Positions 1-33,669 of a stretch of DNA of 33,669 bases are shown in pieces (within the stretch, counting starts at the first letter, position 1; each line of letters opens with the position of its first letter). The stretch is from NCBI GenBank assembly GCA_027365775.1, contig DAHXLX010000006.1, positions 1 to 33,669 of the forward strand, in the 5' to 3' direction. The notes under the pieces are model-generated. The model was not told where the DNA came from. It saw nothing but the letters and a program-made list of their open reading frames with translations, and did not search any database. This DNA is from Candidatus Saccharimonadota bacterium (GTDB lineage Bacteria > Patescibacteriota > Saccharimonadia > Saccharimonadales > UBA4665). The position numbers and the translations under genes were made by a program.

Positions 1-205
1 TGGCACGCTCATCATATTCATGGTTAGTCAAATTTATGTCCTCGTCGCCGTCATTGTCATTGACGGACAGCGCCCGGAATTGATTAAGTCCCTCCTTAAG
101 TTCGACGGTCGCGATATGGTACAAAAAAACGCTTAATAATACACTTAACACTACGGCGATCGCCACGTACCATAACGTCAGTTTTATCAGTGCCGACTTA
201 AACAA
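1..205 (-). CDS. Sensor histidine kinase, N-terminal part (runs off window)
   Basis: This is the beginning of a membrane protein read from a TTG start, with an AGGAG ribosome site lying inside the end of the upstream regulator gene. The first ~68 residues show a short basic N-terminus, one hydrophobic membrane segment (about residues 8-25, rich in L, V and A) and then a hydrophilic, Asp/Asn-rich stretch that would face outside. The kinase core lies beyond the window edge, so the assignment rests on position: it begins 4 nt after the stop of an OmpR-type response regulator, the usual place for its partner kinase. Expected role is autophosphorylation on His and phosphotransfer to the regulator. 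No ATG is available near this point. The kinase identity is inferred and not seen directly. Confidence 0.65.
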   Translation of the reverse strand, partial: MFKSALIKLTLWYVAIAVVLSVLLSVFLYHIATVELKEGLNQFRALSVNDNDGDEDINLTNHEYDERA

Positions 206-209
206 GCTG

Positions 210-884
210 TTAATCTCCTAACCGGTAACCAAAACCGAATACCGTGTGTATCAATGGCGGTTCATTTGGGAAGTTACGGTCAATTTTTTTTCGTAAGTAA
301 CCGATATACACCTCCACCGTGTTGGGCATAATCAGAGCGTTTTCGTCCCACGCATGGTTAATCAATTGCTGCTTGGAAATAATCTGGCCTTTATGGTACA
401 TCAGGTAATTTAGTATCTTGAACTCCCGCTTGGATAATTTTATAACCCGGCCATTGCGTTTTACTTCCGCGGTGTGGGTATTAAGTTCCAATCCGTTGAT
501 TGATATAACCGTGCCGACATGCCGCTTCGGGCGACGCTGCAGAACCTTTACCCGGGCGATCATTTCCTTGATTGAGAACGGTTTGGTTAAATAATCGTCC
601 GCGCCGCTCATCAGGCCTTCAACCCGGTCGGTCACTTCTCCGAGTGCGGTTAATATTAACACCGGCGTCTGAATTGCTTGGCTGCGAATAATTTTAACAA
701 TTGTCATGCCATCATACGGCCCGGGCAACATCCGGTCCATGATTATCAGATCATAATTATCCCGACAAGCAGTTAGAGCCGTCTGCGAATCGGCACAGCT
801 GTTCACCGTCATACCTTCCGCCCTTAGCGATCTGACTATGGCATCGGCAACACGGTGCTCGTCCTCTACAACTAATATTCTCAT
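210..884 (-). CDS. OmpR/PhoB-family response regulator
   Basis: A 224-residue cytoplasmic transcription regulator of normal family length. The N-terminal receiver domain (about 1-118) carries the acidic pair near residues 7-9, the phosphoacceptor Asp50 (in IIMDRMLPG), Thr79 and Lys101 (TKPF). The C-terminal winged helix (about 125-222) ends with the typical YxGYLRKKI recognition-helix region and the FGFGYRL wing. Phosphorylation by the adjacent sensor kinase should control promoter binding. It is the first gene of a two-gene minus-strand operon; the kinase start is 4 nt past its stop. The stimulus and target genes cannot be read from the sequence. No start other than the ATG at 884 looks better. 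Confidence 0.95.
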   Translation of the reverse strand: MRILVVEDEHRVADAIVRSLRAEGMTVNSCADSQTALTACRDNYDLIIMDRMLPGPYDGMTIVKIIRSQAIQTPVLILTALGEVTDRVEGLMSGADDYLTKPFSIKEMIARVKVLQRRPKRHVGTVISINGLELNTHTAEVKRNGRVIKLSKREFKILNYLMYHKGQIISKQQLINHAWDENALIMPNTVEVYIGYLRKKIDRNFPNEPPLIHTVFGFGYRLGD

Positions 885-1222
885 AGTCGTATTCTATCAG
901 GCTCGATCGGCTTGTTGGCTGACTATCCGGCGACCAAGCATTAATCACATCCTTGACATGCTACAAGCTAAGCGTTATCTTCGGACAGTCTGCCAACTGG
1001 AATGCTTATCGGTCCGCTGGTAGAGACTCAAGCCGTTCACTGCATTGTTTAATACCGTAATTTAAAGGATAGAATGCTTGTAAGCTAAACTGCTACTGAT
1101 TACCGGTAAGAATTTAGACGTTTATTGAGTTAGCTCTTTCGCAGCGCTGAAATATAAGCTGCCTATATATTAGCTATGTAGCCGAAAAAAACCGACTACC
1201 TAAACATATAAGGAGGTGGATT
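885..1222. other. Intergenic region upstream of the KGG gene and regulator operon
   Basis: This is a divergent intergenic stretch of 338 bases between the response regulator (minus) and the KGG mini-gene (plus). It should hold both promoters. AT-rich boxes around 1150-1170 are compatible with a -10 for the plus gene, but no convincing -35/-10 pair stands out. The short ORFs here have no ribosome site and no recognisable composition. I see no RNA gene. Confidence 0.4.
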
Positions 1223-1393
1223 ATGCCCCGGATAAAGAAAGGCAGTATGAGTGTTCGTGATGCCGGTCGTAAGGGCGGCCGCCGCACAGCGGCCAGTCAC
1301 GGCCATGAATTCTATAAAACCATCGGCAAAAAGGGCGGCAAACGGGTAAGCGAATTAATCAGAAAGGGTAAGCAGGCAGAACGCAACAGCTAA
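1223..1393 (+). CDS. KGG-motif stress mini-protein
   Basis: A 56-residue, very basic protein with a near-perfect ribosome site (AAGGAGG, 1210-1216) before an ATG at 1223. It has two GxKGG units (RKGGRR near residue 17, KKGGKR near 37) separated by a SHGHEFYKTIG segment. This is the hallmark of the small hydrophilic KGG/GsiB-like stress proteins (Pfam KGG family). In other bacteria such proteins accumulate under general, desiccation or starvation stress; their biochemical role is unclear. It stands alone on the plus strand and its stop interlocks with the stop of the convergent exporter gene (4-nt overlap). The strong ribosome site and intact motif make it very likely real despite its size. 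A nucleic-acid-binding role is possible from the charge but is not shown. Confidence 0.85.
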   Translation: MPRIKKGSMSVRDAGRKGGRRTAASHGHEFYKTIGKKGGKRVSELIRKGKQAERNS

Positions 1394-2979
1394 TGATGAA
1401 GCTGATTATTTTCCGGTTGGTTAGTATACAAGCTGCCCAGATTAGTTGAACGCCGCCACAAGTAGATGATAGCGGTGATCATGGCGGTAGCGGCCAGCAT
1501 CGAACCGGCAATGTACAAGGCAATACTTAATCCGTTGCCGAAGGCTTTATACGCTGCCTGCGTTACCTGCTGGATCAGTGAAGCATGAGCGGCTAGCTCG
1601 GCTACTGAGACGTGCAGGCCCTTGGGTGTATGACCGCCGTGAGTCAACGCATAAATAACAAACGATTGAAAATTAGTTGGTAGCCCGAGTGCTTTCAACT
1701 TGTATATCAGTTGCGTGGTTAATTGGGCATTTACAATTGAACCCAAAATGGCGACACCGAAAACTCCGCCAAGCTCACGAAAAGTGTTCACTGTCGAGGC
1801 TGCCATTCCCGATCGATCGGGAGGTACTATGCCCAAGACCGTTGATGTCATAGTCACCAGACAAATTCCGAAACCCAAACCGGACACCGCCAGTGTCCAT
1901 GCCAGGGTAGCCGTACTGACATTCGGCTGAATAACGCTATTTAAAATGAATATGCCGGCAGCGGCCACCAGACAACCGAATATGGTTAAGGGTAAAGTCC
2001 GGTGGGCCGCGTTCCACCGTCCGGCAATCAAGGCGGCCGCAACTATAGCCACAGCCATAGTAATAAATGCCAGCGCAATCTGGTAACCGGAGTAACCGGC
2101 GATCAATTGCAAATATAGGGCTACGAAAAAGAAAACAGCGAATATACCGAAATTGGCGGTGAAAGCCACGATGTTAGCGATAGTAAAATGTATTTTCTTA
2201 AAGAAGCTTAGCGGCAAAACCGGGTTTTTACTAATCATTTCGATCCGGATGAAGCTGATCATTGCAACAACCGATAATATGAACAATAACAAGATCCACC
2301 AGATTCTATAACCGTAGTTTTCGCCCAGAATCAAAGCTAGAATTACACTGGCGAGTGATACCCCGCCGCATACCAGGCCGGCAATATCCAGCTTCGATCC
2401 GCGAGGATTTGAATTTTCCGGCAAGAACAGCCAACCGGCAATCAATGCCAGCAATCCGAACACGGCATTAAAGGCAAACACTCCACGCCAATCACTAAAG
2501 CCGATTATTACACCGCCGAAAATCGGTCCAAACGCTAGCGCGATACCGGACACTGCCGCCCAGACACCCAAAGCCCTGGAGCGTGGTTTACGATCGGGGT
2601 ATATATGCCGGATCATCGATAAAGTCCCCGGTTCTGATGCGGCAGCACCTAACCCCATCACCACCCGGCCAGCGACCAGCACGGGGACCGAATCCGCCAG
2701 CATAGCAATTAATGAACCGGCAACGAATAATCCGACTCCGGCCAGCATGACTTTCTTTCGGCCGAGGATATCTCCCAGTGTACCGCCGAAAAGCATGAAT
2801 ACCGCAAACACCAGCATATAGGAGTCAACAATCCATTGTAGTGCTTGAACGCCGGCCGCCAGTTTGTCTTGGACATTTGACAGGATTACGCTAACTATGG
2901 TGTTATCGAGGAAAGTCAGAAACAATACCAAACAGACAATAGCCAGGGATCTGCGGCTGGAATAATTCCGACCCATCAT
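1390..2979 (-). CDS. MFS drug exporter, DHA2 (EmrB/QacA) family
   Basis: A membrane protein of about 529 residues with 14 predicted transmembrane helices, the size and topology of DHA2 proton-driven multidrug antiporters. Visible signatures are LDNTIV in helix 1, the motif A loop GGTLGDILGRKK (about 65-77) and the motif C-like GIALAFGPIFGG in helix 5. The likely role is export of toxic hydrophobic or cationic compounds. A TTG lies just before ATG-ATG; I chose the first ATG (2979), preceded by GGATGG. It lies 18 nt downstream of a membrane-anchored small protein on the same strand, probably co-transcribed. Its stop overlaps the convergent KGG gene by 4 nt. The substrate cannot be deduced. Confidence 0.92.
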   Translation of the reverse strand: MMGRNYSSRRSLAIVCLVLFLTFLDNTIVSVILSNVQDKLAAGVQALQWIVDSYMLVFAVFMLFGGTLGDILGRKKVMLAGVGLFVAGSLIAMLADSVPVLVAGRVVMGLGAAASEPGTLSMIRHIYPDRKPRSRALGVWAAVSGIALAFGPIFGGVIIGFSDWRGVFAFNAVFGLLALIAGWLFLPENSNPRGSKLDIAGLVCGGVSLASVILALILGENYGYRIWWILLLFILSVVAMISFIRIEMISKNPVLPLSFFKKIHFTIANIVAFTANFGIFAVFFFVALYLQLIAGYSGYQIALAFITMAVAIVAAALIAGRWNAAHRTLPLTIFGCLVAAAGIFILNSVIQPNVSTATLAWTLAVSGLGFGICLVTMTSTVLGIVPPDRSGMAASTVNTFRELGGVFGVAILGSIVNAQLTTQLIYKLKALGLPTNFQSFVIYALTHGGHTPKGLHVSVAELAAHASLIQQVTQAAYKAFGNGLSIALYIAGSMLAATAMITAIIYLWRRSTNLGSLYTNQPENNQLHH

Positions 2980-2997
2980 CAATCAATACCATCCGGT

Positions 2998-3504
2998 TTA
3001 ATGTATTTTGCTACATATCGCAGGTGTTGTCCCGCTCATGCTCAACAGTTGGCATAAGGTCGAATCACCGATTAACCATTTATTGTTAACTAAAACTACT
3101 TCACCGGTCTGGTTCTTTAGCGCCGGCTGGCCATTTAACAAAATCGTGTAGTTTACGTCAGCCGTTGTTTTGTTCGGGAACGTGATGCTGTTGATTGTTA
3201 CGCTTGGCTTTTCATTTGACAGCTGGCTGAATTCGGCATTCATAACTTGGTTAAATTGTTGACCGTTTTGCAAAAGACTCACCCGTGTTGGCATAGGCGT
3301 TGATGCGGCAAAGAAAGTTTGCAGGTTATTTTTTATTTGTGCCGTCGCTTCGGTTTTTTGGGCTGCGCTCAAACTTGTAGACACAGCTGGTTGGTGGACG
3401 TTGTTGGTAGTTTTATGTTTGCCGGGGACTAGCAAAACGATGGCAATAATAGCTCCGGCCACGACTACTATCCCGACAATACTCCAGATCAGAGACTTTG
3501 ACAT
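2998..3504 (-). CDS. Membrane-anchored Mtb12-like small extracytoplasmic protein
   Basis: 168 residues: an N-terminal membrane anchor or signal (about 6-27), a Thr/Ser/Gln-rich linker, then a compact domain of ~110 residues. The order of elements in the domain (helix, a VTINSITFPNKTTADVNYTILLNGQ stretch split over two strands, then KWLIGDSTLCQLLS near the end) resembles the low-molecular-weight antigen Mtb12/SnoaL-like fold found in exported actinobacterial proteins. Two Cys near the C-terminus could form a disulfide. The function is unknown. A good ribosome site (AAAGGAG) precedes the ATG. It is the leading gene of a two-gene unit with the DHA2 exporter, which might hint at an accessory role in the envelope. 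The family match is by eye and tentative. Confidence 0.7.
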   Translation of the reverse strand: MSKSLIWSIVGIVVVAGAIIAIVLLVPGKHKTTNNVHQPAVSTSLSAAQKTEATAQIKNNLQTFFAASTPMPTRVSLLQNGQQFNQVMNAEFSQLSNEKPSVTINSITFPNKTTADVNYTILLNGQPALKNQTGEVVLVNNKWLIGDSTLCQLLSMSGTTPAICSKIH

Positions 3505-3669
3505 AGCACTCCTTTCTTAAAATTTACTTAACTTTAATATACCATTATGTTGATCGCTTTGAATATGTCGACCGGAATGATTACGTTTTTGGCAATCCGC
3601 TTGGATGCTATACTGTCGCTATAATAATTCTTGTAGAAGTTATCGACGTTATCGTCTAGTCTTATCAAT

Positions 3670-4542
3670 ATGTTAGCTCTATCCTATACGGCAGCAGTTA
3701 CCGCCGCTGGGCTTAATGCATCGTCGTCAGTTGCTCAGAGACTGGCAACCCAGACGCCTTTAGTGGGCCGGCTATTTAGGCTTAAGTTCGTGCTGGAAAT
3801 ACTTCGCAAACGGCTTTTTCTGTTTGGCTTTGTTTTACAAGTCGCCGCTTTCTTGGCCCAGGCGACGGCGCTTAAAAACGGTCCTCTTATAGTAGTCGAG
3901 CCATTACTGACATCCGATCTGATTTTCTTACTGTTGTTGATCCGCTGGCAGGCCGGCATAGTAATGAAATCACGAGAATGGATATCCGTGGCGGCGATTA
4001 TCGTCGGTCTCAGCGGTTTATTTTATGTCCTGCATCCGCAACGCGGTACTTTAAACTACAGCCTGGAATCGTGGATGATATTGATCAGCGTTATGGGCAC
4101 GCTTATCATTACTACGGCGGTTATAATTCGGCAGCTTAAAAGCCAGACCGCCAGAGCAATATTGGCCGGGATAGCCGCGGCCAGTGCCTATGCTCTGAAC
4201 GCCTCACTAACCAAGTTGGTATTAAACATTTTCACTCAAACCGGCTTCTTAAGCATCTTTACCAGTTGGGCATTATACGCGTTTTTGGTCTCCGGTATAG
4301 TTTCAATATATTTGATGATCAACGCCTACGGCTCGGGACCATTGGCCATAACCCAACCGATTATGGAAGTATTTGAGCCGGCGATCGCCGTTATTATCGG
4401 CGTAACGATTTTTAGCGAAAGCTTCAGCACTTCGAAGTTTGCATTAGTTGTTGGTATGTTTTGTGTAATGACATTAATTGCCGGCATCGTCAGCCTGGCG
4501 AGCTCACCGAAAATTAATCAAGCCGCCGCAATCGGTATCTAA
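3670..4542 (+). CDS. DMT-superfamily (EamA-like) transporter
   Basis: 290 residues with roughly nine to ten hydrophobic helices. The arrangement of an N-terminal ASSSVAQRLAT helix, a basic loop, then FGFVLQVAAFLAQATALKNGPLIVVEPLL is typical of DMT-family transporters common in Actinobacteria, where the first pair of helices reads LQQRAA...GPLSLVQPL. The second half repeats the pattern (GSGPLAITQPIMEVFEPAIAVIIG), the internal duplication expected for EamA proteins. Substrate (metabolite or drug) is unknown. It stands alone, divergent from the Mtb12-like gene. A TATAAT at 3620-3625 is a possible -10 but lacks a good -35. There is no clear ribosome site before the ATG. Confidence 0.85.
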   Translation: MLALSYTAAVTAAGLNASSSVAQRLATQTPLVGRLFRLKFVLEILRKRLFLFGFVLQVAAFLAQATALKNGPLIVVEPLLTSDLIFLLLLIRWQAGIVMKSREWISVAAIIVGLSGLFYVLHPQRGTLNYSLESWMILISVMGTLIITTAVIIRQLKSQTARAILAGIAAASAYALNASLTKLVLNIFTQTGFLSIFTSWALYAFLVSGIVSIYLMINAYGSGPLAITQPIMEVFEPAIAVIIGVTIFSESFSTSKFALVVGMFCVMTLIAGIVSLASSPKINQAAAIGI

Positions 4543-5240
4543 TACCCCGGCTCAACTTACATTTCGCTGGTCGTGCTGGTCGACTAAGTTATTCGGCAAT
4601 AAAGGGCCAACAACTTGATCTGAATGTCCGATGATTCGTCAACCGCCACAACCGGTTTGAATAAATCACTATCAGTTTGAAGCTCTCGGTTTTGTCTATG
4701 CATGTAGATAGTAGCAGTCCGATAGTCAAATTTGAGCGCTTGTTAATGCCCATAGACAAATCGCCCTCGTGAATGAACAGCTCGCCTCCCGCCTGGTTAA
4801 TATATTCTTCATCTGTCACATCGACATAAGACAAATAGGCACTCGGGAATAGTTAGGCTACAGATAGCGTGGCGCTGACTTTGACGGCAGCAGCCTGCCA
4901 ATGCCGGTGCCAATTGCCTTTAACAAGATCGCCATCGTAGTTAGCGCCCACCTGATCGATTGTTATGACTGGGACCAGTTCCACAAAATCCAGCTAAGTT
5001 CATAAAACTTTCGGTTTAAGAATTGGCCCTGCACATCCAATAATCATCCGGCTCAGTCTGTCTAAATCCCCAAGCCGACAGTTCAGCGACTACATCGCCG
5101 GCACTAGATAGACACTGATTGAAAAAAATCCATAGTGCTCAGATGTAGTCTGATATAGCTGACGGTTAGGTGCCCGAGTCGAAAATATGCCAATCGAAAA
5201 CCTCAGTTGACATAACTATTTATGCCGGACGATGCAATGA
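4543..5240. other. Long poorly coding stretch, possible gene remnants
   Basis: About 700 bases between the DMT transporter and the glycoside hydrolase with no convincing complete gene. Two protein-like fragments exist. One is a minus-strand frame (4589-4834, TTG start, 81 codons) whose first half looks coding but whose C-terminal half is of unusual composition. The other is a plus-strand frame at about 4868-4999 (43 codons, no start at its head) reading with plausible amino-acid composition. Neither has a ribosome site. A decayed gene or an undescribed RNA is possible; I see no tRNA cloverleaf and no terminator-like hairpin. Confidence 0.35.
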
Positions 5241-6578
5241 TCACTGTCCGGTAGCTAATTGCTGCAGGGCAGTATACGCCGGTTTAAGCCGGTAATTGCT
5301 GGGTAAACTGTTTGCATTGTACATATCCGCCTCAATGATACCGTAATAGCTTTCCGGATTTGTACCGCTATCCGAGCTGTCGGCCTCATACCAGTACAAC
5401 CTTTTAACATTCGGCAATGTTTGTGCTACCTGGTATGACTGGGTCAAATAGGTAGCCTGTTCTGATTCGGTTATGCCGCCACCGGCTGTATAGGTGTTAT
5501 AACCGGTTTCGGTAACCCATACCGGTTTGCTGCCGTCCCCATTCTGCTGCATAATCGGATAGATATTGGTCTTCCAGGTATCGGCGAGTGTGGTTGGATC
5601 GATGATATTACGGCTGGCTGTCGTACCGTTATAGGCACACCAGTTATGGCCGGGCGGATCACAATAATAATGCTGGGAAAGCACATCGAAATAATTCTTT
5701 GCACCGTGCTGATACATTGTGGACAGGAATATCTGATTATTGCCATCCGTGCCGGATAACGATCCGCCGAGAATAGTGACCGTCGGGTCAATCGCTTTAG
5801 CGGTAGTATACGCACTCTTGAGCAAGGTAGTGTAATCGATTGCATTATTGACGTCATAATCCGGATAGGTAGTAAAAGTCGATTGCCAGGACCAGCCGCC
5901 AACCGGTTCGTTCCAGATTTCATATTCATGCACTTTGCCCAGCCAACGGTGCATCAGATAGGACAGAAAACTATCATAATCAGCTACGTTGTTATAGGGT
6001 GTGCAATTAGTTTTTGTCGGATCACAGTTCGGACCGATGGTCGATCTGATGGGCGGTTCGGTACTAGGCGACGGGTCGCCGCTCGGTGCTCCAGTTACCC
6101 ATGTCGGTGCCGATGTAACAACTACAAGCGGATCGATTCCACGGGCAATCAACCCGTTAACCGCATTATCCAGGCGTGACATGTAGGTCGAGTTATAAAC
6201 TCCTTGCGAATATTCGATGTTATACCACTGGGCATCAATACGAACCGATTTGACACCGGCAGCTTGAAATAGATTCATCTCTGCATCCTGGCCGCCGTCA
6301 TTTACCCACATCGGGTGCCAATTAAGACCGTAAAAGTTTGACTGGCCGGGATTGGTATAGCTGCCGAACTGGACATATTTGCCGCCGCTAGCGGCAGTGT
6401 CGCTTTGAATCGATGCACCACCTGATAGCATGCCGCTTTCCGCTTCGGCCGATATGTACGGACTGGCGGCATGACTCTGGGCAATCAGGTAGGTACCGAG
6501 AGCAATACTAAACACGATTACCAGCAACAGGCCGGCTATTTGGGACTTTTTTGTTTTAATTTTCCTGGCCAGCTTCAT
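5241..6578 (-). CDS. Secreted clan GH-A glycoside hydrolase
   Basis: 445 residues. A basic N-terminus and one hydrophobic segment (about 13-34) ending in SHAA give a signal or anchor. Next is a ~36-residue module (39-74, AEAESG...TAASGGKYVQFG) also found in the cohesin-like protein at 29545. The catalytic part (about 82-442) is a TIM-barrel of clan GH-A (GH5/GH39-like): the acid/base is Glu224 in EIWNEP and the nucleophile is Glu357 in WVTETGY, with SAPTW and LYWYEAD strands also typical. It probably trims an extracellular polysaccharide or glycoconjugate; the substrate is unknown. Four or more Cys (185-314) may form disulfides outside the cell. A TATAGT lies 9 nt before the ATG. It is followed by no co-oriented gene. 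Confidence 0.88.
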   Translation of the reverse strand: MKLARKIKTKKSQIAGLLLVIVFSIALGTYLIAQSHAASPYISAEAESGMLSGGASIQSDTAASGGKYVQFGSYTNPGQSNFYGLNWHPMWVNDGGQDAEMNLFQAAGVKSVRIDAQWYNIEYSQGVYNSTYMSRLDNAVNGLIARGIDPLVVVTSAPTWVTGAPSGDPSPSTEPPIRSTIGPNCDPTKTNCTPYNNVADYDSFLSYLMHRWLGKVHEYEIWNEPVGGWSWQSTFTTYPDYDVNNAIDYTTLLKSAYTTAKAIDPTVTILGGSLSGTDGNNQIFLSTMYQHGAKNYFDVLSQHYYCDPPGHNWCAYNGTTASRNIIDPTTLADTWKTNIYPIMQQNGDGSKPVWVTETGYNTYTAGGGITESEQATYLTQSYQVAQTLPNVKRLYWYEADSSDSGTNPESYYGIIEADMYNANSLPSNYRLKPAYTALQQLATGQ

Positions 6579-6672
6579 TCAACAATTACTATAATCCATA
6601 ATATCTGTATCCGACAAACCTGATTTAATCTTACCGCTAAACAATCGTTGGGCGATTATATTAAATTGCCGT

Positions 6673-7437
6673 TTATTGATTCGTATTCTGGCTTATGATC
6701 GCCATTATTGCTTGCGCGGCATTGATTGACGCTTTAATGTCTCGTTGTGCGGTGATAATCGATAGCTCATTGGTTCTAAGCATAGATAATGACGGATTGT
6801 GAGCGGCCAAGTAATTCTCAGTTGAAACCGATATGCTTCTAGCACTAGTCAGGTCGCTGTTAAAGGTAGTTAGATCGGCCTGCTGATCGGTTGCCTTGAT
6901 TCCCCGGTTAACGCCAATACTTTGTCTGATTAACGGCTGCAAGCTGTACAGGATTGATTCGGCTGCCCGCTCGTCATCCGACGCTTTTAAATAGCTGATA
7001 CGGCGCATCATTAGCTGCAATTCAGCGCTAGTGCGCGACAAGTTAATTTGGTTGGTTAACCGGTTGATCTGTTGCTGACTGAGTGACAATGCCGTCTTCA
7101 GCTGTTGGTCCATTAAGCCGGTCATTGCCGCCTTGCCGCTTAATGCTTTAGCGTTATTGATGACGACCGACTTGCCCGCCAAGTTCTGTGTCGCCAGCGT
7201 TTCGTCAGTTGTTAGCTGCACCATAGCTTTGCTTGCCAAGTTAAACGCCGACTGCTGTTGGACAATTTGATTACCGCTTTTTAAGCTGGTGCTCAGCCGT
7301 AGCTCGCTGATTTTTATCACGTTTGTTTTAGACGACTGACTACGGCTTAATGACAGCCAATAGGTAACTGAAAGCAGCAGCACAATTATAATTATTACGA
7401 TTATTGTCGGTTGTGGTCCACGCTTTAGCTTTTCCAT
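6673..7437 (-). CDS. Membrane-anchored coiled-coil protein, unknown function
   Basis: About 254 residues from the ATG at 7437 (a TTG at 7449 is in frame; GGAT sits 8 nt before the ATG). One membrane helix near residues 12-30 is followed by an outside domain that is almost wholly helical, rich in Gln, Leu, Ser and Ala, with heptad-like spacing (TALSLSQQQINRLTNQINLSRTS split region near 135-160). There are no Cys and no enzymatic motif. I do not recognise a family. The arrangement suggests an extracytoplasmic structural or scaffold protein. It is divergent from the GT2 gene and downstream of no obvious partner; the glycoside hydrolase follows 94 nt later on the same strand and could be co-transcribed. 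Confidence 0.75.
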   Translation of the reverse strand: MEKLKRGPQPTIIVIIIIVLLLSVTYWLSLSRSQSSKTNVIKISELRLSTSLKSGNQIVQQQSAFNLASKAMVQLTTDETLATQNLAGKSVVINNAKALSGKAAMTGLMDQQLKTALSLSQQQINRLTNQINLSRTSAELQLMMRRISYLKASDDERAAESILYSLQPLIRQSIGVNRGIKATDQQADLTTFNSDLTSARSISVSTENYLAAHNPSLSMLRTNELSIITAQRDIKASINAAQAIMAIISQNTNQ

Positions 7438-7522
7438 AAACGCATCCAAACTATTTTCAGTTTAGCAAATTAGGCTTGATAACCCGGTTTTTGAGCCTAA
7501 TCGGGTATATTCTCAGATTCCT

Positions 7523-7531
7523 TGATATAAT
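7523..7531 (+). promoter_or_regulatory. Extended -10 promoter element (TGATATAAT)
   Basis: TG-A-TATAAT is a perfect extended -10. It ends 11 nt before the ATG of the GT2 gene and no ribosome site lies between, so the transcript should begin within a few nucleotides of the start codon. No clear -35 is seen, as is usual for extended -10 promoters. The same 9-mer occurs before the gene at 32024. Confidence 0.6.
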
Positions 7532-7542
7532 TTAAACATTGT

Positions 7543-8493
7543 ATGAAGTTGGTGATTATGATCCCGTGTCTGAACGAGGAAAAGACACTTCCTCTGGTAT
7601 TGGGATCAATTCCTAAAAAAATCAAGGGTATTGATAAAATTGATATCCTGCTGATCGATGACGGTTGCACCGACCGGACGGTCGAGGTGGCCAAAGCTCA
7701 CGGTGTCAAACATTTTTTAACCCATACCAGAAACCAAGGCTTAAGCCGGTCTTTTAGACATGGCCTAAACCGGGCGCTGCAAATGGGCGCGGATATTATC
7801 GTCCAGACAGAGGGAGATAATCAGTATCCGCAGGAACGTATTCCGGACCTGGTGCAACCGATAATTGACGGAACGGCCGATACAGTTATCGGTGACCGTC
7901 AGACACAAACTATCGATCATTTCTCGTCCTCGAAAAAGTTCTTCCAGAAATTTGGTACTTCGGTTTTGAATCTCGCCGCTGGCACCAATGTACCGGACGC
8001 AATCAGCGGCTTTCGTGCCTACAGCCGTAAAGCAGCCTTGCAACTAAATCCGATTGCCGATTACAGCTGGGCGACTGAAACCACCATTCAAGCTTCGCAC
8101 AAGGGCCATACCATCCTGTCCATCCCGATCAAAACCAATCCCAAAACACGCGACTCGAGACAGTTTAAAAGCTCATGGCAGCACATCCGTAAATCCAGCG
8201 TTACCATCATCAGGGCATTTATTATGTACAAACCCTATGCCGTGTTTTTCGGCATCGGCGGTATCCTGCTGATTGCCGGCTTGATTCCATTTATTCATTT
8301 CATCTATCTCACGTTGACCGTCAGAAGCCCGTTTGGTGCCCACCATCTGCAGTCTTTACTAGCCGGGTCGGTGCTTCTAATCGCTTCTTTCATCAGTTTC
8401 ACGCTGGGCGTGATCGCTGATTTAATCAGAATCAACCGTTCCCTGCTTGAAGAAATCCTCGAATTATCCAAACGCAACGCGTTTAAGCGCTAG
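7543..8493 (+). CDS. Family 2 glycosyltransferase, polyprenyl-phosphate type
   Basis: 316 residues. The N-terminal GT-A domain (about 1-215) shows PCLNEEKTL, the nucleotide-binding LIDDGCTDRT (Asp39/Asp40), a TEGDNQYP motif in place of the usual xADGQHP metal site (near 90-97), and AISGFRAYSRKA. Two membrane helices follow (about 231-257 and 271-296). This is the layout of dolichyl/undecaprenyl-phosphate hexosyltransferases (DPM1/GtrB-like), which load a sugar onto a lipid carrier on the inner face of the membrane. The convergent neighbour is a GT-C enzyme of the kind that uses such lipid-linked sugars, so the two may act in one surface-glycosylation path (inference). Its TAG stop is shared with the neighbour's through CTAG. 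Confidence 0.92.
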   Translation: MKLVIMIPCLNEEKTLPLVLGSIPKKIKGIDKIDILLIDDGCTDRTVEVAKAHGVKHFLTHTRNQGLSRSFRHGLNRALQMGADIIVQTEGDNQYPQERIPDLVQPIIDGTADTVIGDRQTQTIDHFSSSKKFFQKFGTSVLNLAAGTNVPDAISGFRAYSRKAALQLNPIADYSWATETTIQASHKGHTILSIPIKTNPKTRDSRQFKSSWQHIRKSSVTIIRAFIMYKPYAVFFGIGGILLIAGLIPFIHFIYLTLTVRSPFGAHHLQSLLAGSVLLIASFISFTLGVIADLIRINRSLLEEILELSKRNAFKR

Positions 8494-10022
8494 TTAAAGA
8501 ACCAGATATTGGTATCGTATGTCTTTTTGCCCTTGGCGACTACGTGTTTGACGATCGTGCGAGCGGTGTCGTTTATCTTAATCACTGTTTTATTGTGGAC
8601 ATCCCAATTCGAATCGCTCCGCGCGATAAACGTTAGCAAGCCGCCACCGTCGACGAAGAATAACAGGATAATTAAGGCAAAGATAATTTTACGACTGCGA
8701 CGCTGAAACGCCTCATTCATCGCATGACCGAAAATAGCGCAAACAAGCAATAGTATCGGCAGCAAATAACGACCGTTCATGTTCTCCAAAACGTCAGTAT
8801 AGCGGTAGGTAATATATCCCTGGCCCATTAAGGCAACGATATAAAACATTGAGATTACAAATAACATCACCAGATATAAATTGTTGGCAAATATTTTTCG
8901 CCACCACTTAATCAGGGCAAAAGTACCGGCAAACAGCACGATTAATGCCGCCAAACTGGGCAGCGGTAAAGGAGGATAGTTGGTGAAGCCTTTATTGGGG
9001 CCGTTTACGGCAAAGAATAATCTATACCACATCCAGTATAGCCATTGGAAACCATAGATTAACGGATTGCTATAGGCCATACTGGCACCGTTAAGCAACT
9101 TATTGTGACGGCGATAGTTAGCCGCCCAAGGCCCGTATGCAAGGCATTGCTTGACCGATAGCACATTAGCACAATTCGGTTGGATATTGTGATATACGAC
9201 CAGGTTTACGCCGTCCCGTTGGATAAACATGCCCAGGGAAACAATAATAAGTAAGGCCAGCACGAATTTAGCCGGCCGGGTTTGTGTTTTCCAGCTGTTT
9301 AACAACTGCTTGAAGAACTGAGCCAGGTTATGCCGGTAGTTGCGGATTACCACTATCGCCAGAAATACCACTATGCCGGCAAATATCGGTAGAAAAGCGT
9401 ACTTCACCAGACTGACCAACAGACCGAACCCGATAAGCATGCCGATCGACCAACTTGATATCTTTTTGGCCCTGATTTCATCCATGATCCGAAACCCAAG
9501 TAAAATCATCGCCGCCGTCAGCGGAATAAGTAGATTATCGTAGTTGATCTGAGCCGCCAGTTGGGGCACTATCGGTATCAACACGAAAAGCATCAGGATC
9601 AGGTTGGTTAACGCTGTGTTGGTGCCGACTCTAAGCAGAACTTTTCTGAACAACACGATCCCCCAGGCAAACAGCCCGACGTTAATAAACCTTAAGATGA
9701 TAACCTGCGTAAGTTGGTTCCTGGTCAATAGTTCGATCAGTCGGTATGGAAAACTCATCAGGTAATGGTATAAATACGACGGATCGCGCGTAACCGCACC
9801 GTATGCATCGGCGTGCGGCGGCTGGCTGGTAAGAAAAGGCAGCCAGTAATGAGAATAAACCTTAATCATGCCGAAGTGGAAATTCTCATCGAAAGCTTGC
9901 GGGTAAGCGGCAGATACCGCTATCCATACGGCTTCGAATATAAATATGCCGAGTACAAGACGGTAGAACTTTTTCGACCCCATGTATTCGCCAATTCTCG
10001 ACAATACCTTCGGCATAGCCAT
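8490..10022 (-). CDS. GT-C type membrane glycosyltransferase (PMT/ArnT-like)
   Basis: About 510 residues with some ten to twelve membrane helices. The first outside loop carries AFDENFHFGM (near residue 45 from the ATG used), the acidic DExxHF signature of GT-C enzymes that transfer sugars from polyprenyl-phosphate carriers. The long middle loop (QPNCANVLSVKQCLAYG) and the C-terminal YRYTDVLENMNGRYLLPI region also fit. The acceptor (protein, lipid or glycan) is unknown; DUF2142-type membrane proteins are an alternative. A GTG at 10037 is in frame, but it lies inside a TATAAT-containing promoter; the ATG at 10022, 6 nt after that box, is the better start. The last four bases overlap the GT2 gene tail-to-tail. 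Confidence 0.82.
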   Translation of the reverse strand: MAMPKVLSRIGEYMGSKKFYRLVLGIFIFEAVWIAVSAAYPQAFDENFHFGMIKVYSHYWLPFLTSQPPHADAYGAVTRDPSYLYHYLMSFPYRLIELLTRNQLTQVIILRFINVGLFAWGIVLFRKVLLRVGTNTALTNLILMLFVLIPIVPQLAAQINYDNLLIPLTAAMILLGFRIMDEIRAKKISSWSIGMLIGFGLLVSLVKYAFLPIFAGIVVFLAIVVIRNYRHNLAQFFKQLLNSWKTQTRPAKFVLALLIIVSLGMFIQRDGVNLVVYHNIQPNCANVLSVKQCLAYGPWAANYRRHNKLLNGASMAYSNPLIYGFQWLYWMWYRLFFAVNGPNKGFTNYPPLPLPSLAALIVLFAGTFALIKWWRKIFANNLYLVMLFVISMFYIVALMGQGYITYRYTDVLENMNGRYLLPILLLVCAIFGHAMNEAFQRRSRKIIFALIILLFFVDGGGLLTFIARSDSNWDVHNKTVIKINDTARTIVKHVVAKGKKTYDTNIWFFN

Positions 10023-10028
10023 TACATT

Positions 10029-10034
10029 ATTATA
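10029..10034 (-). promoter_or_regulatory. -10 box (TATAAT) 6 nt before the GT-C gene
   Basis: A perfect TATAAT on the minus strand ends 6 nt before the ATG at 10022. With a normal -10 to start distance the transcript would begin at or within a base or two of the ATG, giving a leaderless mRNA. It also argues against the in-frame GTG at 10037 as the real start. Confidence 0.45.
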
Positions 10035-10065
10035 CACAGCGCCTGTAGCTCAGCTTAAAAAATGA

Positions 10066-11118
10066 TTATGCTGATGTCGGGGACAAATAATACATTAATT
10101 GACCAAGGGATCCGTCGCTGGTTAGCTGATTCTCAGCCATGTCGCCGTTGCCGCTATACGGGTCAACCGTACCCGAGTCACCATAGATGAAAGTCGGATG
10201 CTGTCCGCCGCTGACTACTATTTCCACATGTCCGCCGTTATAGTTAAAGTAAGCGATATCTCCCGGTTGCGGAATATAACCGCTGTCCGCCGAATGATAG
10301 GTAAAACCCATATACTGGATATTGTTTGCGTTATACTCGTCCCATCCGCCATTGCCTCTTTCGCCGCCGCTAAACGGGTAGCCTGCCTGCTTATAGACAT
10401 AACTAACGAAATCAGCGCACCATTCCTCATACGCATTGCCGTCAGTGTAATCACTAAGCAGGACCTGGTGCAGTTTGGGCTCGGTCTGCCATGCTAACCA
10501 TTGCTGTTCGGCAATGCAGACTACTTTCTGCCTTAGATTGGTTTGAGTGCATTGCGGACTGGATATTTCGGCTAAAGGTTTACCTGGCCAGCGGTCAGGC
10601 GTCCAGGATTCGTTGACTGACGTAAGATTACAGTTAGCTACAATCAACTGGACCTTGGTTTTACCGTCCGGTAAGGATAGGCATTTATTATCGGCTAAGT
10701 TTTGTAAACCGACGCCGTCACGTAGCCATTGCTGGTTTTTGTTAGCCAAACAATTTTCCAGCAGTGCTTTACTGCCGATTTCACTGACGCAGTATTTACC
10801 GTCTAATTCTATCTTTCCGGAAGTGAAACTCCAGGCTTGGGCATGGCTGCCGTTACAAGACCAAGAATCGATGATTGATCCCGGTTTGGTAATTCCCCGG
10901 AAATCATCGACACAGTTGTCACCAACGGCTGATCGGATTTGCGGTTGCTGCGCATCGGCACTCACTTTTACCGAAGCGAGCACGATATACGTGCCATAAA
11001 TCAGACTTGCGGCCATCAGCATTAATACGGCTAAGCGGACAAAACCGGTTTGCTTTTTTTTAACCGGCAATCGATCGTAGTTGCGTAGCGGAAGTGATTG
11101 AATTTGTCTGACATTCAT
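10066..11118 (-). CDS. Secreted CHAP peptidoglycan hydrolase with ricin-type lectin domain
   Basis: 350 residues. A basic tail of ~25 residues precedes one hydrophobic anchor or signal (about 27-50). A beta-trefoil ricin-B/CBM13-like domain follows (about 63-175) with paired Cys and QW motifs (KNQQWLRDG) over repeated units. A CHAP domain forms the C-terminal part (about 195-345): catalytic Cys234 in EEWCADFVSYVY and His297 in GGHVEIVV, with the PQPGDIAYF strand between. CHAP enzymes cut peptidoglycan as amidases or endopeptidases; the lectin would direct it to glycans. The target may be its own wall or that of a host cell; an epibiont attacking a Gram-positive host is plausible but inferred. 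The unusually long basic N-terminus before the anchor could be a cytoplasmic tail. Confidence 0.9.
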   Translation of the reverse strand: MNVRQIQSLPLRNYDRLPVKKKQTGFVRLAVLMLMAASLIYGTYIVLASVKVSADAQQPQIRSAVGDNCVDDFRGITKPGSIIDSWSCNGSHAQAWSFTSGKIELDGKYCVSEIGSKALLENCLANKNQQWLRDGVGLQNLADNKCLSLPDGKTKVQLIVANCNLTSVNESWTPDRWPGKPLAEISSPQCTQTNLRQKVVCIAEQQWLAWQTEPKLHQVLLSDYTDGNAYEEWCADFVSYVYKQAGYPFSGGERGNGGWDEYNANNIQYMGFTYHSADSGYIPQPGDIAYFNYNGGHVEIVVSGGQHPTFIYGDSGTVDPYSGNGDMAENQLTSDGSLGQLMYYLSPTSA

Positions 11119-11266
11119 AAATTTGTTATCGACTGGTTATGATCGTTTTTGTTTTTAGTGGCGGGATTCGCCAATTTGTCCTAATTACAATTATATTATA
11201 CGAAGCAAACTATTTAGTTCGTATTTTAAGCAGACATTGGTTAAACTATAAACGAAAGTTAACGCT

Positions 11267-11689
11267 ATGATTAAAACCGAGATTGAACAAACCGATGACC
11301 GCAAGCCCGAAGCAGCTTTAACTGTTTCGTCTAAGTCCAGGTTAATTTATGCGATCGCGGCCGTGGTTGTCGGCATATTCGCTGTCGGTGGATTAATATT
11401 TTTATCTATTAACCGTACCGGCGTTAATCGGTTGCCGTCAAACCCTGCAAAATACAGTAACCTATCAGCGCTGCCTTTGGGTTCACCATCGACAGCCGGT
11501 GTCGTGGCCAAGCCATCAAATCAATCCAGCGATCAACAGTCGCCGCAAGACGCGCAGTCGCTAGGTTCATCATACACCGGATTGCAGAACGTGCCGCAAG
11601 ATAAGACCACGCCAACTCCCAGCCAGCTACAATCAGGCGGACAGTCGACCAACACCGGCCAGTCGATAAATCCCGCCTTGCCATATTAA
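11267..11689 (+). CDS. Single-pass membrane protein with Ser/Gln/Pro-rich tail
   Basis: 140 residues: a charged cytoplasmic N-terminus (about 1-25), one membrane helix (about 27-50, ending in FLSIN) and an outside tail of ~90 residues that is low-complexity (Ser, Gln, Pro, Thr, Asn) with no Cys. No family is recognised. Such tails are common on small surface proteins and are often glycosylated or act as spacers. A TATAAA lies 14 nt before the ATG, and AAAG at -12 is only a weak ribosome site. It is divergent from the CHAP gene and 38 nt upstream of the MarR gene, which has its own -10 box. Confidence 0.7.
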   Translation: MIKTEIEQTDDRKPEAALTVSSKSRLIYAIAAVVVGIFAVGGLIFLSINRTGVNRLPSNPAKYSNLSALPLGSPSTAGVVAKPSNQSSDQQSPQDAQSLGSSYTGLQNVPQDKTTPTPSQLQSGGQSTNTGQSINPALPY

Positions 11690-11715
11690 CTATTTACTTA
11701 ACCTAAGTAACTATA

Positions 11716-11721
11716 TATACT
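11716..11721 (+). promoter_or_regulatory. -10 box (TATACT) 6 nt before the marR-type gene
   Basis: TATACT ends 6 nt before the ATG at 11728 inside the run CTATATATACT, with no ribosome site between. A transcript from here would start at the ATG. As the efflux operon begins with its own regulator, this promoter is also the likely target of MarR autorepression; a clear palindromic operator is not obvious. Confidence 0.4.
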
Positions 11722-11727
11722 GGCACA

Positions 11728-12195
11728 ATGACTAATTTATCAAACCAGGACATGGATCAGTTAGACGTAGCGCTATCCAGCTGTCTCAGGATCATGAAGC
11801 AGCCAATCTACTGGGAGAAATTTACCAAGCTCGCCAATACAACTATTGACCGCCCCTCGGCTACAATACTGGCTATATTATCCAAAGGTCCTTATCAGTT
11901 CCACGAGTTGGTAAACCGTTTAGGCGTTGAAGCGCCTTCAGTCAGCCGCAAGGTTCATCAGCTTGAAGACCAAGGATTGGTGCTACGCAAATCGACATCC
12001 GACAAACGGGTACACGAGCTGTACTTGAGCACCCAGGGCCGAACGTTGGCCGATAAACTATGCACTGCCAGACACCGGCTGCTAGCCGAAATAACCTCCA
12101 CTTGGACGGCTCGGCAACAGAAGGAATTAATCGAATCGCTTGAGCATTTTTCGCACGATTTAAAACTACTATTTGATCTTAACCACAAAAAGTGA
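11728..12195 (+). CDS. MarR-family transcription regulator
   Basis: 155 residues, standard for the family. It has an N-terminal dimerisation helix, then a winged helix-turn-helix (about 45-115) with FHELVNRLGVEAPSVSRKVHQLEDQGLVLRK, where the SVSRKVHQLE helix would contact DNA and the wing is the DKRVHELYLS hairpin, followed by C-terminal dimer helices. It is the first gene of a four-gene efflux operon and is predicted to repress it until a toxic ligand binds, as for MarR/EmrR elsewhere (inference). It ends in TGA, followed at once by the exporter start. Its mRNA is probably leaderless. Confidence 0.93.
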   Translation: MTNLSNQDMDQLDVALSSCLRIMKQPIYWEKFTKLANTTIDRPSATILAILSKGPYQFHELVNRLGVEAPSVSRKVHQLEDQGLVLRKSTSDKRVHELYLSTQGRTLADKLCTARHRLLAEITSTWTARQQKELIESLEHFSHDLKLLFDLNHKK

Positions 12196-12202
12196 GCACA
12201 TC

Positions 12203-13813
12203 TTGAGTAACCAGTCGTCAACAGCATTACAGCACGTAACCCATGAACGATCACACAGCGAAATTTTAGTTGTCATGACGGCATTGATGATGGCCATGCT
12301 ACTGGCAGCGCTGGATCAGACTATCGTGTCGACAGCTTTGCCGACTATTGCCAGGGATTTGCACGGTCTTAACGAATACTCATGGGTGGCAACCGCATAT
12401 TTGCTTACCAGTGCAATCGCTACGCCGATATACGGCAAACTCGGCGATTTGTTCGGGCGCAAGAAACTGTTCCAGTTATCGATTGTGATCTTTCTGATCG
12501 GTTCGATGCTTTCCGGCTTAAGTCAAAGCATGCACCAGTTGATTTTTTTCCGGGGATTACAGGGTATTGGTGCCGGCGGCTTGATGAGCCTGGTTTTGGC
12601 CATCATCGGTGATATTGTTCCGCCACGTCAGCGGGGTCGTTATCAAGGATATTTCGGTGCCGTATTCGGTGTGGCCAGCATCGCCGGTCCCCTGCTCGGC
12701 GGCTTCTTGTCCGGCACTCATTCGGTGCTTGGCGTGGCTGGTTGGCGTTGGATTTTCTATATCAACGTACCGATCGGTATTATTGCCTTGACGGCAGTGG
12801 CAACCAGATTGCATTTGCCGGCGTATAGGCTTAAACACCATGTCGATTACCTAGGCGCAGCGTTAATGACCGTTTCGGTAGTAAGTTTGTTGCTGGTATC
12901 GGTCTGGGCCGGCGTTACTTATGCCTGGAGTAGTCCAGAAATAATCGGACTGATGACGGCCGGTATCGTTTTCGCGATCATCTTTGCATTATCGGAAAGA
13001 CGTGCCAGCGAGCCATTGCTGCCGCTTAGTCTGTTTAAAAACGATATTGTGGCCGTTTCAATACTGTTATCGATCCTGACCGGCATCGCCATGTTCGCAA
13101 CTATTTTATATATTCCGATGTACCAACAAGTGGTCAGAGGTTATTCACCGACCAAATCCGGGTTGCTGCTGATTCCAATGGTCGTCGGCATGATGGGCGG
13201 ATCAATCATTTCCGGCCGCATAATCACCAAATCGGGCAAATACAAACTATTCCCGATAATCGGCACATTGCTACTGGGCATTGGTATCTGGCTGTTTTCG
13301 CATGTCTCTTTGACAACCGGACAATGGACCCTGTCATGGTGGATGATTATTATCGGTACCGGCTTAGGGTGCTTTATGCAGGTACCGACTTTAGCGGTCC
13401 AGAATGCCGTCGGTATGCAGCAGATGGGCACAGCGACATCGGCCACCACTTTCTTTAGGAGCATCGGTAGCGCTTTTGGCGGAGCTATATTCGGTACGAT
13501 CCTAATTTCCCGGTTGACGGCTAACATTAAACTTTTACTGCCGTCAGGCATGGTTCATTCGGCGGCACTGTCCATATCCGGACTGGTTAACGGTAATATT
13601 TCGCTTGCCAATCAACCGCCATCCATCCGTCATGATATATTTTTGGCTTATGTCCGATCCTTCCATGATATGTTCTTAATCGGACTGCCGTTTGTGGTAG
13701 CAGCATTTGTTATCGCCTTGGCGTTACGCGAAACTCCGCTTAGAACATCGCACGGTCCGCTGCCGGCTGAATTAGTGGATAATATTCAAAGTCATTCACC
13801 GGTTGAGATATGA
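12203..13813 (+). CDS. MFS multidrug exporter, DHA2 (EmrB/QacA) family
   Basis: 536 residues from the TTG at 12203 (a second TTG at 12173 would overlap the regulator; neither has a strong ribosome site). There are 14 predicted membrane helices. Signatures are LDQTIVSTALPTIA in helix 1, motif A GKLGDLFGRKK and motif C-like SIAGPLLGGFL. It is the best-conserved type of proton-coupled drug antiporter (Lde/MDR subgroup). It lies 7 nt after marR and overlaps the ABC ATPase start by ATGA, so it is translationally coupled. This is the second DHA2 exporter in the window; the two differ clearly in sequence and so are not a recent duplication. Confidence 0.93.
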   Translation: MSNQSSTALQHVTHERSHSEILVVMTALMMAMLLAALDQTIVSTALPTIARDLHGLNEYSWVATAYLLTSAIATPIYGKLGDLFGRKKLFQLSIVIFLIGSMLSGLSQSMHQLIFFRGLQGIGAGGLMSLVLAIIGDIVPPRQRGRYQGYFGAVFGVASIAGPLLGGFLSGTHSVLGVAGWRWIFYINVPIGIIALTAVATRLHLPAYRLKHHVDYLGAALMTVSVVSLLLVSVWAGVTYAWSSPEIIGLMTAGIVFAIIFALSERRASEPLLPLSLFKNDIVAVSILLSILTGIAMFATILYIPMYQQVVRGYSPTKSGLLLIPMVVGMMGGSIISGRIITKSGKYKLFPIIGTLLLGIGIWLFSHVSLTTGQWTLSWWMIIIGTGLGCFMQVPTLAVQNAVGMQQMGTATSATTFFRSIGSAFGGAIFGTILISRLTANIKLLLPSGMVHSAALSISGLVNGNISLANQPPSIRHDIFLAYVRSFHDMFLIGLPFVVAAFVIALALRETPLRTSHGPLPAELVDNIQSHSPVEI

Positions 13814-14598
13814 TCGAAGTAAATCATCTGACCAAGCAATTCGGTAAATTTACGGCCGTCAACGACATCAGCTTCAGCGTGAATAAAGGAGAACTGTTCG
13901 CGCTGCTGGGGCCCAACGGAGCCGGTAAGTCGACCACTATCAAGATGCTAACAACACTGCTTAAGCCAACATCGGGCGAACTGTTCCTAAATGGCTATAA
14001 CGTAGTCAAACAACAAGACTCGGCCCGGAAAAGTTTCGGCATCGTATTCCAGGATCCGTCTCTGGATAATGACTTGACCGCCTACGAAAACATGGAATTG
14101 CATGCGGTGATGTATGGCGTTGAGCCGGCCAGCATGAAAAACCGGATCAAAGAATTGCTCGAACTGGTGGAATTATGGGACAGACGCGCGAATCTGGTCA
14201 AAACTTTTTCCGGCGGAATGAAAAGGAGACTGGAAATCGCCAGAGGCTTATTGCACCACCCGAAAGTACTGTTCCTCGACGAGCCGACCCTAGGCTTGGA
14301 TACCCAGACCCGAAACTTGCTATGGAACTATATCGGCCACCTGGCCCACGAAAAAGAGATGACCATACTGTTCACCACTCATTACCTTGAGGAAGCCGAA
14401 GCCAATGCCAGCCGGATAGCGATCATAGATCACGGCAAATTGCTGACTATCGGCTCGGCGGCTAAGCTGAAACAGGACACCCATACCAAAACACTCGAGC
14501 AAGCTTACCTCAAGCTAACCGGCAAGGAGCTCAGGGACGAAGAGGTTGACCCGCATGAGGCATGGCGGGCAAGACAACGATCGAGGAACATGCGATGA
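13810..14598 (+). CDS. ABC transporter ATPase, DrrA-like
   Basis: 262 residues. All ABC motifs are intact: Walker A GPNGAGKST (34-42), Q-loop Gln81, signature FSGGM (133-137), Walker B LFLDEP (154-159) and H-loop His191. The CcmA/DrrA type is indicated by the family-typical FAALLGPNGAGKSTTIKML and TLGLD stretches, here with FALLG. It should power export of drugs or lipids together with the adjacent ABC-2 permease. Its ATG overlaps the exporter TGA, and its own TGA overlaps the permease ATG, both through ATGA. The C-terminal ~40 residues are charged and may contact the permease. Confidence 0.95.
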   Translation: MIEVNHLTKQFGKFTAVNDISFSVNKGELFALLGPNGAGKSTTIKMLTTLLKPTSGELFLNGYNVVKQQDSARKSFGIVFQDPSLDNDLTAYENMELHAVMYGVEPASMKNRIKELLELVELWDRRANLVKTFSGGMKRRLEIARGLLHHPKVLFLDEPTLGLDTQTRNLLWNYIGHLAHEKEMTILFTTHYLEEAEANASRIAIIDHGKLLTIGSAAKLKQDTHTKTLEQAYLKLTGKELRDEEVDPHEAWRARQRSRNMR

Positions 14599-15341
14599 GA
14601 GTCATGTTCATCCTTTGGTTAAGGCAAATAAAACGTTACTTTCGCAGCCGGTCCAGAATAGTTGGCGCAATCGGTCAGCCGCTTTTGTTCTTGCTGGCGT
14701 TGGGTTACGGTCTGGGATCAATCTACAAATCGGCCGGACAAGGAAATTATCTGCAATTTTTGGTACCGGGAATAATGGCCCAGACAGTCCTGTTTTCTTC
14801 GATGTTTTACGGTGCCATGATCATTTTTGATCGTCAATTCGGATTCCTGAAGGAAACACTTGTCGCTCCGGTCGGCAGGCTTAAAATCATGCTGGGAGGA
14901 GCACTCGGCGGGGCAACCACTTCGGTCATGCAAGGTATTCTGGTATTTATAATATCTTTGGCCTTAGGCTTTCGTCCGCACAGCTGGTTAATGGCAATCA
15001 TTGCAATCGGTTTTATGGCGGCCCTGGCTGTAGCGATCACCAGCTTCAGTTCGGGCATCGGCTCATTCGTCCAGGACATGCAAGGCTTCCAGGCCATCAA
15101 CCAGTTCCTGGTCTTTCCGTTATACTTCTTAAGCGGCGCTCTGTACCCGCTGACGCATGTACCGGTCTGGCTACGCATCATCGCCGAAGCCAATCCTATC
15201 TCCTATACCGTTGACGCTATGCGCTGGTCGATGTTAGGCGTAAGCCGTTTCGGGATCTGGCACGACTGTATCGCGCTGTTGTTGACGCTTGTTGTGCTAA
15301 TTGCGTTCGGCGCCATGCGTTTCCGGCATATCGAAGCCTAG
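14595..15341 (+). CDS. ABC-2 type permease, DrrB-like
   Basis: 248 residues from the ATG at 14595, which overlaps the ATPase stop (ATGA); an upstream ATG at 14562 would add 11 charged residues lying inside the ATPase gene. There are six predicted membrane helices with the ABC-2 arrangement: a basic amphipathic N-terminus (LRQIKRYFRSRSRI), GQPLLFLLALGYGLG, and the conserved QFLVFPLYFLSGALYPL followed by PVWLRIIAEANPISYTVDAMR, which is the DrrB signature. It forms the export channel with the ATPase. Its TAG stop interlocks with the stop of the convergent sodX gene through CTAG, leaving no room for a terminator between them. Confidence 0.93.
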   Translation: MRVMFILWLRQIKRYFRSRSRIVGAIGQPLLFLLALGYGLGSIYKSAGQGNYLQFLVPGIMAQTVLFSSMFYGAMIIFDRQFGFLKETLVAPVGRLKIMLGGALGGATTSVMQGILVFIISLALGFRPHSWLMAIIAIGFMAALAVAITSFSSGIGSFVQDMQGFQAINQFLVFPLYFLSGALYPLTHVPVWLRIIAEANPISYTVDAMRWSMLGVSRFGIWHDCIALLLTLVVLIAFGAMRFRHIEA

Positions 15342-15673
15342 TTATGCACCCTCGGCCAGACAACCTTGCCCTTAATCCGATTTAAATCTACCCAGCCGAA
15401 ATGTCGGCTATCACTGCTGTAATCCAAATTGTCACCTATAAAAAACACTCTGCTACCGGCAGTACGTTCGACACGTTTAATCTTCTCCCGTCCATCGTGA
15501 GTGAATATAAATACTTCACCTGGACGTATCCGGCGGAATGAATTAATTGCTACCACCAACTGGCCGGGCGCCAGCTTAGGACTCATGCTGCTGCCAACCA
15601 CCCGACGCAGCAGCAGCTTAGGCCTTATTGGTTTCCCAAAATATTTTAGCAATCTCATCGACTTGATCGACAA
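15338..15673 (-). CDS. sodX: S26-type peptidase, probable NiSOD maturation protease
   Basis: A 111-residue minimal signal-peptidase-like serine protease without a clear membrane anchor. The catalytic Ser29 lies in GSSMSP (GxSMxP) and the Lys66 general base in KIKRVE, followed by FIGDNLDYSSDSRHFG, the GDN...SxDSR box of S26 enzymes. Directly behind sodN, this is the protease thought to cut the NiSOD leader so that His1 becomes free for nickel. The start is a TTG at 15673 with GGAAGG 8 nt upstream, overlapping the end of sodN by 56 bases; an ATG at 15658 is an alternative. Activity is inferred from pairing and motifs. Confidence 0.88.
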   Translation of the reverse strand: MSIKSMRLLKYFGKPIRPKLLLRRVVGSSMSPKLAPGQLVVAINSFRRIRPGEVFIFTHDGREKIKRVERTAGSRVFFIGDNLDYSSDSRHFGWVDLNRIKGKVVWPRVHN

Positions 15674-16001
15674 GCTTTTTACCTTCCGCCGGATCGAGAT
15701 GCCGTTTGCAGGTGCTGGCCTGCTTAATGGCCAGCCAGAACTTGGTATGCAGATCAGGATATTTCTTCAGATGCTCCGGCTTAAAATAGTCAGCCCAAAG
15801 GACCATAAGGTGATGCTTAACCAATTCAGCCCGTTCTTCCTTGATTACGATCGCCCTGGTTTTATCATGCTCATCGAGGTTGTTATATCTTTTCAATATC
15901 TCGTAGACGGATAAGGCTTCGAGCCGCGCTTGGGCCGGATCGTATACCCCGCAAGGCAGGTCGCAATGGGCATATACCGGTTTGATATTAAATAATCGCA
16001 T
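15618..16001 (-). CDS. sodN: Nickel superoxide dismutase precursor
   Basis: 127 residues. After an 11-residue leader (MRLFNIKPVYA) comes the nickel hook HCDLPCGVYDP: His1, Cys2 and Cys6 of the mature protein bind Ni, which fixes the family. Downstream TRAIVIKEERAELVKHHLMVLWADYFKP and the C-terminal IAKIFWETNKA match the four-helix-bundle of actinobacterial SodN over the full length. The enzyme converts superoxide to oxygen and peroxide in the cytoplasm. The leader must be removed, presumably by the overlapping sodX product. A strong ribosome site (AAAGGAGGT) sits 6 nt before the ATG, and a TATAAT-like -10 lies about 45 nt upstream. No nickel importer or Nur-type regulator is in the window. 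Confidence 0.96.
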   Translation of the reverse strand: MRLFNIKPVYAHCDLPCGVYDPAQARLEALSVYEILKRYNNLDEHDKTRAIVIKEERAELVKHHLMVLWADYFKPEHLKKYPDLHTKFWLAIKQASTCKRHLDPAEGKKLVDQVDEIAKIFWETNKA

Positions 16002-16166
16002 AAATTTACCTCCTTTAATCGAGTATGTATTAAACTAGATTATATTACATTCGGCTGGCGTCTGGTGTTAATAATATCCCAGTATTAATATGTAAGAATT
16101 AACTGAAAAAGTAGATAGTTATTAGTTAATATTGATCCTGGACAAATAACTTTATGGAGGCAATGG

Positions 16167-16820
16167 ATGATTGAACCAAAAAGTCCGGAGAACATTAACC
16201 GGCAAAAATTGGATGAGCTAAGTTTCGTTGCCGATCCGATATATTGGCGCATGCTTGGATCGGCGGCGCTGAACGCTGTCGACCGGTATTCCGGTCAATC
16301 CAATATTGAGTACCAGTATGGCCGACTGACCAGGGCATGGAGCGCATCCTGGCTTGAGCAATCAGGCAATATTGTTCTGCTGGATGTTCAGACGCAACAA
16401 TTCCTGCAATTACTGAACCCAAAATACAAGGCGGATACGCTGATTATCGAGCCGAAAGATAATGACAATCTTAGACTGGCAAGTTTTTTCAGTTTCGACG
16501 TCGTCCCAAGAACCAATGACAGCGAACATCACTTAGTAGTTATGCGGACCGTCATTCCTAGCACCCGCAAAAATACGGATATCTTGAAGATCGCAAATTC
16601 AATTATTAACGTATATGAAGAGAACCCATCTTTAGCCGCGGCCAACGGCGAGGACGCCACCAGGTTATATCTTACGCTTGCCGACAAACCATTTGCTGCC
16701 AGCCATACTGTCAGGAGATCGTATCCGCTGCAAAACCTAGCGGCCGAAGCTCGCCAACATATCCGGCTTGGTTTGGCCAACGTCGCCCAAACCTTCAAGC
16801 GGTTGCATGATGTCCGCTAG
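16167..16820 (+). CDS. Unknown protein, 217 residues
   Basis: A cytoplasmic-looking protein with no signal, no membrane helix and no Cys, preceded by GGAGG 6 nt before the ATG. The N-terminal third is charged with aromatic residues (DPIYWRMLGSAALNAVDRYSG); the middle has alternating strands (NIVLLDVQTQQFLQLL, DTLIIEPKD); the C-terminus is helical (LQNLAAEARQHIRLGLANVAQTFKRL). I do not recognise a family and no catalytic motif stands out. It is divergent from sodN with ~165 nt between them, and convergent with the LCP gene, so it is likely a single-gene unit. The real ribosome site and codon use make it a credible gene. Confidence 0.75.
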   Translation: MIEPKSPENINRQKLDELSFVADPIYWRMLGSAALNAVDRYSGQSNIEYQYGRLTRAWSASWLEQSGNIVLLDVQTQQFLQLLNPKYKADTLIIEPKDNDNLRLASFFSFDVVPRTNDSEHHLVVMRTVIPSTRKNTDILKIANSIINVYEENPSLAAANGEDATRLYLTLADKPFAASHTVRRSYPLQNLAAEARQHIRLGLANVAQTFKRLHDVR

Positions 16821-16962
16821 GACCACGACCATAGCGTATACGGAGCTAATTTGGCCGGTATCTGTGTGCCGACAGGCCGCATAGCCATGCACCGGAGCGC
16901 CTTTTTTAAACTCCGCTAGCAATATCCAATCAATTGGATGGCTGTGCCATAGCCTACGACCA

Positions 16963-18366
16963 TCAATTAGCACTTGAAATGGATGACGTTGTGGCCGATG
17001 CGGCAGTATTGCCAGATATTAACGACTGATAATAACTCTGGATTTGGCTATAGTTGCCCAAGCCGGCCTTGGGGATCAGCGAATCGCCGGTTTTCGGATA
17101 ATAGTATGTTGTCAGTAGATTGTTTTTGCCGCCGTAACTTAAGCCGTATGATTTAATATTGGCGACGTTGATGTGCTTCAGCAGTTGTGCCGCCCGTAAA
17201 GCATCCGCCAGGCTGAGGTTAGTTGCGACGTTGTTGCCGATAGCGTCAAACAAACTGGTTAGTCTTATCGGGTTGCTTAGCACCCCAATGCTTAAGGCCT
17301 TCTGCTCTAAGGCCACCAGCATTTGACGTTGATGCTGCTCGCGATTGATGTCGCTTTGCGGAAAACCGTAAGCATAAGGCGAATCACCGCGGGCAAGAGC
17401 CAAAGCCAAGGCCTGTAGTCCGTCGAGAGTGACCGGCCCGTTAGGCAGTCTGACCGGTCCGCCGTGTGCTTTATCGACATTAGGATCATACAAACCGCGC
17501 GGGTCGGGACTTTTGATGTCAATAGTAATTCCACCGACGGCGTTTACGGCATCCTCGAATGCGTTGTAATTGATTAACGCATAGTAGTCAATCGGTATCT
17601 CGAAATCCGTTTCGATGGTTTTCTGCAATTCGCCCATCCCGCCTTTGAAATACCCCGGTTGATTAAACGATGACACCGTGTTGGCGAAGTTGATTTTCTC
17701 ATAACCGGCACCATTGAAATGAACCAGCAAATCCCGCGGTATGCTAAGCATAAACGCGCTGTTGTTTCTGGTGTCGATACTGACAATCATTATCGAATCG
17801 GTCAAAGCACCTTCATCACTATTGACGCCCTGGTATCCGGCCAGGAGAATATTAACTCTGCCCTGCGCTTCTCCGTTCAGTCTGGTGGTAGTGAACAAGG
17901 CGTGGATGTCACTGAAGATATTGCCATGGAACACTTTGTCCAGATCACCGATAATCCGTGAGCCGAACCAGCCGCCGGCAGTCAAAATAAGCACCAGCAG
18001 TACCAAAAACGTGGTCAAGACTTTATGCCGTCTGAACCACCTGGTTTTCTTGGTCTTTACAATCGGCACATGCCCATAAGCAGTGGACGTGCGACTGCCG
18101 GTTATGCTGTTGGGCAAAGCCATGTTAAGCAAAGGTTTCGGCTGGTTATCTGAAGCTGGATTTCTGATACCGGATAAGTTATCAAAAGATCTTGACGATT
18201 GGCTGAAATCCTTAGCCATATTTGCGCCCGATTGATTATCGGTCAACCTGTCGCTGGCCGGTCGGTTAACTAACGGCTCGTTGCTTATACGAACAGCCGG
18301 TTGGCCATTGTCTAGAGGACTGCTTTTTATATCCTCGATAACTTTCGGCTTGTTTCGATCATCCAT
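16963..18366 (-). CDS. LytR-CpsA-Psr (LCP) family cell-wall glycopolymer ligase
   Basis: 467 residues. A long, disordered, charged cytoplasmic N-terminus (about 1-108) leads into one membrane helix (about 116-136). The LCP catalytic domain (about 165-400) carries the expected DSIMIVSIDTRNN, SIPRDLLV, GYEKINFAN and DINREQHQRQM elements, the Arg/Asp residues of which bind the pyrophosphate of a lipid-linked glycopolymer. LCP proteins transfer such polymers to peptidoglycan on the outer face. A variable C-terminal domain ends in a Ser/Thr/Ala-rich tail. The gene is last in the minus-strand block after trmD but separated by ~180 bases with its own probable promoter. The 108-residue N-terminal extension is long for the family and may be regulatory. 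Confidence 0.92.
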   Translation of the reverse strand: MDDRNKPKVIEDIKSSPLDNGQPAVRISNEPLVNRPASDRLTDNQSGANMAKDFSQSSRSFDNLSGIRNPASDNQPKPLLNMALPNSITGSRTSTAYGHVPIVKTKKTRWFRRHKVLTTFLVLLVLILTAGGWFGSRIIGDLDKVFHGNIFSDIHALFTTTRLNGEAQGRVNILLAGYQGVNSDEGALTDSIMIVSIDTRNNSAFMLSIPRDLLVHFNGAGYEKINFANTVSSFNQPGYFKGGMGELQKTIETDFEIPIDYYALINYNAFEDAVNAVGGITIDIKSPDPRGLYDPNVDKAHGGPVRLPNGPVTLDGLQALALALARGDSPYAYGFPQSDINREQHQRQMLVALEQKALSIGVLSNPIRLTSLFDAIGNNVATNLSLADALRAAQLLKHINVANIKSYGLSYGGKNNLLTTYYYPKTGDSLIPKAGLGNYSQIQSYYQSLISGNTAASATTSSISSAN

Positions 18367-18426
18367 TAATATCTGCTTTTAGTACGTCTAAAGTTTATCT
18401 ATAAATTTTTCGGCCAGCACCTAAGC

Positions 18427-18446
18427 CTATTTTTGCACAAAAATAG
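18427..18446. repeat. AT-rich perfect inverted repeat between LCP gene and trmD
   Basis: CTATTTTT-GCAC-AAAAATAG forms an 8-bp perfect stem with a 4-nt loop, 61 nt upstream of the LCP start. No T-run follows on either strand outside the stem, so a terminator is not well supported. An operator site for the LCP gene is an alternative. Confidence 0.4.
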
Positions 18447-18543
18447 CACTGCTCGTCCATCATTATCGGCCTAGTTTCGTCACCCTGCAACTAACAATAG
18501 TTCCGAAACAATGCTTATAGTTTAGCATACAGCCATTGGACAT

Positions 18544-19197
18544 TTAAGCGGCTGGTTTGGAATGTTGTTGCCGCCATTGTTCGATTTGTGCATGGTGTCC
18601 GCTTAGCAGCACATCCGGAACTTTAATGCCACGGAAGTCTTCCGGCCGGGTATATTGCGGGAACTCCACCTCGCCATCATCATTTCGGAAAGATTCGATC
18701 TCCGCTGAAGTTTCACCTCCCAGTACACCTGGCAATAGCCGGACCACCGAATCGATTATGACCATTGCCGGTATTTCGCCGCCGGTTAGAATGTATGGAC
18801 CGATGCAGTATTGTTCGTCAATCCAATTAGTAATTCTCTCGTCGTAGCCTTCATAACGCGGACAGACGATAATTAGCCCGGCAGCTGTCGCAGCCAATCG
18901 TTTGGCATCGGATTGATGATAACTTTTACCCCTGGGTGTCGGAAGAATCACCACTGCAGACGGATCAGCTTGTTTGGCGTCCTCAATCGCGTTTACGATC
19001 GGTTCCGGCATCAGCAGCATGCCGTCTCCGCCGCCATACGGCGTGTCATCCACCTGCCGTCTTGGCCCACGGCCATAATCCCGAAGATTGATCAGGTCAT
19101 AGCTGACAATGCCACGATCAGCTGCTTTGTACAGCATACTGGCAAACAACACACCCTGGAACATCTCCGGAAAAAGCGATATAACCTGAATTTTCAT
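18544..19197 (-). CDS. trmD: tRNA (guanine-37-N1)-methyltransferase TrmD
   Basis: 217 residues, slightly short of the usual ~240. SPOUT-class trefoil-knot enzyme that methylates G37 of tRNAs next to the anticodon using SAM, preventing frameshifts. Visible motifs: start ISLFPEMF, RDYG...VDDTPYGGGDGMLLMPEPI, the knot region VCPRYEGYDERI (usually CGRYEGVDER) and IGPYILTGGEIPAMVIID (usually GDYVLSGGE). The catalytic-type Glu/Asp and the TGGE loop are retained. The missing C-terminal ~20 residues shorten the tRNA-binding domain. It follows rpsP and the KH gene, matching the classical rpsP-KH-(rimM)-trmD order, but rimM is absent. ATG start, 28 nt after the KH stop. Confidence 0.96.
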   Translation of the reverse strand: MKIQVISLFPEMFQGVLFASMLYKAADRGIVSYDLINLRDYGRGPRRQVDDTPYGGGDGMLLMPEPIVNAIEDAKQADPSAVVILPTPRGKSYHQSDAKRLAATAAGLIIVCPRYEGYDERITNWIDEQYCIGPYILTGGEIPAMVIIDSVVRLLPGVLGGETSAEIESFRNDDGEVEFPQYTRPEDFRGIKVPDVLLSGHHAQIEQWRQQHSKPAA

Positions 19198-19225
19198 CTT
19201 AAAATGTCTGGTCGTCGATCAAGAC

Positions 19226-19660
19226 TTAAATATCGAGATCATCCATCTCTTCGAGCTCTTTGCGTGTCTTTGAGTAACGGTCAGGCTCATTTCCGTCAGC
19301 CTCATCTTCTTGGGGCAATTCAGTTTCCAACTCTTCTTTATCGGCTTCGTCTGGCTCGGTATCGACTTCAGTGTGCTTTGGTTGAGTATTAGTCTTCCGT
19401 TGTTCGGCCGGAACGCCGTTATCGACAATCTTCAGATTATAACGGGCATCATTCTTGGTCCCTAAAGCCCTCAGTAACGTTCTCAAGCTCTGAGCGGTAG
19501 CACCGCGCTTACCGATTACCCGACCCAAGTCTTCGGGGTCAACGGTCAGCTCCAATAACACGCCCTTTTCGTCTATCCGACGCTCGATCTTGACTGCGTC
19601 GGGATTGCCGACTAATGATTTTACTACAAACTCTACGAACTGTTGGTCAATACTGTTCAT
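19226..19660 (-). CDS. KH-domain RNA-binding protein (KhpA-like) with acidic tail
   Basis: 144 residues. The first ~80 are a single KH domain as in KhpA/YlqC, with the GxxG loop IGKRGATAQSLRTLLRALG that grips single-stranded RNA. The remaining ~60 residues form an acidic, Glu/Asp-rich tail (DTEPDEADKEELETE...) absent from typical ~80-residue KhpA proteins. KhpA/KhpB dimers act as global RNA binders linked to cell division in Firmicutes. The position between rpsP and trmD is the conserved one. A GGAGG ribosome site precedes the ATG. The tail may tune RNA binding or act in protein contacts (inference). Confidence 0.92.
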   Translation of the reverse strand: MNSIDQQFVEFVVKSLVGNPDAVKIERRIDEKGVLLELTVDPEDLGRVIGKRGATAQSLRTLLRALGTKNDARYNLKIVDNGVPAEQRKTNTQPKHTEVDTEPDEADKEELETELPQEDEADGNEPDRYSKTRKELEEMDDLDI

Positions 19661-19720
19661 GACAGAATTCCTCCCTAAGGTTAAGCTAAATTTTAGTATA
19701 GCACCTTTAGCGACTGGGTT

Positions 19721-20140
19721 TTATGCTTTGTCCGCTGTCGGCTCGGTAGTGTCGCTGGCAGCGCTAACTGCACTATCCTGTCCGGTATTAGTTTCCGCCT
19801 CTTGTACAATGGCCGCTTTTTCTTTAGCCGGAGCCGTTGAGCGACGTTTGCTCGGATTTCTCACCCGCCCGTGTTTTTGGTTGGCAGCAATCGCCCAGGC
19901 CGGTAATTTCATCTTTTCCTGCTTTAACAGTTTTAACACCCGATCAGATGGTTGGGCGCCGTGATCGATGTAAAAACCAATCTTTTCCTTGTCAAGTTGC
20001 AGCGTTTTAGTGTGCGGATCGAAGCTACCGATGTAGGCTACCACCTTACCGCTAGTCGGTGTGCGCTGTGAATCTTGTACCACCATACGGAACATTGCAT
20101 GGCCACTGCGGCCCCTACGTTGCATGCGGATTACTAACAT
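19721..20140 (-). CDS. rpsP: 30S ribosomal protein bS16
   Basis: 139 residues. The first ~80 are canonical bS16: MLVIRMQRRGRSGHAMFRMVVQDSQ split region, VAYIGSFDPHTK and IDHGAQPSDRVLKLLKQ, needed for 30S assembly. The C-terminal ~55 residues (basic KRRSTAPAKEKAA, then Thr/Glu/Ala-rich) extend beyond the standard fold, a feature seen in several bacterial lineages. It leads the rpsP-KH-trmD group, and the ~115 nt to rnc upstream gives space for a promoter. Confidence 0.97.
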   Translation of the reverse strand: MLVIRMQRRGRSGHAMFRMVVQDSQRTPTSGKVVAYIGSFDPHTKTLQLDKEKIGFYIDHGAQPSDRVLKLLKQEKMKLPAWAIAANQKHGRVRNPSKRRSTAPAKEKAAIVQEAETNTGQDSAVSAASDTTEPTADKA

Positions 20141-20255
20141 TATTCTCTCTTAATCCCTATAGCCGTTGACGTTACCGTAGCTCGGCCCAATCTAGTTAAA
20201 TTAATAGCGACAATGGTATCTTATTTTACAGATTAGCGACCCTGTAGTCAACATC

Positions 20256-20963
20256 TTATATGCTACCAGCCTCGCCCAGAGTCTTAAGGGCAGACTCGGC
20301 AGCTTGCTGTTGGCCGGCTTGTTTGCTTGGCCCGCTACCTTGTCCAAGCAACCGTCCGTCAACGAAAACTCCTACCGTAAATGTTTTGTCGTGGTCCGGC
20401 CCGTCCTCTGCCATCACCCGGTAAACCGGCGTAAATCCTTCCTGACTTTGGACAATCTCCTGCAGATGAGATTTCGGATCCATCCAGGTACCGCTGTTTA
20501 AGATATCTTTAAAGGTGGATAGTATTGATTTTTCAATGAATATCTTTGCACAATCATATCCCTGATCAAGATAAATTGCCCCGATTACCGCTTCAAAACT
20601 ATTGGCTAGGATTTGTGCCCGGCCGCGCTCGGTACCTTTGCGCTCACCGCGACTTAGCCTAAGTAACGGTTCAAAATTGAACTTGTGCGCGGCAGCGCCG
20701 ATACTCTCCGTCCTGACTAACGCGCTGCGCCAGTTGGTCAGCACTCCCTCAGGTTCATGGTAATTATTGTACAAATATTCGGTCACCACCAGCTCGAGTA
20801 CCGCATCACCTAAAAACTCCAGTCGTTCATTATGTTCCTTGACCGTTTTCCGGTGTTCATTCAAATATGACCGATGGGTGAAAGCGGTAATTAAAAGTTC
20901 GATATTGTTGAAGTGGCAGCCCAGTGTGTTCTCGGCAAATAACTGATAAGCATTCACATCCAT
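20256..20963 (-). CDS. rnc: Ribonuclease III
   Basis: 235 residues from the ATG at 20963, which begins 1 nt after the Nudix stop; an in-frame ATG at 20978 and a TTG at 20999 would overlap the Nudix gene. The endonuclease domain shows the signature NERLEFLGDAVLEL (about 45-58; acidic residues Glu46, Glu49 and Asp53) and the second metal-site region NSFEAVIGAIYLDQG. A C-terminal dsRBD (about 160-232, DPKSHLQEIVQSQ...GPSKQAGQQQAAESAL) completes it. It cleaves double-stranded RNA in rRNA precursor processing. The coupling to the Nudix gene by near-contiguous stop and start suggests one operon nusB-Nudix-rnc. Confidence 0.96.
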   Translation of the reverse strand: MDVNAYQLFAENTLGCHFNNIELLITAFTHRSYLNEHRKTVKEHNERLEFLGDAVLELVVTEYLYNNYHEPEGVLTNWRSALVRTESIGAAAHKFNFEPLLRLSRGERKGTERGRAQILANSFEAVIGAIYLDQGYDCAKIFIEKSILSTFKDILNSGTWMDPKSHLQEIVQSQEGFTPVYRVMAEDGPDHDKTFTVGVFVDGRLLGQGSGPSKQAGQQQAAESALKTLGEAGSI

Positions 20964-20964
20964 C

Positions 20965-21462
20965 TTATAATTTGGCATCCCGGATTCGTTTAAGTCCAAC
21001 CAGAATCAACTTGCCGATATCCTCGTAGGCGATCTTGTCGATGGCGTCATGGGCCGGAAACCAGCGCATATCGTTCAGCCACTCCTCACCGTTAAGCTCA
21101 TGGGTGTTGCCTAGTGCCTGTACCAGATAAATATGCATAGTCATCAATACCAGCGTATGGTTACGCCGGTATCGGAAATTGACCTTGCCTAACCAGTTCA
21201 TGACTTTCATGTCCTGTAGCCCGGTCTCTTCGCGTATTTCTCTTTCGGCGGTAACTTTCGGTTCTTCACCGGGCTCGACGTGACCCTTCGGTATTGTCCA
21301 ACGGTTCTTAGCATCCTGAATCAACAACAGCTCCAGTTGCTGGGTTTTTGGGTTCCGGCGCCAAATAACGCCGCCAGAAGTCGTTTCATGAACGGCTTCG
21401 TCAATTACCGGGCGCCGGGATACCAGGCGCTTGATTCCTTTAATTGGTTTAGGTCTATGCAT
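20965..21462 (-). CDS. Nudix hydrolase (MutT-like)
   Basis: 165 residues. A complete Nudix box, GHVEPGE(x7)REIREETGL, lies near residues 75-97 and supplies the Mg-binding Glu cluster. The flanking strands (TSGGVIWRR, LELLLIQD, WTIPKGHVEPGE) fit nucleotide or dinucleoside-polyphosphate (Ap4A-type) pyrophosphatases, where IPKGHVEPGE is common. It is sandwiched between nusB (3 nt away) and rnc (1 nt away), so it is surely co-transcribed. It is separate from, and only distantly similar to, the Nudix domain inside the LeuRS of the same operon region. Substrate not determinable from sequence. Confidence 0.94.
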   Translation of the reverse strand: MHRPKPIKGIKRLVSRRPVIDEAVHETTSGGVIWRRNPKTQQLELLLIQDAKNRWTIPKGHVEPGEEPKVTAEREIREETGLQDMKVMNWLGKVNFRYRRNHTLVLMTMHIYLVQALGNTHELNGEEWLNDMRWFPAHDAIDKIAYEDIGKLILVGLKRIRDAKL

Positions 21463-21465
21463 CGA

Positions 21466-21945
21466 TTAAGCTTTCGTTTTCTTGCTATTTTTAGCCCGCG
21501 GTTTAGGCTTCGGGCTTTGCTCCTCTTTTTGCCTGAGCAATGTGCCCAAGACACCGTTTACAAATTTTGAAGAATTTTCACCGCCGAACGCCTTGGCAAG
21601 CTCGACTGCTTCGTTAATTACTACCTTAGGCGGCACGTCACCACCTTGCTTAAGTTCATACAGTCCGATTCTGAGAATTATCCTGTCCATTCTTGCAATC
21701 TGGTCGATCGGCCATTCCGGGGCCACCGGTTGTAATTCTTTGTCCAGGCCGGCTGAATGGATGGACACTCCATGCACCAGTTGTTGAATGAATTCAGTAT
21801 CCTCAACCATGTCGGCATAGCGGGCGATATTGCGATCCAATACCTGATTAAGATCGAAATCTTTATCGCCGGCGTCAACTCTGAACTCCTCTTCATAGAG
21901 AGTTTGAAGAGCGATGATCCTACCTAAATGTCTATTCGATGCCAT
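21466..21945 (-). CDS. nusB: Transcription antitermination factor NusB
   Basis: 159 residues: the all-helical NusB domain (about 1-135) with NRHLGRIIALQTLYEEEF at the start, the conserved IDQIARMDRIILRIGLYELK and PKVVINEAVELAKAFGGENSSKFVNGVLGTL. It binds boxA RNA with S10 to promote rRNA antitermination. The C-terminus adds a basic Lys/Arg tail (KPKPRAKNSKKTKA), which may strengthen RNA contact. It is the first gene of the nusB-Nudix-rnc group, with ATG start and a ~50-nt gap to rpmF. Confidence 0.95.
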   Translation of the reverse strand: MASNRHLGRIIALQTLYEEEFRVDAGDKDFDLNQVLDRNIARYADMVEDTEFIQQLVHGVSIHSAGLDKELQPVAPEWPIDQIARMDRIILRIGLYELKQGGDVPPKVVINEAVELAKAFGGENSSKFVNGVLGTLLRQKEEQSPKPKPRAKNSKKTKA

Positions 21946-21995
21946 CAGCTTACCTGCAATCTCCGGCAGATCTATGCTTAATCGGCCGGGGGATA

Positions 21996-22145
21996 TTAAA
22001 CGTTGGCAACCTTACCGGTTTCACGCTTGGTTGTCTTAACTTTGACCGGAGAACGACCATTGACTCTACGGGCCAGCTTAATAACTAAATGACTGCGCCT
22101 GGCACCGGTCGCTCTTGGACTGGTTCGTTTTTTAGGCTTTCCCAT
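21996..22145 (-). CDS. rpmF: 50S ribosomal protein bL32, short zinc-less form
   Basis: A 49-residue basic protein starting at the internal ATG 22145 (the longer frame upstream has no L32-like sequence). MGKPKKRTSPRATGARRSHLVIK matches the bL32 start in pieces (PKKRTSPR, RRSH). The C-terminal half lacks the zinc-binding CxxC pairs of the C-plus type and reads as a basic strand region (NGRSPVKVKTTKRETGK). Length is slightly below the usual 55-65. AAAGAGAGG lies upstream as a possible ribosome site. Position between leuS and nusB fits a translation cluster. The family call is good but rests mainly on the first 25 residues. Confidence 0.82.
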   Translation of the reverse strand: MGKPKKRTSPRATGARRSHLVIKLARRVNGRSPVKVKTTKRETGKVANV

Positions 22146-22244
22146 ATTTTTAGCTTTGCCTCTCTTTCTCAGGCTATTAATTCTTGGCTTTAGTTTAGCA
22201 AATTTACACCTTAGATTCAACTCGATCAAACTAATCAAGCCGGT

Positions 22245-25121
22245 CTATCTTACCACCAAACTAATTAGTTTGTTAGGCACGTATATCACTTTGACGATGT
22301 TTCTTCCGTCTAAGTAGCGACTGATTTTACTGTCCGCAGTCGCGGTTTTAAGTACCTCAGCCTGGTCTGCGCCGCTGCCAACCATGACCTGACCCCTGAG
22401 TTTGCCGTTCACCTGGACGGCGATGACGCACTCGGATGTTTGAATATAGCTCTCGTCATAACCGGGCCAACCGGAAACATGAACCGATTCATCGTTACCC
22501 AGATCATGCCATAGCTCCTCGCCGATATGCGGCGCGAACGGCGCCGTAAGTTTAACGATAGTCTCCAATGCCCACTGCCACTGAGTTGCGGCATAGTTAT
22601 CGACAGCCTTAACTTTGTAAAGTTCGTTAACGCATTCCATTAATGAGGCGATGGCGGTATTAAAACTCATACTTAACAGATCGGCGCTGACCTTTTTTAC
22701 CGTACGATTAACGATTTTCATTAGTTCGTCGGAATCAATCGTGCCGCCCGAAGTTTCGCCGTAGTGTTGCACCAGCGTCCATAACCGTTGCAGAAACCGG
22801 AAAGTACCAGCGATCGCTTCCGGACTCCACGGAGTTGTCTGATCGTACGGTGCCAGAAAAGTGATTGCCAATCTTAACGCGTCGGCACCATAGCCACTAT
22901 CGATTACATCGGTCGGATTAACTATGTTGCCCTTGCTCTTACTCATTTTCGTGCCGTCGGCCGCCAGAATAATACCTTGGCCACGACGCGCGGCATAGGG
23001 TTCGGCTGTCGGTACCAGTCCTCGATCATAAAGAAACTGATGCCAGAATCTGGAATACAGCAAATGCAGCGTCGTATGCTCCATGCCGCCAACATAGAGA
23101 TCTACCGCCCCCCAATAATCCAGTTTGCTTCTTTCGGCAAACCGTTCGTTGTTATGGGGATCAAAATAGCGCAAATAATACCAGCTGCTGCCGGCCCAGT
23201 TGGGCATAGTATCGGTTTCACGTTTGGCCGGCAGTCCGCAGACCGGACAGGTTGTGTTTACCCAATCCTCAATCGACGCCAGGGGACTTTCGCCGGTTTT
23301 TGTCGGCTCATAATGCTCTACTATTGGTAACTCGACCGGTAATTGATCATCCGGTACCGCGACTGGGCCATGCTTCGGACAGTGGATTATCGGGATCGGC
23401 TCGCCCCAATAATGCTGACGACTGAAAATCCAGTCCCTTAGCCGGTAATTTACTTTTTCCCGAGCTAGACCTTGCTTTATTAGATCGGCAACTATTTTTT
23501 CACGGGCGGCTGAACTCGGTAACTTATCATATTTACCGCTATTAACCATAACCCCTTCGTCAACAAATACTTTGCCGTTGACCAACGCGTCATAGATATG
23601 CGCATGTCCCTCGTCAACCACCAATCTCGACGCACGGTATTGATCGACCCATTTAAGCGTAAATTTATCCTGCTCGTCTTTATCCAGCCGCTGACGGGCA
23701 CGCCGGTTGCTGGTTAATTCGAATAGGTATCCGCGGATCCGGGCATAATAGTTTTTTTGCTTGACATTAGAATAGTAATAGTTGTGAACGGTGTATGGCA
23801 AACTGGCAGTTAACTTTATATCCAGATAACCGGTCTCTTCTTTAATTTCGCGCTCGGCAGCCTCAGCCGCTGTTTCACCGCGGTTAATGCCGCCACCGAT
23901 AAATAACATGCCGCCGTAACGGTCCCGCCTTGGTCCCCAGTCCAACAACAGCACATCTTGTGTGGTTGGGTCCTTCAATACAGCGACAACCGCGTCTTTT
24001 TCAATCTCGTCACCTTGAACCTTGCCGCCTACCGGTTCAACCACATATTGGATCGGCAGATTAAACTTTTCGGCAAATTGACGGTCACGTTCATCATGGG
24101 CCGGGACCGCCATAATCGCACCCGTGCCATAGCCCATAAGAATGTAATCGGCTATCCAGATCGGTATTTTGTCTTTGGTTAACGGGTTTATGGCATATGA
24201 GCCGGTAAACATGCCGGTTTTTTCCCGTTCCGTATCCTGTCGGTCGATTTCCGATTCCGTTTGGACTGAACTGATGTAACTGCGTACCCGTTCTTTCTGG
24301 GCCGGCTTGGTCAACGTTTCCACCAGCGGGTGCTCAGGCGCTAAGACAATGAAGGTTGCTCCGTATATCGTATCGGGGCGAGTGGTAAAAACAGTAATCG
24401 TAGCCTTACTGCCGGCAACCGGAAAATCAATCTCGGCACCTTTCGACCGTCCGATCCAGTTAACCTGTTGGTCAGCGATCCGGCTCGGATAGTCAACGCT
24501 GTTTAAACCTTCAATCAGCCGATCGGCGTAATCGGTTATCTTCAGCATCCACTGGTTAAGCATCTTTTTCTCCACCGGTGTGTCGCACCGTTCGTGCCGG
24601 CCGTTGACCACTTCCTCATTGGCTAACCCGGTTTTACAGAACGGGCACCAGTTGACAGCCACCTCTGCCCGATAAGCCAGTCCGGCTTCGAAAAAACGCA
24701 GGAAAAGCCATTGCGTCCATTTGTAATAATCGGGGTCGGAGGTCTTGAAACTGCGTGACCAATCGAAACTAAAACCCATACTTTCCAGTTGCGTCTGGAA
24801 GTTAGCCACATTTTCCTCGGTTGCTTGCTGCGGCGAGACTTTGTTTTTAATAGCAAAGTTTTCGGTCGGCAAGCCGAATGCATCATAGCCCATCGGAAAC
24901 AGTACGTTGTCGCCTTGCATCCGGCGGTGGCGGGCGATGATATCGCCAATCGTATACTCGCGCATATGGCCGATATGCATACCGGCGCCGGAAGGATAGG
25001 GAAATTCAGTAAGCATAACGTATTTGGGCTTGTCGCTGAAATCAATCGCCCGATAGATACCGGATGCATGCCACTGCCGTTGCCATTTAGGTTCAATCTG
25101 CTTGGGGTTATATCTCTTCAT
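22245..25121 (-). CDS. leuS: Leucyl-tRNA synthetase with Nudix domain inserted in the editing domain
   Basis: About 958 residues (numbering below from the TTG at 25127; the ATG at 25121 is the preferred start). Class I motifs are intact: HIGH at 51-54 and KMSKS at 727-731. The CP1 editing domain has TTRPDT (248-253) and GYGTGAIMAVPAHDERD (332-348). Right after LPIQYVVEP, where other LeuRS have a ~20-30-residue linker, lies an insert of about 150 residues (367-520) holding a perfect Nudix box, GGINRGE(x7)REIKEETGY (412-434); LeuRS resumes with EGVMVNSGKYDKLP. Two CPxC motifs (161, 627) may bind zinc. The C-terminal VNGKLRGQV domain is complete. The reading frame is open throughout, so the fusion is not an assembly break. 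Confidence 0.97.
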   Translation of the reverse strand: MKRYNPKQIEPKWQRQWHASGIYRAIDFSDKPKYVMLTEFPYPSGAGMHIGHMREYTIGDIIARHRRMQGDNVLFPMGYDAFGLPTENFAIKNKVSPQQATEENVANFQTQLESMGFSFDWSRSFKTSDPDYYKWTQWLFLRFFEAGLAYRAEVAVNWCPFCKTGLANEEVVNGRHERCDTPVEKKMLNQWMLKITDYADRLIEGLNSVDYPSRIADQQVNWIGRSKGAEIDFPVAGSKATITVFTTRPDTIYGATFIVLAPEHPLVETLTKPAQKERVRSYISSVQTESEIDRQDTEREKTGMFTGSYAINPLTKDKIPIWIADYILMGYGTGAIMAVPAHDERDRQFAEKFNLPIQYVVEPVGGKVQGDEIEKDAVVAVLKDPTTQDVLLLDWGPRRDRYGGMLFIGGGINRGETAAEAAEREIKEETGYLDIKLTASLPYTVHNYYYSNVKQKNYYARIRGYLFELTSNRRARQRLDKDEQDKFTLKWVDQYRASRLVVDEGHAHIYDALVNGKVFVDEGVMVNSGKYDKLPSSAAREKIVADLIKQGLAREKVNYRLRDWIFSRQHYWGEPIPIIHCPKHGPVAVPDDQLPVELPIVEHYEPTKTGESPLASIEDWVNTTCPVCGLPAKRETDTMPNWAGSSWYYLRYFDPHNNERFAERSKLDYWGAVDLYVGGMEHTTLHLLYSRFWHQFLYDRGLVPTAEPYAARRGQGIILAADGTKMSKSKGNIVNPTDVIDSGYGADALRLAITFLAPYDQTTPWSPEAIAGTFRFLQRLWTLVQHYGETSGGTIDSDELMKIVNRTVKKVSADLLSMSFNTAIASLMECVNELYKVKAVDNYAATQWQWALETIVKLTAPFAPHIGEELWHDLGNDESVHVSGWPGYDESYIQTSECVIAVQVNGKLRGQVMVGSGADQAEVLKTATADSKISRYLDGRNIVKVIYVPNKLISLVVR

Positions 25122-25132
25122 CGTCAATCAAA

Positions 25133-25141
25133 AGTATAGCA
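25133..25141 (-). promoter_or_regulatory. Extended -10 promoter element (TGCTATACT) before leuS
   Basis: On the minus strand TG-C-TATACT ends 11 nt before the leuS ATG at 25121, the same spacing as the element before the GT2 gene. No ribosome site lies between. It implies a separate, nearly leaderless transcript for leuS inside the ddl-leuS gap. Confidence 0.5.
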
Positions 25142-25191
25142 AAGATAGAGACCGATTCATCTAACTTCTTGTATCAACCAACCGCTGCCGG

Positions 25192-26346
25192 CTAATACTG
25201 TTTCAGATAGTTAGTGTCGAAAACGGTTGTCTTATGGCGGTTTTGTTCATGTCTTGCCAGGGCCAATTCCACCAGTTCGCTGACCAATTGCACACCGCTC
25301 TTGCCGGCTTTGCGCCAGTTATGAGCGTATAAGCTGCCGGGGAGCGGATTAACCTCATTGAAATAAACTGACTTGGTTTTAGCGTCGATCAACAGATCAA
25401 TCCGGGCAATGCCTGTGCAGCCCAACTCAGCATAAACATCCAGAGCCAGCTGTTCAGAACGGTGATATAAATCACGGTCAATATTCGCCGGAATCGTACT
25501 GTATCCTTGCGCGCCAGTCTGCTTGCTGCCCTTGCCCTTGCCGCCGCGCATATATTTGGTGTCGAAATCAAAAACATCGTCACCGTTTAACAACGGTTGT
25601 TCGACATATGCTGCTACCGGTTTGTCATTACCGATAATCGGAACAGTCACCTCTATTAAGTTGGCTACGGCTTCTTCGACAATAACTTTATTGTCATAAT
25701 GGGCCGCCACTTCGATTGCGTTTATTAAATCCTTTTTTTGGCTGACTTTGGTAATCCCGATGCTCGACCCCAAGTGAACCGGTTTGACAAACAACGGATA
25801 GTGTAATTTGGCCACGCGCTTAACTACCGCTTGAGTATCGGCAGCAAAGTCGGCGGCATAGAACCAGACAAATTCAGGTGTCGGAATGTTCTGGCTTGAT
25901 GTCACGATTTTAGCTAACGCCTTGTCCATGGCCAGAACGCTCGATGGCATATCGCAACCGACATAAGGCACATCCGCCAGCTCAAACAAACCCATTAGCT
26001 CGCCGTCTTCACCGTGCGTGCCATGAGTGGCCGGAAATACCACATCCAATTTGATCGCTTTGGGTTTAAGCCCTGGTTTGATAATCTTAAGCCCACCACC
26101 AAGGCTGAGCTGTATCGGCTTTTGCCGGGCCAGAAAATCACTGATCTGACCGGAGGAATACAGGCTGATGTCCTTAAGTTTCGGGTCGCTGTACCAGCGG
26201 CCTGACTTGTCGATGTAAATCGGAACCGGTTCGTATTCGCCGGACAGTTGCAACGGTTTAATTATACTGGCGATGGCGGTAACGATTGATACATCATGTT
26301 CGGTGGAACGAGAACCGAAAACAACGCCGACTTTTAACTTGTTCAT
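25192..26346 (-). CDS. ddl: D-alanine-D-alanine ligase
   Basis: 384 residues, ATP-grasp ligase joining two D-Ala for the peptidoglycan stem peptide. The N-terminal domain has VVFGSRSTEHDVS and FPATHGTHGEDGELMGLFEL; the ATP-grasp part has FVKPVHLGSSIGITKV, the lid Lys264-Tyr265 (DTKY) and the metal loop RIDLLIDAKTKSVYFNEVNPLPGSLY. A Tyr after the lid Lys is the residue associated with D-Ala rather than D-Lac specificity in Ddl enzymes. The lid region carries a Gly/Lys-rich insert (RGGKGKGSKQTGAQG). It follows murF by 24 nt and continues the hydrolase-murF-ddl unit. It is vancomycin-sensitive type by this residue (inference). Confidence 0.95.
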   Translation of the reverse strand: MNKLKVGVVFGSRSTEHDVSIVTAIASIIKPLQLSGEYEPVPIYIDKSGRWYSDPKLKDISLYSSGQISDFLARQKPIQLSLGGGLKIIKPGLKPKAIKLDVVFPATHGTHGEDGELMGLFELADVPYVGCDMPSSVLAMDKALAKIVTSSQNIPTPEFVWFYAADFAADTQAVVKRVAKLHYPLFVKPVHLGSSIGITKVSQKKDLINAIEVAAHYDNKVIVEEAVANLIEVTVPIIGNDKPVAAYVEQPLLNGDDVFDFDTKYMRGGKGKGSKQTGAQGYSTIPANIDRDLYHRSEQLALDVYAELGCTGIARIDLLIDAKTKSVYFNEVNPLPGSLYAHNWRKAGKSGVQLVSELVELALARHEQNRHKTTVFDTNYLKQY

Positions 26347-26370
26347 ATACTGGTTAAGACTACCCTCAGT

Positions 26371-27807
26371 TTAAGCATAATTGTCCGGCCAGTCGTTCTG
26401 CATCAAAACTAGATCGCCTTCGGCAACGAATTGGCTCAGGTTGTTATAAAAACCAAGCGGATCGGTCTCAATGCGAGTCTCGCCGTGATAACCACCGTCT
26501 TTCAGTCCGGCTAAAATATAATCGGTTACCGAATTACGCATCAACACCACGATATCCGGTTTGGCTTTAGCAATCAACTCACCCATTTGTTTATGAACCG
26601 CTTCCGATTGACTGCCTTGTTCGACCAAACCGGGTGTGACATAAATTTTCCGGTTGGCTTTAAGTTCACTGAGCAATTGGGTGCCGGCTTTGATGCCGTC
26701 GATATTGCCGTTATAGGTATCATCGATAACCAGAGCGCCGTCGAGCTCATATGGTTGCATACGATGTTCGAACGGAGCGGTCTTGGCAATACCGGCCTTG
26801 ATTTGTTCGTCGGTCAGACCCAGCTCCATCGCCAGTACGGCCGCTAAAGACAAGACACCAACCTGATGCCGGCCGATCAATTTACTGTTTAGATCGATGA
26901 CTGTGTGTCCCCGTTTGAGCTTAAAACTAATGCCTTTAGTGCTAACTGTTATATTGACCGCCCGCCAATTAGCGACGCCCTTTGAACCATATACAATATA
27001 GCTATCGCGTAAATAAGGTTTGACAGCGTCCGAATCACCGTTAACGTATATGTTTTTAGCTTTCAGGTACGAGGCGATTGAGAAGATGTCCTCAGCCACA
27101 GCAGCCATGGTTTTGTAATTATTGAGATGTGCCGGTGCCAATCCGGTTATCACCCCGTGAGTGGGATGAGTGTTGGCGGCAAAACGCTTCACATCACCGG
27201 GCGCTCCCTCGCCGTACTCAATTATTAATATCTGTTCGTCGCCTTTCAGCCGGGAGGCAAATTTCGCGTGCTCGATGGCCACATTATGATTGGCTTCGGT
27301 GGCGGCAACGGTTTTACCCTCGCTTAACACGGTTTTAAGCACTTCCTTCATGGTTGTCTTGCCATAACTGCCGGCAACCGCGATCTTAACTCCTGGATGA
27401 GAGGCAAATATAGCCGAAGCGCGACTGATCTTAGTTTTTTGTTTAGGTTCGACGATGTACAGTCGCCCGATCTCCAGCGGCAGTACAATCAGGTTCGGCA
27501 TGATAACCGGATAAGCAATCATGAGCGATATGCCCAGTTCCCAGTAGGCGGCCATGTTGTCGACTATACCTACGACAATCAAGCCTACTCCTGCGGCCAG
27601 TTCGACGAATATCCCTACCACCAGCCCGATCAGCAGCAACCGGGCGTAATTGGTAAGTTTCAATGATCCGCGTTTGCTGACCCGACTAAAATCTCCGGTC
27701 CGCCACAGCCAGCGCAAATAAGGGCCCGCCCGATATTCCGACGTCTGGAGCATATAGATAATAATCCGCGGAAAACGTAGTGAGTATAGCGAAAGTAGTT
27801 GGCGCAT
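26371..27807 (-). CDS. Membrane-anchored MurF-like ligase
   Basis: 478 residues. The N-terminal ~125 residues contain hydrophobic membrane segments (about 52-115) in place of the usual UDP-substrate-binding domain. The central ATP-binding Mur domain shows GSYGKTTMKE (P-loop) and the IIEYGEGAPGDVKRFA, THGVITGLAPAHL and YVNGDSDAV strands; the C-terminal domain has HRMQPYELDGALVIDDTYNGNIDGI, the MurF-type DDTYNxN motif. It would add D-Ala-D-Ala to the muramyl peptide, matching the adjacent ddl. Anchoring suggests it acts at the membrane, perhaps on a lipid-linked precursor (inference). It starts 1 nt after the alpha/beta hydrolase stop. A peptide or other Mur-family ligase role cannot be excluded. 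Confidence 0.88.
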   Translation of the reverse strand: MRQLLSLYSLRFPRIIIYMLQTSEYRAGPYLRWLWRTGDFSRVSKRGSLKLTNYARLLLIGLVVGIFVELAAGVGLIVVGIVDNMAAYWELGISLMIAYPVIMPNLIVLPLEIGRLYIVEPKQKTKISRASAIFASHPGVKIAVAGSYGKTTMKEVLKTVLSEGKTVAATEANHNVAIEHAKFASRLKGDEQILIIEYGEGAPGDVKRFAANTHPTHGVITGLAPAHLNNYKTMAAVAEDIFSIASYLKAKNIYVNGDSDAVKPYLRDSYIVYGSKGVANWRAVNITVSTKGISFKLKRGHTVIDLNSKLIGRHQVGVLSLAAVLAMELGLTDEQIKAGIAKTAPFEHRMQPYELDGALVIDDTYNGNIDGIKAGTQLLSELKANRKIYVTPGLVEQGSQSEAVHKQMGELIAKAKPDIVVLMRNSVTDYILAGLKDGGYHGETRIETDPLGFYNNLSQFVAEGDLVLMQNDWPDNYA

Positions 27808-27808
27808 G

Positions 27809-28558
27809 TTAGAGGAATCCTTCGATCAGATCCTTGGTTTTGTCCGGTTGGTCCTGGTGAATAAAATGGTCATTTGCATCAAGCACTTCAAAATATGAAT
27901 GCTTAATAAGTTCATGATACCGCTGTCCGTCGCTAAGCGGAATAGCCGGATCGTTACTGGCAAATATTAATAACACGGGCAAATCGAGTTTTGCGGCATC
28001 GGCTTGCAGATCCTGCCGAACAGTTCGTTTAAATGTCTCTTCCAGTCCCGGAACCGCCAATAAATCAGAACCGATCGTGCCATATAGCTTCCGGCGTAAC
28101 TGCTGACGTTTGGCAGTCGGCAACCATAAAGTCGTGGCTTTACCGATTTTAGCCACCGTCTTGACTGCCAGTCGCTTAGCGCCTTTTTTGTCCCGAATCC
28201 CTGAGGCGGCAATCAGTATAAGTTTGTCCGCCTTAATCTTTCCGGTCGCCAATGCCCTGACCGCTAACGCGCCGCCGTTGGAATGCCCGATCACGGCGTA
28301 TGGTCGTTTGACACCAAGCTTGAGCAAAAAATCCGCCAGAAAATCTGCATAATTGTCCAGGTCCCAGATCTGCTTCGGCGGCTGAGTCGATCCGAAACCG
28401 GGTAAATCCAACGCAATCAGCGTGTAACGTTGCCGGAGACTGGACATAAGCGCCGAAAATGTACTTAAGTTATCGCCCCAGCCGTGCAACAACACTACAC
28501 ATTTCCCTTTTCCGATAAGCTCGAAATTCACCGCAAGGCCGTCAACAATCAATTTCAT
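27809..28558 (-). CDS. Alpha/beta hydrolase
   Basis: About 249 residues from the ATG at 28558 (a TTG at 28570 is in frame). Clear alpha/beta-hydrolase fold: oxyanion region VVLLHGWGDNLSTF, nucleophile Ser in GHSNGGALA, Asp in FASNDPAIPL and His in NDHFIHQDQP. It resembles BioH/MhpC-like esterases. Substrate is unknown. It forms a tight unit with murF (1-nt gap) and ddl, so a role in cell-wall precursor metabolism or in lipid turnover is conceivable but only inferred from position. Confidence 0.92.
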   Translation of the reverse strand: MKLIVDGLAVNFELIGKGKCVVLLHGWGDNLSTFSALMSSLRQRYTLIALDLPGFGSTQPPKQIWDLDNYADFLADFLLKLGVKRPYAVIGHSNGGALAVRALATGKIKADKLILIAASGIRDKKGAKRLAVKTVAKIGKATTLWLPTAKRQQLRRKLYGTIGSDLLAVPGLEETFKRTVRQDLQADAAKLDLPVLLIFASNDPAIPLSDGQRYHELIKHSYFEVLDANDHFIHQDQPDKTKDLIEGFL

Positions 28559-28628
28559 CTGCTGCCACAATTATATATTAGTTAAGAACAAAGGCCGCTA
28601 TCGGCTGTATTGGTTTACGTCGAAATAA

Positions 28629-28871
28629 TTATCTCTGCCGTATCTTCGACCCCAGATTACATAGCTTGTCCTTTAGGCCGGATGCCGCTTGGTACAAAAC
28701 AAAACCAATCATATCCTCACCGGCCGCTTTAATAATTATTGAGTGTTCGGCAGTGTTAGCTTCATCGCAAGTCAAGCCGCTGTCGGCCCGGATGCCGGAT
28801 CGTCCAATGTTTTGCACGATTTGCCGGTCCGGATATATCGATTGTTCCGGTGATGGATTCGTTTCGGTCAT
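28629..28871 (-). CDS. Small unknown protein, 80 residues
   Basis: 80 residues from the ATG at 28871, which lies 2 nt after the stop of the upstream unknown gene, indicating co-transcription. The frame extends upstream to 28901 but this would overlap that gene. It has a hydrophilic N-terminal half, then an alternating stretch (HSIIIKAAGEDMIGFVLYQAASGLKDKL) and a basic end (GSKIRQR). No signal and no recognised family. Coupled spacing is the main support that it is real. Confidence 0.6.
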   Translation of the reverse strand: MTETNPSPEQSIYPDRQIVQNIGRSGIRADSGLTCDEANTAEHSIIIKAAGEDMIGFVLYQAASGLKDKLCNLGSKIRQR

Positions 28872-28873
28872 GG

Positions 28874-29383
28874 TTAATATATTAGCGCCGGAACGCCGCA
28901 AACGCTATCAAAATACATATAGCTGATATTGGCCATGAACTCCGGAAACCCGGCCGCTGCCTGCACGTACTGCCTGTTAATCTGAGCTTTCTTCCGGTAA
29001 TATGCCTTCCACCATTCATAGGCCGTCGGGCTTTTATAACTAACCAGTTCAATCGCTTCCCGCGCCAAAACCGGGATACCTTTATTAGATTCAAAGAAAG
29101 CACGGACTGGCAATGATACCCCGATCCAGTGTTCCCGGATCGCTTCCGGCGCGTTTCCTTTTGGTGTACGGACGATAGTGTAGGTGCCGATGACCGGCGC
29201 AATCCGGTCTAAAATAACTATAAGCCGGCCGTAGTTACCGGTTAACGACTCACCGCTGTTGTTCAATTCCGCCAGAATCCGGCTGGTAGTCGGCACATAC
29301 ATATCCTGTTCGGCTGCCACGTTGCGCTCATCGGCATAATTTTCATTGAACCAACGTTCAAAATCTTGCGGTATTTCTGTCAT
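28874..29383 (-). CDS. Unknown cytoplasmic protein, 169 residues
   Basis: 169 residues rich in aromatic and charged positions (FERWFNENYADERN, YEWWKAYYRKKAQINRQY), with a central strand-rich part (GRLIVILDRIAPVIGTYTIVRTPKG). No membrane segment and no motif that I recognise. It heads a two-gene unit with the 80-residue protein, 2 nt apart. A weak GGGGC element precedes the ATG. Composition and open frame are typical of a real gene, but function is unknown. Confidence 0.7.
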   Translation of the reverse strand: MTEIPQDFERWFNENYADERNVAAEQDMYVPTTSRILAELNNSGESLTGNYGRLIVILDRIAPVIGTYTIVRTPKGNAPEAIREHWIGVSLPVRAFFESNKGIPVLAREAIELVSYKSPTAYEWWKAYYRKKAQINRQYVQAAAGFPEFMANISYMYFDSVCGVPALIY

Positions 29384-29544
29384 TGCCCCAATGATAACCC
29401 CAACCGGCTGTATTTAACCATACCGTCTCCGATAATGTCCGGTGCATTAGCTTGTTCTGGGCAACCGATGATTGTTAAGCCATTTAATTAAGCTTAAGTT
29501 TAATATAGTATATATTTAATACGCTTATTATTAAGCATAAAAAT

Positions 29545-30192
29545 ATGCGGCAGAAATTAAGGATAACAACTAAACACTTTAATTTGTATTTGCTGTCAGT
29601 GATAGTGATTGTTGTCGCCGTCGGCCTCAGCTTGCTGGCCACCACCAGTGCCGCCTCACCATATGTTTCATCTGAAGCGGAAGCCGGAACTTTGAGCGGA
29701 CCCGCCACTATCCAAGCCGATACCGCAGCATCGGGCGGTAAATACGTTCAGTTCGGCAGCTTTAGCGCTTCAACCAACAACGGTGATGCTTACTTTAGCC
29801 TATCGCCAAGCAGCGGCAGCTATAGCGTTGGCAGCAGCTTTAACGTAAATATCTATGAAACCGCTCAAACCTCAGACAATGTTCAAGGCGTAAACGTCAT
29901 CTTAGCCTATGACTCAAGCGACCTACAGTTCAATAGCGTGTCCGAAACCGGCAGTCCGTTTAGTTTAGTAGCAAAAAGCAGCGGTGGCAACGGGTCGGTA
30001 CAGGTTGCCGAGGCTTCGACTGCGACCGTCAGCGGCGGACAGCAGCTGGTGGCAACAATCAACTTTACCGTCATTACCGCGAATTCGCCCAACCCGACAA
30101 CTATAAGTATCGCCAATGGCTCGGACATCCAAACCGCCAGCTTAACCAGCGTCTGGAACGGAGCACTGACAAGCGCCAGCTTCACGCTTTGA
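29545..30192 (+). CDS. Secreted cohesin-like surface protein
   Basis: 215 residues. A basic N-terminus and hydrophobic segment (about 14-34) ending in TSAASPY form a signal or anchor. Residues ~38-73 (SSEAEAGTLSGPATIQADT, ASGGKYVQFG) repeat the module found in the glycoside hydrolase at 5241. The remainder (about 80-215) resembles a cohesin-type jelly roll: YSVGSSFNVNIYETAQ, VQGVNVILAYDSSDLQFNSV, GGQQLVATINFTVIT and the final ALTSASFTL. Cohesins bind dockerins; no dockerin is evident here, so it may serve as a general adhesion or matrix-binding domain. There are no Cys. It is a single-gene unit in an AT-rich upstream context. Confidence 0.82.
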   Translation: MRQKLRITTKHFNLYLLSVIVIVVAVGLSLLATTSAASPYVSSEAEAGTLSGPATIQADTAASGGKYVQFGSFSASTNNGDAYFSLSPSSGSYSVGSSFNVNIYETAQTSDNVQGVNVILAYDSSDLQFNSVSETGSPFSLVAKSSGGNGSVQVAEASTATVSGGQQLVATINFTVITANSPNPTTISIANGSDIQTASLTSVWNGALTSASFTL

Positions 30193-30527
30193 TGGTCAAA
30201 ACATTGGATTGTTAACCATCAGCTTTTCGGCAGTTTGCCAACCCTTGCTCAAGCAACGTCCATGCCTAAACCACCGTAGAACTTCGGCTCATGGAATAGT
30301 TATGTTTAACCCAAAACCTAATAGACTTATTTAGGCAATTCACACATAGTCAGGGCACAGCATCCCTTTGTAGTCAACCAAAGATACTTGCACGACATCC
30401 GCAACTACTCATCAACTGGACCGAAAGTTCAACCTCAGTGTTTAAGCTGACCATTGATCGGCGTTCATAAATAAGGTGCCGCTATGCCGCGCTCCTTCTA
30501 GGAGTGTATTTGCTAAACATAAATCGA
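30193..30527. other. Intergenic region between convergent genes
   Basis: 335 bases between two convergent secreted-protein genes. A 7-bp hairpin (TGATGGT at 30190-30196 with ACCATCA at 30215-30221) overlaps the stop of the cohesin-like gene, but only a short T-run follows, so it is a weak terminator candidate. Nothing else with coding or structural character is visible. Confidence 0.35.
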
Positions 30528-31238
30528 TTAAATCTGTTGCTTATTGGCAACCCCGACAACTGTGGTACGAGCTACTGCTGTGCCCGGAGCGACTGTTTCA
30601 GGAATAAAAGCGGGCGGTTGAGGTATGATGACTTCATAACCACCGAACGGTGACGATCCGTTGATTGTCTTATTTGTCTTGAAACCAGCTTCGCTTAGTC
30701 GTCTGTTGGCTTGGCTGACGGTCTCTCCGCTAACAGATGCGGGTATTAGACTAAAGTTTTTATCGCCTTCTTTGGCAACGATCTGTTTGCCGTTGTTATG
30801 ATATGTGGTCATTGGAGAATTGGCACTATTATTATGGTCAAACGTAAGCGTATCGCTGGGATATAGTTGGAGCATGGATCCGGCGGTTGTTGCTATATAA
30901 GTCTCATTCGCGGTGCAACCTTGGATGCTGGTTACCAGCGTTTTACCCTCATCTGACTGAGGCAACTGCTTGACTAGACTTTCATTATTCTGCAACTTAA
31001 TGTTTATAGCGTTAGCACTAACTAGACTGGAGAATTGCAAATCGTTTTTAAGGAGTTGTACGGACGCCATTAAGCATTTTTCGCCAGCTTTAAATGCGAT
31101 TGCTAATTTAGCTTGATTTGGTTCTTCGGTAACGCTTTCTGCTAACACTACTGTCGATTTAGGTTGTGGCGCTGTTTTAACGGCGAACGTAGAACCTAAT
31201 ACTAGGACGGTTGTGGCAGCTATCTCAATGTTACGCAT
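30528..31238 (-). CDS. Secreted protein with PASTA-like C-terminal domain
   Basis: 236 residues. The N-terminus (MRNIEIAATTVLVLGSTFAVKTA) is a short signal-like hydrophobic segment without the usual basic cluster. The middle (~30-150) has two Cys and is unrecognised. The C-terminal ~80 residues (IPASVSGETVSQANRRLSEAGFKT ... APGTAVARTTVVGVANK in pieces) follow the PASTA pattern of a helix AxxxLxxAGF, then a strand and PGTxV. PASTA domains bind peptidoglycan fragments or beta-lactams. An AAAGGAGAG ribosome site lies before the ATG. It is alone on its strand. The PASTA call is by eye and moderate. Confidence 0.7.
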   Translation of the reverse strand: MRNIEIAATTVLVLGSTFAVKTAPQPKSTVVLAESVTEEPNQAKLAIAFKAGEKCLMASVQLLKNDLQFSSLVSANAINIKLQNNESLVKQLPQSDEGKTLVTSIQGCTANETYIATTAGSMLQLYPSDTLTFDHNNSANSPMTTYHNNGKQIVAKEGDKNFSLIPASVSGETVSQANRRLSEAGFKTNKTINGSSPFGGYEVIIPQPPAFIPETVAPGTAVARTTVVGVANKQQI

Positions 31239-31545
31239 AGTATCTCTCCTTTAACTTATTATTTATAATAATATTTGTATAACGTTTTACCATGAAGCCT
31301 ATTGGCACTTAACCTGCCCGTGCAGTTCGAGAACCGATGATGATGATAGTCAACTGCCTACCTGCACCTGTTGTGCCGGCCATTCTTGATCTTGCAACCG
31401 AGTTTTGAGTAATTTAAAACCGATCGCTACCTTTTATGGATAACGTCACCAATCTTGTCAAGTCAACACACGACGGATGGTGCTAAAATATCAGTGCTCA
31501 TATTGACCACTACTGAGTGGCATGAATCAATACTAGTCATACTAA
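31239..31545. other. Intergenic region, nothing recognised
   Basis: 307 bases between the divergent PASTA-like gene and the frameshifted membrane gene. It is AT-rich next to the PASTA-like gene (31255-31285), where its promoter should lie. No tRNA, hairpin or convincing short gene is seen; the frame at 31455-31679 overlaps the next gene and has no ribosome site. Confidence 0.35.
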
Positions 31546-31876
31546 ATGAGTGCAGTACGCTTCTCCTCAGACCGAGATATCAGGTTCCTGTTGTGGTGTC
31601 AGCTGATATTGACTTCCCTGCTAATTATAGCCGCCGCAATTGCCTATTTGTTGTTTACGTCTCACTTCGACTTCGCTAGCAGAAAACAAACCTACAATAA
31701 GCTAGGATTAATATTGCCCATCCTGGCGACTGTCGGCGTTGTCTTGTCCTAATATCTTGACGCGCTGGGCTCGACGAGTATCGTCCTTACAGCGCTTTAT
31801 AAGCCTTACCAATGTATTGCTGTTCGTCGCTTTATTCTGCTTGGCGCTTATTCAATTCTTCTTGGAAATCAACTAG
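31546..31876 (+). pseudogene. Small three-helix membrane protein, split by a one-base frameshift
   Basis: The first 68 codons from the ATG at 31546 encode two membrane helices (about 15-40 and 53-68) joined by a basic loop, and end at TAA (31750-31752). Directly downstream in the next frame (31751-31876) the reading continues as ILTRWARRVSSLQRFISL followed by a third helix NVLLFVALFCLALIQFF and a TAG. Removing one A from TAATATC at the junction would join them as VVLSYILTRWARR, which gives a plausible small integral membrane protein of ~108 residues. This may be a recent mutation, an assembly error, or less likely a recoding site. The family is not recognised. Confidence 0.55.
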
Positions 31877-32007
31877 ACCGACTGCCCCACGCTAAAAAAT
31901 CGCCAAGCATTCATGTCACGCGCCGCTTAACATAGACACACTGTTTCGTTCACTAGGCAGCAATATATAACTAAATAAGCGGCGACTATACCCTCAAAGC
32001 AAGTAAT

Positions 32008-32016
32008 TGATATAAT
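32008..32016 (+). promoter_or_regulatory. Extended -10 promoter element (TGATATAAT)
   Basis: Same 9-mer as before the GT2 gene, here ending 7 nt before the ATG at 32024, so transcription should start at the ATG itself. No ribosome site and no -35 are visible. Confidence 0.6.
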
Positions 32017-32023
32017 TACAACT

Positions 32024-32362
32024 ATGGACAGTATCTCCAAGAAAGTAACCAAGCGGTGGAAGATAGCTTTCTGGATTACCTTAGTCCTTTTTGTTGGGGT
32101 TTCCATAATTTCTTCGGTGAAAACCAATACGATTAATAACCTACAGAGCCAAGTTAGCCAGCTACAAAGCCAAAACAGCCAATTAATAGATAAATACAAT
32201 AAGCTAGTTAATGAATATAATTCGCTTACAAGTAGTAACGCTCAGGCAAGACAAAAATGTATCAGTAACGCCGAAAGTTTAGGAGCGCTTGACCCATTAG
32301 TATGGGGCAATAATGTACAGGCGGAAGTAAATGGCTGCCAAGCTGAATACCCTACTAATTAG
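32024..32362 (+). CDS. Small single-pass membrane protein with coiled coil
   Basis: 112 residues: a basic N-terminus (KKVTKRWK), one membrane helix (about 14-31), a Gln/Asn/Leu coiled coil with clean heptads (about 36-70, INNLQSQVSQLQSQNSQL), then a short C-terminal part with two Cys (79 and 104) that could form a disulfide outside. No family recognised. A good terminator follows 44 nt after the stop and an extended -10 box precedes the start, so it is a self-contained transcription unit with a predicted leaderless mRNA. Confidence 0.75.
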   Translation: MDSISKKVTKRWKIAFWITLVLFVGVSIISSVKTNTINNLQSQVSQLQSQNSQLIDKYNKLVNEYNSLTSSNAQARQKCISNAESLGALDPLVWGNNVQAEVNGCQAEYPTN

Positions 32363-32405
32363 TTTGCAGCCCTCGCTATAAAGAGTTAATATACTAGACA
32401 TACAA

Positions 32406-32438
32406 AGCCTTTGAGTGCTACAGCTCAGGGGCTTTTTT
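32406..32438 (+). terminator. Rho-independent terminator
   Basis: A 10-bp stem, AGCCTTTGAG with CTCAGGGGCT (two T-G pairs), an 8-nt loop TGCTACAG and the run TTTTTTG directly after. It ends the transcript of the coiled-coil protein at 32024 and separates it from the tRNA gene that starts at 32461. Confidence 0.85.
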
Positions 32439-32460
32439 GTTTTTTAAAAATGGTAAGCAT

Positions 32461-32535
32461 GGGGCAATCGTATAGCGATTATTATAGGTACTTGCGAAGT
32501 ACAAGAGCGGAGTTTAACTCTCCGTTGCTCCACCA
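32461..32535 (+). tRNA. tRNA-Arg(GCG)-like gene with encoded CCA
   Basis: 75 bases fold into a cloverleaf. Acceptor stem GGGGCAA (32461-32467) pairs with TTGCTCC (32525-32531, one G-T pair), followed by discriminator A and CCA. The D arm is weak (GTA/TAT, loop TAGCGATTAT). The anticodon stem GGTAC/GTACA has four pairs plus a G-A mismatch at the top, and the loop TTGCGAA gives anticodon GCG (codons CGC/CGU, Arg). The variable loop has four bases and the T arm is CGGAG/CTCCG with loop TTTAACT. Unusually, the position normally G19 is A and C56 is T, so the D-loop/T-loop tertiary pair would be A-U. The amino-acid identity is read from the anticodon only. Confidence 0.72.
32487..32500 (+). repeat. 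14-nt direct repeat, copy 1 (tRNA anticodon arm)
   Basis: GGTACTTGCGAAGT spans the 5' anticodon stem, the whole loop and the start of the 3' stem of the tRNA. An identical copy lies 83 bases downstream at 32570. It is the kind of segment used as an integrase attachment core, though no integrase is present. Confidence 0.6.
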
Positions 32536-32543
32536 ACATTATA

Positions 32544-32569
32544 AAGAGAGCCGAAAAAGCGGCTCTCTT
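32544..32569 (+). terminator. Perfect 10-bp hairpin after the tRNA, likely terminator
   Basis: AAGAGAGCCG-AAAAAG-CGGCTCTCTT forms a flawless 10-bp stem with a 6-nt loop, 8 nt after the tRNA CCA. The T-run is short (only the end of the stem), so it may terminate weakly or act as a processing signal for the tRNA precursor. Confidence 0.5.
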
Positions 32570-32602
32570 GGTACTTGCGAAGTGACTATACTATAGCACT
32601 TC
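32570..32602. repeat. Second anticodon-arm copy fused to a long inverted repeat
   Basis: GGTACTTGCGAAGT (32570-32583) repeats the tRNA anticodon arm exactly. Its end runs into an inverted repeat: GAAGTG-a-CTATA (32579-32590), one central C, then TATAGCACTTC (32592-32602), 11 pairs with one bulged A. Such an arrangement fits a recombination site or the outer end of a mobile element. Its partner site is not in the window. Confidence 0.5.
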
Positions 32603-32639
32603 CTAATTTAGGACGTCCACTAATCATGCGGACGATATA

Positions 32640-33540
32640 TTCAAGATGTCTGAATATACTTGTCATACTAGGAACTATTACACCTTGACTTCTGTACTCC
32701 AAAGGAGTATACTTATAGGTAAGATGAGGTATACTAAGAAGCAATTTGAAGCTGAATATCCTAATGATGATGCTTGTCTCGAAGCTATCTTTCAGGACAG
32801 GTTTGGACATGTTAAGTTTTGTCCCTCTTGCGGAGCTGAGACTAAGTTTTACCGTGTTCGTGGTCGTCAGTGTTATGCCTGTAAATGGTGTTCTTACCAG
32901 CTATTCCCTCTAGCTAATACAATATTTAGAAAAACTACTACTCCACTAACTGATTGGTTCTATGCTATCTATATGTTTTCTACCCATAAGAATGGAGTAT
33001 CGGCTAAAACACTAGAACGTGAACTAGGAGTAACCTATAAAACTGCTTGGAGAATGTGTAAGCAAATAAGACTGCTCATGCAACAAGAGAATGAGAAGCT
33101 ATCGGGTGAAGTTGAGTTAGATGAAACATATATTGGTGGACGACATAAACAAAGTATGAAGTTTGATAAAAAGAACCTGTTTTTGGCATTGTTGAGCGAG
33201 GCGGTAGAGTAAAAGCTCAGCATGTTAGAAGTACTGGGGCTAGAGTACTGCTGCCAATTATTGAAGCTAACCTAGAGCTTAATAGCATAGTCAACAGTGA
33301 TGAATATAGGGCTTATAGTTCTTTAACTATACGAGGTTACACTCATACTACGGTTAATCACTCAACACTAGAGTATGTTAGGGGCAATGCTCATACTAAT
33401 ACTATTGAAGGCTTTTGGTCTCAACTGAAGCGTTCGATTGATGGTACTTACCACGCTGTTTCGCCGAAGTACTTACAGTCCTATGTTGACGAGTTCGTTT
33501 TCCGTTATAACTTTCGGGGTGTAGCTGTGGGTCGACCGCC
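32640..33540 (+). mobile_element. Remnant of an IS1595-family insertion sequence
   Basis: The transposase and its AT-rich flanks mark an insertion sequence remnant. The right end is missing: family-like coding stops near 33515 and unrelated sequence with the tail of a minus-strand gene follows. Without the right terminal repeat the left end cannot be fixed; it lies between the inverted repeat at 32579 and the hairpin at 32695. Boundaries are approximate. Confidence 0.6.
32695..32709 (+). promoter_or_regulatory. Hairpin upstream of the transposase start
   Basis: TACTCC-AAA-GGAGTA is a 6-bp hairpin whose 3' arm contains GGAG, 16 nt before the transposase ATG. It may form part of the element's left end or mask a ribosome-binding sequence; the GGAG is rather far from the ATG to be the main site. 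Confidence 0.4.
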
Positions 33541-33562
33541 TCCAGGACGGCTATTCTTTTGA
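32724..33562 (+). pseudogene. IS1595/ISXO2-type transposase, frameshifted and 3'-truncated
   Basis: From the ATG at 32724 the N-terminus carries a zinc ribbon (CPSCGAET, then CYACKWCSYQLFP) and the helix TFEREL-like region, then the first DDE part SGEVELDETYIGG with its Asp/Glu. At about 33170-33176 the frame must shift by -1: the 0 frame stops at 33212, whereas the -1 frame continues as VFGIVERGGRVKAQHV, then VNSDEYRAY (second Asp) and NAHTNTIEGFWSQLKRSI (third catalytic region). The run TAAAAAG (33167-33173) at the junction could slip, but a mutation is simpler. After FRYNFRG the protein departs from the family C-terminus and stops at TGA (33560), so the 3' end has been lost. Codon use is more AT-rich than neighbours. 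Confidence 0.85.
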
Positions 33563-33669
33563 CCGGTTAAGCTCAGCCATGGCTTTGCCCAGCATTTTAT
33601 ATAGCTGTTCGTTTTCCTTACCAAGCCGGTTATTATCCAGAATAAAATTACGATCATTATCTACAATAC
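33551..33669 (-). CDS. C-terminal end of an unknown gene (runs off window)
   Basis: The minus strand is open from the window edge to a TAG at 33551-33553. It reads as a charged, helical, leucine-zipper-like tail of ~38 residues (NRLGKENEQLYKMLGKAMAEL in pieces, ending NRSKE). It overlaps the last 12 bases of the transposase remnant, so its stop lies at or next to the junction with the broken element. The protein may have been truncated by the insertion. No family can be named from this end. Confidence 0.55.
   Translation of the reverse strand, partial: IVDNDRNFILDNNRLGKENEQLYKMLGKAMAELNRSKE

Follow-up and report, generated by a model that had tools for sequence, protein, structure and literature searches.

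Small antisense RNAs that lie beside their targets on mobile elements are familiar from type I toxin-antitoxin systems and from the RNA-OUT of IS10, where the targets are mRNAs. In the RNA toxin-antitoxin CreTA of type I CRISPR-Cas systems, CreT uses codons to sequester a rare tRNA, and CreA is a CRISPR-like guide that represses the creT promoter together with Cas proteins (PMC8501985). The tRNA-ProX family of Streptomyces (tRNA-ProA/N/T with ProRSx), on the other hand, consists of tRNAs of mixed identity that mistranslate and are toxic when expressed in E. coli (PMC10365949). Herein, we describe a locus that may join features of all of these, namely a candidate transposon cargo of two RNAs (a tRNA-like and a dedicated antisense small RNA, sRNA) for control or addiction. 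We put the chances of this reading at about even.

The window, i.e., the whole 33,669-nucleotide stretch analyzed here, is a complete contig of a 715-kb, 70%-complete bin, which its relatives assign to the Saccharibacteria. Its tRNA-like gene (32461-32535, plus strand) has an Ala-type acceptor (G3:U70, A73, CCA), Gly-like D and T arms, an A19-U56 pair, and the anticodon GCG. The gene lies 480 bp inside an IS1595-type transposon, the left terminal inverted repeat (TIR) of which (GGCGACTATACCCTCAAAGCAAG, 31981-32003, plus strand) was matched with 0 mismatches. The suggestion of the preliminary description that this might be a specialized or mobile-element tRNA was thus well placed. Between the TIR and the tRNA-like lies a passenger open reading frame (32024-32362, plus strand) for 112 amino acids with an apparent N-terminal membrane segment and a coiled coil, without a confident family. 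Downstream, the IS1595-family transposase (32646-33535, plus strand) retains the IS1595 zinc ribbon, is frameshifted near 33170, and is diverged after 33535; its predicted promoter (TTGACT-17 nt-TATACT, 32685-32713, plus strand) was read from the sequence. No right TIR is present up to the contig end at 33669. From 30500 to 33669, the GC content falls from about 50% to 40% toward the contig end, and because this fall begins before the transposon, more of the window end than the transposon may have been acquired. Elsewhere in the window (22245-28570), a leucyl-tRNA synthetase with an inserted NUDIX domain adjoins a D-Ala-D-Ala ligase and a Mur-type ligase.

What the preliminary description overlooked is a second copy of part of the anticodon arm, with which a predicted antisense sRNA would begin. 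In the window, 14 nt of the arm (GGTACTTGCGAAGT, tRNA positions 27-40, 32487-32500, plus strand) are repeated exactly downstream (32570-32583), where the minus strand reads as an antisense seed, ACTTCGCAAGTACC, starting at the predicted +1. An extended -10 promoter (TGC TATAGT, 32590-32598, minus strand) stands 6 nt before the seed, and a terminator hairpin, T2 (AAGAGAGCCG/CGGCTCTCTT, 32544-32569), has its U-rich side on the minus strand. Seed, T2, and tail together would give an sRNA of about 48 nt (32536-32583, minus strand). Judging from promoter and terminator, we predict that it stands free and that its 5' seed is mostly single-stranded; its target would be the anticodon-arm segment. On the other side of the tRNA-like, a hairpin resembling an intrinsic terminator with a U-run (T1, 32404-32446, plus strand) ends about 15 nt before the gene. 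We also observed an inverted repeat that flanks the -10 on the minus strand in several modules, among them the window (32578-32601), L249, L360b, and L363, with one arm lying in the seed and varying with it.

This layout is not confined to the window. Intact modules number 11, the window and ten others (L249, L355, L358, L359, L360, L362, L363, L368, L374, and L360b), from ten genomes of several families, and their tRNA bodies and anticodon arms differ. When the tRNA-like is compared with the 220 nt downstream, the longest exact repeat in ten of them measures 11-15 nt and always falls in the anticodon arm (shuffled maximum 8-10). L249, from the same genus as the window, has a different arm, and it is the sequence of that arm, CGGGTACCTGTCA, that is repeated downstream. 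The eleventh module, L360b, lies beside a truncated transposase in L360 and was found when about 790 ARAGORN hits were scanned as a control; no ordinary unduplicated tRNA in that scan had a repeat of at least 11 nt, the other matches of this length being a tandemly duplicated tRNA-Met and GC-rich spurious calls. In all 11 modules a -10 hexamer stands 5-8 nt ahead of the seed (with an extended TGN in eight), so the second copy begins where transcription should start, and a hairpin follows the seed immediately. The predicted sRNA is roughly 41-51 nt long in most modules, and a T1-like terminator hairpin lies upstream of the tRNA-like in nine of the 11. Not all of the tRNA-likes look able to decode, since several are degenerate (L358 in the anticodon loop, L359 with C33, L363 without CCA, and L368 with an abnormal T loop).

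The window was compared with L359, which comes from a different family of the order. Their tRNA bodies differ at 3 of 58 positions and their anticodon arms at 10 of 17 (p=4.9e-6), and each downstream copy matches its own arm. To judge by these sequences, anticodon arm and downstream copy clearly co-diversify. The complementarity is also specific to the partner: mean duplex energies are -22.6 kcal/mol for a module's own pair, -8.1 kcal/mol with other modules, and -8.7 kcal/mol with host tRNAs.

The main rival of the two-RNA cargo makes the sRNA the active partner. Its seed would block another RNA or the anticodon loop of whichever host tRNA shares the anticodon (for the window, Arg GCG), and the tRNA-like would be a decoy or stabilizer that titrates the sRNA. 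A host tRNA could indeed be the target, since some seeds pair moderately with a host tRNA of the same anticodon, and when 150 host tRNAs are compared, the seeds of the window, L359, L368, and L360b each pair best with one that shares the anticodon of the tRNA-like. Such a match is trivial, however, given the shared anticodon loop, and the pairing is weaker than that with the own tRNA-like by about 5-9 kcal/mol or more. Likewise, the free-standing form of the predicted sRNA would suit an effector, but a pure decoy has no need of an intact acceptor, CCA, and T arm. Further targets did not come forward: the window seed, at up to two mismatches, has no other match in its own genome bin, and the seeds, compared with their own elements, found nothing clearly above chance, for which reason the transposase mRNA and the passenger were rejected as targets. 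Overall, we regard an effector role for the sRNA as unlikely.

The amino acid identity of the tRNA-like bears on a second alternative. The preliminary description assigned it to tRNA-Arg and considered the anticodon GCG uncommon for Arg. The anticodon is confirmed, but it is normal in this family, where a tRNA-Arg(GCG) pattern has a match in 65 of 93 genomes, nearly all of them ordinary tRNA-Arg(GCG), and the Arg identity itself is doubtful. The acceptor is identical to the tRNA-Ala(UGC) acceptor of relatives, including A73 and G3:U70, the identity pair of tRNA-Ala, whereas the anticodon is not of the Ala type (NGC). The D arm is one base (A19) away from the D arms of the family's tRNA-Gly(UCC), and the body as a whole is nearest to tRNA-Gly and not of the Arg type. 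The window tRNA-like is evidently a mosaic and not an ordinary tRNA-Arg. Similar mixtures occur in the other modules: G3:U70 without an Ala anticodon is seen in the tRNA-likes of five of the 11, and some others combine Arg-like bodies with other anticodons. A blastn search for an orthologue of the tRNA-like in the genus (60 relatives) found none. A pattern combining an Ala acceptor with a Gly D arm was set aside, as it returned normal tRNA-Ala(GGC) genes (two genomes) and phage tRNA-Ala genes and no GCG chimera. As a separate observation, the normal tRNA-Ala(GGC) genes L065 (genome G068) and L066 (genome G050) have a body of the Gly type (TCGTATAACGG...), an apparent remoulding of identity from tRNA-Gly.

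The gene might nonetheless be a plain cargo tRNA that supplements the decoding of CGC and CGU, like the tRNAs of phages and plasmids, with the repeat being incidental. We consider this improbable. It would agree with the good tRNA score and the GCG anticodon; CGC occurs 53 times and CGT 58 times in the window's main genes, and the search of the 70%-complete bin turned up no canonical tRNA-Arg(GCG). Yet an Ala-type acceptor on a Gly-like body is not what an Arg tRNA should have, a normal tRNA-Arg(GCG) is almost always present elsewhere in the family, and the copying of the anticodon arm recurs in eleven modules.

The boundaries of the transposon bear on the nature of the repeat. The intact relatives L054 and L359 encode both the zinc ribbon and DDE_Tnp_IS1595, and in relatives with both ends the tRNA-like follows the left repeat and precedes the transposase. 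TIRs at either end and 8-bp target duplications are seen in complete relatives; perfect duplications together with TIRs surround six elements, five with an intact module and one remnant (L249, GCGCAGAA; L251, CTTTTGGC; L358, TATATTGT; L359, CAAAACCA; L360, TAGCTGGT; and L362, ACCGTTCG). Somewhat less probable still than a cargo tRNA is the view that the repeat is a DNA-level feature without any sRNA, for example, a site at which recombination or integration takes place, or a scar that duplication left in the anticodon arm. Anticodon loops of tRNAs are common integration sites, and L251 looks like the result of a deletion between the two repeats. The TIRs and target duplications, however, place the whole module inside the transposon and off the insertion junctions, and they rule out the element integrated into a tRNA anticodon loop that L251 had suggested. 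Moreover, every copy comes with a -10 at a fixed distance and a terminator, and the copies are wholly different between elements and match within each.

Among the matches listed (153 distinct IS1595-type loci) and in the scan of ARAGORN hits, modules accompany closely related transposases of the order and no others; no module was found in the relatives examined outside the order, and blast searches of phages and plasmids with the module gave no match. In L250, L252, L354, and L329, the slot of the module upstream of the transposase holds a different structured RNA. In it, an inner hairpin is enclosed by a helix of about 10 bp (like GGGTGAG/CTCATCC), with TCTGG(CCA) and a minus-strand terminator behind it; the versions in L250, L252, and L329 had no match in Rfam. 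Passengers vary as well. L249 (3436-4128) and L251 (3364-4071) encode on the minus strand a protein that by eye resembles a proteasome-type hydrolase (no match in Pfam), in place of which L362 has an NYN-domain protein.

The fold itself leaves little room for decay. The preliminary description had recognized a tRNA cloverleaf at this position, had noted that A19-U56 replaces the conserved tertiary pair G19-C56, and had argued from the compensated change that the molecule is functional or formerly functional; the first two points are confirmed, and the third is supported. The acceptor stem (GGGGCAA/TTGCTCC) is paired throughout with one G3:U70 wobble, the T stem has no mismatch, ACCA is encoded, and all helices are intact but for one anticodon-stem pair. 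A local Rfam search of the region (RF00005) gave 41.7 bits (E=1.4e-7), clear of the gathering score of 29. ARAGORN, which had been proposed as a check, misses the gene at default settings, as does a fast whole-window Rfam search, and calls it tRNA-Arg(gcg) at relaxed thresholds. The Rfam alignment places A at position 19 and U at position 56. Of 150 tRNAs gathered in related genomes, every one reads TTC at positions 54-56, which makes U56 a true exception. The pair is a genuine compensated one, since the homologous tRNA-like of L359, from another family, repeats A19-U56 and the homologue L249 has G19-C56. Across the stems of these three, 98.4% of pair cells are standard and six double changes occur, A19-U56 versus G19-C56 included. 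It is suggestive, if with three related sequences statistically not strong, that A19-U56 is a compensated state within a structure under selection. A pattern search with A19 and U56 matched two viral contigs and none of the genomes. The swap also exists outside the window's transposon, in the phage tRNA-Ala(UGC) genes of the viral contigs L156 and L185, which have a Gly-type body.

A decaying tRNA pseudogene is, in our opinion, very improbable. The 41.7 bits do lie below the scores of the genome's other listed tRNAs (52-77 bits), ARAGORN is silent at default, and the accompanying transposase carries a frameshift, but the nearly complete helices and the compensatory changes among homologues argue the other way, and the covariation largely refutes this reading. 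Barely credible is a non-proteinogenic role in building peptidoglycan bridges, as known for staphylococcal tRNA-Gly, in which conserved G18/G19 contacts are altered too: the altered 19-56 pair, the Ala-type acceptor, and the Ddl and Mur-type ligase encoded in the window would fit, but the gene is transposon-borne with no orthologue found in 60 relatives, and against a FemXAB role, its own 70%-complete bin gave no match to FemAB (PF02388).

We thus return to the two-RNA cargo, carried by an IS1595-family transposon of Saccharimonadales-type bacteria. The sequences at hand lend good support to its location on a transposon, to a tRNA fold whose stems covary, to the exact arm copies, to the promoter-seed-terminator layout, and to the co-diversification. 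One RNA would be the tRNA-like, with a tRNA fold and a mosaic identity (in the window, Ala acceptor, Gly-like body, and GCG), and the other a short sRNA from the opposite strand just downstream, which opens with 11-15 nt of complementarity to its own tRNA-like's anticodon arm and ends in a terminator. We infer that both RNAs are expressed and pair in vivo, most likely with the sRNA binding the anticodon arm at its loop and 5' strand, opening the stem, and keeping the tRNA-like inactive. A free tRNA-like would be charged (G3:U70 predicts alanine) and would mis-decode or clog translation, which may make it toxic. The pairing of a stable tRNA with a labile antisense RNA would follow an addiction or self-limiting logic that favors retention of the transposon, since after loss of the element the stable tRNA would persist and its labile partner would not, and the pair could in this way serve maintenance. 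The T1-like hairpin upstream (nine of 11 modules) would limit expression of the tRNA-like further.

Critically speaking, several features count against this model. The sRNA promoters have no evident -35, the U-run of T2 in the window is poor, and with T1 ending so shortly before the gene, it is doubtful where the tRNA transcript originates; several tRNA-likes are degenerate, and the window copy has a frameshifted transposase. It is only tentatively, as a possibility we hold to be on balance not probable, that we propose a new class of RNA-only addiction module, with a mis-decoding tRNA-like toxin of exchangeable anticodon arm, an antisense antitoxin of about 45 nt with a co-diversifying seed, and each pair private. 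If true, this would mean a further principle of toxin-antitoxin action or of control, one whose weapon is the identity of a tRNA, and it would account for mosaic tRNAs on the transposons of reduced-genome bacteria. Naturally diversified, apparently orthogonal tRNA/antisense pairs would become available, and anticodon-based tRNA annotation in such genomes could mislead.

To our knowledge, a tRNA accompanied by an antisense RNA of its own, directed at the anticodon arm, is not part of any known system. Our literature search found no description of a tRNA-antisense module on transposons, an absence that is not proof of absence, and the layout recurring in 11 modules suggests an RNA-versus-tRNA module for control or addiction that has not been described. 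The transposons of this kind share, in their intact members, the PF12760 zinc ribbon, the PF12762 DDE domain, the TIRs, and the 8-bp target duplications of the IS1595-family insertion sequences with passenger genes (the window copy shows the zinc ribbon and the left TIR), and they differ by a cargo of tRNA and antisense sRNA that is undescribed in the literature found. As in tRNA-ProX, body and anticodon come from different amino acids, whereas tRNA-ProX is chromosomal and paired with a synthetase, without antisense RNA or transposon. With CreTA, the module has in common two small RNAs side by side and a toxin that acts, in the case of CreTA, on tRNA supply; here, in contrast, the partner is itself a tRNA, and direct antisense pairing is predicted. 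Closest in logic are the type I toxin-antitoxin systems and IS10 RNA-OUT, with an antisense RNA adjoining its target on a mobile element and a stable target facing a labile antisense, although the target of the transposon module is a tRNA-like and its seed a displaced copy instead of an overlapping transcript.
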